Assembly (NCBI RefSeq): GCF_040760075.1
Contig: NZ_CP142884.1
Span: 4,340,001-4,404,000 of the forward strand
Direction: 5' to 3'
DNA length: 64,000 nt
Origin: Sphingobacterium sp. R2
Lineage (GTDB): Bacteria; Bacteroidota; Bacteroidia; Sphingobacteriales; Sphingobacteriaceae
Shown piece after piece: positions 1-64,000 of the stretch. Numbering within the stretch: position 1 is the stretch's first letter; the number at the start of each line of letters is the position of its first letter. A program made the position numbers and the translations under genes. The notes below the pieces were generated by a model. That model saw only the letters and a program-made list of their open reading frames with translations, made no database searches and was not told the origin of the DNA.

Positions 1-99
1 CTTGGTGCGCAAGAAAGCAGTCCTTCTTCCAACGATTATATTCCGACCAGGACAGGAGGTAGTAGCACAACGGCATTTAATCCGATCAACAGGGATTAA
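1..99 (+). CDS. C-terminal end of an unidentified protein (partial)
   Basis: The first 33 codons of frame 1 are open and end at a TAA at 97-99, so the window starts inside a plus-strand gene. The visible tail is 32 residues, rich in Ser, Thr, Gly and Asn, and ends in FNPINRD. It converges on the SusD-like gene and shares a terminator hairpin with it. Too little is present to name the protein. Confidence 0.5.
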   Translation, partial: LGAQESSPSSNDYIPTRTGGSSTTAFNPINRD

Positions 100-128
100 T
101 TTCTGATCTGCACATATTTTCACATTGA

Positions 129-149
129 ACGGCCCCATTTAGGGGCCGT
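129..149. terminator. Bidirectional intrinsic terminator between convergent genes
   Basis: A perfect 8-bp inverted repeat, ACGGCCCC at 129-136 and GGGGCCGT at 142-149, with a 5-base loop. It lies between the end of the plus-strand partial gene and the stop codon of the minus-strand SusD-like gene, which is where a shared terminator is expected. Confidence 0.75.
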
Positions 150-154
150 ATTGG

Positions 155-1516
155 TTATTTCGGATTCTGCGGCATGCCAGTTTCCAGTATAACATCATAA
201 GGTAAAGGTAGGGCAAAACGATTTTCGTTGGGTTTGAGGGTATAAACCTGTCCGGCAACACTGCGTACAATCGAGATATTCCGCTCCTCGAGGTTCAGAC
301 GCTTGATATCCATCCAGCGCAGCCCCCTAAACAGGAGTTCTTTCCGCCGCTCATTCAATAACAGCTCCAACGCACTCTTTGGGTCGCTAACCTCATAAGG
401 TTGGAAACTGCCGCTCTTATATCGTGTCGATAGTAGTTTATTCAGCAACGCGATGCCATCTTTCACTTGCCCCGACCTTACAAGACTTTCTGCCTGCATC
501 AGCATGACCTCATCCGTAGCAATGCCAGCAAAAAGTCCTTCTGCCGGATTGTAATTCCCCTTGAAGTTGATTATTCCGGCTCCATTATTCTTAAAATACA
601 ACACTTTTCGCAGATCGTTCCCAGCATAGGAATTGTATACCGTTGGATCCACAAATGCGCGCGATACAGCCAAATAGTTTACACTTAACTCTTGGTAGAA
701 GTCAATTTCCTTATTGAATTTTTCAAATGGATAGGTGGCGTTTTGATTTACCTGTTTGTCGTCATTGAAGTCAATCAGCTCACTTCGGTTTTCCAGATAA
801 AGCCTACTGTACTGACCGACCATTACATAACTTCTTTTGGACAGAAAATAACGGGCAAGCATACCGTAGACACTTGATTTTGTAGGTCTGTTCACATGTA
901 TAGTTTTGTTAGGTAATAGCTCCGCGGCTTGCAATAGGTCGGCTTCTACCCTTTCATAACATTGTTTAACGGAACTACGGACTGACTTTTTATTAAAGTC
1001 TGCCGATTCCCGAAGCACAATACCAAGGTCAGCGTCCGCGGTGGACTCATTATACGCTTTGGCGTATGTCCATAGTAAATTCAAATATTGGCTCGCCCGG
1101 AAGAACAATGCAGACCCCAATACCTGATCGTATTGCTGGGCATTGTCGGCGGTACGGCCGATTTTCTTCAGTAAATCGATCACAAGATTGCTATTGTAAA
1201 CGACTGTATACCCTTTTGCCCAGTCATTGTTGTAATAGTATTCGTCATTGTCCCAAATATAGTTTCGTCTGTATACTTCCTGCAGACTGTTGAACTGTGT
1301 CTCTGTAAGCATGTAGTTGTCGGATGCCGCCTCGCTCATGGAGGATAGGCCGGCGTTCATACTTTGGGCGTTGTCCAATATACGTTGTAGATCTTCTAGG
1401 GTACGTGGTACCACCATAGAAGCATTCGCCTTTTCTTCCAGAAACTTTTTACAGGACGACGCCATGATAACCATCATAAGTCCTAGTAAAAACACATAGT
1501 ATTTTATCTTTTTCAT
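155..1516 (-). CDS. SusD/RagB-family outer-membrane nutrient-binding lipoprotein
   Basis: This is the surface lipoprotein that normally caps a SusC-type TonB-dependent transporter and binds its substrate. Residues 1-22 form a lipoprotein signal peptide with Cys22 as the lipidated residue (MASSC), followed by KKFLEE, typical of the family. Near the C-terminus RRKELLFRGLRWMDIKRL is the usual SusD signature. At 453 residues it is of normal to slightly short length. It is the last gene of a minus-strand run, 10 bp after the SusC-like gene. No glycoside hydrolase or other enzyme nearby indicates the substrate. Confidence 0.93.
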   Translation of the reverse strand: MKKIKYYVFLLGLMMVIMASSCKKFLEEKANASMVVPRTLEDLQRILDNAQSMNAGLSSMSEAASDNYMLTETQFNSLQEVYRRNYIWDNDEYYYNNDWAKGYTVVYNSNLVIDLLKKIGRTADNAQQYDQVLGSALFFRASQYLNLLWTYAKAYNESTADADLGIVLRESADFNKKSVRSSVKQCYERVEADLLQAAELLPNKTIHVNRPTKSSVYGMLARYFLSKRSYVMVGQYSRLYLENRSELIDFNDDKQVNQNATYPFEKFNKEIDFYQELSVNYLAVSRAFVDPTVYNSYAGNDLRKVLYFKNNGAGIINFKGNYNPAEGLFAGIATDEVMLMQAESLVRSGQVKDGIALLNKLLSTRYKSGSFQPYEVSDPKSALELLLNERRKELLFRGLRWMDIKRLNLEERNISIVRSVAGQVYTLKPNENRFALPLPYDVILETGMPQNPK

Positions 1517-1526
1517 CGCTGATCGT

Positions 1527-4500
1527 TTAATAATCTAATTTTAATCCCAGTGCGTAATTTTTTGTAGGTGCTATGCGATAGGGAAATTCTGGATCAATGC
1601 GTTCCTTGTTTGCCCGCCATAAAATACCCAGGTTGGACACATTACCATAAATCTGTAGCTGCACTGCTCTGTTGTTTATCTTTAGCGAATTCCGCCAGGA
1701 GAAGTTTATATATTCCAAACGGATATGGTCAGCTTTGAGCACGTTTATATCCGCGCTGGCATAGAAACTGTCCGCACTGGATATGACCGGATAAAACATG
1801 GCCGGTACGGCGGTAGTCAATTCGTCACCTTGCTTTTGCCACCTGCGCTCAAAATCCGGATAAGCCGTACCTGTGGAAAATAATGTCGTATAAGAGGTGA
1901 CAGGTTTTCGAAAATAATAGTCGCCCGCATAACTGATATTAACCGAAAGGTCAAAAGAGCGCCATGCAAAAGTATTTGCGAGGTTGCCAAATACCTGTGG
2001 TTTTGACGATCCGATAAAGGCCATACTTTCCGAATGCAGTGGATCTTTTGCAATACTTGCACGTATTGCGCTATAATTTGCCGACGGTTCACCATCCAGT
2101 AGTCCCAAACCCTGGCCCTTACCGTCTACACCCATCCACTTATAAGCCGAAAGACCATTAAGCGGAAAGCCTTCCATCGGCGTGATCCCGTAACCATTGC
2201 TAATGAATGTATTTAGGGTATTTGGTGTGGTTGAGTAATACTTTGTCGTTTTATTTTTGTTAAAGCTCAGGGTCAAGCGCGATCTCCACTGGATCACACG
2301 GTCAATGTTTACCGTGTTCAGGGATAGATCCAAACCACGGCCATTCATGGCGGCGATATTTTTAGTAATTGTACTTTGGTATCCCCATGATGTATAATCG
2401 TAATTGGATAAACCATATAAATCCCGTCCATTTTTATTATACCAGTCGATTGAGCCCGATATGCGGCGATTAAAAAACGCGTAATCCAGTCCGATGTTCA
2501 ATGTACCTATTTTCTCCCAACGGAGCGACGGATCGTTTAGAGAAGTGATTATGATGATGGGCAGGTTTGAATTTCGATCGACCGACACGCTGCCCACGGG
2601 ATCTTTCGTCTTACGGAGATCCACATTGCCACTGTAGCCGTAGGTGGCGCGCAATTTTAGATGATCGATAAAATTCCTTTCAAGAAACTTCTCCTTACCC
2701 AGTTCCCAAAATAGTCCCGTGGACCAAAGTGGCGACCATTTGTCATTGGTCGCAGCACCAAAAACATTGGCACCGTCTTTCCGGAACGAACCCGACACCC
2801 CATACTTATCGTGCCAGATATAACTTAGATTTGCATACTGCGAAACAAAGCGATTTACCTGTTTGAGAAAAGAAGGCGCGCCGACCACATTCATATTGAT
2901 ACTGGTCGGGTTGATGGGATAGGTATTGACATAGTCGACAGGAACTGTCAATAAAGGGTCTTCCGTATACCCATAGGCCGTTTGGCTATTTTCCTTGTAT
3001 AAACGCTCGCGCATTTCAGCACCGATTACGCCGATTACCCGATGCTCCGTCCACGATTTATTCAGGTTCAGCTGCCCTCTTAATGTATAGGACGATCCTG
3101 TCCCATTGTTTGTGCGCAATATGCCTCCTTTAGGCACATTATATTTCACTGCTCCGGTATTCTTATCTACCTGCGTATACTGATTGACCGTACGCCTTGC
3201 TATATAGCTGTCGCTATTATCCGATCCCGCGGCCAACACCTGCTGCTGTTGGTACTGACCCGACAAAGAAGCTGACAGGTACGAGGTCAGTTTATAGTTC
3301 AACGCCAGATTGCTATAGAGCTCCCGCAGTTTATTTGATGTCTGCGAATTTGTATGGTCGGACAAGGGATAATAATTCCAGTCGAGAAAACCATTCGAAT
3401 AGTTATTATCCAGATACAGTTTACGATATTCTCTTTCAAAAGGGATTTGCTCTCCTTCAGGCCCAAAGAAACTCAGGTAGGGCACTGCTTTGTTTGAATT
3501 AACAAAAGAGTTGAATGCCGGTTTGCCCGATCGCAATAACTGATCTGTAAACAACACCGACAGGTCTATCTGTAACTTCTCTGTCGGCCTAAAACTATTG
3601 TTGAGCTGTAGGTTGAGCTTTCTCGTCTTTGCTGCCAGTTCGGTACCTGCACGCGTATAGCCTAACCCAAAATTATACGAATTGCTTAAGCCGCCGCCAC
3701 TGATATTTAAGGCATACTGCTGGGTAACCGCATCGGAAACAAAATTATCCATATAATTTTGAGCTCCATTTTGGGTTCTGTAAAAATTATCCCATTTCGT
3801 CGAATCCGCTATAGAAATCAAGCCTTTTGCCCTCCTATCCAATAGATCCACAAACGGTGTCATGGCCACATATTTCAAGGTATTGATATTAAAATTGTAA
3901 TATCCCTTATCGTACAGCATCTTTTCAATATCCATAAAGGTACCATTGTCCACCCGATACAGATTGGTATAGGCCGACTTTTCCTGCAACATGAAGCTGG
4001 AATTGAAAGATATACGCGCACTTTCGTTGATCCGTCCTTTTTTGGATGTGATGACAATGACTCCGTTGCCTGCACGTGCACCCCAAATCGCCGAGGCTGC
4101 TGCATCTTTCAAAATCGAGACCTGTTCGATGCTATTCGGATCGATATTGGCCATGTCGCCCTCGTAAATAAATCCGTCCAGCACAATGAGTGGATCGAGG
4201 TTTCCATTGATCGTACTCAATCCCCGGATCGAAATGTTCAATTTATTGAGGTCCGTATTTTTAACAGGATTATTGTCATAGCGAAATGCAGGTACCACAT
4301 TGCGCAAACGCTGCAGGATGTTTGTCCCTGTCTGTTCGTTCAAGGTCTTGTTGGAAACGACATCTACCGCTCCCGTTATTTCATTTGGTTTCAGTACCTG
4401 ATAACCCGTATTGACAGTCGCCTCTTCCAGGTAATTGTCCTGTTGCGCCAATAGGATGATCTGTTGTGTTAGAAGCTGCTTGGTTGCGACAGTGGCGGTC

Positions 4501-4739
4501 TTATAGCCTACGTAGCTAAAAACCAATGAATCGGTGTCATCACTTACCTGTATAGAAAATTTCCCGCCAACCGAACTCGCTGCCTGGTTGTTTCTGCGCT
4601 GTTCTTTTATGGTAGCGCCCACAATGGGCGATTTATCCCGCTTAGTGAGAATGGTGCCCTTTACCCAAACTTTTTGCTGTGGTTTTGCTATGCCCATTAA
4701 TAAAAAGGATAACAAAACCGATATCATATATTTTAACAT
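1527..4739 (-). CDS. SusC/RagA-family TonB-dependent outer-membrane transporter
   Basis: An energised outer-membrane importer partnered with the SusD-like lipoprotein downstream. The N-terminus has a signal peptide (residues 1-20), then a carboxypeptidase-regulatory-like beta-sandwich (about 25-95; GxIVGATI and SYVGYK are visible), then the plug with SIRGLSTINGNLDPLIVLDG and the SusC signature AIWGARAGNGVIVITSKKG, then a long beta-barrel ending NYALGLKLDY. Its 1070 residues are full length for the family. There is no N-terminal STN sensor domain, so direct anti-sigma signalling is not expected. It starts 6 bp downstream of the thioredoxin gene, so the genes are probably co-transcribed. Confidence 0.95.
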   Translation of the reverse strand: MLKYMISVLLSFLLMGIAKPQQKVWVKGTILTKRDKSPIVGATIKEQRRNNQAASSVGGKFSIQVSDDTDSLVFSYVGYKTATVATKQLLTQQIILLAQQDNYLEEATVNTGYQVLKPNEITGAVDVVSNKTLNEQTGTNILQRLRNVVPAFRYDNNPVKNTDLNKLNISIRGLSTINGNLDPLIVLDGFIYEGDMANIDPNSIEQVSILKDAAASAIWGARAGNGVIVITSKKGRINESARISFNSSFMLQEKSAYTNLYRVDNGTFMDIEKMLYDKGYYNFNINTLKYVAMTPFVDLLDRRAKGLISIADSTKWDNFYRTQNGAQNYMDNFVSDAVTQQYALNISGGGLSNSYNFGLGYTRAGTELAAKTRKLNLQLNNSFRPTEKLQIDLSVLFTDQLLRSGKPAFNSFVNSNKAVPYLSFFGPEGEQIPFEREYRKLYLDNNYSNGFLDWNYYPLSDHTNSQTSNKLRELYSNLALNYKLTSYLSASLSGQYQQQQVLAAGSDNSDSYIARRTVNQYTQVDKNTGAVKYNVPKGGILRTNNGTGSSYTLRGQLNLNKSWTEHRVIGVIGAEMRERLYKENSQTAYGYTEDPLLTVPVDYVNTYPINPTSINMNVVGAPSFLKQVNRFVSQYANLSYIWHDKYGVSGSFRKDGANVFGAATNDKWSPLWSTGLFWELGKEKFLERNFIDHLKLRATYGYSGNVDLRKTKDPVGSVSVDRNSNLPIIIITSLNDPSLRWEKIGTLNIGLDYAFFNRRISGSIDWYNKNGRDLYGLSNYDYTSWGYQSTITKNIAAMNGRGLDLSLNTVNIDRVIQWRSRLTLSFNKNKTTKYYSTTPNTLNTFISNGYGITPMEGFPLNGLSAYKWMGVDGKGQGLGLLDGEPSANYSAIRASIAKDPLHSESMAFIGSSKPQVFGNLANTFAWRSFDLSVNISYAGDYYFRKPVTSYTTLFSTGTAYPDFERRWQKQGDELTTAVPAMFYPVISSADSFYASADINVLKADHIRLEYINFSWRNSLKINNRAVQLQIYGNVSNLGILWRANKERIDPEFPYRIAPTKNYALGLKLDY

Positions 4740-4745
4740 GGTCGT

Positions 4746-6179
4746 TTATTCAATAGGTTTATAGAAAAATGGATACTCGAGGAGGTTTCTACTTTTACTG
4801 AGGATAAGCCCCCTCTTGGCCAACATTGCGATCTTGCTTTCGCTATCCAAGTCATAGAAATTTGACGGCAGCATAAGGTCCACTTTTGGAAGATTCTTTC
4901 CCTCGACTAAGACGGGTCTATCCAAAGTTGTACGCAAGAAATTCGCGATGCTAATAAGGCCTGCATTCTGCATGATCAGCGCAGAGCTTCCCTCTTCGAT
5001 CGACTGCATTCGCATACCACCTTTGGACAAAATGCTTTTATTGGAGGGGTCAATTTTTAGGATATAGACATCCTGAAAACCAAATTTCAGTTTGACATCC
5101 ACCGCAAAGTTATCGACCAATGCACGTCGAAACGCCTGGTTGATGCTGTAGTTGTCTACCGAGTCCCTGTTGAAATACTGATACCAGAAATAGGTATGCG
5201 GATCGTTCAGCAGTTTTTTAAATTTGTATGGCACCGAACTATGGAAGACATAGGTACCGTACACTTTATCTTTGAACACCTCCGGGAAAGCATGTTGATA
5301 CATAGCTCTTACGGTAGTGTTTCCAGTCTGCAATAATGTCTGCCCGTTCTTATAGTGAACATTCGGGTAAATGCCGTTGTAATTCACTTTATATCGCGCT
5401 ATTGTGGAGGTATAGGTCAACCCCACTGTATCGATCAATAAGGGCGTTTCGACATGGTCGATCACCTTATTAAGGATATTTCTTTCACTTTCGAAAGGTA
5501 GTTTATCCGTCTTGAGCATAGCGCTAATATGCTGTTCGGACAGGCTCGCTGATGAGCTGGTTCCTATAAAAGCACCGGCCCTGTTGATAATGGCTATACG
5601 CGGCAGTGTATTGTGCTCTATCAAAGCGGTAAAGACCGTATCATCCAGTATCGTTGGTAAGATCGGCGTATACTTAAAATCAAACCTGTATTTTTCAAAT
5701 CTCGTTTTTATACGCTTCGCTGTATCTTTATTACGCTTGCTATTTACGAGCAGAACGACGATATCATCTTTAAAGCGTTGCTGATAGAGCTCCATTTTGG
5801 GTATTCCCTCAATACAGGACGCGCACCCTGTGGACCAAAAATCCAATACAATCAGCTTGTTTTTATAGTCAGCAAGCTTTACAATCTTTTTCTTTCCATC
5901 AAAATAATTCAGTTCTAATGGCATTTTCCATACAGCTTCGGGAATAGGATCACCGGGATTGAGCGCTGTGAGGCCATTGAGCCCATTGGCCCCGCTTTCC
6001 TTGCGGGGCGTCTGAGCCGATAAACTAAACATATAAAATACAGCAATGCAAGTAAAAACCATTGTTGTATTCTTTAACACCTTTAAAGAACAATTAACAA
6101 GATTGAAAAACAATGCGAATAGCATTACAAGCGCTCCCTTATCCAATAAGGCAGCGTAAAGATTAGCTCTTTTTATCAT
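4746..6179 (-). CDS. TlpA-like thioredoxin-fold periplasmic protein
   Basis: A thioredoxin-fold protein with a redox CxxC in WSTGCASC (Cys119 and Cys122 counted from the first Met), preceded by VLDF, the usual TlpA/ResA-type beta strand. A C-terminal region of about 270 residues has no recognised domain. The start is uncertain: the first ATG adds a hydrophobic stretch, while Met40 (ATG at 6062) leaves a hydrophobic segment ending FSLSAQ that resembles a Bacteroidota signal-peptide end. It sits 6 bp before the SusC gene. TlpA-like proteins often accompany SusCD pairs in Sphingobacteriaceae; the role there is not established. Confidence 0.85.
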   Translation of the reverse strand: MIKRANLYAALLDKGALVMLFALFFNLVNCSLKVLKNTTMVFTCIAVFYMFSLSAQTPRKESGANGLNGLTALNPGDPIPEAVWKMPLELNYFDGKKKIVKLADYKNKLIVLDFWSTGCASCIEGIPKMELYQQRFKDDIVVLLVNSKRNKDTAKRIKTRFEKYRFDFKYTPILPTILDDTVFTALIEHNTLPRIAIINRAGAFIGTSSSASLSEQHISAMLKTDKLPFESERNILNKVIDHVETPLLIDTVGLTYTSTIARYKVNYNGIYPNVHYKNGQTLLQTGNTTVRAMYQHAFPEVFKDKVYGTYVFHSSVPYKFKKLLNDPHTYFWYQYFNRDSVDNYSINQAFRRALVDNFAVDVKLKFGFQDVYILKIDPSNKSILSKGGMRMQSIEEGSSALIMQNAGLISIANFLRTTLDRPVLVEGKNLPKVDLMLPSNFYDLDSESKIAMLAKRGLILSKSRNLLEYPFFYKPIE

Positions 6180-6197
6180 CTGCTTATGGATTAGGTA

Positions 6198-6572
6198 TTA
6201 TTCTGCAATTCGGTTAAAGAAACTGTGGATCCTTTGCTTGGCTTCCAGATCAGCGATTATAGCTTCTGCAGGTTCTGCAAAGGCAAATGGTACCGTATCG
6301 ATTTCTATCTTGCGAAAGTGCACCAGGAAATAAGCCATCAGCACACTGTTCACTTTCATCAAAAAGGTATGCATCTGCTTAACATCAGTAGCATCTTCCT
6401 GTACTACACACTTTCTATAGCTTTCAAAGAGCAACCAAAGGCTCTCTTGACATTCGTTGAGGGTATGTTGGGACCAGAACTCCCGGATGGTATTTAATGG
6501 ATCGTATCCATTGTCGTATATTTCATAACATGCTAGCTCAAAGGGTAGCAGTTGAATTGATTTTTGGTTCAT
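6198..6572 (-). CDS. Small uncharacterised protein leading the SusCD operon
   Basis: A 124-residue soluble protein without signal peptide or membrane segment, 18 bp upstream of the thioredoxin gene on the same strand and so probably the first gene of the operon. It looks all-helical and rich in aromatic residues (FELACYEIY, MAYFLVHFRK). I do not recognise a domain. Position and codon use agree with its neighbours, so it is probably real. Confidence 0.65.
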   Translation of the reverse strand: MNQKSIQLLPFELACYEIYDNGYDPLNTIREFWSQHTLNECQESLWLLFESYRKCVVQEDATDVKQMHTFLMKVNSVLMAYFLVHFRKIEIDTVPFAFAEPAEAIIADLEAKQRIHSFFNRIAE

Positions 6573-6899
6573 TTTTAGGACATTAAAATGATCAGCATCG
6601 CCAAAAACACAGCAATACTATTCCTATACCACGCGCGCGTACACGCTTAGGTTCATAAATTAGTTTAAAAAAATGCTCCGAGTTAGTTGTCTAATAATTG
6701 GTTACACAGCAGATGATATAGATACACTGACAATATTCGGATTTGGTCATAAAGACTCTTACTCCTAAAAAATTAAGGGGGGATTGAAATGTTTGGATGT
6801 TTGTTTTTAATAATCATAACTCGCTATTGGTTAACGAGTCCTGCCTGCATGAAGTAGCTTTGATAGATAAAGGGCTACATGCTGTGGCCACAAATTAAG
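6573..6899. other. Intergenic stretch upstream of the SusCD operon
   Basis: No open frame or RNA gene is seen. It should carry the promoter of the minus-strand operon. GGCTACAT at 6869-6876 matches, in inverted form, a segment beyond the right arm of the neighbouring palindrome, so the palindromic element may begin here. Confidence 0.4.
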
Positions 6900-7031
6900 T
6901 TTCTGACGCCTAACGTAACACAGACTAACAGTAGCCCCATATCTATCTTATTAAGCAAATATAATAAAAGCTTTTATATAAGAATAGACATGGGTATTCA
7001 TAACTACTGCCTTGCGTTACGGCGTCAGAAA
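6900..7031. repeat. Imperfect 130-bp palindrome, MITE-like
   Basis: TTTCTGACGCC at 6900-6910 is repeated inverted at 7021-7031. Inside, TAACG pairs with CGTTA, CCCATATCTATCTTAT pairs imperfectly with ATAAGAATAGACATGGG, and the centre ATAAAAGCTTTTAT is self-complementary. The whole unit could fold into one long hairpin. It has no coding capacity. It could be a miniature inverted-repeat element or the scar of a transposon at the edge between the core locus and the island. Confidence 0.5.
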
Positions 7032-7173
7032 ATGTAGCCGCAAGACTCTTTGTTTTAAATACCATAAATCTCCTCTTCTATAGAGAGAATTACTATTACA
7101 AACCTAGTGAATTAATCTAATATTTCACATAAATAAATAATATTTTTTTCCACAGTATGCCATAAATTAACAT

Positions 7174-8031
7174 ATGGCAATAGACAACAATGTTATTATC
7201 GGAAAAAACCTCAGAATAGTTAGGGAAAAGCTATTGTTTTCACGCAAAGAAATGGCTAAAAAGTCTGGAATCAACGAAAGATCAATCGAGCGAATTGAGA
7301 ATGGTGAAAAGTACTTAAATGAAGAGGAACAAGATAAATATATTCAATTTATCGGGGTAAAGACAGAACTTATAAGTAGTCTTTCTTTTAATTTAACTTG
7401 GAAAGAACTTATTGCTATTTTGAAAAAAACTCATCCGAAAACCCCTCTAATTTGTGAAATAACAGATAAAAAAGGAATTCCCAAGAGAATAATCTTGCAA
7501 AGAGTTTTGCCGGAAAAATTACTTGACAAGCCTTTGACTGCATCGGAATTGTCAAAGCTTATTACTTCAAAATTCAAAATCAACATTGAGCCAAATAAAG
7601 TTCAAAATTCTTTAAATTCTTTGGTAAATACTGGCTTACTAGTAAGGACTCAGACATCACCCATAAAATATAAACGTTCCGACAAAAAGTTTCCCAAAGA
7701 AATAGACCCGCTTTTCGACTTAGTAATCAAATTGGAGCAAATTTGCGAACCAATCAAATCGGACTTAGTGAATAGCGAAAACAAAATAATCAAGCCTTCT
7801 TTACGAAAAATGGCCATTATGCTGTTAACTTTAGTTGATGGTGAGAAAACAAGAAAAGAACTTTTCAATAAAGCCAAGATGAAAAATGATACCAACAATG
7901 CCGTTAGGACAGTAAATGTATTAGAAAACACTGAATTAATTACTAAAACTAAATTGGCAGTTACCAGCAGTCGACAGAGCTATAAATTGACAGATAAGGG
8001 GTTTAAAGTGTTAAGAGAATTGGAGGTATAA
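7174..8031 (+). CDS. XRE-type helix-turn-helix regulator with winged-helix-like C-terminus
   Basis: Residues 8-60 form a Cro/C1-type helix-turn-helix (GKNLRIVREKLLFSRKEMAKK then SGINERSIERIENG). The rest, to residue 285, is not part of the standard small XRE fold. It contains two stretches that look like winged helices (about 120-165, LTASELSKLI; and about 210-280, ending KLTDKGFKVLREL). No membrane segment or enzyme motif is visible. It stands first in the island, pointing into it, so it may regulate defence or mobile genes, but no operator could be recognised. Confidence 0.7.
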   Translation: MAIDNNVIIGKNLRIVREKLLFSRKEMAKKSGINERSIERIENGEKYLNEEEQDKYIQFIGVKTELISSLSFNLTWKELIAILKKTHPKTPLICEITDKKGIPKRIILQRVLPEKLLDKPLTASELSKLITSKFKINIEPNKVQNSLNSLVNTGLLVRTQTSPIKYKRSDKKFPKEIDPLFDLVIKLEQICEPIKSDLVNSENKIIKPSLRKMAIMLLTLVDGEKTRKELFNKAKMKNDTNNAVRTVNVLENTELITKTKLAVTSSRQSYKLTDKGFKVLRELEV

Positions 8032-8310
8032 TATTTTTCCGACTAACAGATATAGTTGATCAACTAAAGTCTTTAGAAATATACCTTGCTAGATAATATC
8101 GAGCCCCCCCTAACTTTCTGCTGAATAAAAGACTTCATCATAGGATAAGGCCTTTTTTATGCATTTTAGCCACGTTATATTAATCAAGCTTCTTAGCTCT
8201 CCTTCCTGCCAGTTGAGGGAATTATCCTTTCTAGAATATTTGCAAGTATGACACAGACAAAATTAATCGCTATATTTATTCTAGTAAAAATTGAAAAAAT
8301 AGACCTAGTT

Positions 8311-8907
8311 ATGATATCATTTCACGAAATCAACCATCACTGGAATTAATTTTTAGCAATAGAAAAAGATTTAGAAAACTTATCTAGATATATCGAATTT
8401 TCTGAAAATAATCTTCAAACATATTCTATTGAGATTGCTCATATTTTATTATCATCTTCTTCGGAAGTAGATGTAATGCTTAAACAGTTTTGTAAGCTGA
8501 TTGAGCCAAATTCCAACCCTAATAATATTAATGATTACAAGACCATAATATTGTCTTCAGGATCAGATATTGTGAATCAAAAAATTTCGATTAATAGATA
8601 TGGATTAGAATACAAACCATTTGAAAATTGGATAACTAATGGTGAAAATCCCATTTGGTGGAAGAGTCATAATAACGTTAAGCATAACCGTAATGAATAT
8701 TATTATCAGGCTAATTTACAGAATGTTATTAATTCTGTTGGGGCTTTATTACTTGTAAATATCTATTTTTATGAAAAGCAATTCTCAGTAAACGATGGTA
8801 AAGAAAGTATTGGACTTTTAGAAACAACAAGTAAATTAAAACCGGAATCTTCATTTATAAAAATCCCTTCTGAATATTATTATAAATACTTAGTTGTAAG
8901 GGGCTAG
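8311..8907 (+). pseudogene. Broken HEPN-like or unknown defence-type gene
   Basis: An ATG at 8311 opens a frame reading MISFHEINHHWN, hits TAA at 8347-8349, then continues in the same frame without interruption to 8907. The frame on both sides is one protein of about 198 codons. The motif WWKSHNNVKHNR followed by a helical NLQNVINSVGALLLVNIYF resembles HEPN-like proteins common in Bacteroidota, but the diagnostic HEPN RxxxxH is not clear. The second part alone (143 residues from the ATG at 8476) could still be made. The upstream 8032-8310 shows nothing else. Confidence 0.55.
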
Positions 8908-9103
8908 AAAGGATATTATTGCTCGCCATCCTGCGAGTTGAACGAAGGTCGTTGAAGAAAAGTCTGTAAGGACGATTCAACGATATCTATGAAATAGACG
9001 AAGCCTCTTGGCGGTATTTTTGAAAAAAGGGGCTTGTGACCTGGGCTTATCAAAAATAATGACAAGAGCGAAGCCTGAGTGAACAGCAGGCGAGCCAAAC
9101 TCT
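8908..9103. other. Non-coding linker between two defence-type genes
   Basis: Apart from chance frames I see no gene here. Its base composition is richer in GC than its neighbours, which suggests a different origin, possibly part of an older mobile element. Confidence 0.3.
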
Positions 9104-9160
9104 AAAAGCTTGAAGATTTTTAATTAGTGCTACGCACCCATTAAAAATCTTCAAGCTTTT
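9104..9160. terminator. Perfect 20-bp inverted repeat hairpin
   Basis: The 20 bases at 9104-9123 are repeated exactly inverted at 9141-9160, separated by 17 bases that contain a small inner stem (GTGC-TAC-GCAC). It is a very stable hairpin between the broken HEPN-like gene and the RelA/SpoT gene. A bidirectional terminator is the simplest reading. The end of a lost mobile element is the alternative. Confidence 0.5.
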
Positions 9161-9321
9161 ATGAAGTGGAGGGATTACTAAGGCATCAAGTATGACAAAC
9201 TGCGAAGCATTAAAAAAGAATGGGATGCAATCCGATTTCTTTTTTAACTTGGTTTGGCATATCTTTATGCTAGTGATTCCGAAACGGAATGCCATATTTC
9301 CTCATTATAACTTATCTGAAT

Positions 9322-10389
9322 ATGAAGAATGAAATTCTTAATGAATTTGAGAGTAAAATCCATGTTTATAACAGGTTTAAGGATAAATCTCTTAGTTTAC
9401 TTAATGATTTACTAAAACAAAAAAAAATAGCCTTTCATAACATAGACGGGAGAGTAAAAAACTATGAAAGCTTATCAAGTAAAATTGATAGAAAATCTGA
9501 GAAATACAAATGTCTTTCGGACATTACAGATCTAGTGGGGATAAGAATTACTTCTTATTTGGAAAGTGATGTAGATTTAATTGACAAATTAATAAGAGAT
9601 GAATTTCAAATAGATAATGATAATTCCATAGATAAAAGGATTTTAAATAGTGATCAATTTGGATATAAGTCATTACATTTAGTTGTAGAATTAGACAATA
9701 GAAGATTACAGCTTTATGAAAATTCAGATTTTAAAAATTTAAAAATTGAAATCCAAATTAGATCTATTTTGCAACATGCTTGGGCTGAAATTGAACATGA
9801 CTTGGGTTATAAAGGGAAAGCGCAAATTCCCGATGATTATAAAAGGAGTTTTAATCGACTTTCAGCTCTATTGGAATTAGCTGATCAAGAGTTTGTTAGA
9901 TTGAAAAGGGATTTGGTTAAGTTTGAAAGCAAGGTGACAGAGCAGATAATTCGAGAACCTCAAAATGTTCTAATAAACTTTGCTAGCCTCAAGCAATTTA
10001 ATTCAGAAAATTCCATTATCATTGAAGCTAGAGATTTATTAGCTAATAAAGTAGGATGGGAATATCTAAGTCGAAGTAATTCATTTGTAGATTTGGTTCA
10101 ACGGTTTGATTTTTTTAACATGCTTACAATTGAAGATATACAAAAGGAATTAAAGATAAATAAAGATTTGTTTTTTAGTTTCTTAAAAGTTTTTACGGAT
10201 GGGTTTACATATAAATCAATATCTTACGATATTATTATATATTACTTACAGCATTTTCTTGCTGCCAAAACAAAAGATAAATTATATATCCAAAAGTATT
10301 TAATGGAGAGTTCTCAAGTATCTATTGATGGAGATCCTATAGATTTTATTAGAATTATCGAAGTGGCTGAAAGCCGATTAAAACTATAA
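9322..10389 (+). CDS. RelA/SpoT-domain nucleotide pyrophosphokinase (small alarmone synthetase type)
   Basis: A stand-alone (p)ppGpp-synthetase-type domain in the first half of a 355-residue protein: RVKNYESLSSKI (substrate loop), DLVGIRI with the metal-binding Asp, GYKSLH, and EIQIRSILQHAWAEIEHD with the catalytic acidic residue. No hydrolase, TGS or ACT domain is present, so it is not the housekeeping Rel. The last roughly 160 residues are unknown. Stand-alone synthetases in defence islands include toxSAS and CapRel-type antiphage toxins, so that role is possible here. I start at the ATG at 9322 because the protein from 9289 adds a poorly conserved hydrophobic lead overlapping a small hairpin. 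Confidence 0.85.
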   Translation: MKNEILNEFESKIHVYNRFKDKSLSLLNDLLKQKKIAFHNIDGRVKNYESLSSKIDRKSEKYKCLSDITDLVGIRITSYLESDVDLIDKLIRDEFQIDNDNSIDKRILNSDQFGYKSLHLVVELDNRRLQLYENSDFKNLKIEIQIRSILQHAWAEIEHDLGYKGKAQIPDDYKRSFNRLSALLELADQEFVRLKRDLVKFESKVTEQIIREPQNVLINFASLKQFNSENSIIIEARDLLANKVGWEYLSRSNSFVDLVQRFDFFNMLTIEDIQKELKINKDLFFSFLKVFTDGFTYKSISYDIIIYYLQHFLAAKTKDKLYIQKYLMESSQVSIDGDPIDFIRIIEVAESRLKL

Positions 10390-10486
10390 TATATAATTGT
10401 TATAGAATATGATACCTTTGACAGTTATCCAATTGAGAAATTACGCCATAAAAATTTATAGTGTCTATTATTGATTTGGCTTCCCT

Positions 10487-10534
10487 CCCCAACACTCATG
10501 CAAACCCTCAAAAGTTTCAAATGACGTGTTGGGG
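10487..10534. repeat. Inverted repeat CCCCAACAC / GTGTTGGGG
   Basis: A 9-bp perfect inverted repeat (10487-10495 and 10526-10534) with a 30-base loop, between the RelA/SpoT gene and the left end of the IS256 element. It could be a weak terminator or the remnant of another element end. Confidence 0.35.
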
Positions 10535-10551
10535 ATGGTTTATAGGGGGAG

Positions 10552-11941
10552 TGTAAACTGAACTGTGTCATTGGATAATTAACCAAAATCTAAAAGCCGC
10601 TATCAAGTTTGAGCCTATCCCCAAATTTAATGTAAAGTTGGGATATGGTCAAGCCCCAGTTATGCACAGGCATTGTCCACTTTTTATAGATGTCCTTTAT
10701 TATCAGAAACATCAGCTTCATAAGAACCTGCTCAGAACTGAATGCACCTTTAGACTTCGTTATTTTTCGAATCTGACGGTGCATTCCTTCAATAGGATTA
10801 GTGGTATAGATAGTCTTACGTACCTGCTCATCATACTCAAAAAAAGTAGAGAGGTTTATCCAGTTATCGAGCCATGACTTAGCGGCTATGGGGTATTTCT
10901 TGCCCCATTTCTCTTCAAAGACCAGTAGTTTTTCATATCCCATTTCTTCGTTTACAGCTTTATAAATGGGCTTTAAATCTTCAATAACAGCCTTTTTGTC
11001 CTTTTCTGTAACGTATCGCATGCTTGATCTAATCTGATGGACAATGCATAACTGAACTTTTGTTTTTGGAAAAATAGCTTCTATAGCTTCAGGAAAGCCC
11101 TTCAGTCCATCAATACATGCTATCAGGATGTCCTCTACACCGCGTTGCTTTAGATCGGTGAGTACGGATAACCAGAATTTAGCTCCTTCGTTTTCCGAAC
11201 TATAAAGCCCTATCAGGTCTTTACGTCCATCCATTCCTATGCCCAGGATATTGTAAATGGCCCGGGACTCAACAGTACCGTTCTGACGGACTTTATAATG
11301 CATGCAGTCTAGGAAGACAAAGGGATAGACGGCTTCTAGCGGACGACTTCGCCACTCGTTAACAGCAGGCATGACGCTTTCTGTAATGCGGGATATTTCA
11401 GTTGCAGAAATCTCCATAGCATACATCTCGCGGATAAAATCACTTATTGCACGTGTGCTCATACCTTTGGCATACATGCTCAACACGTGTCCCTCAAGCT
11501 GTTCTGTTATAATAAGCTGACGTTTGGGTACTACCTTGGGCTCAAATGTACCCGATCTATCCCGTCCAGATTCAAGCTCAAATGTACCGGTATTAAGACC
11601 TCGAACAGTCTTTTTGGTCTTGCCATTACGACGATTGGAGTTCGCGGAAGCTTTATCTTCCTGAAGGTGACTTTCCAGCTCGCTATCCATCATCGACTCC
11701 AGTAAGTGCTTAATTAAGGGCGCTAGAACGCCATCATTGGGAGATAAACTCTTTCCGTTATAAAGACCTTGCATAGCTTCCTCTTTGAAGCGTTCAAAAC
11801 GGCGAAGCCCTCTTGAGTACATTTAAAAACAAACACTAACGAAAAATCAAATGGGGTCTTTTCTTTCATGACCATGTCGTTTGAATAATTAAATATAAAA
11901 AAACCTTATTGAATTATTTCGTTGACACAGTTCACGTTACA
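10552..11941. mobile_element. IS256-family insertion sequence
   Basis: The left end TGTAAACTGAACTGTGTCA at 10552-10570 matches in inverted form the right end at 11923-11941 (about 17 of 19 positions). It encloses one intact transposase gene. No convincing 8-9 bp target duplication is visible at the borders, so the flanks may have rearranged. A solo copy of the same end is found at 56370-56388. Confidence 0.85.
10590..11822 (-). CDS. IS256-family (Mutator-type) DDE transposase
   Basis: A 410-residue transposase of normal length. The DDE triad can be placed in VFLDCMHYKV (first Asp), LIACIDGLKGFPEAI (second Asp) and NPIEGMHRQIRKITKSKG (Glu). The N-terminal LESMMDSELESHL is the usual family start region. 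It appears intact and so potentially active. Confidence 0.95.
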   Translation of the reverse strand: MYSRGLRRFERFKEEAMQGLYNGKSLSPNDGVLAPLIKHLLESMMDSELESHLQEDKASANSNRRNGKTKKTVRGLNTGTFELESGRDRSGTFEPKVVPKRQLIITEQLEGHVLSMYAKGMSTRAISDFIREMYAMEISATEISRITESVMPAVNEWRSRPLEAVYPFVFLDCMHYKVRQNGTVESRAIYNILGIGMDGRKDLIGLYSSENEGAKFWLSVLTDLKQRGVEDILIACIDGLKGFPEAIEAIFPKTKVQLCIVHQIRSSMRYVTEKDKKAVIEDLKPIYKAVNEEMGYEKLLVFEEKWGKKYPIAAKSWLDNWINLSTFFEYDEQVRKTIYTTNPIEGMHRQIRKITKSKGAFSSEQVLMKLMFLIIKDIYKKWTMPVHNWGLTISQLYIKFGDRLKLDSGF

Positions 11942-11954
11942 GTCTCTTTGATTT

Positions 11955-11975
11955 TGAAATTCGTCCAGAATTTCA
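11955..11975. terminator. Hairpin downstream of the GIY-YIG-like gene
   Basis: TGAAATTC at 11955-11962 pairs with GAATTTCA at 11968-11975 across a 5-base loop, 58 bp past the stop codon of the minus-strand gene ending at 12033. There is no clear T run, so confidence is modest. Confidence 0.45.
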
Positions 11976-12032
11976 ATTACGATAAACTAAAACAAATATT
12001 TATTAAACTATTTATCTAAACAACTTTATGAA

Positions 12033-13016
12033 TTAAGCCTTATTTAAGGTAAAATTGGAATCACTATCAATAAAAATTATATCTCCTCCAAATTCGTTTA
12101 AACCGCCACGTATTTCATCATTACCATATTTAAATGTTATCGGGTCCATAAATGAATACGAATAACTAGAAAGTTTGTATTTATGTAGGCCGTCAGTACT
12201 TTTTGGATAATTTTTAAAAAGAATTTTGTTATGTTTAGGGGTCATAGCCTTCACTAATGCTTTTTCCGCGTCCAAGTATATTGCTCTTTGATCTACATCA
12301 TATTCACCGCTAAATGACTTCATAAAATCGTCATATATTGCATCACCATCAAAGGTTTGAAATGAGATGTTGTCGCTAAATTCAAAAAGGAGCAGTGCAA
12401 TCTCGTGAGTCGGTAATGTGCCATATACAAATGGATATTCCACTGATAATATTTGTTGTAATTTTTCATGTCCAGTAAGTCTTTTCCAAATGTCTTGATC
12501 TGTCGACTGCCCAACATAATGGACATTGTACTTAAGCAATAAACTTACATCTCCATCAATGAAGCAGCTGAAGTGTCCATTTAAATAATTAAATAAGAAT
12601 TTTTCAGGGGAAAACCAAATAATAAAATTCTCTGGCTCGATGGAAGATTTGTAAATTTTAATACCATGAACATTAGATACATTGTTTTCATCAAAAATAA
12701 ATTGTGGATCATGTGAACCAAAATAATAGACGTGCGACCTATCAGAGTTGTTAACAAGATTTTCTTGAAAAATAGGAAGTTTGCATTTTAAAATTGCGTT
12801 GTTATCCTGTTGATGTATTTCGAATTCTAACTGACCTTCCACCTTGTTAATCCGGATATTTTCAAAACTCAATACCGGTCTTTGTGCTATAATATATAAG
12901 CTACTATTTTGTAGAGCATTCTGAATATCACGATCTCCCTTTAAAATACTAAAATCATAATTACTCAGCGGACTATATGCCAGTTTTAATTGATTTACTA
13001 ATGATTTACTTTCCAT
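12033..13016 (-). CDS. GIY-YIG-like nuclease-fold protein
   Basis: A 327-residue soluble protein. The middle has HYVGQSTDQDIWKRLTGHEK followed by LQQIL, which fits a GIY-YIG core (YVG, then Arg and His in RLxxH). Further on, DAEKALVKAMTPKHN matches the family's metal-binding Glu and the P-x-N end. The first 160 residues and the last 50 are beta-rich and unassigned. It lies alone between two insertion sequences in the defence island. A restriction-like or defence nuclease is plausible, but the substrate is not visible. Confidence 0.6.
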   Translation of the reverse strand: MESKSLVNQLKLAYSPLSNYDFSILKGDRDIQNALQNSSLYIIAQRPVLSFENIRINKVEGQLEFEIHQQDNNAILKCKLPIFQENLVNNSDRSHVYYFGSHDPQFIFDENNVSNVHGIKIYKSSIEPENFIIWFSPEKFLFNYLNGHFSCFIDGDVSLLLKYNVHYVGQSTDQDIWKRLTGHEKLQQILSVEYPFVYGTLPTHEIALLLFEFSDNISFQTFDGDAIYDDFMKSFSGEYDVDQRAIYLDAEKALVKAMTPKHNKILFKNYPKSTDGLHKYKLSSYSYSFMDPITFKYGNDEIRGGLNEFGGDIIFIDSDSNFTLNKA

Positions 13017-13343
13017 TTACTTCGGTCAATTTTTTTAGGGTTAATAGACTATTCTCCAAAGATTAAATATAACAAAATAACAGGATTGGGTCTTGTCTAT
13101 TTTTCTGCAAATCCTATGAGAACTATTATGTTCCCTTGTCTTTCATAATCAGATTAATGAGAGATCATTTACTCGATTTCAACTCGATCTTGTGAATTTC
13201 GTCCGCTTTTACTACTACTGTCTCGTCCTGAAAAAACTTTACAGATTTAACCATTAGTCCTAAATAGATCTTACAGCATTTTTTGGTAATCCTGAAAATC
13301 CTTTACAATTATACAAAGTACTTTTCACATCTAAAATATTGAT

Positions 13344-14251
13344 TTAAACTTCCGCTGTTATAGCCACCGATTTTCTAGGATATCGCTTCCATCTCTTTTT
13401 TATTTCACCAGTTTTAGAATGTGCATTTTTGGGAGTCTGGAAATCCAAACTGATGTGTGGGCGTCGCAAATTGTAGACTTTAATAATCTTATCAATGTTT
13501 TTAGCCGCGTCCTTATGATTTTGGTATACTCGCTTAGGATAGAATTCATTTTTAAGAATACCGTTAACACGTTCAGCTAGCGCGTTATCGTAAGGACTGC
13601 CACTCTGCGTCATACTAATCGCAATGCCATAACGCTGGAGCATTTCTGTGTATTCATTGCAACAATAATGGATACCTCGATCGGAATGATGGATGAGATA
13701 AAACGAAGATAAATGCTTCCAACCGGTTATCGCCATTTCCAATGCCTTTAAGCAACCAATCGCCTCTAACGTTGGATGCAAGGAATAGCCGACGATCATT
13801 CTTGAGTAGGCATCCGTAATCAGACTAAGATAACTAAACCCATGTAGAGTCCAAATATATGTGATATCGCTTACCCACAGCTGCTCGGGGCCAGTTGTAA
13901 TTAATTCCTTTACGAGGTTTGGATACCTTCTAAAAACATGGTTTGAATCTGTTGTTGCGCGATGCGCTTGCGACGTCTGATCAACAGGCCGTGAAACCGA
14001 AGTAAATCAAAAAGTTGATCCCGTCCCATTTTAATGCCATGTTCAACTAACTTTGGTTCCAGCACGTACATTAGTTTTCTTGTTCCCAACATTGGCATCT
14101 GACTCCGTATTTCTTTTACCAGAGTCAGCAGCACCATATTTGCAATAGTAGCTTTTTCAGCGTGTCGGATAGCGTCATAATAAGCTTGTCGTGTTACGCC
14201 AAACAGTGCACAGAGATCCCCTAAACTCACATAGGAATGGCTCTGCCTCAT
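13344..14251 (-). pseudogene. IS3 OrfB transposase, frameshifted
   Basis: The N-terminal part (14251 to about 13955) ends RRRKRIAQQ. The continuing protein (TDSNHVFRRYPNLVKELI) lies in another frame and runs through VSDITYI, SDRGIHYCCNEY and NALAERVNGILKNEF, the DDE catalytic core. One A missing from a short run near 13955 explains the shift. This is not the programmed orfA/orfB slip, which would sit near 14250. The element is therefore probably immobile, unless the indel is a sequencing error. Confidence 0.85.
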
Positions 14252-14652
14252 TCTTTTGACTGTTTGGCACCATGCTTTTTTCTTATTTTGATCTTAAGTT
14301 CTTCTTCGCTAACATGAATTAAAGTTTCTAATTCATCAATTTTTAGGTTGGCTTTTTCCAAGGCTTTCTGCAACTCTAAAACTTGTTTTGATAGTCGTTT
14401 TATCTTTGAATTTTCATTTGGTTCCTTCATCGGCTTTGCAATCAATTCATTACGTTTCAAAGGAAGTAAAGAAAACTGGGTAATCCAACTGTCAATTGTT
14501 TTCCGATTAATCTTATAAGTCCTCTCTACAGCACGTTGACTGAGCCGACCACTCTCAACTTCTTGCACGAGTCTCTTTTTTAACTCTTCCGGATAAGACC
14601 TTCCAATTCTTTGGAACGGCTTGGAATTTTCCACATTACTCTTTTTTGTCAT
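14248..14652 (-). CDS. IS3 OrfA helix-turn-helix protein
   Basis: A 134-residue OrfA: an N-terminal helix-turn-helix of the transposase_8 type (RSYPEELKKRLVQEV, then GRLSQRAVERTYKINRKTID) followed by a leucine-zipper-like coiled coil (KRLSKQVLELQKALEKANLK). It overlaps orfB by 4 bp, the usual place for translational coupling or slippage. Confidence 0.85.
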   Translation of the reverse strand: MTKKSNVENSKPFQRIGRSYPEELKKRLVQEVESGRLSQRAVERTYKINRKTIDSWITQFSLLPLKRNELIAKPMKEPNENSKIKRLSKQVLELQKALEKANLKIDELETLIHVSEEELKIKIRKKHGAKQSKE

Positions 14653-14754
14653 ATACTTTACAATTTAGTGTAAAGCTATCTCAGGACAAGACATTGAGTT
14701 ATGAATAATGGGATTATAGTTTTATATTGGTTTCATTAAACCAAATTAACCAAC

Positions 14755-15837
14755 ATGGAAGAAAAGGATAAAAATAAAAATGGTCACGAAAGTAGTGAAT
14801 CAAGTTCTGACTTTATAAAAAATAGAATTAAGCAACTTCAAGAAAGAGGCGGTAAATTAGATTACAATATTGAGAGCGGTGGTTATAACTCTGTAGTGGA
14901 AAAATATAAAGAGTACATTAACATGAGTAAAATTATTTCCAATTCCAAAAGCAAAATTGCTATTGAAGAGCAAATAATTGACTTGAAGAGACAGCTCATT
15001 GCTGCGCAAGGTGATAAAGAAAAGTCACTAATAATGTTGAAAGAAATAGAAAATAAGCAAAAAAGTTCACATATTATTAGTAGGATCCATGAAGAAGCAG
15101 TATCCAAGTACTTAAGTTCAGCAGAGTTCAGTGCCAATTTTGAACATGGCAAAGAAACATTCGCAGTGGTAGTTTCAATTGACATAAGGCGTTCAACTGA
15201 ATTAATGTTAAAAGCTAAGAGTCCTACCCAATATTCTGATTTTATAACAGCACTAAGCGATAAGTTATCTAAAATAATAATTGAAAACTTTGGAATTTTT
15301 GATAAGTTCACTGGAGATGGAATTTTAGCATTTTTTCCTGAATTTTATAGTGGAGAAGAAGCAATATTAAGAGCTTTAAAAGCTGCTGAAGAATGTCATT
15401 TAGTTTTTAAAGAGCACTATAAAAATTGTAGGAATAAATTTACTGTATTTATAAAGGACGTAGGTTTAGGAATTGGAATTGATAGTGGTATCGTTAGCAT
15501 AGCTAATACTTCATCTGAATTGACAGTTGTCGGAATCCCAGTTGTGTATGCTTGTCGTTTCTCGGGTGCAAAAGCAGGTGATACGCTTCTAAATATAGAA
15601 GCACATCAACGTTTATCTGCTCTTAAACATCCAATGGTAAAAGATATTGAGGAGACTGAGATCCACATAAAAAATGAAGGGCTAGCAATGGCGTTTAAAG
15701 TAAAAATAGATAAGGATCAATTCTCTCAAAATGACACTTATCCATGGGAGGCTTACCAAGATGATGTTAAGACGGAAACAACGCCGACTGAAGAAGCCGC
15801 TAAATCAGAACATAAAAAGAAAAAAGGCGCTGGTTAG
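14755..15837 (+). CDS. Class III nucleotide cyclase, Pycsar-type candidate
   Basis: Residues 1-120 are charged and helical with a probable coiled coil (60-105). Residues 133-300 form an adenylate/guanylate cyclase domain: VSIDIRRSTEL with the first metal Asp (Asp143) and KFTGDGILAFF with the second (Asp188). The Lys four before Asp188 is the adenylyl-type position. In the region that normally reads GDxVNxAxR this protein has GIPVVYACRF, so the transition-state Asn is absent while the Arg is kept. It is cytosolic, with no sensor domain. The next plus-strand gene encodes a one-TM protein, which recalls Pycsar cyclase/effector pairs. A changed nucleotide preference is inference. Confidence 0.8.
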   Translation: MEEKDKNKNGHESSESSSDFIKNRIKQLQERGGKLDYNIESGGYNSVVEKYKEYINMSKIISNSKSKIAIEEQIIDLKRQLIAAQGDKEKSLIMLKEIENKQKSSHIISRIHEEAVSKYLSSAEFSANFEHGKETFAVVVSIDIRRSTELMLKAKSPTQYSDFITALSDKLSKIIIENFGIFDKFTGDGILAFFPEFYSGEEAILRALKAAEECHLVFKEHYKNCRNKFTVFIKDVGLGIGIDSGIVSIANTSSELTVVGIPVVYACRFSGAKAGDTLLNIEAHQRLSALKHPMVKDIEETEIHIKNEGLAMAFKVKIDKDQFSQNDTYPWEAYQDDVKTETTPTEEAAKSEHKKKKGAG

Positions 15838-15860
15838 TCAGCTCCTTTTAATCTTTGTTA

Positions 15861-15989
15861 TTAGTTGGGAATTTTCATTAAAGATTTAATTTGTTCTACC
15901 CAATCTTCAAAATTAGTAATTTCGCCACTTGAGAGACGTACAGAACCCAATTCCTGGAATAGAGCTAGTAAAGTTGATTTTTTAACCAT
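15861..15989 (-). CDS. Small 42-residue protein convergent with the cyclase
   Basis: ATG (complement of 15987-15989) to TAA (15861-15863) gives a 42-residue amphipathic protein starting MVKKSTLLALFQELGSVRL and ending LMKIPN. Codon use resembles real genes, and the hydrophobic pattern fits two helices. It lies alone on the opposite strand between the cyclase and the membrane protein. No family is recognised. It could be an inhibitor or antitoxin-like partner, or a chance frame. Confidence 0.45.
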   Translation of the reverse strand: MVKKSTLLALFQELGSVRLSSGEITNFEDWVEQIKSLMKIPN

Positions 15990-16129
15990 TTATTATTTAT
16001 TTACAAAAGAAGTAACACTATTTGCATTATACTCCTTTAATATAAATAGTCTGTTATTTTTGAAAAGTGCGCAAAAAAAAGTGCTTTTTTTACTTTGGAA
16101 TACAGATTCAATATAATATCAACCAAACA

Positions 16130-16798
16130 ATGGAATATACTTGTAAAGATGGAATTGAGATGCTATCTGATGTTGCTACTGTTATTATTGCTGGTATAGC
16201 TTTATACTATGCTTGGCGCACCTATGGGGTTGCTAAAGAAGCAAAAGATGAATGGAAGAACGAAAAAAACCTTGATATATTAGTCAGGTTTTCTAAAGTA
16301 TTTCCAAGCTCAAAAGAGCTAATAGTTGATCTTAGAAATCCATATTCATTTGATTTTGAACATAAAAAAGGCATTAAATTACTAAAAGAAAGAGGTAATC
16401 ATTTAAACGAAGAGTATCAAGAAACACATTCAGAATTTATAAAAATTCAATACAGATATTTAAAATATGAATCATATGTTAATGAATTGTTTAACATGGA
16501 GTATGAGGCTTTGTTTGTTTTAGGTGAAAACAACGCTATAACGAAATACATTCGATTTATAAAAAAAACTAAGGAAGATATTTTTGATTCAGCATTGAAG
16601 ATTGGGTATTATAAATCATTTAATAATAGTGATAAATTGACTAAAGAAGAGCATTTGCAAAAGAGCAAATTAATCAGAGAACATAGGAAAATTATTTTTA
16701 GCATTGGTGATGATCAGATATCAAATGATCTTCATAATTACTACAGTGATTGTGAATCATTCTTAAAATCTCATCAAGCAAGATTCAAAATTACTTAA
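16130..16798 (+). CDS. Single-TM protein next to the cyclase, possible membrane effector
   Basis: A 222-residue protein with one N-terminal membrane helix (about 12-30, DVATVIIAGIALYYAWRTYG) and a charged, helical cytosolic part. No cyclic-nucleotide-binding fold is recognised, which argues against a standard PycTM. The start at 16130 is chosen because the ORF extension from 16067 lacks conservation features. It is co-directional with the cyclase, about 290 bp downstream. A membrane effector of the cyclase is a guess from context. Confidence 0.6.
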   Translation: MEYTCKDGIEMLSDVATVIIAGIALYYAWRTYGVAKEAKDEWKNEKNLDILVRFSKVFPSSKELIVDLRNPYSFDFEHKKGIKLLKERGNHLNEEYQETHSEFIKIQYRYLKYESYVNELFNMEYEALFVLGENNAITKYIRFIKKTKEDIFDSALKIGYYKSFNNSDKLTKEEHLQKSKLIREHRKIIFSIGDDQISNDLHNYYSDCESFLKSHQARFKIT

Positions 16799-16916
16799 AA
16801 GGCATGTCGCAAATTCTATTGGTAATCAAAAGGACCACGATCTGTTACCTTTCTTTAAAAGAATAGCCCTTAAAAAGGGACGTATCGCAGCAGTAACAAC
16901 TGCCACAAGAAAGACT
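16799..16916 (+). pseudogene. IS110-family transposase C-terminal scrap
   Basis: Read from about 16803, the frame gives FFKRIALKKGRIAAVTTATRK, close to the C-terminal (transposase_20) end of IS110 transposases, where a basic residue run precedes ARK. It is cut exactly at the left end of the second IS3 element. Confidence 0.5.
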
Positions 16917-16982
16917 CTGTAAGTGTCCCAAAAAATCAAACAGCTTAAAACTGGACATAAATGTTTAGATTTAAGTAATAAA

Positions 16983-17273
16983 ATGAAAAAAACACGTTTT
17001 ACAGAAAGCCAGATTGTGCGAGCACTCAAAGAGGGCGAAGAAGGCAGAAAGACCGAAGACATCTGCCGTGAGCTGGAAATTAGCAAGGCCACATTTTATA
17101 ACTGGAAGAGCCGTTACGGAGGCATGGAAGCCTCAGATGTCAAACGCCTAAAGGAACTTGAGGAAGAAAATGCACGTTTGAAAAAGATGTTTGCCGAACT
17201 GAGTATGAACCATGATATCCTAAAAGAAGTCATCACAAAAAAAGGTTGGGGCTCCGGCAGCAAAAACAGTTAA
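16983..17273 (+). CDS. IS3 OrfA (second element)
   Basis: A 96-residue helix-turn-helix protein starting MKKTRFTESQIVRALKEGEE, with KTEDICRELEISKATFYNWK as the recognition helix region, then a coiled coil ending LKEVITKKGW. I start at 16983 because MKKTRFTE is the typical IS407/IS51-group start. It overlaps orfB by 28 bp. Confidence 0.88.
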   Translation: MKKTRFTESQIVRALKEGEEGRKTEDICRELEISKATFYNWKSRYGGMEASDVKRLKELEEENARLKKMFAELSMNHDILKEVITKKGWGSGSKNS

Positions 17274-18091
17274 CCCAGGAAATTGTCGTAGATCACGGTT
17301 TGAGTGTCACCGGAGCCTGCAAATTGACAGGCATGTGCCGTTCACAATATTACTATGTTAGTAAGAAAGATGACAGTGCAGTCATATCTGCATTAGATGA
17401 TCTGTCCGCCAAACATCCTGTATATGGATTCCGAAAACTTTACGCTTATCTGCGCAGAGCGGGGAAGCCCTGGAATCACAAAAAAGTTCATCGGGTGTAT
17501 AAGCTATTAAATATGAACAGGAAGCGGCGTGGCAAACGTCGGCTACCTGCTCGGGAGAAACAGCCTCTGGAACAACAGGTCAGCATTAATCAAAAATGGA
17601 GCATGGACTTTATGAGCGATAGCTTGGCCAGCGGAAACAGGTTTAGAACCTTTAATGTGATGGATGACTGTTCCCGTGAGATATTGTGTATCGAAATAGC
17701 TACTTCAATTTCTTCTTTGCGGGTAACTCGGACACTTGAACAAATCATAGACTGGCAGGGCAATCCGCTCTGTCTACGCGTAGATAATGGTCCTGAATTC
17801 ACCAGTCATCATTTTGAGCTCTGGTGTAAAGACCAAGGCATCGCTATTCAATTTATCCAGCCCGGTAAGCCTATGCAGAACGGGTACATCGAACGGTTCA
17901 ACCGAAGTTATCGCAAAGAAATTTTGGATGCTTATTTATTTTTCAACTTGTCAGAAGTAAGAGAACATACCCAGGCATGGATGGATGAATACAATAACAA
18001 CAGACCCCATGAAGGTCTTGGGAATCTTACACCAACGGAATTATCAAAAAATATTAGACACAAACAACAAATAAATCAATTAGTAACGTAA
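17246..18091 (+). CDS. IS3 OrfB DDE transposase (second element)
   Basis: An integrase-core protein of 281 residues: SMDFMSDSL (first Asp), LRVDNGPEF (second Asp), GYIERFNRSYRKEIL (Glu), and the terminal YNNNRPHEGLGNLTP motif. Translation is expected through -1 frameshifting in the overlap with orfA. It looks intact. Confidence 0.92.
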   Translation: MGLRQQKQLTQEIVVDHGLSVTGACKLTGMCRSQYYYVSKKDDSAVISALDDLSAKHPVYGFRKLYAYLRRAGKPWNHKKVHRVYKLLNMNRKRRGKRRLPAREKQPLEQQVSINQKWSMDFMSDSLASGNRFRTFNVMDDCSREILCIEIATSISSLRVTRTLEQIIDWQGNPLCLRVDNGPEFTSHHFELWCKDQGIAIQFIQPGKPMQNGYIERFNRSYRKEILDAYLFFNLSEVREHTQAWMDEYNNNRPHEGLGNLTPTELSKNIRHKQQINQLVT

Positions 18092-18192
18092 ATTAGAAAA
18101 GTCCAATCCCAGCTGTCGGAAAAATGGGGTACTTACAGTGCCACTTTAAAAAGCTCAAGAAAGAATTACCTTGTCGCCTTAAATACTGCGAT

Positions 18193-18414
18193 ATGGCCAC
18201 CAAACTTGATCCGCGGGAATTAAAACAAGTAATCACATTACATTTGGACTGTGACAGTAACCGTAAAATAGGTTCCGCTCTTAGTATTTTCCGTAATACA
18301 GTCAATACCTATATACATTATTTGAAGGAGCTCCTAGGCTTTGATACCGGTACTTTGTCAGAGCTGTTTTCATCCCATACGATGCTGTCCACTGCCCGCC
18401 ACAATGAACTCTAA
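18193..18414 (+). pseudogene. IS21 IstA N-terminal fragment
   Basis: Starting at MATKLDPRELKQVITLHL, this 73-codon fragment matches the N-terminal helix-turn-helix of IS21 transposases (NRKIGSALSIFRNTVNTYIH). The rest of istA and all of istB are missing. The fragment borders the right end of the IS3 element. The following 110 bp before the AbiH gene show nothing. Confidence 0.6.
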
Positions 18415-18524
18415 CTGAAGATTTACCATTTTGGTTTGACCGAAATCACTGACATCATTACCCAATTACATCAAGACTTATTAAAAATCTGTACGTTTTT
18501 AAATATACATTAAGAGGTCAGCTT

Positions 18525-19667
18525 TTAATTTTGACTACCTAACGCTGAACAAAGCTCTTTGTTGACAACTCTATTCCTCATTTTTTGCTTATTTCTAAAA
18601 TGACGCGAAATATTTTGCGTGATCTCTAAATAGTTGTCGGTATTAACATCTTTTTGCCAGTAATAGGGTTTTATCGCAGCACAATTGTCATGTTCAAATA
18701 TCATATTTAGCAATGTCCTATCCGAAAGACCACAAGAATGCCCCCATATATACACAACATAAGAATCTGAATCAATTAAATCAATAAGTTGTTTATAGTT
18801 TGTATTGTTAAAATACCCAAATGACTTTATATAGGTTAAAAAATCATTGTTATTGGTTTTTTCCATTTCAAGATAATCAGAGTCTATCTCATCTCCAAAG
18901 CCAAAAATTATAGGATTATTCTGACGTTTAACAGATCCATGTATATCAATATGATTGTACTTCCTCCTATTTAATTGGTAAGGTAAACCTGTATAATTGA
19001 AATTTAATATAGTTACATCTTTGGCCGTTATATATCGACTGTCTTTATAATCCTCTTCTTGTATATTTTTTATATGATGCTTATCAATAATAATTTTAGA
19101 ATCAATTGATTCATCTGCACAATAGTCAAAATTGTATTCTACTTCAGCTCCCTCACTAACGATCTTAAGATACTCGTATAAAAGACTTTTTAGTAGTTCA
19201 AAATCTGCATTAATCTTCTTTAATCTTTTCTCCGCCTTCTCTTCTTCTCCAATAGTATTGAATAGAGATAGACAATCTTTCAATAATTTGTAATATGTCA
19301 TTTCAATATCAACCCAGTTTCGTTCGCGTTGATGACTCATTAAACGCAAAAACAATTCTGATTTCGAAGTTAAATGAAATTTAAACATTCCTCCATTAGA
19401 TATGAAATCCGGACTATACGCACTCGATTCAAAATTAAATTCTGTGATCAACCACAAAGCTAGCTGTTTATAATCCGTTATATCCCTGCAATTGTTACCT
19501 TGATAAATTACATTGTGAGATATTTCAATCAATTCTTTATACTTTCCATCGTCATTTGAAGAACTTTTGAAACAATTGATTAGATACCAAATCAGGAAAT
19601 CTGTATATTTTGTTGGTAATTTATTATGGATGTCGAAACCATTTCCAACAATGATAAGTTTATTCAT
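18525..19667 (-). CDS. abiH: AbiH-family abortive-infection protein
   Basis: The first residues, MNKLIIVGNGFDIHNKLPTK, are the characteristic AbiH N-terminus (nucleotide-binding-like GNGFD, then a YxxFL element). The C-terminal half contains ILNFNYTGL and YIWGHSCGLSDRTLLNMIF, the second family signature. At 380 residues it is full length. It is the last gene of the minus-strand defence run, 89 bp after the Shedu gene. AbiH proteins abort phage infection by an unknown mechanism. Confidence 0.88.
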   Translation of the reverse strand: MNKLIIVGNGFDIHNKLPTKYTDFLIWYLINCFKSSSNDDGKYKELIEISHNVIYQGNNCRDITDYKQLALWLITEFNFESSAYSPDFISNGGMFKFHLTSKSELFLRLMSHQRERNWVDIEMTYYKLLKDCLSLFNTIGEEEKAEKRLKKINADFELLKSLLYEYLKIVSEGAEVEYNFDYCADESIDSKIIIDKHHIKNIQEEDYKDSRYITAKDVTILNFNYTGLPYQLNRRKYNHIDIHGSVKRQNNPIIFGFGDEIDSDYLEMEKTNNNDFLTYIKSFGYFNNTNYKQLIDLIDSDSYVVYIWGHSCGLSDRTLLNMIFEHDNCAAIKPYYWQKDVNTDNYLEITQNISRHFRNKQKMRNRVVNKELCSALGSQN

Positions 19668-19756
19668 AATGTTAAGCTAAGTAAAAAAATGTATTTGTTA
19701 TAAATATTATAATTGTGCCTTCATCATTTAGTTTTCGGTATTTAGGATTGTTATAA

Positions 19757-21019
19757 TTACGACATATTATCAATACTTACGACTTTAAGCAAACCTTTTA
19801 ATTTCATTAATATTTCATCAAAGGTCACTATTTCCACATTTTTTTGACTCGATCTTAATAACTCAAAGCAACGACGTTGAGAATCAGTGAGCATGCTTTT
19901 TGTACCAATGACAAGTATGCATTTGGGATCAAATGATGGATTGTTTCTGCCGAAATCTTTTATAAAATTATCTTTTTGATCTAGACATTGTGTGATCCCG
20001 GCGGATAATTCGTCAGACATTGGAAAGACATCCGGTTTGCGGTAAGCAATTTTTTTGAAAAGATCTTTTTTATGTGTTTTGGTTTCTAGTAACGCATAAT
20101 TATCTTTGAAACCGTTTTCGAATAAGAAATCAAGAATTCTTCCTTGATCATTATCTATAGTTTTTCCTCCAACATATGCCTCTTTTTTACGCAAAATAAC
20201 CTCATAGGGAAAAAGGTGAGACAATATCCAAGCATTTTTCTCAAAAAATGCTTGCCATTGTTTTTCATTGTCTTTACTTGAAGAAGATAATTTCTCAAAT
20301 TGTTTAATAACATCTTCAATATAGACCTTATTGATCTGTTCCTTACTATTTATAAAATTAGATGTTGTCTTAATAATACTGGGAGGGATAAGATCTAGAA
20401 TTGACGAAAGAGCGTTCAGGTCCTCTTGGTTAACTTTAGCAAAAGAATCATATTTTCCAAGAAAACGGCCAAGCTCCCCACTTGGCATATATCGTTTAGA
20501 AAGTGTGATAGTCGAATTTATCCTACCCAAGCCTTTATTTATTAAAAACGCTTTTTCCTTATCATATGTCATCTTTTCTTTATAAATTTCATTGAGTATT
20601 GTTTTTAAATCCGCCCAATTTAATGAAATATGATCTTGCTTGAAGCTATTGGGAATATTAATTCCTATAGTATAATTAAAAACATCTCTATATTTCAGGT
20701 AAAGACCTGCAAAAAAATGTCTAGCCCTGAGTGTTTTAAGCCCATATTTTCCTGTCACACGAAAATCATGTGGAATATCCTCAATACTGTCCCATCCAAT
20801 CAACTCGAGTTTTCTTATCCGTTTCGGTTTTAAAGATCCCTCCTTTTGGTCTACTGAATAGGGAAAAAACACAATTCTTTTTTCTTTCTTATAAACTTCT
20901 TTTGTTAAAAACACAGGCTTTCCAGATTCATCACAATAATGATAAACTTCAAAATCTAAAGTTTCTTCAGTCAAATTCTCTTGATTTGGTGTGTATGTAG
21001 TTTTTGAATTTTCCATCAA
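19757..21019 (-). CDS. sduA: Shedu-type DUF4263 defence nuclease
   Basis: The single-gene Shedu system uses a PD-(D/E)xK nuclease domain (DUF4263). Here it lies at residues 250-415: KQWQAFFEKNAWILSHLF opens the domain, Asp297 in GRILDFLF and Glu312/Lys314 in LLETKTH form the active site, and ITQCLDQKDNF follows. The N-terminal 240 residues are the variable sensing region. The length, 420 residues, fits. A probable own promoter lies in the 109-bp AT-rich gap after the reverse transcriptase gene. Confidence 0.88.
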   Translation of the reverse strand: MMENSKTTYTPNQENLTEETLDFEVYHYCDESGKPVFLTKEVYKKEKRIVFFPYSVDQKEGSLKPKRIRKLELIGWDSIEDIPHDFRVTGKYGLKTLRARHFFAGLYLKYRDVFNYTIGINIPNSFKQDHISLNWADLKTILNEIYKEKMTYDKEKAFLINKGLGRINSTITLSKRYMPSGELGRFLGKYDSFAKVNQEDLNALSSILDLIPPSIIKTTSNFINSKEQINKVYIEDVIKQFEKLSSSSKDNEKQWQAFFEKNAWILSHLFPYEVILRKKEAYVGGKTIDNDQGRILDFLFENGFKDNYALLETKTHKKDLFKKIAYRKPDVFPMSDELSAGITQCLDQKDNFIKDFGRNNPSFDPKCILVIGTKSMLTDSQRRCFELLRSSQKNVEIVTFDEILMKLKGLLKVVSIDNMS

Positions 21020-21128
21020 TAATATTTTTTATTCAAATCGCTTCTATATAATTTCCTATAATTTAGAAATTACTGATAAATAAGCTATATAAAACTCTTT
21101 CAAATAGTGTATATATTTCTTTTACTCT

Positions 21129-22937
21129 TCACTTCTTTAAAGTATTATAATAATAGCTGTAAGGTTTCCCATAGTGTTTAATTTGAAAGCTTCTTTTGTC
21201 ATCTTTGTCGGTTGTATCGTCCACTTTGGTAGTTTGGTCTTCTCTATATTTTTTTTCTATAAATTTCATTAGTTTATGAATTTTCAAGCTTCGGCTTCGG
21301 TCTAAACTTTTCAATTGTCTTCGAGAATGAATATTATCATTCAATATTTTAAAACCTTTAGCCCATGACATTTCATTTGCATAAGACTTGTAGTTCCAAA
21401 GATCTACCCTTCCTACTGACATAGATACCATTCTTTTCTGAAGTGAACCTAGAATAGAAGAAGAAGAGCTCTTTCTCTTAACATTTTTAAGAATTCTTTT
21501 CATCTCTAACATCAAATCAGCCTGTTTTTTAAGCTCTTTTTTTAAAGTAGATCTGCGAATTCGAATATCTCCAAAATAGTTAATCTCTAGTCCTACAAAA
21601 CCAACCCAAAATGTGTTTTTCGTATCATCAGAAGTCCATTTATAGCATAGTTTTGATTTACTAGACCAAAATTCAACAAGATTCTTGAAGTCTGGACCTA
21701 CATGAGGGTGAACTACTAGCTTGTATTTTGTTAATGAATTAATATATGCACCATAACTTTTCACGCAAATGTTTCTATCAGTACTCAAGATAATCATGTC
21801 ATCGCAAAAACGTAGATATAATGAATTTTCATCTAGATGTTTAATTACCTTACAGTCCGCATCATGAAGTAATATATTTGCAATAAAACCTGACAAAGCT
21901 CCTCCTTGTGGAATCCCTATTCTTGTCCTATTTAAATCTTTATAAAAATCATTTTCTAGAAATTCCTTTTCAACCCAATCAAATCTCCCATTTTCAATCT
22001 TAAAATCTCTGAAATACTCCTGATTACTACTCAGAGAACGAACATCCTTATTAAAATTATATGATTTTAAATACTCTTTCAAAATACGCCTCAAAAGACG
22101 TAAGTCTTCTATTGCAAATTTTCTAAAGTACTTCTGTTTTACAAACTGATCGAATCTTTTGATCACAAAAGAATGATTAACAGTGTCAAAGAATTTGCAC
22201 ATGTCACATTCTGCACCCCAAATTACTTTATCTGAATGTTTTGTTCTAAAATCAATAATGTTCTTAAATGCATCAATATGATTTGGCGACCTATCTCCTT
22301 CTGGAAATTCCCTTACAGCTCTAAAAGCATATCCACAATCCTTAAATATCTCGTCAAAAATTTTAACTGCATATTTGTTCGCAATTGATAAAATAATTTT
22401 ATCTGTTAAACTATAAATTGACAAAGGTCGACATATTTTAAATCCATCATCCTCCTTTTTTAAAACGGGTATAACATTTGGCTTATTTAACAATATATTA
22501 CCACTTTGAAAATTTTCGCAAATACTTGCTATATAAACATCTAATTTTTTCAAGAATTCTGATGAAGGTTCTCGCTTCTTATAATATTTGACAGTTAACT
22601 TCAAACTGATCAGGTTTCTTTCCGTTGAAGTTTTTGGTAATCTATTTTTGTTATTTCTCAAGTTTGGATCAAGTTTCAACCACTTTCTTCTCGGAGGGAA
22701 AAGCGACATTAGAAATAGATCTTCTTTGTTTTCCTTACACTTTTCTCCTTTAATGTGATCAAAATAATAATGTTTCGCATTCCTCTTGAAAGCAACTTTA
22801 CATCTAAGTTTACATAGTATGTTAAAAATTGCTTCATAATTGTAGTACTCAGAGAATTGAAAAGAAGAGTGGGAAGTACCCGACAATTTATACTCAGCTA
22901 GTTTCGCCATTCTAAACATTGTTTGACTCAAAAACAC
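21129..22937 (-). CDS. Reverse transcriptase of the non-mobile, defence-like type
   Basis: A 602-residue protein with ordered RT motifs: CRPLSIYSLTDKIILSIANK (170-188), catalytic Asp245 in ECDMCKFFD, GIPQGGALSGFIANILL (341-357), and the active-site Asp379/Asp380 in RFCDDMIIL (FCDD instead of YADD), then FVGLEINYFGDIRIRRS. No maturase or HNH domain follows, so it is not a group II intron protein, and no template/variable repeat suggests a DGR. Three Met codons (22937, 22919, 22910) are possible starts. The first overlaps the upstream gene by 26 bp. It belongs with the unknown-group/DRT RTs; the subgroup cannot be assigned by eye. Confidence 0.88.
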   Translation of the reverse strand: MFLSQTMFRMAKLAEYKLSGTSHSSFQFSEYYNYEAIFNILCKLRCKVAFKRNAKHYYFDHIKGEKCKENKEDLFLMSLFPPRRKWLKLDPNLRNNKNRLPKTSTERNLISLKLTVKYYKKREPSSEFLKKLDVYIASICENFQSGNILLNKPNVIPVLKKEDDGFKICRPLSIYSLTDKIILSIANKYAVKIFDEIFKDCGYAFRAVREFPEGDRSPNHIDAFKNIIDFRTKHSDKVIWGAECDMCKFFDTVNHSFVIKRFDQFVKQKYFRKFAIEDLRLLRRILKEYLKSYNFNKDVRSLSSNQEYFRDFKIENGRFDWVEKEFLENDFYKDLNRTRIGIPQGGALSGFIANILLHDADCKVIKHLDENSLYLRFCDDMIILSTDRNICVKSYGAYINSLTKYKLVVHPHVGPDFKNLVEFWSSKSKLCYKWTSDDTKNTFWVGFVGLEINYFGDIRIRRSTLKKELKKQADLMLEMKRILKNVKRKSSSSSILGSLQKRMVSMSVGRVDLWNYKSYANEMSWAKGFKILNDNIHSRRQLKSLDRSRSLKIHKLMKFIEKKYREDQTTKVDDTTDKDDKRSFQIKHYGKPYSYYYNTLKK

Positions 22938-24282
22938 TGTTAATACTTACGACTTGCCCCACACTTAATTCGGAAGCCATCTTTGGTACTTCACCACTCC
23001 CTTTATAACCTTTCTTATAAGCGAGTTCAATTATTATATTAAAGGAATATCCTTCATAGTTCTTTAAATATAGATTTTCTAAAAAAACTTCACAATGTTT
23101 ATCATTATATTTACCTGGATCTTGTTGGCTAAGTAATTTAAAATACTTCACACCAATATCATAATCAAATGTTTGAACAATTGCCTTTCCAACTTTTTCC
23201 CATTCATAATATGAGAATGTAATTGATAATCGATTTTTTGCTAAATACTTTATTATATTTTTAATCTTTCTTCGATTAGGGTCTACTCCTCTATCTTGGT
23301 AACCTATTTTGTTAGCTAAATACAAAATTGTTGCAAAAGAAAACTCTTCTCTAGTATCTAAATACCTTGCTTTTAGAAATCTTTCACACTCTCGTTTATC
23401 ATATTTTGCTGTATCCTGCATGCTGAGCATCTGAAAATACTTAAGTCCAATATTAAAAGTAAAACAACAAGCAATTGTTCTCGCGACAATTTGCCAATCG
23501 TTGTATGCATCAGTTATTGATAAATCACGCTTCTTTAAGAACCGAATAATATTGCTTATTTCTTTTCTGTGCCAGGAACTGTTCTTGTTTTTTGGACTGT
23601 TGAGTATGTCAGCCTCTACTGTTAAATCTGCATATGAAGTAATTTTTCTTTTATTAGATTTTACTTTGACAGTCGGAATTAATATAACAGGAAACCTATC
23701 AAAATTTCTATTGTATGAAAGTTTACTATCGTAAGAAAAAAAACATGTCCTAACTATATCCTTTCCGGATTTGTCCAAAACTATTTTGTAAGTATTATAA
23801 AAATAGCTTTTCACTTCACTAAAAGCACTTTGATGAAAATAAGCAGCTTGTTCTAAAGGAAAATCTACTTTATATTCTAAGTATACAATGCCCTTTAACC
23901 CCAAATTGGATGGAGAACGCCAACAGGATACTACATACTTATCATTACGTAATAAATTCTCCATTGCTACAACTTGATCTTCATTATCTAAATCATCAAT
24001 ATCAAGCACAAGTAATCCTGTATAGCTCTTGAGATTATTTGTATTTCTATTAACATGAAACGTTGCAGCAAATGTTATTGCTGGTAATTTCTTCTTTTCT
24101 TCTTTATATATTTTCTCATTTCCGTCAGATAAGAGCGCTCTAAGTGCTTCAATATCCTTCCTGTATTTTCCTTTATAAATATCTGTTAAAACTTCCCTAA
24201 CAGATATTTCTTTTATAAAATTGGCTTGACTACCCCGAACACTCTCTTGATAGAAAACAGTAAATGATAAAGGATCATTCAT
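22912..24282 (-). CDS. BT4734/VirE_N primase-like protein with tandem PriCT-like domains
   Basis: Residues 60-200 match the BT4734/VirE N-terminal domain, an archaeo-eukaryotic-primase-like core: LLVLDIDDLDN carries the acidic metal motif, SPSNLGLKGIVYL the nucleotide loop, and GKDIVRTCFFSYD the third element. Two PriCT_2-like helical repeats follow, at 240-330 and 337-427, clearly duplicates of each other (both have LSIT, W, FxxGxKYF, LSxQD, KY). It overlaps the RT gene and starts 12 bp after RdrB, so it is coupled to both. Primase-like proteins of this kind are usually plasmid or phage replication genes; pairing with an RT is unusual. Confidence 0.75.
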   Translation of the reverse strand: MNDPLSFTVFYQESVRGSQANFIKEISVREVLTDIYKGKYRKDIEALRALLSDGNEKIYKEEKKKLPAITFAATFHVNRNTNNLKSYTGLLVLDIDDLDNEDQVVAMENLLRNDKYVVSCWRSPSNLGLKGIVYLEYKVDFPLEQAAYFHQSAFSEVKSYFYNTYKIVLDKSGKDIVRTCFFSYDSKLSYNRNFDRFPVILIPTVKVKSNKRKITSYADLTVEADILNSPKNKNSSWHRKEISNIIRFLKKRDLSITDAYNDWQIVARTIACCFTFNIGLKYFQMLSMQDTAKYDKRECERFLKARYLDTREEFSFATILYLANKIGYQDRGVDPNRRKIKNIIKYLAKNRLSITFSYYEWEKVGKAIVQTFDYDIGVKYFKLLSQQDPGKYNDKHCEVFLENLYLKNYEGYSFNIIIELAYKKGYKGSGEVPKMASELSVGQVVSINSVFESNNV

Positions 24283-24293
24283 AGATTTTATAG

Positions 24294-26654
24294 CTAGGTA
24301 AAGCGGTAAATTAAACTGTTTTCATTAATCTCTGAAATTATCTCTATCGCTTCCGAATGAGATAGGTGATGATGCTGAATGAGCATCAGATAAACACTGG
24401 CATATTCATTATAGATATTTGTTGCAAATATTCCCGCATCATCTGTTCCAATGACTATAGGAGGTATACTTAATCCCTGTTTTTTCCATTTAATCCAATT
24501 GTATAACTGATATGTACCGAAATCTTTATGAATTCCTATTCGTACGTTACTTGTAGGAAGTGTTTCTATCACAATTTCTTGTTTATTCATATATTTCAAT
24601 AGTGCCTTTTGAAAAAGTTCTAAGTCGGAGGCCGAAAAAAATTCTATTGGATCTATATTTTCTACAATGTCTCGATCCTGCTTAATTTCAGAAGTATGAT
24701 ATAAATTATGTATTTCCTCGGCTTGAATATACATCCTTTTATGATCTTGTGAAAAAACGTATTCATCCGAACTAAAGTTTCCATGTAGGCTAGCTGCATC
24801 CTCTTCCATATGCAATGGACATGCAGATCTTAATAACCAAGCTTGTTCTATAATTCCAATAGCATAGAACTTTTTATATATATCAAATGCCAAACCCTGA
24901 ATTTTTGTAATTAAATGCGGTAATTGGGTTTTCAATTCTTCTATGTTTTGTGAAACAATAAAATGATAGGCAAAAACTAAATCGTCTAAATAATCCCCTT
25001 TTCTTATATAAATATTTTTTCCAACTTCATTACACCAGAGTTCGGGGGATAAACCCGCAGCAGTTGCGTGCCCAATGCGATCTCCATTTTTTAACCCGCA
25101 GAATTTTATTGCTTCATAGATTGCCCGAATACCACTTAAAATATGATGAAAGTCTTCTCCTGCATGAAACGTAAAGTGCCTTACTCCGGCTCTCCTAAGC
25201 ATTCGAAATATGGGTGCAAATACCTCAGGAGGAGTATCGAATTCGCTGGATGCAGCATCTATACCAACGACAGGTATGTCTTGATAGCCGCCGTTTTTAT
25301 TTAAATATAATTTTAAAACATGAGCTTGAGCAAATAAACTTTTCCGAAGCTTTTCAAATCTGACCTTCCAAGGAGTTGATGTATCTTCTTTGACTTTTAT
25401 AAAATGAACTATTAACTTTAAAGTCGCAATTTTTGTTCTCTCACCCTTAGCATAACCAAGAAATTTATTCCAACCTTGAGTAATCCCTTTTAATAGCAGC
25501 CGTAGTTCCGTTTCATTGTTTTTAGGAGCAATCCTCCCTTCAATATAATTAATATCATTTCCATTATTCCCACTTAATTGATGAAAACGTCTAAAATATG
25601 TTGATTCACTATACCGTCTAATATCATTTAGTGTTATCTTTTGAAATTGTTCAAATCCTTTTTGATGTTTTTGTTGTACTAGCAATCTATTTGTTAATCC
25701 TAGAATTAAATTATAAAAATGGAACATAGAAGATAATACATCATTGTGGTTCTTTTTTATCTCTTTAAGAAGGAGGACGTACATTAAACATTCAATTGAA
25801 TGGGGATGATGGTAATCTTGATTATCACTTTCAATATAATCAAGAAAGGGATGAGGTGCCTGATATTGATCAAAAAAACTATCACCGTCATTCAATAGCA
25901 GACTTAGCAAACATTCCTTACTTTCGAAAGACGAAAGTGTTTCTGGTTGATTACAGCACATAAAAAAATACTGTCGCAAACGGGCAGCTATTTTTAATAA
26001 ATGGGTGTATTTAACAGGTGTTAACAAAAACGATTCCTGTTTCAATTGCTCAAGAACTTTCTCTTTGTTAACAAAAGATTTTTTTAATTCTTTATGAATT
26101 TTATCTGGATGTAACAATAAATCTTGCCAAACTATATCTGTTTCCAATGTACCATTTAAATGTATATGTAAATCATGAAAACCTCCCCAATTCTTTGATT
26201 TAGAATTCAATTGGATGATGTTAGGTTTTAATAAACACGTATTCTGAGTATTTTTGAGAATATATCTTTCAAAAAAGTCTTTCACTAATATATTCTCTTT
26301 AGATGTTTCTAATAAATATGGCTCCAACTTATGTGCTATAAAAACTAAAGGAGAAATATGACAAATATATTCCTGCCAACCAAAAAACTCTAGACTTCTA
26401 ACAACAAGATCCTGTCCTTCAATGGAAAGAAATCTGTCAGCCATTTTTGGAATTGACACCACAAACAAATCTCCAATTGAATTCACATCTTTAAAAAACT
26501 CTTCTTTTTCGAGCCGATAATAATGGTCTGGTAGGTTTCGGTTTTCATCCCTTTTCTTTAAAAAAGAATTTATGCCAACATGCTTTATATCTACAAACTC
26601 ATTGGAGTAGTATTTTTCCAAAGACTCTATATCATCAAAAAGGTATTTTAACAT
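24294..26654 (-). CDS. rdrB: RADAR adenosine deaminase RdrB
   Basis: A 786-residue adenosine-deaminase-fold protein: metal ligands in HDLHIHLNGTLE (160-171), GIDAASSE (463-470), HAGED (496-500) with catalytic Glu neighbours, DRIGHAT (524-530), and VIGTDDAGIFAT near the C-terminus. This is far longer than housekeeping deaminases (about 350 residues) and matches RdrB. It starts 3 bp after the RdrA ATPase. In RADAR, RdrA and RdrB assemble during phage infection and deaminate adenosine nucleotides. Confidence 0.9.
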   Translation of the reverse strand: MLKYLFDDIESLEKYYSNEFVDIKHVGINSFLKKRDENRNLPDHYYRLEKEEFFKDVNSIGDLFVVSIPKMADRFLSIEGQDLVVRSLEFFGWQEYICHISPLVFIAHKLEPYLLETSKENILVKDFFERYILKNTQNTCLLKPNIIQLNSKSKNWGGFHDLHIHLNGTLETDIVWQDLLLHPDKIHKELKKSFVNKEKVLEQLKQESFLLTPVKYTHLLKIAARLRQYFFMCCNQPETLSSFESKECLLSLLLNDGDSFFDQYQAPHPFLDYIESDNQDYHHPHSIECLMYVLLLKEIKKNHNDVLSSMFHFYNLILGLTNRLLVQQKHQKGFEQFQKITLNDIRRYSESTYFRRFHQLSGNNGNDINYIEGRIAPKNNETELRLLLKGITQGWNKFLGYAKGERTKIATLKLIVHFIKVKEDTSTPWKVRFEKLRKSLFAQAHVLKLYLNKNGGYQDIPVVGIDAASSEFDTPPEVFAPIFRMLRRAGVRHFTFHAGEDFHHILSGIRAIYEAIKFCGLKNGDRIGHATAAGLSPELWCNEVGKNIYIRKGDYLDDLVFAYHFIVSQNIEELKTQLPHLITKIQGLAFDIYKKFYAIGIIEQAWLLRSACPLHMEEDAASLHGNFSSDEYVFSQDHKRMYIQAEEIHNLYHTSEIKQDRDIVENIDPIEFFSASDLELFQKALLKYMNKQEIVIETLPTSNVRIGIHKDFGTYQLYNWIKWKKQGLSIPPIVIGTDDAGIFATNIYNEYASVYLMLIQHHHLSHSEAIEIISEINENSLIYRFT

Positions 26655-26657
26655 ATG

Positions 26658-29381
26658 CTAATTAGTGAAGTAACTTTTTTCTTCAAGATAATTCCGAAAG
26701 TTACGAATATGTTCAGATGACTGAAGAAAAGGTAAAAGGTTCCGAATAATTTTATTATTTGCCGTATTAGTAACCGTATCCATATTTTTAAAAAGTTTCA
26801 TATCAACCCCTTCATTTTCAAGTAAACCTATTAACTTTTCATAATTTACTTTTTTTATTAACGATTTGTCAGATTTCCAGTCCGTTCGTTTATTATTATT
26901 AACGTTTTCTGAGCTTCTTTTAACAGCTAAAGAAACATTATCTAATAACTTGTATACATTAAACTTTGTATCTAAAGAATAATCATAAAACTTCTTCAGT
27001 TCATTTACTAAATCTTTTTTCGACTCATCTAAATAAGCAATTATCATAGGACAACCTATTAGCCACTTAGAGAGTTTCAGTTTATCTTTCTCACCTGGCT
27101 TCTTATTTTTACTTCCATTAACTTTCTTCAAATTGTCAATGAAAACTTTCTCAGAACTAACAATGTTACTATGGTTCAAGTCTAGAACTCTTGAATCACC
27201 TGATGAAAGATTTTCTCTAACATCTTCAATTAGAATCGCATTCATGAAATTCACAATACTAAGATGGAAGAGCCGACCTAGCTTTCTTTCATTATGAGAA
27301 TTCATTAAATTAGAAATTCCAACATAAAACCGTGTAAAAATTTTTCCTAACAAATGAATAGATAGATTATTACCTCTAAAGTCCTCCATCCATTTATTCA
27401 CTATTTTCGTAAATTCCTGAATATCTTTATCTTCAGATCTATCTGGCATTTCTGTCTCATTAAACTCTTCACTATTATCACTATCATCACTATCATCCAT
27501 TTCGTTAGAAACCTTTTCTTGAAAAGAATAATATCTTATCTGGGACAATTCAGTAAATGCAAGTTCCAAATTGGAAATATCATTTACAAAGAGATCAAAT
27601 CGTTTTAATAATTCACCAATTGAAGAAAGCAATGTATAAAAAGAATAGAACAACTCACTTCCATTCGTATACAAATGTTCTCCAGCTAAACAAGGAACAT
27701 AACCTAACATCCGTTGAGCACTAGAGACTTCTTTCTGATTTAAAACAGCATCTAGACGATCTTCCAAACCTGATTTCTTGGCTACCATCTTTAAGCCCAA
27801 CAAACTAATCAACGAAAAACTATTGCCCTTTTTGACTTTAGATGAGTAATGATAAATTTGCATAGTGTTCATTATATCTCTTAACACCAAATCATTCAGC
27901 ACTCCACTTTCCTTGATTAATCCTCTCTCCAAACTGTATCCCTCAGGATAATAATCAATAATATTTCTTAGAAACGAAATGCGAATTAGATAATCAAATA
28001 TTAAGAATCTGTATTTACTAACGGCGGAAGAGAATAATATATTTAAACTAAATACCCCAGCGTTTAAACTATTATCAGAGGATGTTGGAGAAAGTTGGTA
28101 TAATTCCTTTAATTGTTTATCTCTAATTAACAGTTTGAGTATTTCTATATTTATATTTTTTGGTGAATTAACTAGTGTTTCGATAAGAATATTTTTTTCA
28201 TATAAATCAGCTAAGAGAACCGATACTATATTTACATTGTAAGTTAATTCAACATCATCATCTTTAATAGATTTTACAATTCTTTGCAAAAAATGTACTA
28301 TAGTACGTAGGGGTTGGTTTAACAAAAAATGTTTTTGACTTTCTAATTGATATCCATTATTTACCCCTAATTGGGCAAATATCTTTTGAAGTAGCTTTTC
28401 GAGAGGCATCGACATCTCTTTTTCAGAAACCTGTATATTAATACATAATCTGTTAGTTGAATTCAAAACGTTGTATAGAGTATCTAATTGAAAACGATAT
28501 TGAGGTTGCATAATTTTCAAAAGATATTGCGACGTCAGATCTGTTACCATATCATCATAATACCGAATCCTACCATCAGCCTCATTAGATTGATATTCTT
28601 TAGAGGCTTCATAACGAAGTATTTCTTGACCAAAATTTTTCCATTTACTTTGTCTTATTAATGAATTATACAACTTAAAGTCCCCACTTAAAACTGTAAT
28701 AATCCTTCCAGTAATAAAATATTTTCTTATGGTTTCTAAAATAGCATAACCTTTAGATGAATCCACATCTATATCGTCAAATAGTACTAAGAAGACTTCC
28801 TTTTTTAAGATGTCAAGTGATTTTGTTAAAAATTCATTAAAGTACTGTCTTAAATTTCTTGCAGCTCCTACAGCTCTCAACTCGTTCTCCATTACATATT
28901 CTGGATCCTGCCAAACGAATTCTGAATCTCTTGAAAGATGATCTATTGATGGAAGACCTGCGGCTAATTTAGTAACACTTTTCTTCCATTGATTTTCAAT
29001 GTCTTTATTAAACTTATAGGGATTACATCTACAAGATGTAAAATGATTATTGACCAAATCACAGATTGCTGATATAAGATTAAGAAAAACGTGTCCTTTT
29101 TCTTCAATCAATGTCGGGTCAATAATATTTAAAACTTCAATTTCTTCATGAGATTTTAATTCATTTTCAAGACTTAGTAGAAAAGACGTTTTTCCACTAC
29201 CTCTTGATCCAAGTAGGGTTATCGTATTATGAGAATGATTTGAATCCAAATCCTCTATAAGAAATTTACTAATTAATGATTTTACTGCATTAAATTGAGA
29301 TAGATGTATAATGTTCTTATCATTAAATTTCTTTGCATTTGTACTTTCATTTAATATAATTGTAGTATTTGTTTCTGCCAT
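26658..29381 (-). CDS. rdrA: RADAR ATPase RdrA
   Basis: A 907-residue P-loop ATPase: Walker A LLGSRGSGKTSF (56-67), and Walker B FLVLFDDID (197-205). A long helical C-terminal region has an acidic low-complexity stretch (MDDSDDSDNSEEFNETE, about 635-650). Length, ATPase architecture and direct coupling to an RdrB-like deaminase identify it as RdrA. It is the first gene of the minus-strand operon. The promoter must lie in the roughly 55 bp before it or within the decayed YbjQ-like gene upstream. Confidence 0.88.
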   Translation of the reverse strand: MAETNTTIILNESTNAKKFNDKNIIHLSQFNAVKSLISKFLIEDLDSNHSHNTITLLGSRGSGKTSFLLSLENELKSHEEIEVLNIIDPTLIEEKGHVFLNLISAICDLVNNHFTSCRCNPYKFNKDIENQWKKSVTKLAAGLPSIDHLSRDSEFVWQDPEYVMENELRAVGAARNLRQYFNEFLTKSLDILKKEVFLVLFDDIDVDSSKGYAILETIRKYFITGRIITVLSGDFKLYNSLIRQSKWKNFGQEILRYEASKEYQSNEADGRIRYYDDMVTDLTSQYLLKIMQPQYRFQLDTLYNVLNSTNRLCINIQVSEKEMSMPLEKLLQKIFAQLGVNNGYQLESQKHFLLNQPLRTIVHFLQRIVKSIKDDDVELTYNVNIVSVLLADLYEKNILIETLVNSPKNINIEILKLLIRDKQLKELYQLSPTSSDNSLNAGVFSLNILFSSAVSKYRFLIFDYLIRISFLRNIIDYYPEGYSLERGLIKESGVLNDLVLRDIMNTMQIYHYSSKVKKGNSFSLISLLGLKMVAKKSGLEDRLDAVLNQKEVSSAQRMLGYVPCLAGEHLYTNGSELFYSFYTLLSSIGELLKRFDLFVNDISNLELAFTELSQIRYYSFQEKVSNEMDDSDDSDNSEEFNETEMPDRSEDKDIQEFTKIVNKWMEDFRGNNLSIHLLGKIFTRFYVGISNLMNSHNERKLGRLFHLSIVNFMNAILIEDVRENLSSGDSRVLDLNHSNIVSSEKVFIDNLKKVNGSKNKKPGEKDKLKLSKWLIGCPMIIAYLDESKKDLVNELKKFYDYSLDTKFNVYKLLDNVSLAVKRSSENVNNNKRTDWKSDKSLIKKVNYEKLIGLLENEGVDMKLFKNMDTVTNTANNKIIRNLLPFLQSSEHIRNFRNYLEEKSYFTN

Positions 29382-29436
29382 TTTTATTCTTTTAAAAAAT
29401 TATATATACATCATTTGAATCGGCCGGTATATAAAT

Positions 29437-29831
29437 TCATTTTATAATCATATACAGTTTTAGTTTACAAGCTATTGAAAGCACAAGAGAAATAAAATCT
29501 TGAGGATGAATTGTTACTAATATTAATTTTTCATCGTTCTCTTTTATTGTATCTGATTTTATAAATTGAAGGCCTACAATCCCCATATCTTCTTTTTCTT
29601 TCAATGACTTATTGATTAAAAGTCGACTTCCTCTAAAAACAATTTTGAACGTCGACAAAAATCTTTCGAAAATGTTTTTAGATCTTCTTTCAATAGGTTA
29701 ATAAATAAATTCACATAGTTCGCCGCTATATCACTAAAGACAGTGGTGCCGATAACAACATTGGCAGCTATTGGATCATTATAACGTGAAATCTCGCTCC
29801 CTTCGATGGAATTGGTCGTGGTTACTATCAT
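29437..29831 (-). pseudogene. YbjQ-family gene, frameshifted (remnant 1 of 3)
   Basis: The N-terminal frame (from 29831) reads MIVTTTNSIEGSEI then NVVIGTTVFSDIAANYVN, the start of YbjQ/DUF74 proteins (pentameric, putative metal-binding). A second frame from about 29658 carries a plausible C-terminal half (GIVGLQFI, EKLILVTIHP). A frameshift near 29640 separates them. It lies directly upstream of the RADAR operon. Related scraps are at 49055 and 61546. Confidence 0.6.
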
Positions 29832-29869
29832 ACATTATACTTTTCAATCGGGCAAGATTAATACCCAAG

Positions 29870-29988
29870 CCTAATATACATTATTTATCCTGAATTAAAT
29901 TGTTTACAGATATTAATTTTCAAAATGATTACAAACTGTAAGGCTAAGGTATTGGTTTGAAAGTAGGATTGTTTACGGGAAACCGTAA
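29870..29988. repeat. Dispersed repeat R1, copy A
   Basis: A roughly 119-bp unit containing AATATACATTATTTAT, TATTAATTTTCAA, a TACAAACTGTAAGGCTAAGG block, TATTGGTTTGAAAG and TTTACGGGAAACCGTA. It aligns along its length with copy B at 36004-36120 and in part with copies at 40452, 41222, 49277 and 61212. The last block holds a small palindrome (ACGG-GAAA-CCGT). It is non-coding. Confidence 0.65.
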
Positions 29989-30033
29989 CTGATTTACTTG
30001 AACGTGTTAATAAGACAATAAAATAAACAAAAA

Positions 30034-30063
30034 GGCCTCCCTCGTTAACCGTCGAGAGAGGCC
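30034..30063 (-). terminator. Terminator for minus-strand transcription
   Basis: GGCCTCCCTCG at 30034-30044 pairs with CGAGAGAGGCC at 30053-30063 with one mismatch. On the minus strand it is followed by TTTTTGTTTATTT, a proper intrinsic terminator tail. The transcript it served would come from the 30.1-30.6 kb side, where only gene remnants remain. Confidence 0.65.
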
Positions 30064-30309
30064 ATGTTGGCTAGATGTCCGCTTGGGCTAGATGTTAACC
30101 GGCTTTGGGCATTCATCTATCGTAAAGATCGCGAGATTAGTTGAGATAATTGTTGTTCATTTCTTAAAAAATGTTGTTCAAAACCCGCCAACTGGTAATA
30201 ATTTCATTCTGGAATACTAGGTTATTTCATCAAATGTTATTATCAGTCTTACTAACACTCCAGATCAACCCACTCTTCGATAATGATAACCGTCTTTTAT
30301 CAAAAAGCT
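30064..30309. other. Gene-free remnant region
   Basis: Contains no complete frame. Its end is part of a block shared with 48.3 kb, so it probably derives from a duplicated cassette whose genes have decayed. Confidence 0.35.
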
Positions 30310-30610
30310 CTTCCATGATCATCCACACCTGACCCGTCAATGTAAAATATTTTTTGGTGCTTAGATCATCTATAGTTAGAAATCCGGTAACAGAAAACTT
30401 TTCGATGGCTAGTACTCCGTACTCAACAGCTAGAAATAATTTTTTAAAACCAAACAGGATTCGTCTCTCCCAGACTCAAGGTTTTTTTATTCCTTTTATA
30501 TCGTTTTTCATCGAATATCGTCCTTTATCCACTTTAATTCTCCACGTTGTATCAGGACTATATACTTTTGCACGTGATCATCGCTCAATAAACAATCGTC
30601 TTCAAGGCTT
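30310..30610 (-). pseudogene. C-terminal remnant of the 155-residue repeat family (copy A) and its 3' flank
   Basis: From about 30610 down to the stop at 30508-30510, the minus strand encodes LSDDHVQKYIVLIQRGELKW then IKDDIR, the last 25 residues of the family seen intact at 48494 and 60221. Beyond the stop, 30310-30505 is closely related to the 3' flank at 48310-48490, including AACCAAACAGGATTCG and CCCAGACTCAAGG followed by a T run. The N-terminal part is lost. Confidence 0.7.
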
Positions 30611-30832
30611 TCTCAAATTATAAAAAACCTCAATTCCTTGTCAATAGCTAGTGGTATCTCCTTAAAAATTCCGATAGCTTCAGACTCCTAATTTAATGGC
30701 GCATCCACTAAATTGTAACAAGTGACTTGGCAAAACAGCTCCACTTTCGTATCTTCGATACAGCTACGACGAGTCTCCGCGCCAATTACCTACAAGCATA
30801 ACACGACACATCAAGAAAACACAATTGCATTT
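30611..30832. other. Upstream region of the immunity-gene cluster
   Basis: No gene is recognised. It probably contains the promoter for the plus-strand run that begins at 30833. A hydrophilic in-frame extension from 30722 is not convincing as protein. Confidence 0.3.
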
Positions 30833-31204
30833 ATGACACCGACAGAAAAACTGACATCCATTTTGACAGAACAATATATTTCAGAAGATGGCGACGAATA
30901 TAAAGTAGAACTAAAAGAAGGTTTGACCAACCAACAGATTGACGAATTAGCCAAAAAACTGCCGACAGGACAAATTCCGCCAGAGATAAGAGAATTACTA
31001 CAATTTGCAAGCGGCTTTGAATTTTTTGGACTTGAAGGAATCACATTTGACGGAGTAGGTCAATTCGGATTTGAAGAGTTTTTTCCTAATTCAGTTCAAC
31101 TAGCGGGAGATGGATTTGGGAATTTTTGGATTTTAGATGTAGACAAAAATGGAAGCTGGGGTGATTTAAAATTAGAACATGGCACAAGAATACTAAATAA
31201 TTAA
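30833..31204 (+). CDS. SUKH-type (SMI1/KNR4) immunity protein, short form
   Basis: SMI1/KNR4-fold proteins neutralise nuclease-type polymorphic toxins. Visible here are the helix LTNQQIDELAKKLPTGQIP, the PPEIRELLQFASGFEFFGL core, FGFEEFFPNSVQLAGDGFGN and FWILDVD. The protein is 123 residues, and the usual C-terminal ...HDPP-type end is replaced by KLEHGTRILNN, so it may be truncated. The start at 30833 avoids an unconserved 37-residue lead. First gene of a tight plus-strand run. Confidence 0.75.
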   Translation: MTPTEKLTSILTEQYISEDGDEYKVELKEGLTNQQIDELAKKLPTGQIPPEIRELLQFASGFEFFGLEGITFDGVGQFGFEEFFPNSVQLAGDGFGNFWILDVDKNGSWGDLKLEHGTRILNN

Positions 31205-31224
31205 AGCGATAAAACTGACTGAAA

Positions 31225-31902
31225 ATGACCGACAATATCGAACAATTTTTTAATGCATATCTGACCAGAGATGTAAGTTCTGTTTACACAGAAGATGTTC
31301 CAAGGGAAATGATGGCATCCGAGGTAAACGAAGATGGCTGGTACGAATGGAAGCTTATTCCTGGATCATTAAGTAATGATGATTACAAAAAAGTGGCTGC
31401 AGAATTTGGCACTTCATTACCCGTTAGCTTTATTGAATGGCATAAGCGCTATTTCTTTGCCGACTGTGATTGTTCAATCGTCAGACTACCTCACTCTTTG
31501 CCTTCTCAACCGTTAGCTGAAATAACAGTTAATCTGGATTGGTACCTAGCTGAACAACTCATCCCACTTGGCCTGATCCCCTTTGCGAATGAAGGTAATG
31601 ATACAGGGCCACTGGTATTTGATACAAGAGGCTCCGTCGAAACAAATGATTATCCGATCAGAGTCTACGACCATGAATATGATGGTGATCTCGACGGACT
31701 GAGCGAAATTATCTTTTCGTCATTCAACAAGATGCTGGCATGCTTAACCCATTTTTTAAACGAAACTAATACAAGAAAAAATTTTGAAGTGATCGCTGAC
31801 TTTTATACTATAGACCCAAACGGTGCTGGGTCTACTGGTCGATCATATTGGGAAAGCTGGATAACAATGGGCCGGGCGAACTTTGAGGAATTTGGATATT
31901 AA
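31225..31902 (+). CDS. SUKH-type (SMI1/KNR4) immunity protein
   Basis: A 225-residue soluble protein with the SUKH pattern: IPGSLSNDDYKKVAAEFGTS then LPVSFIEWHKRYFF, LIPFANEGNDTGPLVFDTRG and YDHEYDGDLDGLSEI. It starts 20 bp after the previous immunity gene. Its toxin is not in the immediate vicinity, as is common in arrays of orphan immunity genes. Confidence 0.75.
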   Translation: MTDNIEQFFNAYLTRDVSSVYTEDVPREMMASEVNEDGWYEWKLIPGSLSNDDYKKVAAEFGTSLPVSFIEWHKRYFFADCDCSIVRLPHSLPSQPLAEITVNLDWYLAEQLIPLGLIPFANEGNDTGPLVFDTRGSVETNDYPIRVYDHEYDGDLDGLSEIIFSSFNKMLACLTHFLNETNTRKNFEVIADFYTIDPNGAGSTGRSYWESWITMGRANFEEFGY

Positions 31903-31937
31903 AGTCAGAACCCCGGAAATGAACCGGTATAAATAAT

Positions 31938-32483
31938 ATGAAGGAAACTCTTTTGGTATTGGATTTGGACGAAACATTGCTGTACGCTACAAAAGATAAG
32001 CTGCAACAGCGGGAAGACTTTGTTGTAGGGCCTTATTATGTATATGTCCGTCCAAATTTAGCCTATTTTTTATCAGAGTTGGTTGGAGATTTTAAACTGG
32101 CTATTTGGAGCTCTGCGGATGATACTTACGTGCATGAGCTCGTTGATAAAATAAAACCAGACGCTGTCGATTTTGAATTTATCTGGGGAAGATCTCGCAC
32201 AACAAAAAAACGGATCAGTGTGACTGATGAATATTATTACGTAAAAAGGTTATCCAAAGTAAAACGTAAAGGCTTCTCATTGGAAAGAACGCTTATAATA
32301 GACGACACCGCTGAAAAATCAATGCTGAACTATGGCAATGCAATCCAAATAGCTGAATTTACAGGGAACGCCAACGATGATGAGTTACTCCTATTGGCTT
32401 CTTACCTAAAACAATTAAAGAATGTACGGAATGTCAGACAAATCGAAAAAAGATATTGGAGGAATCAAGATTTGCCGACATAG
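31938..32483 (+). CDS. HAD-family phosphatase, FCP1/NIF-like
   Basis: LVLDLDETLL (residues 5-14) is the DxDx(T/V) motif I with nucleophile Asp, AIWSSADD motif II, and LIIDDT motif IV with the acidic pair. The arrangement YVRPNLAYFL resembles the NLI-interacting-factor-like subgroup. 181 residues, cytosolic. It sits 35 bp after the SUKH gene in the same run. Its role in an immunity cluster is unknown. Confidence 0.8.
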   Translation: MKETLLVLDLDETLLYATKDKLQQREDFVVGPYYVYVRPNLAYFLSELVGDFKLAIWSSADDTYVHELVDKIKPDAVDFEFIWGRSRTTKKRISVTDEYYYVKRLSKVKRKGFSLERTLIIDDTAEKSMLNYGNAIQIAEFTGNANDDELLLLASYLKQLKNVRNVRQIEKRYWRNQDLPT

Positions 32484-32534
32484 ACGATTATAATAACGAT
32501 CGGGGTTCATGAAGTAAAATCTAAAAACAGGAAA

Positions 32535-33077
32535 ATGCAAATTATTAGAATAACCACGACTTCACTCTGCTGCATTTTGGCGGGCTTTATTTCTTCAGTT
32601 TTCATCAAATGGGATTGGTCATTTATCCTTATTCCGACATTAATATCATTTGCCGTAACATTAAGCAATTTTGATAGGATCAGTTTTCCCAAGAAATTGG
32701 TAGGCATACTCCTACATTGGTTTTTGAGTATTGTTATCTTTATCATCACGATTGGCATCACTGTATTTATTCTTTCTCCGATGGGAATGCATGCGATGTA
32801 TATTGGTTCGGCTTTAGCTGCCATACTATTTGCACTTATTACGAATATAAACTTGACTTTTCCAAAGTTCTGGCTGTCAATGGTGGTTATATTCGTCTTG
32901 TCTTTATTAGTATGGCCGATAGCAGATTATATGCACGCCCATCCAACATTTAAATTCGCAGCATTAAATGGGCGTGAGAATATCGTCACCATTTGGTGCT
33001 CACTTGTTGGATTTGGAGTTGCATTGGGTATACATCATAAGAAGTACAATCCCGATGACAACTCATTACTGCGATAA
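32535..33077 (+). CDS. Multi-pass membrane protein, unknown
   Basis: 180 residues with about five or six hydrophobic helices (7-24, 28-44, 56-82, 88-103, 110-128, 147-165), short loops and a polar C-terminus. No family is recognised. Small multi-pass proteins are common as immunity factors against membrane-acting or periplasmic toxins, which suits the neighbourhood, but this is only context. Confidence 0.7.
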   Translation: MQIIRITTTSLCCILAGFISSVFIKWDWSFILIPTLISFAVTLSNFDRISFPKKLVGILLHWFLSIVIFIITIGITVFILSPMGMHAMYIGSALAAILFALITNINLTFPKFWLSMVVIFVLSLLVWPIADYMHAHPTFKFAALNGRENIVTIWCSLVGFGVALGIHHKKYNPDDNSLLR

Positions 33078-33107
33078 ATTGATTCATTTTTGAAAAAGTC
33101 ATGATAT

Positions 33108-33446
33108 ATGTCTGATTTCATAGCGCAGCTTCATTATAGAACACCACAAGAAGGTGGAAGAGAGACTCCTGCTTTCTCTAAATATAGACCTCAGATCAAA
33201 TTTGATTTTGATGAAATGCAAACATCAGGTGAACAAACATTTATCGATAAAGATACAGTGTATCCCGGAGAGGAAATTAAAGCGGCGATTCGATTAGCGG
33301 GTGTCATATATTTTAGAGGAAGACTCGCCGAAGGTATGTTATTTGAATTTCTGGAAGGCCCCCGTGTGATCGGTACAGGAAAGATCTTAGAAATATTGAA
33401 TTATACATTGAAAATAGACGATGGCAGTACGATTGAAGATAATTAA
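33108..33446 (+). CDS. Free-standing EF-Tu domain III-like protein
   Basis: The whole 112-residue protein resembles the C-terminal beta-barrel domain of elongation factor Tu: FIAQLHYRTPQEGGRETPAF, KYRPQIKFDF, VYPGEEIKAAIRLAG, FRGRLAEGMLFEFLEG, VIGTGKIL. The GTPase domain is absent. In an immunity array it could act as a decoy or immunity protein against a toxin that uses EF-Tu, but this is inference. It ends 2 bp before the metallophosphoesterase copy. Confidence 0.75.
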   Translation: MSDFIAQLHYRTPQEGGRETPAFSKYRPQIKFDFDEMQTSGEQTFIDKDTVYPGEEIKAAIRLAGVIYFRGRLAEGMLFEFLEGPRVIGTGKILEILNYTLKIDDGSTIEDN

Positions 33447-33448
33447 AA

Positions 33449-34083
33449 ATGAAAATTCATATCATTAGCGACCTACATAGAGAATTTGGATACAATGATA
33501 TAAATCTATGGATAGCTGATGTTCTTGTTTTGGCCGAAGATACTGATCTAGGGGTTAAAGGGATCAGCTGGCTCAAATCACTTTCTTTGGATATACCGAT
33601 CATCTATGTGCTGGGCAATCACGAGTATTATAAAGGAGCCTATCCGAAAACACTAATTAAGATCAAGGATGCTGCGAGCAATTCAAATATCCATGTGCTG
33701 GAAAATGAATCTTTGGAGATAGACCACGTTTGTTTCCATGGCTGCACACTCTGGACTGATTTTTCCTTAAAAGGCAATCCTGTAGTTTAAGGATCGCTAT
33801 GCCAAAGCCGTATGAATGATTATAAGAAGATCAGATTAGGTGACAATTATGCCAAATTAAGAAGCATCGATACGTTTAGAGTCCACCAAACTTCGAGGCA
33901 ATGGCTGACAGAAAGTCTTCGTGTGAGTGGAGCAAAACATAACATCGTAGTGACGCATCATGCTCCAAGCATTCGATCCTTACCAATGAAGTATTTGGAC
34001 GATCCGATCAGCGCTGCCTACGCCTCGGATATGGAAGACATTATAATAAAGCATCAGCCTTCCTATTGGATCCATGGCCATCC
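33449..34083 (+). pseudogene. Metallophosphoesterase, copy 1 (nonsense and truncated)
   Basis: Nearly identical to the intact copy at 51321-52067. Metal motifs SDLHREFG and GNHEYY, then THHAPS after the break, are all visible. A TAA at 33788-33790 (where copy 2 reads GCATAT) interrupts it, and the 3' end is lost after WIHGH, where an IS66 fragment begins. Metal residues of motif GD are also changed (AED for AGD). It is almost certainly inactive. Confidence 0.85.
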
Positions 34084-34239
34084 TGCTGTGTCATTTTCTT
34101 TACTGCGCGAAAACCAATAATAAAAGGTCGCTTCGTTGATCCCATTTTCCGCGCAGTAAGCTTTCTTACTTTTTCCGCTCCGATGCCAGTCTGCTATCAT
34201 ACACAGCATACGCTCGCCTTTTTCTTCTAAGTGGTTCAT
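34063..34239 (-). pseudogene. IS66 TnpA fragment
   Basis: The minus strand from 34239 reads MNHLEEKGERMLCMIADWHR, then GINEATFYYWFSRSKEN, the N-terminal half of IS66 OrfA/TnpA. It then runs into the metallophosphoesterase remnant and stops. It lies downstream of tnpC rather than upstream, so it comes from another IS66 copy or a rearrangement. Confidence 0.7.
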
Positions 34240-34297
34240 ACAGCAAAGCTAACGCCTAATGCGATCTAAGGCAATATGTACGTATCCGCCCGACTAA

Positions 34298-35773
34298 CTA
34301 CATGTCAGTTGATTTTTTGAAGTTCTGTGGAAAAAGTTCCTTTAAGTTTTTATGGTTTATAGACATGATTTTTTCCAGCGTGTGCTTTAACCACTGGAAC
34401 GGATTTACCTCGTGCTTTTTGCAGATAGCAAAGAACGAGTAGATCATTGCAGCCCGCTGTGCTGCTTCATGGCTTCCTGCAAAGAGATAGTTTTTTCGTC
34501 CCAGGGCAACAGGGCGAATAGTATTCTCGACAAGATTATTATCAATAAGTAGATTTCCATCATAGAGGTATGCTGATAGCGCATCCCATCTAGCGTATGC
34601 ATAGGCCATTGCTTTTCCGATCTGGCTTTTAGGGAGCGTATTCTTTATCTCTTCAAAGATCCACTTGCCCAGATCATTGATTATAGGTAAGGATCCTTCC
34701 AGCCGTAGTTCCTTTATCTTTTCTGGGGAAAGATTATCCTGTTTTGCTTTTCGCTCGATAGTATATAGCTGCTGTATCATCAACAGCGCTTTTTCTGCTC
34801 TGGGTCTGTCATTCTCCAAAGCTTTTTCGAACTCACGGCGCGCGTGTGCCCAGCAGGCCAGGTGTGTCACCTCTTTCTTTTTGGCATACTTTTCATAAAC
34901 ACCATATCCATCCGTCTGGAGATATCCTTTAAAGTTTCCAAGCATGGGCACGGCAGCAGCGCCACCACGGGTGGGACTATATTCAAATAGCACGATACCA
35001 TCCAATGGAGCGTGATAGACCCAATAATAACCGGTATGGGCAGCTCCTTTTTTATCGCTGTCCAGTACTTTTATCGGTGTCTCATCAACCTGTAAATATC
35101 CCTGTGTTTTGGTCTGGAAGATAAGCTGCTCATAAAGGGGGTCTAGTTTTTCGAGTGCCTGTTTTGTCCAACCTTCGATCGTTGATGAGGGGATCTGTAT
35201 GTTTTCCCTTGCGAAGATCTGCTTTTGGCGGTATAATGGGAGGTGATCCATATACTTATGTGTTAGGATCATCGCCAGCAGGCCTGCCCCGGGGATGCCT
35301 TTATCGATGACACGCTCGGGAAGCCCTGCGATGGATATACCATCTCCGTCTTTAGCCGCATATTTATAACGGATGTAACGTTTGATATAGAACTTTGCAG
35401 GCTCGCACTCCAGCTCTTCGGTAATCTCTTTTCCAATACATACCATTTCAGACATGTCTCCTTCGGGGTGAATCTCGACCTCTTCTACCGGTAGATGTTC
35501 AAGTAACTTCGCACGTCCTTTATGGTGAGGACGTTTACGGACATACTCGATCTTTTCCTTGATTTCCTCCTGTTGCTGAACAACTTCGGCCGGCTCTGCT
35601 TCAAAGGGTAGCATGGTCTGGTTTGGGTCTCCTTCGAAGCGTTCACGCTTCTGTCCGAACTGCATACGATTGTACATGGCAAGTTGTGACTTTAGATAAT
35701 CTATCTCTTCATCACGGCTGGAAACAACCTTGATAAGGTCTTCTTTCGAGAGGTTTTCCAGCGCTTTTTCCAT
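34298..35773 (-). CDS. tnpC: IS66-family transposase TnpC
   Basis: A 491-residue TnpC: N-terminal coiled coil (EEIDYLKSQLAMYNRMQFGQ), the zinc/linker region, DDE-type core with LQVDETPIKVLD (Asp), TDGYGVYEKYA (Asp) and NLVENTIRPVALGRKNYLF (Glu), and a C-terminal NPFQWLKHTLEKI domain. It is full length and intact. TnpA and TnpB around it are only fragments, so the element is probably not autonomous. Confidence 0.93.
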   Translation of the reverse strand: MEKALENLSKEDLIKVVSSRDEEIDYLKSQLAMYNRMQFGQKRERFEGDPNQTMLPFEAEPAEVVQQQEEIKEKIEYVRKRPHHKGRAKLLEHLPVEEVEIHPEGDMSEMVCIGKEITEELECEPAKFYIKRYIRYKYAAKDGDGISIAGLPERVIDKGIPGAGLLAMILTHKYMDHLPLYRQKQIFARENIQIPSSTIEGWTKQALEKLDPLYEQLIFQTKTQGYLQVDETPIKVLDSDKKGAAHTGYYWVYHAPLDGIVLFEYSPTRGGAAAVPMLGNFKGYLQTDGYGVYEKYAKKKEVTHLACWAHARREFEKALENDRPRAEKALLMIQQLYTIERKAKQDNLSPEKIKELRLEGSLPIINDLGKWIFEEIKNTLPKSQIGKAMAYAYARWDALSAYLYDGNLLIDNNLVENTIRPVALGRKNYLFAGSHEAAQRAAMIYSFFAICKKHEVNPFQWLKHTLEKIMSINHKNLKELFPQNFKKSTDM

Positions 35774-35807
35774 GCCATAAAGATACGCATTTATTGCCTT
35801 AATACCA

Positions 35808-35990
35808 TTAAAAAAGCTGTTTTTGAGGTAACAAATAACGTTTTTTCTGTATACTCTTTACAACATGTATACCCTCGACCATCAATACCAGATCGCTCCA
35901 GGACAGCTCACCTTTCTTAAGTTCAGATGCACCAAAAGTTCCCTGCTCCAGACGTTTGTAGTAAATAATAAAGTAATTCTTTTCATCATT
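35808..35990 (-). pseudogene. tnpB: IS66 TnpB C-terminal fragment
   Basis: The minus strand reads YYKRLEQGTFGASELKKGEL, then SWSDLVLMVEGIHV, the C-terminal end of IS66 OrfB/TnpB. The N-terminal two thirds are missing. The cut edge lies beside repeat R1 copy B, so the repeat or its recombination may have removed the left half. Confidence 0.7.
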
Positions 35991-36003
35991 AATTTAAATC
36001 ACA

Positions 36004-36120
36004 CCAATATACATTATTTATTCTGAATTAAGATGTTTTCATATATTAACTTTCAAGATTATTATGAATTTTGGGATCAAGTTATTAGTCTGAAAGAATG
36101 TTGGGTTACGGGAAATCTTA
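36004..36120. repeat. Dispersed repeat R1, copy B
   Basis: Aligns over its whole length with copy A at 29870: AATATACATTATTTAT, TGAATTAA, TATTAACTTTCAA, GTCTGAAAG and TTACGGGAAA are all present in order with scattered differences. It is directly adjacent to the truncated IS66 TnpB. Confidence 0.6.
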
Positions 36121-36367
36121 CCTGAATTAATTTTTAGCAGATATAGTTTTAAGTTAATTTTTCTCCAACAAGCATCACGAAGATTTAATTAATAGGCCGC
36201 ACCTATCAAAGGATCAAAATGGATAGTTTTATCGCCAAAGGTTATACAGGGTACAATGGCGCGAGTGCGAAAGATGTATATCCACTGTTTTTACTATTCC
36301 TCACTCTACACTTTTGGGTAGTAATTCTCTATTAATGACACTTTCCATCTCAAATTTATTTATCTTA

Positions 36368-36670
36368 ATGGCTAAATTATATTACCACGTGAAAAGATAT
36401 TTAGTATTTGTTGCGCTGCTAGGGCTAGGCCTTGGCGCGTGTAAGAAGGAAGAATCGACCAAACCTAAAGATGATATCATCCTAATTGACGGAGAAGAGT
36501 TCGAAAAAGAATTCGTTTATAGGGCAACATCAAAAATACTGAATGTACCAAAAGACAGTATTTACTACAGTGCTGCGACATTTACCCTGAATATAGATTA
36601 TCTTGAATTAAAAATTGATTTGAAAGTATTTGCGCAAGATTTGAGAACGGCTAGAGCAGAAAAGTTATGA
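36368..36670 (+). CDS. Small lipoprotein, unknown
   Basis: Starts MAKLYYHVKRYLVFVALL with a lipobox LGAC, so it is a lipoprotein of about 80 mature residues with a charged N-terminal KKEESTKPKDD. No family is recognised. The start at 36368 gives a normal signal peptide. Its stop overlaps the ATG of the next gene (ATGA), so the two are translationally coupled. Confidence 0.65.
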   Translation: MAKLYYHVKRYLVFVALLGLGLGACKKEESTKPKDDIILIDGEEFEKEFVYRATSKILNVPKDSIYYSAATFTLNIDYLELKIDLKVFAQDLRTARAEKL

Positions 36671-37710
36671 AATTAGTTAAAATTTTAAGTGTCATTGCTC
36701 TACTAATTCTAAGTAAATTCGCTAGTGCCCAACTTATCAATTTAGAAACTGTGATGTATCCATTTGCACCAAAAGAAAATGGGGAAATTCTACTAAATTA
36801 TAACCAACCTACAACGATTTACGCAACTTTTACTGTATCAAGGGCACTATCAGCTACAACGAATCTTTGGCCAGACTTACCAATCAAAGCTGAAATTGGT
36901 TTGTACCTTTTAAACTCTTCCGGTCCAAATACACAGATTAGTGTTATAAACATTTCAAATTCTGACTGGTATGGGCCACAGTATGCGGCTTCTAAAGTCA
37001 TTGAAAAAGAAATAGTCATTCCAGCAGGTGCAGTCACCCTGGCGAATCCAAGTACAGGTATTTTGGCACAATGGAGATTTTACAAAGAGGGATATCCAAG
37101 TCCATATAATATCAATGGATGGACTGATTGGGTAAATAAAATGTATACCCCTGTAAAATTAAATCCTAATCAAATTCCAGGATCAACATTCACTGGACCA
37201 GCTTCTATTTGCGATGAGGGTATTTATACAATTTCTAATCCTTATACTGTTAGTTTAGAAAATGCGTCAGGGATTGCAACGTTAACAGCATTAGGAAATA
37301 ATCAGTGGAAAGTAACTAGGATAGGTACAGCGAATGGCGTTGTTAGTTTGAGATCAATAAAAAACGGTAAAATTTTTGAAAGAGAAATAATGATCGGAGC
37401 AAGGATTAACGGAGGTATTTCAGGTTCTACGACTGTTTTCCCTGGAAAAAGTTACGAATACAATTTGACTTTAAACGATAATATTTCGAATTATCAAAAT
37501 CTAACATTCACTGGTACTAGCGGTATGAATGTGCAGATAATATCGCCAACGAAAGTTAAATATACTGTACTCAGTAATTATGCTTTTGCACCAGGAGAAA
37601 CAGAAAGAAATACCACAATTCAGGTAACCGCGAACATTCCGGGATGTGGATATGCAACTATCGAATTTCCAATAGTAGTAATAAATCCAAAACCAACACA
37701 GGTTAATTAA
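36667..37710 (+). CDS. Secreted beta-rich protein (PKD-like repeats)
   Basis: A 347-residue protein with a clear signal peptide (MKLVKILSVIALLILSKFAS, cleavage after ASAQ). The C-terminal half has Ig/PKD-like strands: FTGPASICDEGIYTISNP and a second unit with ISGSTTVFPGKSYEYNLTL. Such domains occur in Bacteroidota surface or extracellular proteins. Coupled to the small lipoprotein. No catalytic motif is visible. Confidence 0.7.
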   Translation: MKLVKILSVIALLILSKFASAQLINLETVMYPFAPKENGEILLNYNQPTTIYATFTVSRALSATTNLWPDLPIKAEIGLYLLNSSGPNTQISVINISNSDWYGPQYAASKVIEKEIVIPAGAVTLANPSTGILAQWRFYKEGYPSPYNINGWTDWVNKMYTPVKLNPNQIPGSTFTGPASICDEGIYTISNPYTVSLENASGIATLTALGNNQWKVTRIGTANGVVSLRSIKNGKIFEREIMIGARINGGISGSTTVFPGKSYEYNLTLNDNISNYQNLTFTGTSGMNVQIISPTKVKYTVLSNYAFAPGETERNTTIQVTANIPGCGYATIEFPIVVINPKPTQVN

Positions 37711-37716
37711 TTTGTA

Positions 37717-37748
37717 GTAAAAGCCTAGACCAAAATCTAGGCTTTTAC
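37717..37748. terminator. Terminator after the secreted-protein gene
   Basis: A perfect 13-bp stem, GTAAAAGCCTAGA at 37717-37729 and its complement at 37736-37748, with loop CCAAAA. It starts 7 bases after the stop codon. Confidence 0.8.
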
Positions 37749-37860
37749 CCAATATACCTTATGATCCGTCAACGTGAGTCAGGACAGCATCGTTGCTGCA
37801 CGATGGAAGCTTATCTCCTTTTCTGTGAAAACCGAAGATGACGCCGCCAAATATACTAAA

Positions 37861-38279
37861 ATGACTGTACACGATAAGAGAATGGGCATGAAAGGCTATC
37901 ATCTTTACAGCAAAAATGGCCTTACCTTGTATGTTTTCAGGAAATCTTAAGGTGTTTGGGAGCTTGCATATGGACAACTAGCGGACGACATCAAGGAGCA
38001 AGCATTGATGCGCTTATACTTCGTTTTGATGATGACGTGCCCGAGCTATTCTATCATAAAGGTAAAATCGAGATAGTAGAGGTACGCGCAAAAAAAGAGG
38101 GCTTTTTGCACATTTATCTCAATAATGCCTATGTAGGAAGTATTCAGTATTTCACCTTTACGAAGCAATTCAATTACCACATTGAAGACAATAGCATGCT
38201 CACCAATGATCACGCGCAAAAGTACATCGCTATGATCCAACGTGGGGAATTAAAGTGGATAAAAGATGATATTCGATAA
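37861..38279 (+). pseudogene. 155-residue repeat family, copy B (broken)
   Basis: Encodes MTVHDKRMGMKGYHLYSKNG and then a TAA within FRKS*GVWELAYG. A one-base shift before IDALILRFDDDVPELFYHKG follows, and then it runs to the shared end GELKWIKDDIR. So it has one nonsense and one frameshift. The first 14 residues and the upstream palindrome present in copies C and D are missing. It is on the opposite strand to the other copies. Confidence 0.8.
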
Positions 38280-38582
38280 TTTTGCGCTCTATCGTGAACC
38301 AAAGGTTATAGAGATAACTCAATTAATGGGTGGTTATTTTCAAGTATACATTGTTAAGTACTTTATAACAAACATATAACAACCAAGGGATGGCGGGTAT
38401 GTATTGGGGTAACAGGTATTTTTAGCAAATCGTTTACACCCTCACTTCCGCTAGGTATAACGTCATCATTTACTCCCTCATTTACACCATCACTTACCCC
38501 CTCACCAATTCCAAGCCTAGGAAGCTCTAGCAAACGATGATCACCGTCCTTCTTCTAAATAGGATATGCTCGACCATAAGCC
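38280..38582 (-). other. Gene-free stretch with a possible AlbA_2/helicase-like HTH remnant
   Basis: On the minus strand, around 38420-38510, one frame reads RLGIGEGVSDGVNEGVNDDV and later SEGVNDLL. Repeated EGVNEGV linkers are typical of Bacteroidota AlbA_2 (Schlafen-like) DNA-binding proteins just before their C-terminal winged helix. The domains on either side are gone. Nothing else is seen. Confidence 0.35.
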
Positions 38583-38843
38583 TTAATTGGCAATTGTATC
38601 CATACGACGATAAGTATATGCATCATGGTTAAGGGTGCCGGCGAGCGGAAAGAGAATAAGAAAGCCGGCTGCTGTCGACTCACTGGGCACTACTAAATCA
38701 CCATGTTTATCTAATGCAAAGCAAATAGTTTTGGTGAAGAACCTATTGACTAATACATAGATTTCAAGATCGGTATTTCTGGAAGAAACAAAGTCTTGCG
38801 GTTCGGGCTTAACTTTCCTCGTTCTTTCACGCACGACATTCAT
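38583..38843 (-). CDS. Small protein coupled to a lipoprotein gene
   Basis: 86 residues starting MNVVRERTRKVKPEPQDF; its ATG overlaps the stop of the upstream lipoprotein (ATGA). No signal peptide; a short hydrophobic stretch (AAGFLILFPLAGTL) lies near residue 60. It may be a separate coupled gene or the frameshifted second half of the lipoprotein. Confidence 0.45.
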   Translation of the reverse strand: MNVVRERTRKVKPEPQDFVSSRNTDLEIYVLVNRFFTKTICFALDKHGDLVVPSESTAAGFLILFPLAGTLNHDAYTYRRMDTIAN

Positions 38844-39178
38844 AAAGTATCAATTAGTTTGAAATGGATTTTATTTCTTTGGGTGAGCTCCAATGAAGTT
38901 CTGTAAAGATAGTGCAGACTATCCGTTTTATAATAATTTGGTTCAATATAGTTCGATAGACAGTATTCATTATAGGCTGCACTCTTCTGCTGACTGCTAT
39001 GATTATGGCCAATTATCTTCTGGGGATAATTATCAAAAATGTATGTCTCTTTTAAGCCTACCTTCGAAACGCTATGTGCCGCAGCATTCTGTGCTAAATA
39101 TCTGGGCGATATGGAAGTGCAAGAGTTAAAAGAGAAAATAAATACCACTGAAAATAGTGCAATGGCTAGTGTGCGCAT
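38840..39178 (-). CDS. Lipoprotein, possible immunity protein
   Basis: MRTLAIALFSVVFIFSFNSC is a lipoprotein signal peptide with Cys20. The 92-residue mature part has no known domain. It lies immediately downstream of a double-glycine-leader gene, the usual position of an immunity gene for an exported toxin or bacteriocin. Confidence 0.55.
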   Translation of the reverse strand: MRTLAIALFSVVFIFSFNSCTSISPRYLAQNAAAHSVSKVGLKETYIFDNYPQKIIGHNHSSQQKSAAYNEYCLSNYIEPNYYKTDSLHYLYRTSLELTQRNKIHFKLIDTL

Positions 39179-39224
39179 ATTGTGATTTTTTTTTATGTCT
39201 ATAATAAGCTCTTTTGTTCGACTT

Positions 39225-39467
39225 CTAAAAGGACAGGTGCTTTTTCACTTTGTCCAATGTACATGCAATGTCTACTAAAAATTTCATTCCTTTATCCTTC
39301 AAGTAGTCTACCACTTCATCAAGCGACGCATGGGTTGAAAGTCCAGAACTTCCAATTAAATTAGATCCGGTAATAAAACCGCCTATAAAACGGAATAAAT
39401 CATCCGGAGGTATCACCAGTAATTCTTTTTCGAGCTCGTCAAAAGCTATTTTAAGTTCTCTTCTCAT
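39225..39467 (-). CDS. Double-glycine-leader exported peptide, possibly truncated effector
   Basis: 80 residues. The first 30 (ELEKELLVIPPDDLFRFIGG) look like a double-glycine leader, with conserved acidic/hydrophobic spacing and a GG cleavage site. The pattern P-x-(D/N)-(D/E)-LF-x-x-x-GG is shared with the zinc-peptidase effector at 54835. The mature part (about 50 residues) has no known toxin domain, so it may be a short bacteriocin-like peptide or a shortened effector. No peptidase-containing ABC exporter lies in the window. Confidence 0.55.
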   Translation of the reverse strand: MRRELKIAFDELEKELLVIPPDDLFRFIGGFITGSNLIGSSGLSTHASLDEVVDYLKDKGMKFLVDIACTLDKVKKHLSF

Positions 39468-40251
39468 ATTAATTTAAATTTTAAGTTTATTGACTCTGTT
39501 TACTCAAAAATTGCTTATTATACTTCATAATACCCTGTAATAACATTAAAATACTTGTAACGGATCATTTGGATCTTCTATATAATCTTTAATACGCAAC
39601 TCCCTTTCTCTACCACTACCATCAAAAGTAAATGTTTTTATCAGGATTTAAGCGTACAAAAATCTCAATAACACTCGTGAAAGGATTGCCCCAGGATTGG
39701 TATGGAAGAAACAAGCGACGTTAATGGTCAACACTATCCTCGGCTTAATATGCTTCATAATTTTCACATAGGTATCGCTACAATTGATCATCTTCATTTC
39801 CATGCAAAAGCATTTTTTTTCCAAGAGTACCGTCTTTATTGACTATAGCCTGAATAATTAAATTGAATCTCCTGAAGGAACTATTATTTCCTTATACAGC
39901 GTATTTAAACGTTTGACAAATTTTAGTAAAAATGAGTGTCGGAAACCGCTAAAAACTGGTCCTGTATGCGAAAACGGTTTGATCGAAGTGGACAATGGTT
40001 CTACGACTAAAACAAAATTTCTTTCCTTCTTAGGGACTTCAATATTATTAGCGAATCTATTACTTAGGACAAATTTGTCTATCATCGGAAATTTCTTTTT
40101 AAAAACAACAGATCGCCAGCATATTTGAGGGAATAATAAGTCTTATATTTTGATCCTTTCAATATATTATACTCAATTTTCCCAAGTATATAAGTATCCG
40201 CCCAACCAAGTGCATATTTTATGAACGTTTTATAATTCCGAGTTTTGTTTA
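39468..40251. other. Degenerate intergenic region
   Basis: No complete gene. On the minus strand 39858-40140 one frame (IEVPKKERNFVLVVEPLST, then SHTGPVFSGF) looks like a fragment of a protein, but stops follow and I cannot place it. The region seems to be a junction of decayed cassettes ahead of an IS66 scrap. Confidence 0.35.
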
Positions 40252-40442
40252 ATGGGTTCAAAGGGAAAAAGAGATCAGATCCTGTCGATGATGGCAGATT
40301 GGCAGCAGAGCGCTATGAGGAAGAAGCAGTACTGTGGTTCAAGGGGGATCAAAGAGGCGAAGTTTCATTATTGGTTTTCTCGGAGCAGGGAGCAAAATGG
40401 TGCAACTGGAAGGCTGAAATTGGTCGTGGTATGCCGAATTAA
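40252..40442 (+). pseudogene. IS66 TnpA fragment
   Basis: MGSKGKRDQILSMMADWQQS, then QYCGSRGIKEAKFHYWFSRS, is the N-terminal half of IS66 OrfA. The conserved C-terminal strand region is missing or changed after REQNGATGRLK. It is truncated next to repeat R1 copy C, as TnpB is next to copy B. Confidence 0.7.
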
Positions 40443-40451
40443 TACGTTTAC

Positions 40452-40510
40452 TGCTATTAACTTTCAAGATTTTTACAAATCCTAGGGCTAAGGCAAATAT
40501 CAAAGTTGGC
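40452..40510. repeat. Dispersed repeat R1, copy C (partial)
   Basis: Contains GCTATTAACTTTCAAGAT, TTTACAAA and GGGCTAAGG in the order of copy A, but lacks the terminal GGGAAACCGTA block. Confidence 0.5.
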
Positions 40511-40649
40511 CAACCACTTTAAACGGTTTCTTTAAGCTTACTTTAGATTAAAAAATTGCTTCTCTATAAATTACATAGATAAGCAATTAAATTAGCACTA
40601 ACTTGTACTTGTCTAAATATCAATCGAATGCATTATAAACCAATTTTTT

Positions 40650-41180
40650 CTATTTAACTCTTTTCAACTCAATATTATTCGGAACGTGAAGTTTATATTG
40701 ACCACCTTTACCATCTATACTTATCATTCCCCCACCTTCCGCTAATATAAGTTTTAAAACTAGTTTATCAGGATTTCCTTTGACATAAGTTAATGTTCCT
40801 CGGGCATTAACACGATTTTTAGTCTCCCTAAATCGAAAAGATAATACATTTTCATTATCTATTTTTTTATCAAAAGATCCGGTAGTTATGGTATTCTTAC
40901 CACCAACGTCATAACCATCGATCAACGCACCGTCCTTTTTATAAGAATGGTAACCAACTGCGAAATCTAACTTATCACCATTAATTTTATTAAAATACTC
41001 TTCTTTTACTAAAACTATAGTAAACACTTCATCCTGCCCCTCATACTTCCAGGTACCATAAAATTTATTTAACCCAGCTGGCTTTAGGTGTCTACCTGAT
41101 TCATTTCTATTATTCTTAGATTGGGAGAAAACACATCCTGTGATTAAAACCATCATAAATAAAATTGCTGTTTTTTTCAT
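40650..41180 (-). CDS. DUF6705-like lipoprotein/secreted protein
   Basis: MKKTAILFMMVLITGCVFSQ is a signal peptide with a possible lipobox TGC. The mature protein has a beta-barrel-like pattern (FYGTWKYEGQDEVFTIVLVK, then ENVLSFRFRETKNRVNARGT) seen in DUF6705-type proteins of Bacteroidota. Start chosen at the inner Met (41180). A scrap of the same gene (ENVLSFRFRETK) is found at 49305-49343 beside another R1 copy. Confidence 0.65.
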   Translation of the reverse strand: MKKTAILFMMVLITGCVFSQSKNNRNESGRHLKPAGLNKFYGTWKYEGQDEVFTIVLVKEEYFNKINGDKLDFAVGYHSYKKDGALIDGYDVGGKNTITTGSFDKKIDNENVLSFRFRETKNRVNARGTLTYVKGNPDKLVLKLILAEGGGMISIDGKGGQYKLHVPNNIELKRVK

Positions 41181-41221
41181 CTTTACCATTTTTATTCAAT
41201 TTAACATGGATGGGATATTAT

Positions 41222-41290
41222 AGCTATGATTACAAACTGTAAGTCTAAAGTATTGGTTTGAAAGAAGGACTATTTACGGGAAACCGTACA
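41222..41290. repeat. Dispersed repeat R1, copy D
   Basis: TACAAACTGTAAGTCTAAAG, TATTGGTTTGAAAGAAGG and TTTACGGGAAACCGTACA match the second half of copy A closely. Lies just upstream of the DUF6705-like gene. Confidence 0.65.
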
Positions 41291-41327
41291 CATAAAAATC
41301 TAGTTTAAAAAATTGAACATAAGCATG

Positions 41328-41728
41328 TTACCAATTATATTTCAAGCCTTTCACATGATAATGTTTCACTTCCGTACAAACTAAGTCAGTATCATTAAAA
41401 ACTGCCAAGTTACAGCCTCCGGCCTTCATTGCGCTTCTATATTCTACCGCATGAAACCCTAATGACTTAATATACTCACAAAGATATTGGGTAGGCAAGT
41501 AATCAAGGTTTACATCTTGCTTCCGAACGGGTTTTGACAACTCTTCTTCGAGTTTTAACAAATAAGATCGGACCAACATAAACTCCTCAATATCAAATCC
41601 ACGATCCTGAATTTCAAATGGTCCGTAATCTTCAATATTTTTTAAGGAAATGACCTGCAATGGAGCCTTTAATGTAAAACGTCCGATACTAATGGACTCG
41701 TGCAAAGAAACCCGTGTTAAGTAAAAAT
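41328..41728 (-). pseudogene. RES-domain toxin, C-terminal fragment
   Basis: YLPTQYLCEYIKSLGFHAVE, then YRSAMKAGGCNLAVFN, is the C-terminal signature of RES-domain NAD+-degrading toxins. The N-terminal half with the catalytic Arg/Tyr is missing; the frame is open only back to about 41728, where it meets a sce7725-like 5' end in another frame. A short product from the ATG at 41705 could be made but would be inactive. No Xre-type antitoxin gene is adjacent. Confidence 0.65.
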
Positions 41729-41950
41729 GGATTCACTGTCACCTTTTAATTCTCCATGCTCAGTATTTACCACCAACTGTACACGGATATTAGCCCCGCT
41801 TAAAGCTTTAAGTGCTGTCCTTAGCGATGAGGTATTCTTCTTTACAGGTTCAATAATAGGAATGATCTTCTCTGGGTTTAATGGAAGCCCTACAGGTTCA
41901 CGTAATGCAATTAACTCAAATTGCTTACCTCGGAGATACGGGAAATATAT
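41717..41950 (-). pseudogene. sce7725-family protein, N-terminal fragment
   Basis: The minus strand reads YFPYLRGKQFELIALREPVG, then IIPIIEPVKKNTSSLRTALK, the N-terminus of sce7725/beta-family proteins that usually accompany sce7726. It ends after about 78 codons at the junction with the RES fragment. The position expected for the initiator Met reads ATA. So the partner of the sce7726 gene has been lost by recombination. Confidence 0.65.
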
Positions 41951-41957
41951 AAGCGCT

Positions 41958-42704
41958 TTATAATAATAGGTTCTTACTTAGATTATTAATCATAGTAAGA
42001 TACGACTTTTTATTGTATTTCGCCTGATAAAAAGAGAAGTTAACGAATGAAGGTACATCGCCAAGAGTCAAGTATAAATTGGTTTGTGGATCAATACGAC
42101 TTTTTAAGATATGGCAATACATTGCTTGGACTTCTTCTACTGGCAGCTCCGTTAATATTTCCAGACATGCTCGATAATAAAATACTGGTGTTACGTCAGG
42201 TAGAAAACCTACCAGTTCTTTTATAAGCCGGCTATATTCAGGTTTTCGCAAGGACGACATCATGTAGCTTGCATCAAGACAAGCTGTGTATTTGACAGCA
42301 GCACGATATTCAGAAACCTCTCCCTCTTCTGTATAGATCAATACGCCTACGTAAGAAGGAAGTACCCGAAGATATTTGTTTAGCAAGGAAACGTGCGTAA
42401 ATAGATAAACCTCGGTAAAAGCTCGGTAATAATCGTTCAACTGACTTTCTAAGCGTTCGGGGGAATCCAGCTCGGTCTTTATTTCAAAAACCTTATTTGT
42501 GCCGTTGACAAGCACCGTATCTGCAATGGACTGACCAACACGAAACTCATTGAGTAGAATGGTGTCATCTAAGGAATAGTTTTTCAAGACATACTCATTG
42601 AGCAACTTATTCTTGTAGATATATTCGTGCCTATAATTTTGTTCAAGGATCTGATAAGAATGTGCGATTAAATCGCCTAATTGGTTGGGTTTATTTCCAA
42701 CCAT
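41958..42704 (-). CDS. sce7726-family protein (PD-(D/E)xK-like)
   Basis: 248 residues. EFRVGQSIADTVLVNGTNKV, then FEIKTELDS, gives the D...ExK arrangement of a restriction-like nuclease fold, typical for sce7726. These proteins normally occur with sce7725 and are suspected defence or mobile-element genes, without a proven function. Its sce7725 partner follows directly but is broken. Confidence 0.75.
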   Translation of the reverse strand: MVGNKPNQLGDLIAHSYQILEQNYRHEYIYKNKLLNEYVLKNYSLDDTILLNEFRVGQSIADTVLVNGTNKVFEIKTELDSPERLESQLNDYYRAFTEVYLFTHVSLLNKYLRVLPSYVGVLIYTEEGEVSEYRAAVKYTACLDASYMMSSLRKPEYSRLIKELVGFLPDVTPVFYYRACLEILTELPVEEVQAMYCHILKSRIDPQTNLYLTLGDVPSFVNFSFYQAKYNKKSYLTMINNLSKNLLL

Positions 42705-42705
42705 T

Positions 42706-42918
42706 TCATTTCAACCTACATACTTTTTCATCTTCCTGATATAAGAAGACTGATTGGTACTGCTTGAAAGCTTCTTGAATGACGCATGAGACACCAAAGA
42801 AGCCAATTCTCGCAAGTTCGCTTTGTCGTATGTGAGATCGGATTGCATATAGCAAATTTAAAAACTTATCGCGACTTAACGAAAATGATATGTGCTGATT
42901 TATTATTTGAAGAAGCAA
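42706..42918 (-). CDS. Small protein upstream of sce7726
   Basis: 70 residues, helical (KFLNLLYAIRSHIRQSELAR); its stop lies one base before the sce7726 start, so it is likely the first gene of the same operon. No family is recognised. It could be a small DNA-binding or accessory protein. Confidence 0.45.
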   Translation of the reverse strand: MLLQIINQHISFSLSRDKFLNLLYAIRSHIRQSELARIGFFGVSCVIQEAFKQYQSVFLYQEDEKVCRLK

Positions 42919-42965
42919 AGAGGATTTTTCGCTACCTTTGTTTTTAATATTAACCTTAGAAAAAA

Positions 42966-44168
42966 ATGAATTTCGGAAAAGTATGTTTAAGAAGCATGCT
43001 ATTGTTAGGGATTAGCTTATCAAGCTATTTTTCTACGAAAGCACAATATAATAAGATAGACTACGATAATAGCAATTATCCCGAATTGATCATCGAACAA
43101 ATTGATCAATACGATTATAGTACTGTCATTCATTTTTCATACACAAGCATTACATCTCTGGAATTAAATGGATCTGAGGATATACAACTTATTTCCAACG
43201 GAAAGGCAAAAAAATTATTGAATAGCTACAATCTCCCGTTGGATGAAAAGAAACATTTATTCAACGATTCTGGTGAAAAATTAAATTTTTCACTTGAATT
43301 TGAAAAAATAGATAATGTTAACGATGCCTTTGCTGTCCAAAGCGCAACGATTAAGAAATTCAACCTTCCTCATTTAAAGATCGATAGTTCACAATCAACA
43401 GCGTTTTTAGATGTTGATGCATTCATTGGTAAAACACCTTCGAGAGAATTTTACATCTTCTACAATGAAGGCTCCCCCGTACTACGGTATGCATACAAAG
43501 GAATGATTATCGCGATTAAATTGGCCATTGAAGAAAACTATGGGAAATTTTTTCAGCCACAGATTTTTGTACAAAATTACAACAAGAAAGATATATTGTT
43601 AGATCCATCCAAAATATATGCTCAATATGAAGTGAAATCCAAATTCTTTACTGCTCCAATTTTTGACTATAAAAAATACCTTTCAATGGTCAAGAAAATC
43701 CAAAAGAGTGAGATGTTTTGGAATGGGCTATCTGAGGGGCTCGCAGCTGTTGCAGCTGGTTATTCTTTTATATCTTCAAACTCGAACACATATGTAACTG
43801 CAAATGGTCGCTCTCTTAATTATGGATTTTTCGGAAATAATATGTACGCTGGAACTAGTTCTACGTCCATGACAGGTTCCATAAATACAAAATCAAATTC
43901 GACAGTATTTAATGGTGGCAACGCTTATATAGCCGCTCAATACGCCCGCCAAAATTTAGAAAGTTTGAAAGCAAAACAGGTTGATCGGCTTACGTCTATT
44001 CAAAATGGCTATATAAAGATGAACACAATATTCCCAAACACTGAGTATAGTGGTTATTGTAATATTCCGTTTAGATTAGACATTAATTCATTTTTGATGA
44101 AAGTTGAAATTAATGGTAGCGATTTCTTCTTTGAGTGGGACAACGATAAATTAAATTCAATGCTTTAG
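42966..44168 (+). CDS. Secreted protein, unknown
   Basis: 400 residues. Signal peptide up to about residue 26 (MLLLGISLSSYFSTKAQ). The mature part is beta-rich with DUF-like segments (YSTVIHFSYTSITSLEL) and a second hydrophobic patch near 255-270 (GLSEGLAAVAAGYSFIS), followed by a Ser/Thr/Asn-rich low-complexity stretch. No catalytic motif is recognised. It could be a periplasmic immunity or surface protein. Confidence 0.65.
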   Translation: MNFGKVCLRSMLLLGISLSSYFSTKAQYNKIDYDNSNYPELIIEQIDQYDYSTVIHFSYTSITSLELNGSEDIQLISNGKAKKLLNSYNLPLDEKKHLFNDSGEKLNFSLEFEKIDNVNDAFAVQSATIKKFNLPHLKIDSSQSTAFLDVDAFIGKTPSREFYIFYNEGSPVLRYAYKGMIIAIKLAIEENYGKFFQPQIFVQNYNKKDILLDPSKIYAQYEVKSKFFTAPIFDYKKYLSMVKKIQKSEMFWNGLSEGLAAVAAGYSFISSNSNTYVTANGRSLNYGFFGNNMYAGTSSTSMTGSINTKSNSTVFNGGNAYIAAQYARQNLESLKAKQVDRLTSIQNGYIKMNTIFPNTEYSGYCNIPFRLDINSFLMKVEINGSDFFFEWDNDKLNSML

Positions 44169-44279
44169 GAACTCGTAGGATTGATATTGTTTTAGCTAAT
44201 TGCTATTTACTATTTTAATCTTATAAGTCCTCAGTATAAACCTATTGAAGCATTTAGCTCAGTTTAATATACCAACATG

Positions 44280-44594
44280 ATGAAAAAAATACTATTCGCT
44301 ATATTATCAATCCTTACGTTGTCTCTAAGTGCGCAAAACAAATATGCTACAACGACGGATGGAAAGACGGTATTATTAAAAAGCGACGGAACCTGGGAAT
44401 ATGTAAAAGACAAATCTACATCATCAAATATCAATCAATTTAAAAGTACAAGCTCCTCCCCTTCGCCGCGCAAAACAAATACATCTAAAAGTAGTTCTTC
44501 TTCGAGAAATTACATCCGTGGCCCTCGTGGAGGCTGTTATTATATTAACTCCAATGGCAACAAGACTTATGTTGACAGAAGCATGTGTAATTGA
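44280..44594 (+). CDS. Secreted basic protein with PBCV-type basic adaptor-like C-terminus
   Basis: Signal peptide MKKILFAILSILTLSLSAQ; then KYATTTDGKTVLLKSDGTWE (a short repeat often seen in secreted Bacteroidota proteins), a Ser-rich basic linker, and RGPRGGCYYINSNGNKTYVD, then RSMC, a motif like the PBCV basic adaptor domain. Two start codons in tandem (44277 and 44280). Confidence 0.65.
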   Translation: MKKILFAILSILTLSLSAQNKYATTTDGKTVLLKSDGTWEYVKDKSTSSNINQFKSTSSSPSPRKTNTSKSSSSSRNYIRGPRGGCYYINSNGNKTYVDRSMCN

Positions 44595-44612
44595 TTGGGC
44601 AATCTATAAAAG

Positions 44613-45070
44613 TATGACAAAGATTATTATAGTAACATTAATTGTTTTAAACATTTTAACGCTAATAAGTTGTATTAATGGAGTGGCTGAAAAAAAAGTA
44701 ATTCCTAATACAGATAATGAAATCACAAAAAATCTCAAAAGTGATTTAGATAATGAAAATTGTGGGCGTTTGGCTAGATTCTCATAGCTCAAAAAATTAT
44801 AAATTACGAATAGGCCAAAAAGTGGTTTTGAAGGATAATAAACTTTATTTTGGTCCCTGTGACATAGACAATGAGTGTTTAGAATTAAATAGCGAGTCTA
44901 TAGTACCATATACCGAAATTGCATATAATGGCGATGCCTATATTGACATTAATATTCCTGATCAAAAATTATTGATTACAAAAACAGGGGATCTTAAAAT
45001 TTATGATCAACTAGGACTAGTCGCTACCTACCCATTTATATTCATAGATCCTTCTATTTTAAAATATTGA
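44613..45070 (+). pseudogene. Lipoprotein gene split by a frameshift, or two overlapping genes
   Basis: First frame: MTKIIIVTLIVLNILTLISC (lipoprotein signal), then about 40 residues to a TAG at 44787. Second frame from 44753: MKIVGVWLDSHSSKNYKLRI to 45070, 105 residues with beta pattern. The joint lies at GATAATGAAAATT, where a one-base slip would fuse them into a single lipoprotein of about 150 residues with an IVGVW start of the mature domain. Confidence 0.5.
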
Positions 45071-45225
45071 TTTTGACATTCTTAAAATCAGATATATTAT
45101 AGCATAATGGACTTTTGTATAATTTTGAGCGAATGGGAGTTATTGTGCCGAAAATATCCGCCAAAAATGATTGCGGCAGTTCAGGGTAAATTTATAAATT
45201 AGACTTCAATATAAATTACTAACGA

Positions 45226-47790
45226 ATGCACAATTCAAATATATTCTCACAGAAAGAAGCCATCTATATTGATGGAAAGGACAAGACCAGTGATATCCAG
45301 TCCTATTCTTTCGTAGGCGAGAAATGTATTGTGGCATTTAAAAGCAGCAATAAAAAATATACGTACAATAAAGATAAAGTTCAGATCATCAAATCTGCTT
45401 TGCAGAGCAAAAAAGCCCAGACAACTTTCAAGTATCTAAAAGCGATTGCAGATGCCGTTGGACTTAAATCCGATGAAGGAAAAAACATTCTATCGGATAG
45501 TTACGACAGAATATCATTTATCCCTGAATATGCCATCCTATCCTATTATCTGAATGAAACGCAGCCAGCGGATTGTTTCCCTTCTTCTCCTATTGAAATA
45601 TTCCCCTTCGGTTTCAACCTCAGTCAGAAAGAGGCTGTAAATAATGCCTTTGCCAACCCACTGAGTATTATTGAGGGCCCTCCGGGCACAGGTAAAACAC
45701 AGACGATCCTAAATATAATCGCCAACGCTATCATGCGTGGTCAAAGTGTAGCTGTAGTGTCAAGCAATAACTCGGCAACGAAAAATGTGTATGAAAAATT
45801 GCATAAGAATGGGCTCTCCTTTATCGCTGCTTTGCTGGGAAGCAACCAGAATAAAAGAGAATTTATAGAATCGCAATCGGACATTCCTGACCTATCCAAG
45901 TTTCAGTTAAATGACAAAGTGTTCACTCAACTGAAACAACAGAATAGTGAGCTCCTGTTACAGCTCACCGAAAAACTAGCACAGAAGAACGAGCTGGCCA
46001 CGCTGAAACTCCTTGTTGAAAACATAAAAACGGAACAGCAGCATTTTCTGAATGCTGTGAAATCAATAGCAGACTTTAAACTGAATAGAAACCTTTCATC
46101 AGATCGGCTACTGGCACTCTGGAATTCCGTCTCCGATCAGGAACATACTGGCAAACAGTTTAACTGGTGGAAGAAACTAATCTATCGTTTCAGGTACCGC
46201 ATCAAAGATAAGGGCTTTTATACCCTATCGCGTTGGGACATGATCAGGATTGCTCAATCGGCTTATTATCGAACCAAGATTGCTGAACTGGCATCTCGTA
46301 TCGGATCATTGGAAAAGGATTTACACAATTTCTCCTTTGACGCAAAGATGCGTGAGTATACGGGAATCGCGATGCGGCTTTTTAAAAATGTACTTTACAA
46401 CAGGTATCAGCATAAGGATCGTCCGATATATCAGGAAGCTGATCTGCGTGGTAAGTCCACAAGTTTCATCGAAGACTACCCTGTCATCATGAGCACTACA
46501 TACTCGCTGCGCAGGTGCCTGGCTGAGCATACGACCTATGACTATGTGATCATTGATGAGTCTTCGCAGGTGGATCTGGCGACAGGTGCATTGGCCTTAT
46601 CATGCGCCAAACGTGCCGTTATTGTCGGTGACCTCAAGCAGCTGCCGAATGTAGTAGATGCGACAATAGCCCAAAAGACAGATGCAATCTTCCATGCATT
46701 CAAGCTGTCTGAACCTTATCATTATGCAAAAAACAGTTTACTTGCATCCATCACACAGTTATTCCCTGATGTCCATAAAACACTGCTGAAAGAACATTAC
46801 CGTTGCCATCCAAAGATCATTGAATTCTGTAACCGTAAATTCTACAATGAACAGCTCATTATCCTCTCTGAGCCAACATCAGAGCGCGAACCGCTACTGG
46901 TCTACCGGACAGTGGCGGGTAACCATGCGCGGGCACGGATGAATCAGCGGCAGATCGATGTTATCCTACAGGAGATCATTCCGCTGCAGCAGCTTGCTTC
47001 GGTTGACCTGGGTATAGTGACACCTTATCGTAATCAGACAAATGCCTTGCAGGGTACATTTGCGGGTACGGAGATTATAGCTGATACGGTTGATAAATTT
47101 CAGGGTCGGGAAAATGATGTGATTATTCTTTCAACGGTCGACAATGAAATCTCCGAGTTTACAGATAATCCTAACCGGCTAAATGTGGCCATCTCCCGCG
47201 CTAAAGATCAGCTGATCCTATTGGTACATGGCAACGATGCTGAAAATGAGAGCAATATTGCAGATCTGATTCGTTACATTGAATACAATAACTTCACGAT
47301 CATCCAGAGTAAGCTGCATTCGATCTTTGATTACCTATACAAAGGCTATGAGGAAAAGCGACAGAGGATCTTGTCGCAGAAGCGTATCAAATCGGTATTT
47401 GATAGTGAAAATTTAATGTATACTCTGGTGCGTTCCGTAATATCTGATGACAGGTTTTCAAAATACGATGTGCTTCTCCATTTTCCATTGCGGAGCCTGA
47501 TTGACGACTATTCACTCATGACGCCTGCAGAAGCAAAATATGCAGGTCATCACATGACGCACCTTGATTTTCTGATCTACAACAAACTTGGCAAGAATCC
47601 GGTTCTGGCGATCGAAGTGGATGGTTATGCTTATCACGCCGTCGAAGGAAAACAATCGGAACGCGACGCGATGAAAGATGCCATACTGGAAAAGTACGGT
47701 CTGCCCCTACTTCGTTTTTCGACCACGGGCAGCGGTGAACGGGAAAGGTTGGCAAGGAGATTGGGTGAATTGTCTGCGCTTAAGCAATAG
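45226..47790 (+). CDS. SF1 helicase with C-terminal DUF2726-like nuclease domain
   Basis: 854 residues. Walker A IIEGPPGTGKTQT (148-160), Walker B YVIIDESSQVD, motif III VIVGDLKQLP, motif IV/V HYRCHPKIIEF and VDKFQGRENDVIILS, motif VI LNVAISRAKDQLILL: a UPF1/DNA2-like SF1B helicase. The last 120 residues (THLDFLIYNK, then VLAIEVDGYAYHA) form a DUF2726/Vsr-like endonuclease. Helicase-nuclease fusions of this kind occur in defence islands. It has its own promoter region and no partner gene in the same direction. Confidence 0.85.
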   Translation: MHNSNIFSQKEAIYIDGKDKTSDIQSYSFVGEKCIVAFKSSNKKYTYNKDKVQIIKSALQSKKAQTTFKYLKAIADAVGLKSDEGKNILSDSYDRISFIPEYAILSYYLNETQPADCFPSSPIEIFPFGFNLSQKEAVNNAFANPLSIIEGPPGTGKTQTILNIIANAIMRGQSVAVVSSNNSATKNVYEKLHKNGLSFIAALLGSNQNKREFIESQSDIPDLSKFQLNDKVFTQLKQQNSELLLQLTEKLAQKNELATLKLLVENIKTEQQHFLNAVKSIADFKLNRNLSSDRLLALWNSVSDQEHTGKQFNWWKKLIYRFRYRIKDKGFYTLSRWDMIRIAQSAYYRTKIAELASRIGSLEKDLHNFSFDAKMREYTGIAMRLFKNVLYNRYQHKDRPIYQEADLRGKSTSFIEDYPVIMSTTYSLRRCLAEHTTYDYVIIDESSQVDLATGALALSCAKRAVIVGDLKQLPNVVDATIAQKTDAIFHAFKLSEPYHYAKNSLLASITQLFPDVHKTLLKEHYRCHPKIIEFCNRKFYNEQLIILSEPTSEREPLLVYRTVAGNHARARMNQRQIDVILQEIIPLQQLASVDLGIVTPYRNQTNALQGTFAGTEIIADTVDKFQGRENDVIILSTVDNEISEFTDNPNRLNVAISRAKDQLILLVHGNDAENESNIADLIRYIEYNNFTIIQSKLHSIFDYLYKGYEEKRQRILSQKRIKSVFDSENLMYTLVRSVISDDRFSKYDVLLHFPLRSLIDDYSLMTPAEAKYAGHHMTHLDFLIYNKLGKNPVLAIEVDGYAYHAVEGKQSERDAMKDAILEKYGLPLLRFSTTGSGERERLARRLGELSALKQ

Positions 47791-48493
47791 ATAAATTTCC
47801 CCCTATAATGGCTAGTAAACGAGTGATCATTTCACATAGATTATTATACCTTCCTCCAATACTTTAGGCAAATTTATTAAAACAATAGATTAACGTTATT
47901 AGAGACCTTGCACAGGTACTGCCTTAAAAGATTAAAATGGAAAGTATCTTATCTAACAAATAACAATCCTATCATATAGGATTGTCTTCAAAGTACTTCA
48001 TCAATAATAAATTGATTTCTTGTAATCGTTCATGCAAATGAATTTTATTATGCATTAAATAGTCCCGAACCCTGTATAAATTGTCTTGATCCACAATTTT
48101 CATCAAGATCTACAAGTCGTTTAATCTCCGCCAGGCATTGGGCAATTTGTTTATCTATTTCGGAAATAAGCCCTTTGTTGCTTTTAATGATGAACGCTTG
48201 AACCTCATGAGAGCAGTCTCTGCTGTGTTTGATATGACCAAGAGCTGTTTTTGTTCTGCAATTGAGCATAATATTATTGCCAGTCTCACGAGTACTCCAC
48301 ATCATCCAAACCTGATCCGTCAACGTAAAATATTTTTTAATGCTTAAATCATCTATCGTTAAAAATCGGGTAACAGAAAACTTAATAGACAGCTAATTCT
48401 TCATTCTCAACACCAAGGAATAATTTTTTTTAAAACCAAACAGGATTCGCCCCTCCCAGACTCAAGGTTTTTTTATTCTTTTTATATCCTTTT
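47791..48493 (-). other. 3' flank of repeat-family copy C with a remnant frame
   Basis: 48310-48490 is the block shared with 30310-30505 (AACCAAACAGGATTCG, CCCAGACTCAAGG and T run). From about 48340 to 48048 a minus-strand frame reads LTDQVWMMWSTRETG and on. Its start also matches the other block, so both belong to an older, decayed gene after the 155-residue gene. 47791-48040 shows nothing. Confidence 0.35.
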
Positions 48494-48961
48494 TCATCGA
48501 ATATCGTCCTTTATCCATTTTAATTCCCCGCATCTGATCATGGCTATATACTTTTGCACGTGATCATCGGTCAATAAGCAATTGTCATCAAGGTGGTAAT
48601 TGAACTGCTTAGTAAAGCTATAATATTGAATACTTCCTACATAAGCATTATTGAGATAAATATGCCAAAGGCTGTATTCCTTGGCCCGAACTTCCACTAC
48701 CTGCCGTTTTCCATGATGATAAATCAACTCAGGCACATCCGTATCAAAGCGAAGTATAAGCGCATCAATGCACGCTTCCTTGATGTCATCGGCAAGTACA
48801 CCGTATGCCAATTGCCACACGCCCTGAAATTTCCTGAAAACATAAAAAGCAAGGCCATTTTTGTTGTAAAGATGATAATCTTTCATGCCCATGCTTTTAT
48901 CATGCACGGTAATTTGAGCGTGCATTACCCGATTTCGGCAAAAGATCTCTAGTGGTTTCAT
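48494..48961 (-). CDS. 155-residue repeat family, copy C (intact), unknown function
   Basis: Starts MKPLEIFCRNRVMHAQITVH and ends GELKWIKDDIR. It is soluble, mixed alpha/beta, with many aromatic and His residues (MKDYHLYNKNGLAFYVFRKF, WHIYLNNAYVGSIQYYSF). No family is recognised. It is one of four copies in the window (30508, 37861, 60221) and about 95 percent identical to copy D. A 31-bp palindrome lies three bases upstream of the ATG. As a repeated, strongly regulated small protein in an immunity array it may be an immunity protein, but that is inference. Confidence 0.7.
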   Translation of the reverse strand: MKPLEIFCRNRVMHAQITVHDKSMGMKDYHLYNKNGLAFYVFRKFQGVWQLAYGVLADDIKEACIDALILRFDTDVPELIYHHGKRQVVEVRAKEYSLWHIYLNNAYVGSIQYYSFTKQFNYHLDDNCLLTDDHVQKYIAMIRCGELKWIKDDIR

Positions 48962-48964
48962 TTT

Positions 48965-48995
48965 ACAATATTACTAATAATATTAGTAATATTGT
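48965..48995. promoter_or_regulatory. Palindromic operator-like site upstream of copy C
   Basis: ACAATATTACTAAT at 48965-48978 is repeated inverted at 48982-48995 with a 3-base spacer. It sits three bases before the start codon, in the untranslated leader, and is conserved with copy D. A repressor binding there would block transcription or translation; a hairpin in the mRNA would mask the start. Confidence 0.65.
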
Positions 48996-49054
48996 ATATG
49001 GTAAAGATATTTAGGGTTCAAATTTTTTATATGCCATTGGATGGATGAAGCCTC

Positions 49055-49345
49055 TCATAGCGCGATAATAGCATCAGAACGAATTGCGTGGACATGTTGC
49101 TTGAGCGTTTCTATGAAACGATTGTACATTTCCTGCATCTTCTTCTCATAGCTGGTAGAGCGACCGCCAAAGAAATTGACATTGCTCGCGCCTATTTCGA
49201 TAAAGACAGTGGCGCCGATGACAACATTGGTAGCTATTGGAATGTTGGAATTGGTATGCTGAATTGATAGGCTTACAGCTATTAACTTCAAGATTATTAC
49301 ACATTTAGTTTCCCTAAATCGAAAAGATAATACATTTTCATTTCC
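49055..49345 (-). pseudogene. YbjQ remnant 2 with R1 copy E and DUF6705 scrap
   Basis: From about 49250, IPIATNVVIGATVFIEIGAS, then NVNFFGGRSTSYEKKMQEMY, is a YbjQ/DUF74 fragment lacking its first residues. Upstream, 49277-49303 carries GCTATTAACTTCAAGATTAT of repeat R1, and 49305-49345 encodes a slice of the DUF6705-like protein (ENVLSFRFRETK). Three cassette pieces are thus fused end to end. Confidence 0.65.
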
Positions 49346-49662
49346 TTGGAGGATTTGGTGCACATAGATTTTACCTAGGGCAGACCGGATTATGCTTCCT
49401 TTATCTCCTTTTCTGCTGGACGCTTATACCCGCATTTATCGCTTTGATTGACTTTATCGTTTTTCTCTCCATGAATAAAGAGAGTTTTGATTTGAAATAT
49501 AACCGTATATATTTTTCGCAGCCCATCGTTCATAATTATGTGCCCAACTCCCCCATTCCCCAAAAGGATGCTGCTACTGAAATAGAGCGATTACATGGAT
49601 TGGTGGAAAAAAGAATACTTACACAAGCCGAATTTGAGGACGCAAAGCGGAAACTTTTATGA
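49343..49662 (+). pseudogene. TM2-domain protein with SHOCT tail, 5'-truncated
   Basis: The frame from 49346 reads FLGGFGAHRFYLGQTGLCFL, then a second hydrophobic segment LIPAFIALIDFIVFLSM: the TM2 domain, two helices with the characteristic GxHRFYLG. The end, IERLHGLVEKRILTQAEFED, then AKRKLL, is a SHOCT motif. The N-terminus is lost at the junction with the DUF6705 scrap. A short product from the ATG at 49471 would lack the membrane part. Confidence 0.65.
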
Positions 49663-49767
49663 TGAATAAAGTTGCGTGTTTTTAGCTTTCCGAGAAATTG
49701 TGTATTTTTGTACCAGTCCGGAGTAACAGGATTATCAAACCTATTTGGATAAATAACCAATTTTTTA

Positions 49768-50203
49768 TGCATGAGGAGTATTATAGTTTTGAAAAAACGC
49801 CTGACATACACTATTACGAATTTTTCAGTATAGGCCCAAAAGGTAACATAAGAAAAGTAATTCAGTTTCAACAGATCAATATTGAGGAAAACGTATATAA
49901 TCTTGGATTTGGAGATTTTGATCCTAGTACAAAAGAGATAAGTGATCTAACAACATCAAATAATTTAGATACAAAAAAGGTCCTTACTACTGTAGGTAGA
50001 GCTGTCTAAGACTTTATTCATAAACATCCTCAAGTCATCGTAATGGCAAAAGGTAGTACGGCATCCAGAACGAGATTGTATCAAATGGGAATAGCGGAAT
50101 TCTGGGAAGATATTCAAGAAATATTTGAAGTGAGCCTATTATAAAGACAAGTGGGAATCCTTTGAGAGAGGTAAAAATTATGATGCGTTTTTTATATTTA
50201 AAA
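49768..50203 (+). pseudogene. DUF6934-like gene, nonsense and frameshift
   Basis: MHEEYYSFEKTPDIHYYEFF, then NVYNLGFGDFDPSTKEISDL, resembles DUF6934 proteins. A TAA at 50007-50009 is followed in the same frame by KGSTASRTRLYQMGIAEFWE, and then a one-base shift leads to YYKDKWESFERGKNYDAFFI. So two lesions are present in an otherwise recognisable gene of about 145 codons. Confidence 0.7.
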
Positions 50204-50238
50204 AATAATAACGAACTTTGTATCAGGAGGTTTAAAAC

Positions 50239-50400
50239 ATGAGCACAAATACGAATAAAAAAGATAAAAATAATCATGATATGACGGCTCAAGATCGCCA
50301 AATTATTTATAATACATCTTCATTTTTTAAGAAAAAAAACGAAGATGCTATTGATTTTCTGAAAAAACATCCTATACCTAAGGAGTATATCCGAAAATAG
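50239..50400 (+). CDS. Small protein paired with the DUF6934-like gene
   Basis: 53 residues, very Lys/Asn-rich (MSTNTNKKDKNNHDMTAQDR, then DAIDFLKKHPIPKEYIRK). It has an unusually good ribosome binding site for this genome (AGGAGG, 7 bases before the ATG). It follows directly after the broken gene on the same strand. A small partner gene commonly accompanies DUF6934 genes, as in a toxin-antitoxin pair, but no function is proven. Confidence 0.55.
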   Translation: MSTNTNKKDKNNHDMTAQDRQIIYNTSSFFKKKNEDAIDFLKKHPIPKEYIRK

Positions 50401-50409
50401 AATTTTGCG

Positions 50410-50805
50410 TTAAATTTGGTATATTTCCGAAATCACGCCACCTAATACCAATTTGACAAGAGTCCCATCTTCAACCAGTGTATGTAGTACCTCATGTAAT
50501 TCCGATTCCTCTAATTTATCTATTCCATATACCTTGTTGGTCAAAATAAATTCGCTCATTTTCCATAAAGAAAATTTTATGGGATATTCATTGGTTGGCA
50601 TAAAGTCAAATTCACATACTATACCGTCTTTCTCTAAACGGCAGCCCGCACCATGGAACTGGTAATTGAATCCACCAATTTGTCCCGAGCGATTTCGACT
50701 GCTCTTTTGTTCAAATTCATCCATATTTGGAGAGAACTGATATTTGAAATCGTTTATGAAAGTGACATAATCGTTCAATACTTTCCTTATAACTAGATTA
50801 ATCAT
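50410..50805 (-). CDS. DUF6896-like immunity protein
   Basis: 131 residues. IGGFNYQFHGAGCRLEKDGI, then VCEFDF, matches the DUF6896 pattern (aromatic, HGxGC, acidic FDF strand), a family found among polymorphic-toxin immunity proteins. No signal peptide, so cytosolic. It is convergent with the small gene before it, leaving only 9 bp between the stops. Confidence 0.65.
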   Translation of the reverse strand: MINLVIRKVLNDYVTFINDFKYQFSPNMDEFEQKSSRNRSGQIGGFNYQFHGAGCRLEKDGIVCEFDFMPTNEYPIKFSLWKMSEFILTNKVYGIDKLEESELHEVLHTLVEDGTLVKLVLGGVISEIYQI

Positions 50806-50863
50806 GTTGCATCAAGATACAAATTAGATATGTAAATTAGCTACTGAATTATATATTAATAAA

Positions 50864-51340
50864 ATGGGGATTTTATCGGTTCGTAAGTTATCATTTACAT
50901 GTATTTTATCAATAGGCCTTTTATCGCAGGCTTTCGGTCAGTCCCTTGTTTTGGATGACTCAATCGCGGATATTCCTCCTCACATGATTGAAATATTTCC
51001 TGAGCCACTTTATGGCACAAACGGATTTAAAAATTGGATTGTTAAAAATTATAAGATACCAACGGCAGCCAAGAAAGCAAAAGTAAATGGCAAACTGATG
51101 ATCAATTTTACGATTGAGAAAGATGGACGGCTCAGTAATTTTCGGATAACCAAAGATATTGGTTATCAAACCGGTGAAGCATTAATAACATTGATTCGAA
51201 AATCAAGTCCATGGAAACCGGGATATCAAAATGGATGTGCGGTAAAATGCGGCTATACATATCCCCTGTCATTTAGTAATGGTGAAATAAAATTAGATAA
51301 GGATATACAAAAAGACAAAGATGAAAATCCATATTATTAG
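50864..51340 (+). CDS. TonB C-terminal-domain periplasmic protein
   Basis: Signal peptide (MGILSVRKLSFTCILSIGLL, cleavage near FGQ), then a TonB_C domain: VNGKLMINFTIEKDGRLSNF and GEALITLIRKSSPWKPGYQN with the family's WxPG-like turn. The proline-rich spacer and membrane anchor of a real TonB are missing, so it does not energise transport. Overlaps the metallophosphoesterase gene by 20 bp. Confidence 0.75.
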   Translation: MGILSVRKLSFTCILSIGLLSQAFGQSLVLDDSIADIPPHMIEIFPEPLYGTNGFKNWIVKNYKIPTAAKKAKVNGKLMINFTIEKDGRLSNFRITKDIGYQTGEALITLIRKSSPWKPGYQNGCAVKCGYTYPLSFSNGEIKLDKDIQKDKDENPYY

Positions 51341-52067
51341 CGACCTGCATAGAGAATTTGGATACAACGATATCAATCTGAAATTAGCAGACGTACTTGT
51401 ATTGGCTGGAGATACGGATCTAGGGGTAAAAGGGATCAGCTGGCTCAAATCACTTTCATTGGATATACCGATCATCTATGTGCTGGGAAATCATGAGTAT
51501 TATAAGGGCGCATATCCGAAAACACTATATAAAATCAAAGACGCTGCAAGCAATTCAAACATCCATGTGCTGGAAAATGAATCTTTGGAGATCAACCTCG
51601 TTTGTTTCCATGGCTGCACACTCTGGACTGATTTTTCGTTAAAGGGCAATCCTGCTGCATATGGATCGCTATGTCAAAGCCGTATGAATGATTATAAGAA
51701 GATCAGATTAGGTGACAATTATGTAAAATTAAGAAGCATCGATACGTTTAGAATCCACCAAACTTCGAGACAATGGCTGATGGAAAGTCTTAGTGTCAGC
51801 GAAGCAAAACATAACATCGTAGTGACGCATCATGCTCCGAGCATGCGATCCTTACCAAAGAAGTATTTGGACGATCCGATCAGCGCCGCCTACGTCTCGG
51901 ATATGGAAGCCTTTATCTTAAAGCATCAACCCTCCTATTGGATTCATGGTCATATACATACTCCCGTAAATTATAAAATCGGTAACACTGAAATTATATG
52001 CAATCCACACGGCTATATCAATGAACCGTATAATGGGTTTAATAAGAACCTTGTTATAGAGATATGA
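51321..52067 (+). CDS. Metallophosphoesterase, copy 2 (intact)
   Basis: A calcineurin-like phosphoesterase of 248 residues with all five metal motifs: SDLHREFG, AGDTDLG, GNHEYY, VTHHAPS and HGHIHTP. Cytosolic. The DNA is about 90 percent identical to the broken copy at 33449, and a 32-codon degenerate start is at 63665. Substrate unknown. Its recurrence at three cassette junctions suggests it travels with the immunity array. Confidence 0.88.
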   Translation: MKIHIISDLHREFGYNDINLKLADVLVLAGDTDLGVKGISWLKSLSLDIPIIYVLGNHEYYKGAYPKTLYKIKDAASNSNIHVLENESLEINLVCFHGCTLWTDFSLKGNPAAYGSLCQSRMNDYKKIRLGDNYVKLRSIDTFRIHQTSRQWLMESLSVSEAKHNIVVTHHAPSMRSLPKKYLDDPISAAYVSDMEAFILKHQPSYWIHGHIHTPVNYKIGNTEIICNPHGYINEPYNGFNKNLVIEI

Positions 52068-52080
52068 ACAAAAAACAACA

Positions 52081-52506
52081 ATGAGAATGGAACAAATCGA
52101 CGTCCTATGGCAGGGAAAAGTTAATCAATTTCCATATCGGATATATAGATCCACAACGAAAAATGACGTTGAAACGATGAAGGATTTTGAGGAACTAGGT
52201 CTCATGACCCGTCATCATGATGGGTACATTCGTGAAATAGCAATAGCGAAACTAATGAATCTTTTTCCCTCGGAAAGCATTCCATATGTAGTGCAGCTAT
52301 TAGGTGAGTATGTTATGGAAATCCATTTGACCATTATTGCATGCATTACCCCGCAGCAAAAGAGTTGGATCAAAGAATTCTTTACTGAAAACACATTATA
52401 TGAAAGGGCGATCCGAAGTAGAATAATAAGCTATTGGAATTGTTACTACAGATTTGACTTTATCAAATTGAAAGATTATCCAGCTTTCCAGTTTTTCTCT
52501 GATTGA
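52081..52506 (+). CDS. Uncharacterised small protein
   Basis: 141 residues, helical, cytosolic (VETMKDFEELGLMTRHHDGY, then IREIAIAKLMNLFPSESIPY). The region 45-95 looks like one or two HEAT-like helical pairs. No family is recognised. It follows the metallophosphoesterase by 13 bp and is probably co-transcribed. An immunity role would fit the position. Confidence 0.6.
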   Translation: MRMEQIDVLWQGKVNQFPYRIYRSTTKNDVETMKDFEELGLMTRHHDGYIREIAIAKLMNLFPSESIPYVVQLLGEYVMEIHLTIIACITPQQKSWIKEFFTENTLYERAIRSRIISYWNCYYRFDFIKLKDYPAFQFFSD

Positions 52507-52543
52507 CTTATAATCAATACGACAACTATTAATAGGAAATTAC

Positions 52544-52849
52544 CTATTGAGTATAGTCTTCAATCTTTCGCGTATAGTGATCAATCAAATGTTGTTCAGT
52601 ATTATCCAACAGTTGAAGTGAATCAATTCGAATATCCCTATCAAGAAATATCTTTTTCCATTTTGCTATTGTATATCTAGAACGGTGCGAGGTGGAGAGG
52701 ATCACCTGATCTTCCTCTGCAATGAATATTGTATTAAATATCTCTACAGCAGCACTACTGAATACATAGAAGTCATCAGTTGCCTGCTCTACATGCCTAT
52801 GTGGATTGGCATGTACCATGACACCGTCTATATCTAAAAAGAAAATCAT
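52544..52849 (-). CDS. HAD-type protein of the RNA-repair-associated group, short
   Basis: MIFFLDIDGVMVHANPHRHV has HAD motif I (DIDGV), and VILSTSHRSRYTIAKWKKIF carries motif II (ST then SHR), like the small HAD domains linked to Swiss-army-knife RNA repair proteins. At 101 residues it ends RKIEDYTQ before motif IV (DD), so it is probably truncated and inactive. Confidence 0.65.
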   Translation of the reverse strand: MIFFLDIDGVMVHANPHRHVEQATDDFYVFSSAAVEIFNTIFIAEEDQVILSTSHRSRYTIAKWKKIFLDRDIRIDSLQLLDNTEQHLIDHYTRKIEDYTQ

Positions 52850-52974
52850 GTTGCACGAAGCTAATGATTAATTTGGCACTTCCACTCCAACCGTTTACGA
52901 TTTAATAATAAAAAATACTAGCCATAGATGGATAGTCCATCCTAATTTTGTAAATTCAACGCATAAGCCATAGC

Positions 52975-53562
52975 ATGAAACAGTTCATAAAACTATTCCA
53001 CATTTCTGCCCTTACTATCCTCATTACTGGTTGCAAGGATCCATCTCGCACAAAGACAATGGATTTTGGTCTATTTACACTTGAGGTTCCCTATAAATGG
53101 CAACAAGTCAAACAAAACGGAATCGACAGTTATGTCGGCGCAATTGCTGTAGACAACAACGATACGCTTTACTTCGATCTGGGGATGTATTCCAATAGTT
53201 TGACAGAGCATAACATAGAAGTCATTACCAGACAGATGATGGAGGAAAGTGCAACGGACTCTTCGGACTATATTATTGTAAAAGATATGCCGATATTGGA
53301 TTTGGATCTCGATGCTGATCTTTACAGAAAACAAAATGTATCCTGGGATATTATCGATAACAGAAGAGCGAAAATCGTATTTCCGAGAATATCCGGAAAA
53401 GGAAACACCGGAGTGTACATCGGCAGCCTATGGGGAGACTCTTCAAAAGTCCGATTTAACCTTCATGGTTCAAACCTGAATGCGCAAACAGAACAGGATC
53501 TTCTTAAATCGATAAAGACATTGAGATTCCACAAACGTAATATGGATAATGAAGAGAATTGA
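52975..53562 (+). CDS. Lipoprotein, possible immunity factor
   Basis: MKQFIKLFHISALTILITGC is a lipoprotein signal peptide (Cys20). The 176-residue mature part is beta-rich (TMDFGLFTLEVPYKWQQVKQ, then SYVGAIAVDNNDTLYFDLG). No known domain. It overlaps the LicD-like gene by 14 bp, so it belongs to the same operon as the effector module downstream. Confidence 0.65.
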   Translation: MKQFIKLFHISALTILITGCKDPSRTKTMDFGLFTLEVPYKWQQVKQNGIDSYVGAIAVDNNDTLYFDLGMYSNSLTEHNIEVITRQMMEESATDSSDYIIVKDMPILDLDLDADLYRKQNVSWDIIDNRRAKIVFPRISGKGNTGVYIGSLWGDSSKVRFNLHGSNLNAQTEQDLLKSIKTLRFHKRNMDNEEN

Positions 53563-54838
53563 CGCTCCCCTATTTGTACATCTCAGTTTTATGGCTTTGA
53601 CATTTTATGCACTATTAACAGACGGTGATTGTCTGAGGTATTTTACGAAGAATTTAAATTTCAATCTGATTATCTTTGGATTGCAGGTTGCAGCACTTAT
53701 TTATGCAGGATACCTACAGGCGCAAAGAAATAGAAAGATTTTCTCCATATTCTGGCCAGCATTGGTTGGGTTGATAACACTTATATCGTGTGTACTCATC
53801 ACGGGAAATTATCAGTTTAATACCAATATAAATATCACGATTTTATGGCTGATTCCTGAGGCTTATTACATAGCATATGATGTTTTAATAGCTCATCTCA
53901 TCAAGGAAATGCCACTCCCATTGAATATAAATTGGCAATTTCAAGCGAAATGCATCTATATTATTCTCTCGGCCATGCCTATCGCATTCAGCAGGTTTGG
54001 GTTTTATTGGGGTACTTCGTCTTATATTATTTCAAGGAAGTCCATAAAGGAACTCATAGAGAACTGTTCGGAAATAAGATGGCCACTAGCAGAACAGCTC
54101 TTGGAGCTGGGAATTTCCCGTAAAATCAAGATGATTGCCGTTGATACGGACTGGACCATGTTCGCCGACCGCAAAGCCCCTTCTTATTTGGCAAGAAAAA
54201 AAAGTATGATCGAATACATTGAGTCGTACAGCGCATGGGAGAAGGACGAGATAAATGAAGTACGGGAAATATTATGCTACCTTTCGGAAACTGCCGCATC
54301 ACTGGATGTGAAGATATTTCTGCATGCAGGAACGCTGCTCGGGTCGATCAGGCATAGCGGAAAAATTATGCCCTGGGACGATGATATCGATCTCATGGTA
54401 AGAAATGAAGATCTTACAATTTTGATCCCTGCTATACGGAAGGACAACATATATAATGTGACCGAATGGACATGGTCAAAAACAGGAAAAACATATTATA
54501 AGATCTGGAAAGAGGGCGGTTATAAAACAGAAGGCTATGAATACACTTTTCCGTTTGTCGACATCTGGTGGACTGAAGAAATCGGGAATAAAATCCATAC
54601 CAATGACGGGTATGTTTTTGAGAAGAAGAGCTACTTTCCATTGCAGCCTATCGAATTCGAAAATGCCAAGTTCTATCATCCCGCCGTGGCAACAGATATA
54701 CTGGACACGATGTATAAAGGCTGGAGAAATGAAATCAAGATATTTTCGTGGTCGCATAGATTTAAAAAGCACAACGTCAAACAGATCAGTGTTCCCATCA
54801 CCACAGACAAGAAAGGAAGATTTACAAATTACAAATGA
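53549..54838 (+). CDS. Membrane protein with C-terminal LicD-family transferase domain
   Basis: 429 residues. The first 165 contain about four membrane helices (8-24, 35-55, 66-85, 93-112, 133-152). The C-terminal part is a LicD (phosphocholine/nucleotidyl transferase) domain: IFLHAGTLLGSIRHSGKIMP, then WDDDIDLMV with the metal-binding Asp cluster, and WTWSKTGKTYYKIW. Its stop overlaps the effector's ATG (ATGA). LicD-fold enzymes attach phosphorylated groups to glycans or proteins. A close but truncated second copy at 56408 again stands before an effector, so this protein probably serves effector modification, export or immunity. That is inference. Confidence 0.82.
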   Translation: MKRIDAPLFVHLSFMALTFYALLTDGDCLRYFTKNLNFNLIIFGLQVAALIYAGYLQAQRNRKIFSIFWPALVGLITLISCVLITGNYQFNTNINITILWLIPEAYYIAYDVLIAHLIKEMPLPLNINWQFQAKCIYIILSAMPIAFSRFGFYWGTSSYIISRKSIKELIENCSEIRWPLAEQLLELGISRKIKMIAVDTDWTMFADRKAPSYLARKKSMIEYIESYSAWEKDEINEVREILCYLSETAASLDVKIFLHAGTLLGSIRHSGKIMPWDDDIDLMVRNEDLTILIPAIRKDNIYNVTEWTWSKTGKTYYKIWKEGGYKTEGYEYTFPFVDIWWTEEIGNKIHTNDGYVFEKKSYFPLQPIEFENAKFYHPAVATDILDTMYKGWRNEIKIFSWSHRFKKHNVKQISVPITTDKKGRFTNYK

Positions 54839-55800
54839 ATGAAAATATGAAAAGAAAACCTATTTTAAATTTTTTTGACATTGCAAGCGACGTCGACCTA
54901 CTACCCGAGAATGAGCTATTCAAATTAAAAGGTGGTGACAGTGATGTCGCATGGGAAACCGAAGGCCCCGAAATTGATGTATATCCCCCGGACGGCGGTG
55001 TTGACGATGACAATTGGGATGATGGCGGTGATGACGACCCGGAAGATCCATGGGATGATGAATGGGATGAAGACTGGGATGGTGATGATCACGGCGATGG
55101 CGGAACCGATAATAATGAGGAAGAACAACCGAAATGTACCTGTACAAAAGGAATTGTGGGACTTGGCTCTGGAGGGATTGTTGACTATTCTAATAATTTG
55201 GGTACTTTTAGAAGTGCAATAACTGCTGATCTAAATAACCCAAATACAAACCAGGCATTCAAAGACACGTTAAATGGACTGAATCAGATTTTTAACAGGA
55301 TCGAGAGTTCTAATTTTAATCTGGTGATCAACTTTGGAGATGCCGATGGCAGCGCAGCCTATACATCCCTCAGCGGAAACAAAGATGTGAAAATTACAAT
55401 GGATCAGTCCGAATTGGTTTATAAAAAGGATGAATATCTTGCCGGCACCGAAATCCTCCTTCATAAGAAGGGTGATTTAAACTATGCCGCTTTTAATGAA
55501 GTATTAGCTCATGAATTAAAGCATGTTGAACAGTTCTTGGATGGTAGGATCGGGTTTGACATGTTTGATAATGAGATAAAACTTAAATACGGTATCGAGG
55601 ATGAAGTTGAAGCTTTCGCATTTGCAAATAATTATGCAACCTTTGGTAATCCACCTGTTGAAATAAATGAAACCTGGGTAAAAAACCATACTATCACAGT
55701 GACGGGCGCCGATGGTCAACCACAAACGATCAAACCATACGCAAACTTAGGCGATGGGAAAAACTGTCCGATCCATGGCGTATCCTCTAACCCCAATTAA
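54835..55800 (+). CDS. Double-glycine-leader exported effector with HELKH metallopeptidase domain
   Basis: 321 residues. Residues 1-34 are a double-glycine leader ending VDLLPENELFKLKGG. Residues 35-100 are an extreme Asp/Gly/Trp-rich linker (about 30 Asp), which may bind calcium. After CTCT (101-104), the toxin region (115-265) carries HELKH (226-230), the HExxH zinc motif, and acidic residues in GIEDEVEAFAF that can supply the third ligand. The tail continues to NCPIHG. A second copy of the 123-265 region is found detached at 57804. Expected to be exported and act outside the cell or on neighbours. Confidence 0.75.
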   Translation: MNENMKRKPILNFFDIASDVDLLPENELFKLKGGDSDVAWETEGPEIDVYPPDGGVDDDNWDDGGDDDPEDPWDDEWDEDWDGDDHGDGGTDNNEEEQPKCTCTKGIVGLGSGGIVDYSNNLGTFRSAITADLNNPNTNQAFKDTLNGLNQIFNRIESSNFNLVINFGDADGSAAYTSLSGNKDVKITMDQSELVYKKDEYLAGTEILLHKKGDLNYAAFNEVLAHELKHVEQFLDGRIGFDMFDNEIKLKYGIEDEVEAFAFANNYATFGNPPVEINETWVKNHTITVTGADGQPQTIKPYANLGDGKNCPIHGVSSNPN

Positions 55801-55810
55801 TTGATAACAA

Positions 55811-56224
55811 ATGAAGAAAAACATTTTAACAATTTTGGGTATTTGTTTTTTAACATCTGCCTACAGTCAAAAAAAAGAAAAAGACTTATCGATACTACAG
55901 ACTTTGGTCGAAAAAATACATTTGGATCTCCGTGATGTTGCAATGATGTCTGGTGTTCCAAGTAGGACATCCGCTACTTGGGCAAATTTGGTATATGTTC
56001 AACGGGGGGATTCCATAACAACTGTGCCGTTTGACAGTCTCACTTCTCCCAAATGGAATCGCTTTGAATATGATATAACGGTTGAATTCGACAGATTTAC
56101 AGGGAATAGAACTCAAAATTTAAAGGGAGTAATTGTTCTAAAGCGTATTAGCCCTGAAAGAGAGGAAAAGCTCCGAAACTGGATGCTTAAAGAAAAGGAA
56201 AAGGAGAAAGCTTTGAAAAGATAA
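55811..56224 (+). CDS. Secreted protein, candidate immunity to the metallopeptidase
   Basis: 137 residues. Signal peptide MKKNILTILGICFLTSAYSQ. Mature part is small, with mixed helices and strands (LQTLVEKIHLDLRDVAMMSG, then RFEYDITVEFDRFTGN) and a Lys/Glu-rich C-terminal helix. It follows the effector by 10 bp. A periplasmic immunity protein for a periplasm-acting peptidase is the natural reading from position alone. Confidence 0.6.
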   Translation: MKKNILTILGICFLTSAYSQKKEKDLSILQTLVEKIHLDLRDVAMMSGVPSRTSATWANLVYVQRGDSITTVPFDSLTSPKWNRFEYDITVEFDRFTGNRTQNLKGVIVLKRISPEREEKLRNWMLKEKEKEKALKR

Positions 56225-56369
56225 ATCTTAAAGTCCAGTCGATATATACGGCTGGACTCATTATAGGGTTTATATTAATGGCTACTTACATAAATTGTGA
56301 ATTGCTTTCATTCTTTGGTTTAATTGTATGTAAATCCCACAGATAGTAATTATTCATTTGTTTGGAGGG

Positions 56370-56388
56370 TGTAAATTAAACTGTGTCA
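56370..56388. repeat. Solo IS256 terminal repeat
   Basis: TGTAAATTAAACTGTGTCA matches the left end of the IS256 element at 10552-10570 at 17 of 19 positions. No transposase or second end is nearby. It stands about 20 bp before the point where homology to the LicD gene begins, marking the breakpoint of the truncated copy. Confidence 0.7.
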
Positions 56389-56407
56389 GATAAAGAATTT
56401 TTATATT

Positions 56408-56640
56408 AGACTTGTGGACAGAAGAAATAGATGGCATGATCCATACAAATGATGGACACGTGTTTGAGAAAAAGACCTACTTCCCTTTACACCCCGTAAA
56501 GTTTGAAAATGCGTTGTTCTACCATCCCGCTGTGCCGTATGACATCTTAGATCTGAAATATAAAGCCTGGCGCGAAGAAATAAGGTTATTTTCTTGGTAG
56601 CATAAGTATAAGAAGCATAGTTTAAAACAGACTACCGTGG
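56408..56640 (+). pseudogene. LicD-like gene, C-terminal fragment
   Basis: LWTEEIDGMIHTNDGHVFEK, then KTYFPLHPVKFENALFYHPA, matches residues 340-420 of the LicD-like protein at 53549 with about 70 percent identity. A TAG at 56598-56600 replaces the Ser of FSWSHRF, and the frame continues to HSLKQTT, where it runs into the next fragment. The 5' part is lost at the IS256 scar. Confidence 0.85.
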
Positions 56641-56996
56641 GAGCGGCATTAAAAGAAGTATATGATGTTGACTTCGGTAGTTATGGAACAGAATTTAACG
56701 ATCCGTTATCATCAGAAGGTTATCCCATAAGGGCTGCCAACCTAAAAAATTATCTAGTTTCTGATTATAAATCGAAAGGTATGGAGAGCCAGATTAAAAC
56801 CTATAATTCTACCAATGAATTTTTAGATTCGTCATCTGCAAAATTAAATGGTATTGTTTATATGCAGAGAGGTGGAGTAAATCATATAGACGTCTTCAAA
56901 GGTGATGAAGGTGAAAGTGTAGTTGGCTCTCTATGGCTATCTGGTAATGTAGATAAAGTAATTTTCATACCTATTGACAATTCAGCATGTAACTAA
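56637..56996 (+). pseudogene. C-terminal fragment of an effector, possibly Tae4-like amidase
   Basis: From GAALKEVYDVDFGSYGTEFN to 56996. LNGIVYMQRGGVNHIDVFKG, then VVGSLWLSG and VIFIPID, resembles the C-terminal half of T6SS amidase Tae4-type papain-fold enzymes, with His in HIDVF as catalytic His. The half with the catalytic Cys is not present, so the piece would be inactive. It takes the effector position directly after a LicD end. Confidence 0.45.
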
Positions 56997-57007
56997 AATT
57001 CTCGATC

Positions 57008-57803
57008 ATGAAATTAACTAAAATTTTCCTGGCAATATTTTTGGCGCTAACCTTTTCTATCAGTTTTGGGCAAAAAAAATAAATGTCAAAGCTTCAAGAG
57101 AATTCTGGTTTTCAAGCCGATTATCGGATAGCCTCTCACAAAAGATAATACCTGATCCAACTCAGGGTATTCCTATACAAGCATTTTTGCTTAAAAAAAT
57201 AAACTTTATTATCAACCAACGATTGGTGACGATCTAGTTCCTGTTTCTTTGACAGCAATGATAGGCTCAGATAGATTTTCTTTAAATATAGGAGAAACAA
57301 TGACCAGTCATATGTTTGATTATAATCCACAAGGCAAGGACTTTTTGTTAATAAAAAGGCCCAATGAGATGCTTTTACTTATTAATGATAAAAACAGTAT
57401 GGTTTTAGATTCCATCTCATTTGTAAAACCTACTGCTTTCTTAACAAACAAAGATCTGTCAGAAATTTTCTTTGCTCATTTAATATGTGGAAATTATAAA
57501 TTAGAGTCTTCAGGCGAAGATGTCTGGTTTGACTTAGAGGGAAATATGAAAGGAATAAATGGTTTCTCCAAATGGAATGTCACCAAAGCTAGCGGGAAAA
57601 TAACACCGGTAATAAACAGTACACATACATTCGTTGTTTTAAAAACTTCTAATTTGAAGCAAAGGGAATCTTTTCTTGTAGTCTTTGATGAACTTATAAA
57701 GACAATGAACTTCTTTAAATATACGGTCCTTAACGATGGGACTTACAATCTCGATAAGAATCCCCAATACAAATTGAAAAAAAATAATTTGCAGTGTATT
57801 TAA
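57008..57803 (+). pseudogene. Secreted immunity-type protein with two poly-A frameshifts
   Basis: Start MKLTKIFLAIFLALTFSISF with cleavage after FGQ. The frame stops at TAA (57080-57082) directly after an 8-A run (57072-57079). Adding one A opens a frame to about 57199, and one A more in a 7-A run (57193-57199) joins the last frame, MIGSDRFSLNIGETM to 57803. The full protein would be about 265 residues. It follows the amidase-like fragment, as the immunity gene does in the upstream module. Phase-variable slippage or decay are both possible. Confidence 0.65.
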
Positions 57804-58247
57804 CTTGGTACTTTTAGAAGTGCAATAACTGCTGATTTAAATAACCCAAATACAAACCAAGCGTTCAAAGATAAATTAAATGGGCTGAATCAGATTTTTA
57901 ACAGGATAGAGAGCTCCAACTTCAACTTGATCATTAGCTTTGGAAATGCAGATGGAAGAGCAGAATATACCTCCCTCAGCGAAAACAAGGATGTGAAAAT
58001 TACATTGGAGCAGTCTGAATTAGTTTATAAGAAGGACGTATATCTTGACGGTACCCAAATCCTTCTACACCAAAAAGGTGATTTAAACTATGCCGCTTTT
58101 AATGAAGTATTAGCGCATGAATTAAAGCACGTTGAACAGTTCTTGGATGGCAGGAGCGGGTTCGACACGTTTAATAATGAGATAGAGCTCAAATACGGAA
58201 TTGAGGATGAAGTCGAGGCTTTCGCATTTGCAAATACAAAAAATTGA
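57804..58247 (+). pseudogene. Displaced copy of the HELKH effector domain (orphan toxin module)
   Basis: Begins in frame directly after the stop of the previous gene and reads LGTFRSAITADLNNPNTNQA through LAHELKHVEQ to FAFANTKN. It is about 90 percent identical in DNA to codons 122-265 of the effector at 54835, but lacks leader, linker and C-terminal tail. The first ATG in frame is at 57927. It looks like an orphan toxin tip, as known for Rhs and CDI toxin loci. Confidence 0.85.
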
Positions 58248-58258
58248 TTAAACTGAAA

Positions 58259-59401
58259 TTAGTCTTCCCGAAGTATGGCGTTTATCTTCTGCATATCAAT
58301 ACGTCCTCCATGTTTATAGTACACAATCTTACCATTTCGATCCAGCAGTACTATCCTTGGAATACTGGTAAAACCTAATGAACCACTAAGTATACCTCCT
58401 CGATCAAAACTGTGAACCCAGCTCATCTCATTTTCTTTGATACTTTTTAAAAAGCTTACTGAATCGCTATCTATTGAAATGCCTACAATCTTCAACAAGT
58501 CCTCGGAAAAAGTATTACGTAAAAGTCTTATGTCAGGGATTTGCGCTAGGCAAGGCCCACACCAACTTGCCCAAAAATCCAGTAACACAAAGCTTTCCTG
58601 TTGATTCTTAAAAAAAATTGTATCCCCATAAATATCTTTAAAATAAATATCCGGCATCATCTCACCTTCTTTGATAAATACTGGAGTGATTTTTTGTTCC
58701 ATATCTTTGACTATCTGTTTACCTTCATCAGTAAGTCTAAACTCACTAGGAAACGTACGGTTGTAGTAAGCCAATAGATTATTATAATATTCAGAATCAT
58801 CTTCCACTGAAAGTGTCGGAATGAGTACTTGCTCTTTAAAATATAAAAAAGAGAAAAAGTCGTTTGGGTAAGACGTCAATACTTCCATTGTTTTTGAATT
58901 CATTTCTTTAGTCAATTCCCTCAGTACAAATTTGACGGAATCATTTGTACGAATTTCAGATCCATGTTTGCTCCATAGCTCAGTAAGTTGCAAGTACTCT
59001 GTTTTTAGATCACTTCTTAGTTTCCGAAAAATGGGACTGGAAACTGTATCATATATCGGTGTAATATCCTCACTTTGATCGGAATAAAAAGGAAAATCCG
59101 CTTTACTTGAATCATAATGTATATTTATGGTAGAAGTTTGCTTGTTAATAAGATAATTATAGTATTTGCCTTTATAAGAAATTAAGATCCTTGGATAAGG
59201 TGTATAAGTGAGTCTCTCTAGCTGCATCAAGGTATCTTTCTGACTAGCATCAATAAAATCTTGCACGAGACCATCATAGAAATGGATGTTAAATACCTCT
59301 TTATGTATACCTTCAAGGTGGATTTTAAGCTTGACGTTCTTTTGCCCCCATAAAAGTTGACAAGAAATTAGGAGAAATAACAATAAATGAAGTAAACGCA
59401 T
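58259..59401 (-). CDS. TlpA/ResA-like periplasmic thiol-disulfide oxidoreductase
   Basis: 380 residues. Signal peptide (MRLLHLLLFLLISCQLLWGQ); DUF4369-like beta-rich N-terminal region (25-120); then a thioredoxin domain at 245-375 with LLDFWASWCGPCLAQIPDI (redox WCGPC) and SIPRIVLLDRNGKIV with the cis-Pro. Convergent with the orphan toxin module. A 31-residue Cys-containing peptide gene lies just upstream on the same strand, and the two may function together. Confidence 0.88.
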   Translation of the reverse strand: MRLLHLLLFLLISCQLLWGQKNVKLKIHLEGIHKEVFNIHFYDGLVQDFIDASQKDTLMQLERLTYTPYPRILISYKGKYYNYLINKQTSTINIHYDSSKADFPFYSDQSEDITPIYDTVSSPIFRKLRSDLKTEYLQLTELWSKHGSEIRTNDSVKFVLRELTKEMNSKTMEVLTSYPNDFFSFLYFKEQVLIPTLSVEDDSEYYNNLLAYYNRTFPSEFRLTDEGKQIVKDMEQKITPVFIKEGEMMPDIYFKDIYGDTIFFKNQQESFVLLDFWASWCGPCLAQIPDIRLLRNTFSEDLLKIVGISIDSDSVSFLKSIKENEMSWVHSFDRGGILSGSLGFTSIPRIVLLDRNGKIVYYKHGGRIDMQKINAILRED

Positions 59402-59456
59402 ATGTTTTTTATAATAGTTGGAAAATAGGCGCTAAAAGTATAGCGCCCAATATGGA

Positions 59457-59552
59457 TTACGGATAGCAAATATCTCCTGACAACGAACATATACAGATCT
59501 GCAAACCACCAGATAGAGTTGACTTGCTACAGGTTTCTAGTATGCTTAACAT
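59457..59552 (-). CDS. Short Cys-rich GG-containing peptide (tentative)
   Basis: A 31-codon frame giving MLSILETCSKSTLSGG and then LQICICSLSGDICYP, with three Cys in the 15 residues after the GG. It ends 55 bp before the ATG of the TlpA-like oxidoreductase on the same strand. This layout (short leader, GG, Cys-rich core, redox enzyme) is that of exported ribosomal peptides, but the leader is very short and it could be a chance frame. Confidence 0.35.
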   Translation of the reverse strand: MLSILETCSKSTLSGGLQICICSLSGDICYP

Positions 59553-60168
59553 TTAAGTAAAGCAATAATTCGCAAATAGTAATAGAAGAATTGTTTACAA
59601 ATGATTTTTTTATGTGTATAACTGAGATCATAATTTAAATTGAGTTCAAAACTAAGATATTAATTTAATCATAAACAAATTACTGATAATCTACAAAAAG
59701 CGAATTATCCCCCTATATTTGACGAATCATACCATCATTTCTTCAAAAAAATGAAAATATTCTGTTTAAAATTATCTTTTGTTAAGCAAATTTTAATCAA
59801 TAAGCACTGTATTTGAGAGCGATTGAATAATGGCAGTTTTATATTTTTAAAATAATTATAATAAATATCATATTAAACTTGATTTAAGATATGGAATGCT
59901 AGTTTCTGATAAATAATTATGAATGGAATGTACCCCCGGTATAGAAATACAATATTAATGAAACCCTCGGTATTAAGTATATGACTTATCGCACCACTCC
60001 CTGTCATTACTGCAATTTGCAGTGATTTGTAATTTAATAAAAAGAATTCATAATATTTATTCCTTCATATTTAGTAGCGGTAAGTCGGCCGTTTTTATTT
60101 TTTTAAAAACCAAACAGGATTCGATATTGTATTTATAGTACTTTTCAAAAATAGGTAGTAATTAGGAA
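59553..60168. other. AT-rich gene-free region
   Basis: No open frame above about 25 codons looks real, and no RNA gene is recognised. Includes the shared AACCAAACAGGATTCG block (about 60110-60124) found in the 3' flanks of the 155-residue family copies, here separated from the rest of the flank by about 55 inserted bases. Confidence 0.4.
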
Positions 60169-60201
60169 GCCTTGAGATCCTCCCAGACTCAAGGTTTTTT
60201 T
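60169..60201 (+). terminator. Intrinsic terminator, plus-strand direction
   Basis: CCTTGAG at 60170-60176 pairs with CTCAAGG at 60188-60194 and is followed by TTTTTTT. The related flanks at 30.4 and 48.4 kb keep only the second arm and T run. No complete plus-strand gene precedes it now. Confidence 0.6.
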
Positions 60202-60220
60202 ATTCCTTTTATATTTTTTT

Positions 60221-60688
60221 TCATCGAATATCGTCCTTTATCCACTTTAATTCCCCACGTCTGATCATGGCTATATACTTTTGCACGTGATCATCGGTCA
60301 ATAAGCCATTGTCTTCGAGGTGGTAATTGAACTGCTTAGTGAAGCTATAATATTGAATACTTCCTACATAAGCATTATTGAGATAAATATGCCAAAGGCT
60401 GTATTCCTTGGCCCTAACTTCCACTACCTGCCGTTTTCCATGATGATAAAACAACATAGGCACATCCGCATCAAAGCGAAGTATAAGCGCGTCAATGCAA
60501 GCTTCCTTTATGTCATCGGCAAGTACACCGTATGCCAATTGCCACACGCCCTGAAATTTCCTAAAAACATAAAAAGCAAGACCATTTTTGTTATAGAGAT
60601 GATAGTCTTTCATGCCCATGCTTTTATCATGCACGGTAATTTGAGCGTGCATTACCCGATTTCGGCAAAAGATTTCTAGCGGTTTCAT
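60221..60688 (-). CDS. 155-residue repeat family, copy D (intact)
   Basis: Same start and end as copy C, with only a handful of substitutions, for example PMLFYHHG for PELIYHHG and EDNGLLTDD for DDNCLLTDD. The high identity over gene, leader and flank says the duplication is recent or homogenised by gene conversion. Expected to be soluble and cytosolic. Function unknown. Confidence 0.7.
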   Translation of the reverse strand: MKPLEIFCRNRVMHAQITVHDKSMGMKDYHLYNKNGLAFYVFRKFQGVWQLAYGVLADDIKEACIDALILRFDADVPMLFYHHGKRQVVEVRAKEYSLWHIYLNNAYVGSIQYYSFTKQFNYHLEDNGLLTDDHVQKYIAMIRRGELKWIKDDIR

Positions 60689-60691
60689 TTT

Positions 60692-60722
60692 ACAATATTA
60701 CTAATAATATTAGCAATATTGT
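60692..60722. promoter_or_regulatory. Palindromic operator-like site upstream of copy D
   Basis: ACAATATTACTAAT and ATTAGCAATATTGT with a 3-base spacer; one mismatch compared with copy C (GCAA for GTAA). Same distance to the start codon as in copy C. Confidence 0.6.
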
Positions 60723-60921
60723 GTACAGTATAGATATTTAGGGTTTCTCATTTTTTATATGCAGTTGGATGGGTGAAGCCTTTCCTAGCCTGATAATAGC
60801 ATCTTACAAATTGTCTAGACGTGTTACTTGGAAATACCCTAAATAATTGCTCAAGGTGATAAATTTGGAGAATTCGTTTCAAATAGCGAAATTTGGTCAA
60901 CACTAAAATCGAAATACCATA

Positions 60922-61104
60922 ATGAACGATAAGGTAAATAGTGAAAATATCAATCTTGCTGAAAGAATTCGTTTGGGAGTGCAAAAGGCTTTACGAAAAT
61001 TGGCAGAAGAAAGAGCTGCAAAGGGTGAGAGTTTGGTCGTAAAAGTTGATGGTAAAATTCAAGAAATACCTGCAAAGGAACTACTTATCAATTTACCAAA
61101 ATAG
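60922..61104 (+). CDS. Small protein, antitoxin-like
   Basis: 60 residues: MNDKVNSENINLAERIRLGV, then QKALRKLAEERAAKGESLVV, then KVDGKIQEIPAKELL. A basic helical first half and a short beta hairpin resemble small antitoxin or adaptor proteins often found beside Fic- or nuclease-type toxins in Bacteroidota. No partner is adjacent. The gene-like codon pattern and spacing support it as real. Confidence 0.6.
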   Translation: MNDKVNSENINLAERIRLGVQKALRKLAEERAAKGESLVVKVDGKIQEIPAKELLINLPK

Positions 61105-61211
61105 TTTCTCCTGTAAACTATTTAAATAGACATGTGGCTATACTCCAAAATATCCATTGTCTATGTGTTTAAAATAACCATGAATAAAAATTAAAGTTGG
61201 TTTAGAATAAA

Positions 61212-61230
61212 ATTATACGGGAAACCGTAG
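61212..61230. repeat. Dispersed repeat R1, copy F (end block only)
   Basis: TATACGGGAAACCGTAGAA: the terminal palindromic block of R1 (ACGGGAAACCGT) without the rest. Confidence 0.45.
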
Positions 61231-61273
61231 AAAGTGTGACTACTTCAAATATTCTGATAATGAACTTAAAAAC

Positions 61274-61540
61274 ATGTGGTCAATTCATCCTGAGACTCGT
61301 CCATACTTTTTAGGTTCTTACGGGTTTTTAATTTTCCGAAAAGACTTTATGAAGTTTCGAGACAATTTTAAAGTTATTGGTAATTTAAATATTATAGACT
61401 ACCTCGACAAAAACGGGAATGGTACTATGAATATAAGTAGTTGGGAATTAGTTAAGGATTTTTTCGCAAATAGAATTAATTCCGTTATGGTGGAAAGAGG
61501 ACAGAAAACCTTTAAGATAGGTGCAATTATTAAAGATTGA
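61274..61540 (+). pseudogene. C-terminal fragment of an unknown small protein
   Basis: 88 codons starting MWSIHPETRPYFLGSYGFLI and ending FKIGAIIKD. The lack of a proper N-terminal region and the immediate joint to the R1 end block suggest a 5'-truncated gene, perhaps an immunity protein. No family recognised. Confidence 0.4.
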
Positions 61541-61545
61541 GGGAA

Positions 61546-61636
61546 GACAGCTGGTAGAGCAACCAAAGAAGTCTACATAGCTCGCTCCTATATCGCTAAA
61601 GATATTGGTGCCGATAGTAATATTGCACCATATCAA
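61546..61636 (-). pseudogene. YbjQ remnant 3 of 3
   Basis: The minus strand reads WCNITIGTNIFSDIGASYVD, then FFGCSTSC, the conserved core of YbjQ/DUF74, followed at once by the end of the preceding fragment. Only about 28 codons remain. Confidence 0.65.
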
Positions 61637-61701
61637 TTTATTGAACTTTTTGTATATTGGCCGGACAAGCCCATATTATCTAGCTTTATATATTCCCAGA
61701 A

Positions 61702-62550
61702 ATGAAAAAAATATTATCGCTCATTGTTACAATTTTGTTATGTCAAAGTTTAATCGCACAGACCGTAGAAGAATTAAATGCACTAGGTATAAAATATGCT
61801 AAAAAAGAAAAATTTGACGAAGCCTTTTCAGCTTTCGATAAAGCAATAAATCTGTACCCCAATTCTCCCGGCACTTACGTAAATAGAGGCAACATTCACC
61901 GGTTTCGAGGAAATTACAACCTTGCAATAGCGGATTATTCAAAATTTCTGGATTTTTCTCCCAAGAACATCGATGTGCTCTATGCTAGAGCAGGTGTTTA
62001 TAAAGAAGTTGCTGCATTTGACAACGCAATTTTTGACTATTCGAGGGTGATTGAAATAGATCCATCCTATACGGACATATATTTTGATAGAGCATATTCT
62101 TATATCAGATTAAAAGATTATGAGAATGCAAAAAATGATCTAATAGCACAATTAAAAATATCGCCGAAAGATTTTAAGTCGCTTGCAAATCTGATAAACG
62201 TTAAAAAGGAATTAAAACTATTTGACGAAGCGATTATGGACTATGATAAATTACTAAATGAATTTCCTAATCAACAAGACCTTCATATACTTTATAACAA
62301 TCGAGCGAATCTCTATAGAGAAACCAATAGACCTAAAGAGGCTCTAGTGGAAATAGAGAAAGCTTTAAAATTAAATAGGAACTATGCTATAGGTTACTTT
62401 AATCGGGCGTCCATTCATTTAGATCTTGGCGATGCGAGCAATGCTTGTAAAGATTTTAAAAAAGCGTTGTCCCTAAATCTTCAGAAAGATCCCCATTTTG
62501 AAGTAGACGAAGGTTTTGAAAAGCTGAAATCACTTTGTAATGTTCATTAA
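61702..62550 (+). CDS. Secreted TPR protein
   Basis: 282 residues with signal peptide (MKKILSLIVTILLCQSLIAQ) and six to seven tetratricopeptide repeats (for example AFSAFDKAINLYPNSPGTYV and AIFDYSRVIEIDPSYTDIYF). A protein-binding scaffold in the periplasm. TPR proteins occur as immunity or adaptor proteins in toxin arrays; the partner is unknown. 62551-62669 shows no gene. Confidence 0.85.
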   Translation: MKKILSLIVTILLCQSLIAQTVEELNALGIKYAKKEKFDEAFSAFDKAINLYPNSPGTYVNRGNIHRFRGNYNLAIADYSKFLDFSPKNIDVLYARAGVYKEVAAFDNAIFDYSRVIEIDPSYTDIYFDRAYSYIRLKDYENAKNDLIAQLKISPKDFKSLANLINVKKELKLFDEAIMDYDKLLNEFPNQQDLHILYNNRANLYRETNRPKEALVEIEKALKLNRNYAIGYFNRASIHLDLGDASNACKDFKKALSLNLQKDPHFEVDEGFEKLKSLCNVH

Positions 62551-62669
62551 AATCTTGCAATGACGAGGGTGATTGCTGATTCGAGAACATTTCAAATGCT
62601 CAGAAAGTTCATTAAGGAAAGAAATCATCAAATAGAGTCGTAAATTAGACAAATATAATTATACGTTCA

Positions 62670-63446
62670 ATGCACAAAAGAACAATAGCAACATGCTTAA
62701 TGGCCCTGGCGCTATTTTCATGTACTTTTACGAACAAAGTTCCAAGTAATAGTAACGACATAGTTGTACCGACAGCCAAATTTGATTTCAAAGATACAAT
62801 ACCGAAAACAACCATTAAGGACACGTCACTGGCATTCCCTCAAATATTTGAGGGAAGTTTCGTTAAGGCCACAAAAGTAGCACAATTCGGCACCGAAATA
62901 ACTTTTGATAAGATAGCTTTAGGAAATTTAAAGGTATCATCAGGCAAGATTATTGCAACTGATCCCGTTACCTTAGGAGATGCAATAGCTTTCAGCGAAA
63001 ATTTCCCTCTTGGTGAGTTTCCCGTAGAATTGGCAATGGCAATTATCAACGCCAATAACGATCGAAGGGTCGCATTTGCACGAGTAAAATTCTCAGATGA
63101 GCCCATCCGAAAATGGGAGTTTGCCTTATTACCTGAACAGAATCCAATCCCGCTAAAATCCAAAGAAATCTATGGCTACGGAGTAGATTCAGGACTAGGT
63201 CTTTTCGTTGATCAAGCAGCAAAAAATAGTCTGGATAAGCTGCTCGACAAAAACTGGGACAATATGTTCTCCGAAAAATTCGAGGATTATTTAAATTACA
63301 GTTTTCAAAATCAAAATGCCTTCTTTTTCTCCACGGGGTTTGGAGATGGGTTTTATGCTACTTACATTGGGAGAGACAGTGCAGGTAAAATTTGTCAACT
63401 ATTGACTGACTTTGATATTGTTCTGTGGCGGAATGTTGCAAAATAA
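62670..63446 (+). CDS. DUF4241-like lipoprotein
   Basis: MHKRTIATCLMALALFSC is a lipoprotein signal peptide. The mature part shows the DUF4241 pattern: ELAMAIINANNDRRVAFARV, YGYGVDSGLGLFVD and FFFSTGFGDGFYATYIG. DUF4241 proteins are associated with polymorphic-toxin immunity; here a periplasmic lipoprotein version. 258 residues, intact. Confidence 0.75.
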   Translation: MHKRTIATCLMALALFSCTFTNKVPSNSNDIVVPTAKFDFKDTIPKTTIKDTSLAFPQIFEGSFVKATKVAQFGTEITFDKIALGNLKVSSGKIIATDPVTLGDAIAFSENFPLGEFPVELAMAIINANNDRRVAFARVKFSDEPIRKWEFALLPEQNPIPLKSKEIYGYGVDSGLGLFVDQAAKNSLDKLLDKNWDNMFSEKFEDYLNYSFQNQNAFFFSTGFGDGFYATYIGRDSAGKICQLLTDFDIVLWRNVAK

Positions 63447-63664
63447 CGAAAGATGGAGCGTTTTATTTTTTTGCTGAGGAATCCATCCAAATTAAGCGCA
63501 TAAACATTAGCCTTATAATTAATGTTTTCTATATAAAGACCCCGCTAATTTTCAAGGTGGAGCATCATAAGGTGTAATAGTGGGAAGCTAGCCAGAACTC
63601 AAACAGTAAAACAATTTCGTTTTTGTTATTGCGACTGGCATTTAATTGACTAATATAATCTAAA

Positions 63665-63760
63665 ATGAAAATCCATCTTATTAGATACTTGCATAGAGAA
63701 TTTAGATACAATTATTTCAACAGTTACATCTGCAATGTTGAATACATAGAAACCCAATAG
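63665..63760 (+). pseudogene. Metallophosphoesterase, copy 3 (N-terminal scrap)
   Basis: MKIHLIRYLHREFRYNYFN corresponds to MKIHIISDLHREFGYNDIN of the intact copy, with the motif I Asp already lost (RYLHR for SDLHR). It stops after 31 codons. 63447-63664 shows no gene. Confidence 0.75.
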
Positions 63761-63766
63761 CGAACC

Positions 63767-64000
63767 TTAGAGTTTTTCGACTTCTTCGACTGAAAGCCCT
63801 GTGCCTTTAGCAATATCAGCTATAGGTAGCCCCATTTCCTTAAATGCTTTAGCAGTCTCAAGAGCTTTTTTGCGTTCCCCTTCTGCTAGTCCTTTGGCTT
63901 TACCTTCTGCTAGTCCTTTGGCTTTACCTTCTGCTAGTCCTTTAGCGAGACCTTTAGCGTGACCTTCCGCTAGACCTGTAGCATGACCTAAAGCTTCTCC
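63767..64000 (-). CDS. Rpn/PD-(D/E)xK-type transposase-like protein, C-terminal part (runs off window)
   Basis: The minus strand gives 77 codons ending MGLPIADIAKGTGLSVEEVE, then KL, preceded by a tandem GLAEGKAK repeat and ERKKALETAKAFKE. This is the C-terminal end of Rpn-family recombination-promoting nucleases (PD-(D/E)xK transposase-like), which carry such repeats before a small helix-turn-helix. The nuclease domain lies beyond the window. Confidence 0.75.
   Translation of the reverse strand, partial: GEALGHATGLAEGHAKGLAKGLAEGKAKGLAEGKAKGLAEGERKKALETAKAFKEMGLPIADIAKGTGLSVEEVEKL
63879..63950. repeat. 24-bp tandem repeat inside the Rpn-like gene
   Basis: Three direct copies of the 24-base unit (starting CCTTCTGCTAGTCC) at 63879, 63903 and 63927, the third with some changes, and a degenerate one beyond. 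Each encodes GLAEGKAK on the minus strand. The length can vary by slippage without loss of frame. Confidence 0.8.

Follow-up and report, generated by a model that had tools for sequence, protein, structure and literature searches.

Introduction

The Class 2 DRTs studied so far use cis-encoded ncRNAs as templates (PMC12632851; PMC13174585). In DRT9 (UG28), which consists of a reverse transcriptase (RT) and an ncRNA and produces poly-dA, synthesis is primed from C-terminal tyrosines (PMC12483538), and in DRT10 (UG17; RT, SLATT protein and ncRNA, tandem-repeat cDNA) it is primed from a C-terminal Ser or Tyr. Two polymerases are found together in DRT3, where two RTs and an ncRNA give double-stranded DNA repeats, and in DRT7, an RT-primase fusion. 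The unknown groups (UG) of RTs were reportedly defined in Mestre 2022, and for most of them no template or product is known. One of these groups, UG39, is represented in PADLOC 2.0 (2023) by the model RT_UG39 and by RTasVirE-PriCT2, a model made for its RT association, both flagged as DRT. In the literature covered, which did not extend to Mestre 2022, no paper on UG39 as an RT group was found. Here we analyse a UG39 locus in a 64-kb stretch of bacterial DNA (the window; Table 1), together with its relatives in public genomes.

Results

The reverse transcriptase

Judged by its profile matches, the RT of the window is a full-length member of UG39. RT_UG39 matched positions 1-539 of its 541 with 599.5 bits (E 1.8e-180), while the next model reached 72.6 bits, and the same model matched 8/8 RTs tested, including three from a clade of relatives without a VirE partner. 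The Pfam match is RVT_1. Both IPQGGALS and FCDD motifs are present in the open reading frame (ORF), and the catalytic residues D245, D373 and D374 (596-aa numbering) are kept in 79/79 relatives. At the C-terminus, alignment with relatives revealed a PxSYYYQ tail that is near-universal among UG39 RTs, with a tyrosine (Y589 in the 596-aa numbering) that is invariant in 35/35 sequences of alignment A8. Since DRT9 and DRT10 prime from C-terminal Tyr or Ser residues, protein priming from this tail is a reasonable suggestion for UG39 as well.

An AF2 model of the RT was obtained with pLDDT 86.9, residues 1-16 of the 596-aa form being below 50. When this model was used for a fold search in the PDB, DRT9 gave the best matches (9vma, 9vku, 9nlv and 9ioa; best E 8e-16), followed by group II intron RTs and DRT2. 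A search of the PDB with the RT sequence profile likewise found DRT2 and DRT9 chains, ranked behind group II intron-type RTs. The predicted fold and the sequence thus suggest that the UG39 RT is related to DRT9.

The primase-like partner

The gene upstream of the RT encodes a protein that matched RTasVirE-PriCT2 over profile positions 6-315 of 320 (E 3e-118), as did 32/32 partner members tested. Pfam assigned BT4734-like_N (E 2.7e-29) and PriCT_2, the latter in two stretches. The second PriCT_2 copy is found in the window only among the relatives compared, whose VirE proteins of ~320-375 aa have room for one copy. The DxD of motif I and the D of motif III, as defined for AEP primase-polymerases (PMC5862659), are both present. 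The motif II His is absent, and a Lys (K130) occupies its place in 66/66 relatives. This His can be replaced in AEPs, for instance by Gln in PolpTN2 (PMC5862659), and the assignment of the partner to the AEPs is therefore based on motifs I and III and on BT4734-like_N. In a fold comparison AEP primases dominated the list with Z values of ~4-7 (max 7.0), which lie below the safe level of the tool and are suggestive only; the AEP matches in Foldseek were weak (E >0.06), and a PDB sequence search with the VirE profile found nothing meaningful. The VirE tail from residue 431 on has pLDDT below 50.

Recurrence of the pair

Public bacterial and archaeal genomes were scanned with an alignment of five UG39 RTs as query, which gave 80 loci. 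In 68 of them the next gene upstream of the RT is a VirE-PriCT2 relative, either colinear or head to head with it, and the gene order tracks the RT tree. Pairwise distances of RT and VirE are strongly correlated (r=0.92 for 64 pairs; 0/2000 permutations as high). Two of the 12 loci without partner (L040 and L066) start at a contig end. The remaining ten make up a single clade in which the neighbours vary; an OLD-like ATPase, named from reading, adjoins three of them (L062, L064 and L072). Because these ten loci have no AEP, it cannot be essential to every UG39 system. Sequence comparison across these loci thus identifies the RT and the BT4734/PriCT protein as a genuine, recurrent unit.

The original prediction, made from this DNA alone, had described the two ORFs with their positions, frames, strand and RT and primase motifs, all of which were borne out, and had proposed that the two proteins work as a pair. 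The profile comparison with unknown-group clades and the neighbourhood count that it suggested both agree with this proposal, the RT falling in UG39 and the partner recurring in several phyla with invariant catalytic residues. It had named the existence of such RTs without the partner as an argument against a functional pairing, and this situation was encountered in the one clade of ten loci only. Its further claim that the pairing is new does not hold, because PADLOC 2.0 contains models for both proteins; the UG39 RT/VirE-PriCT2 pair is already catalogued.

UG39 RTs were also observed outside Bacteroidota, namely in Methylococcaceae (L022), Treponema (L025 and L053), Planctomycetota (L077) and Acidobacteriota (L082 and L085); the taxonomy of these loci may be imperfect since they are metagenome bins. 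One UG39 relative was obtained in a plasmid search, in Thiospirochaeta, and none in the viral contigs and phage records searched.

Table 1. Positions of the genes and sequence elements discussed, in window coordinates.
Feature	Position	Strand	Evidence or remark
RelA/SpoT-domain protein	9289-10389	+	E 3.6e-22; also candidate defence model PDC-S33, E 4e-19
Transposase, Mutator-family (IS256-like)	10590-11822		
Pycsar cyclase-like protein	14755-15837	+	PycC E 1.7e-11
Protein with hydrophobic, possibly transmembrane stretch near N-terminus	16067-16798	+	no family match
Transposase, IS3-like two-ORF element	16923-18091		from reading
AbiH	18525-19667	-	Pfam PF14253 E 2.1e-21; adjoins Shedu
Shedu SduA	19757-21019	-	Pfam SduA_C E 2.2e-20; PADLOC E 6e-54; ~110 nt after RT
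UG39 reverse transcriptase	21129-22937	-	longest ORF, 602 aa from GTG
RT C-terminal tail PYSYYY (family PxSYYYQ)	21147-21164	-	S594-Y595 of 602-aa ORF; candidate protein-priming residue
RT active site FCDD	21798-21809	-	C-D-D invariant in 79/79 relatives
Conserved structured ncRNA	22860-23005	-	CM R2 and DNA alignment A5; spans VirE stop and RT ORF start
ncRNA closing stem, 3' strand GGGTACTTCCCACTC	22867-22881	-	in RT N-terminal extension codons; pairs with GAGTGGTGAAGTACC
ncRNA closing stem, 5' strand GAGTGGTGAAGTACC	22985-22999	-	in VirE C-terminal codons; covariation of this stem seen in relatives
VirE_N/BT4734 AEP primase-polymerase with two tandem PriCT_2 domains	22912-24282	-	456 aa; PADLOC and Pfam
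Second PriCT_2 copy	23002-23277	-	self-alignment score 214
AEP motif III, D170	23773-23775	-	66/66
AEP motif II region, S123-P-S...K130	23893-23916	-	S123, P124, S125, G128 and K130 in 66/66
AEP motif I, D94-I-D96	23995-24003	-	D94 and D96 in 66/66
RdrB-like adenosine deaminase	24294-26654	-	RdrB E 7.9e-36; 115.5 bits vs cut-off 600
RdrA-like KAP-type ATPase	26658-29381	-	RdrA E 1.7e-26; 193.7 bits vs cut-off 800
Transposase, IS66	34298-35773		

A predicted structured RNA between VirE and RT in relatives

The colinear relatives have VirE and RT as separate genes with a gap of usually ~80-180 nt and no overlap, and this spacer is strongly conserved together with the last VirE codons. Its predicted fold consists of a closing stem (GGGGTTCC / GGAACCCC in one group), helices P2 and P3, the motif GTCAGTAT and a P4 hairpin, and the loop of P3 is likely to pair with a downstream segment to form a pseudoknot. 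The pseudoknot pairing is better for own than for swapped partners (0/5000 permutations), in a comparison where the script cut some of the loops short and the pseudoknot is missing from a few members. In alignment A3 (17 sequences) all five covariation measures beat 500/500 shuffles, which ignore kinship, and all slid versions, and changes on both sides were observed in 17/28 pairs. The closing stem has 19 bp with compensatory changes in alignment A7 of six Sphingobacteriaceae sequences. A similar RNA fills the intergenic region of the divergent VirE/RT loci, where RNAalifold gave 48 pairs, 12 of them with compensatory changes, and in many of these loci the 5' end of the RNA is closely preceded by a Bacteroidota-type -7 box (TAnnTTTG).

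The CM R1 matched held-out relatives at the same place, including the Methylococcaceae locus (L022). Sequences upstream of the RT had a median folding z of -2.1 vs -0.16 in controls taken from the same loci (MWU p 1e-16), a difference in which shared ancestry partly remains; the median for the divergent group alone is weaker (-1.1). No Rfam family was found in this region of the window at E up to 1, and a search of seven relative loci gave tRNAs only. Comparative sequence analysis therefore predicts a conserved, covarying and cis-encoded structured RNA upstream of the UG39 RT, which is a feature of Class 2 DRTs. We found it described neither in Rfam nor in the literature covered; a prior mention in Mestre 2022 is possible.

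The RNA and the gene overlap in the window

R1 alone gave 12 bits at the window locus and ranked a terminator-like hairpin above it, so that the locus was not its best match in the region. The window RNA is accordingly a divergent member of the family, and for this reason a closer model (CM R2) was built from six Sphingobacteriaceae relatives with the window left out. Run on both strands of the 64 kb, R2 gave one match only (39.1 bits, E 5.1e-7), which includes both the VirE stop (22912) and the longest possible RT start (22937). In the last ~29 codons of VirE and the N-terminal extension of the RT, RNA sequence thus doubles as open reading frame. The folding z of the window RNA itself is modest (-1.5).

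This bears on the 26-bp overlap of the two ORFs (22912-22937) noted in the original prediction, which is real at the ORF level only with the first GTG as RT start, and is untypical of the family. The overlap had been taken to show that the proteins are made together. This interpretation fails, since the overlap lies inside the conserved ncRNA that separates the genes in relatives, and is best described as part of an RNA gene that both ORFs run across. We therefore rejected translational coupling as the main meaning of the overlap; coupling by re-initiation at the VirE stop/RT start may still occur in the window, without being the conserved feature. The RNA itself, like the RADAR-like genes directly upstream, had been overlooked in that prediction.

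The RT start is probably ATG 22919, with an 8-bp overlap at the VirE stop (ATGTTTAG), or ATG 22910, which gives no overlap; TTG 22886 is also possible. No in-frame ATG, GTG or TTG was seen from the ncRNA 3' end to the conserved RT start. The start must then fall inside the RNA, and the two ATG codons are the simplest options.

Possible template repeats

A DRT10-style A-B-A' template was considered for the whole UG39 family and was unsupported by dinucleotide shuffles. Such a repeat is absent from the window and clear only in two relatives (L042 and L019) and, as a CGATT tandem, in part of the VirE-less clade. There, a tandem (T)CGATTCGATT motif upstream of the RT (L062, L064, L065, L069, L072 and L087) could template a 5-nt repeat cDNA.

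Neighbouring genes

The locus lies in a low-GC (~30%) defence island flanked by transposases. Both upstream genes failed the curated NCBIfam RADAR cut-offs and are therefore called RADAR-like only. The RADAR-like pair seems to be a module of its own that is stacked with Shedu and AbiH in the island. Other Bacteroidota have a similar pair that is not accompanied by the RT and whose neighbours vary, for example an HNH-like ORF in L096 and McrBC-like ORFs in L097, both named from reading, and R1 found no convincing RNA at RADAR-like loci of other genomes. The cyclase-like protein and the adjacent protein with the hydrophobic stretch form a candidate Pycsar pair.

Discussion

We consider it fairly probable that the UG39 locus is a three-part system of the Class 2 DRT type, composed of an AEP, a cis-encoded ncRNA and a DRT9-related RT, and acting against phage. 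The ncRNA probably completes the machine as its third component, and it may be the template copied by the RT. The RT would bind the ncRNA and copy part of it into cDNA, which by analogy with DRT9 and DRT10 may be primed from the conserved C-terminal tyrosine. The AEP may prime or extend the complementary strand, or otherwise process or protect the product. Second-strand synthesis is the most economical proposal, given its domain identity and the analogy with the second RT of DRT3 and the RT-primase fusion of DRT7. On infection the DNA would accumulate and phage growth would be blocked, probably abortively. It is tempting to speculate that UG39 is a bipartite DNA writer, in which an ncRNA-templated, protein-primed RT makes a repetitive strand and the AEP its complement, giving double-stranded immune DNA by a route unlike that of the dual-RT DRT3, with the template RNA encoded within both coding regions in this genome. 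We regard this more specific version as tentative and rather doubtful.

The upstream element could instead be a cis-regulatory leader or attenuator that acts on RT translation only, with the RT making untemplated DNA like the Class 1 Abi RTs. In line with this, the 3' strand of the RNA, with a pyrimidine/T-rich stretch, stops immediately ahead of the RT ATG, and the window RNA covers the RT start and might from there regulate translation. However, the large size of the RNA, its several covarying helices and its likely pseudoknot speak against this, as does the promoter-like box that it carries at the 5' end in divergent loci, and by fold and sequence the RT groups with DRT9 and DRT2, which use ncRNAs. 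A leader function alone is thus unlikely.

The composition of the system may also be questioned from two sides. The window operon could represent one four-gene system in which RdrA, RdrB, AEP and RT are combined and deaminase and RT act jointly; the genes share one strand and are spaced by just 3 bp (RdrA-RdrB) and 11 bp (RdrB-VirE), and no TAnnTTTG box was found upstream of VirE. The neighbourhood counts do not support RADAR and RT as one system, RdrA/RdrB being present in 0/80 UG39 loci and in 0/6 order-level UG39 neighbourhoods (in part the same loci again), whereas such RdrA/RdrB genes occur without VirE or RT in four genomes; a fifth locus, at a contig end, shows RdrB only. Stacking of defence genes, as for the adjoining Shedu and AbiH, accounts for the arrangement, and joint action of the four genes is very unlikely. 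Conversely, RT and primase could be independent and kept together by clustering in defence islands or by mobility, the primase serving a mobile element. Bacterial mobile elements often carry AEP primases of this broad type (PMC5862659), and ten UG39 RTs do without one. But where the partner occurs it is adjacent every time, in 68/80 loci and several phyla, with tightly matching trees, and a dedicated sub-family model exists for it, so that independence of the two proteins is very unlikely.

The pair itself is of a known kind. The new part is the cis-encoded ncRNA and its embedding in both genes, of which no description was found within our coverage (Mestre 2022 lying outside it). With a covarying RNA of approximate boundaries, template and product of UG39 become directly testable, and the group is tied to DRT2, DRT9 and DRT10. 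That the usual partner is a dedicated primase-polymerase hints at a second way in which double-stranded immune DNA could be made. In the window the predicted ncRNA also codes for the last residues of one protein and the first residues of the next.

Compared with known systems, the locus is closest to the PADLOC UG39 pair (UG/Abi group 39), with the same two genes and full-length matches of both proteins, and differs in the extra PriCT_2 copy, the ncRNA embedded in both ORFs and the RADAR-like genes directly upstream. Among solved structures DRT9 comes nearest to the RT in fold, and the two systems have a cis-encoded structured ncRNA and C-terminal tyrosines in common, but no poly-U template tract was recognised in the UG39 RNA, and the AEP partner is a further difference. 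The three-part layout with the ncRNA upstream resembles DRT10, in part also the A-B-A'-like repeats of some relatives; UG39 has an AEP in place of SLATT, and the repeats are neither present in the window nor general. The RADAR-like genes are distant relatives of RdrA and RdrB, far below the NCBIfam cut-offs in contrast to RADAR itself, and appear to be a separate module. As in DRT3 and DRT7, a second polymerase would work with the RT, but UG39 has a separate BT4734-type AEP where DRT3 has a second RT and DRT7 a primase-polymerase domain fused to its RT.
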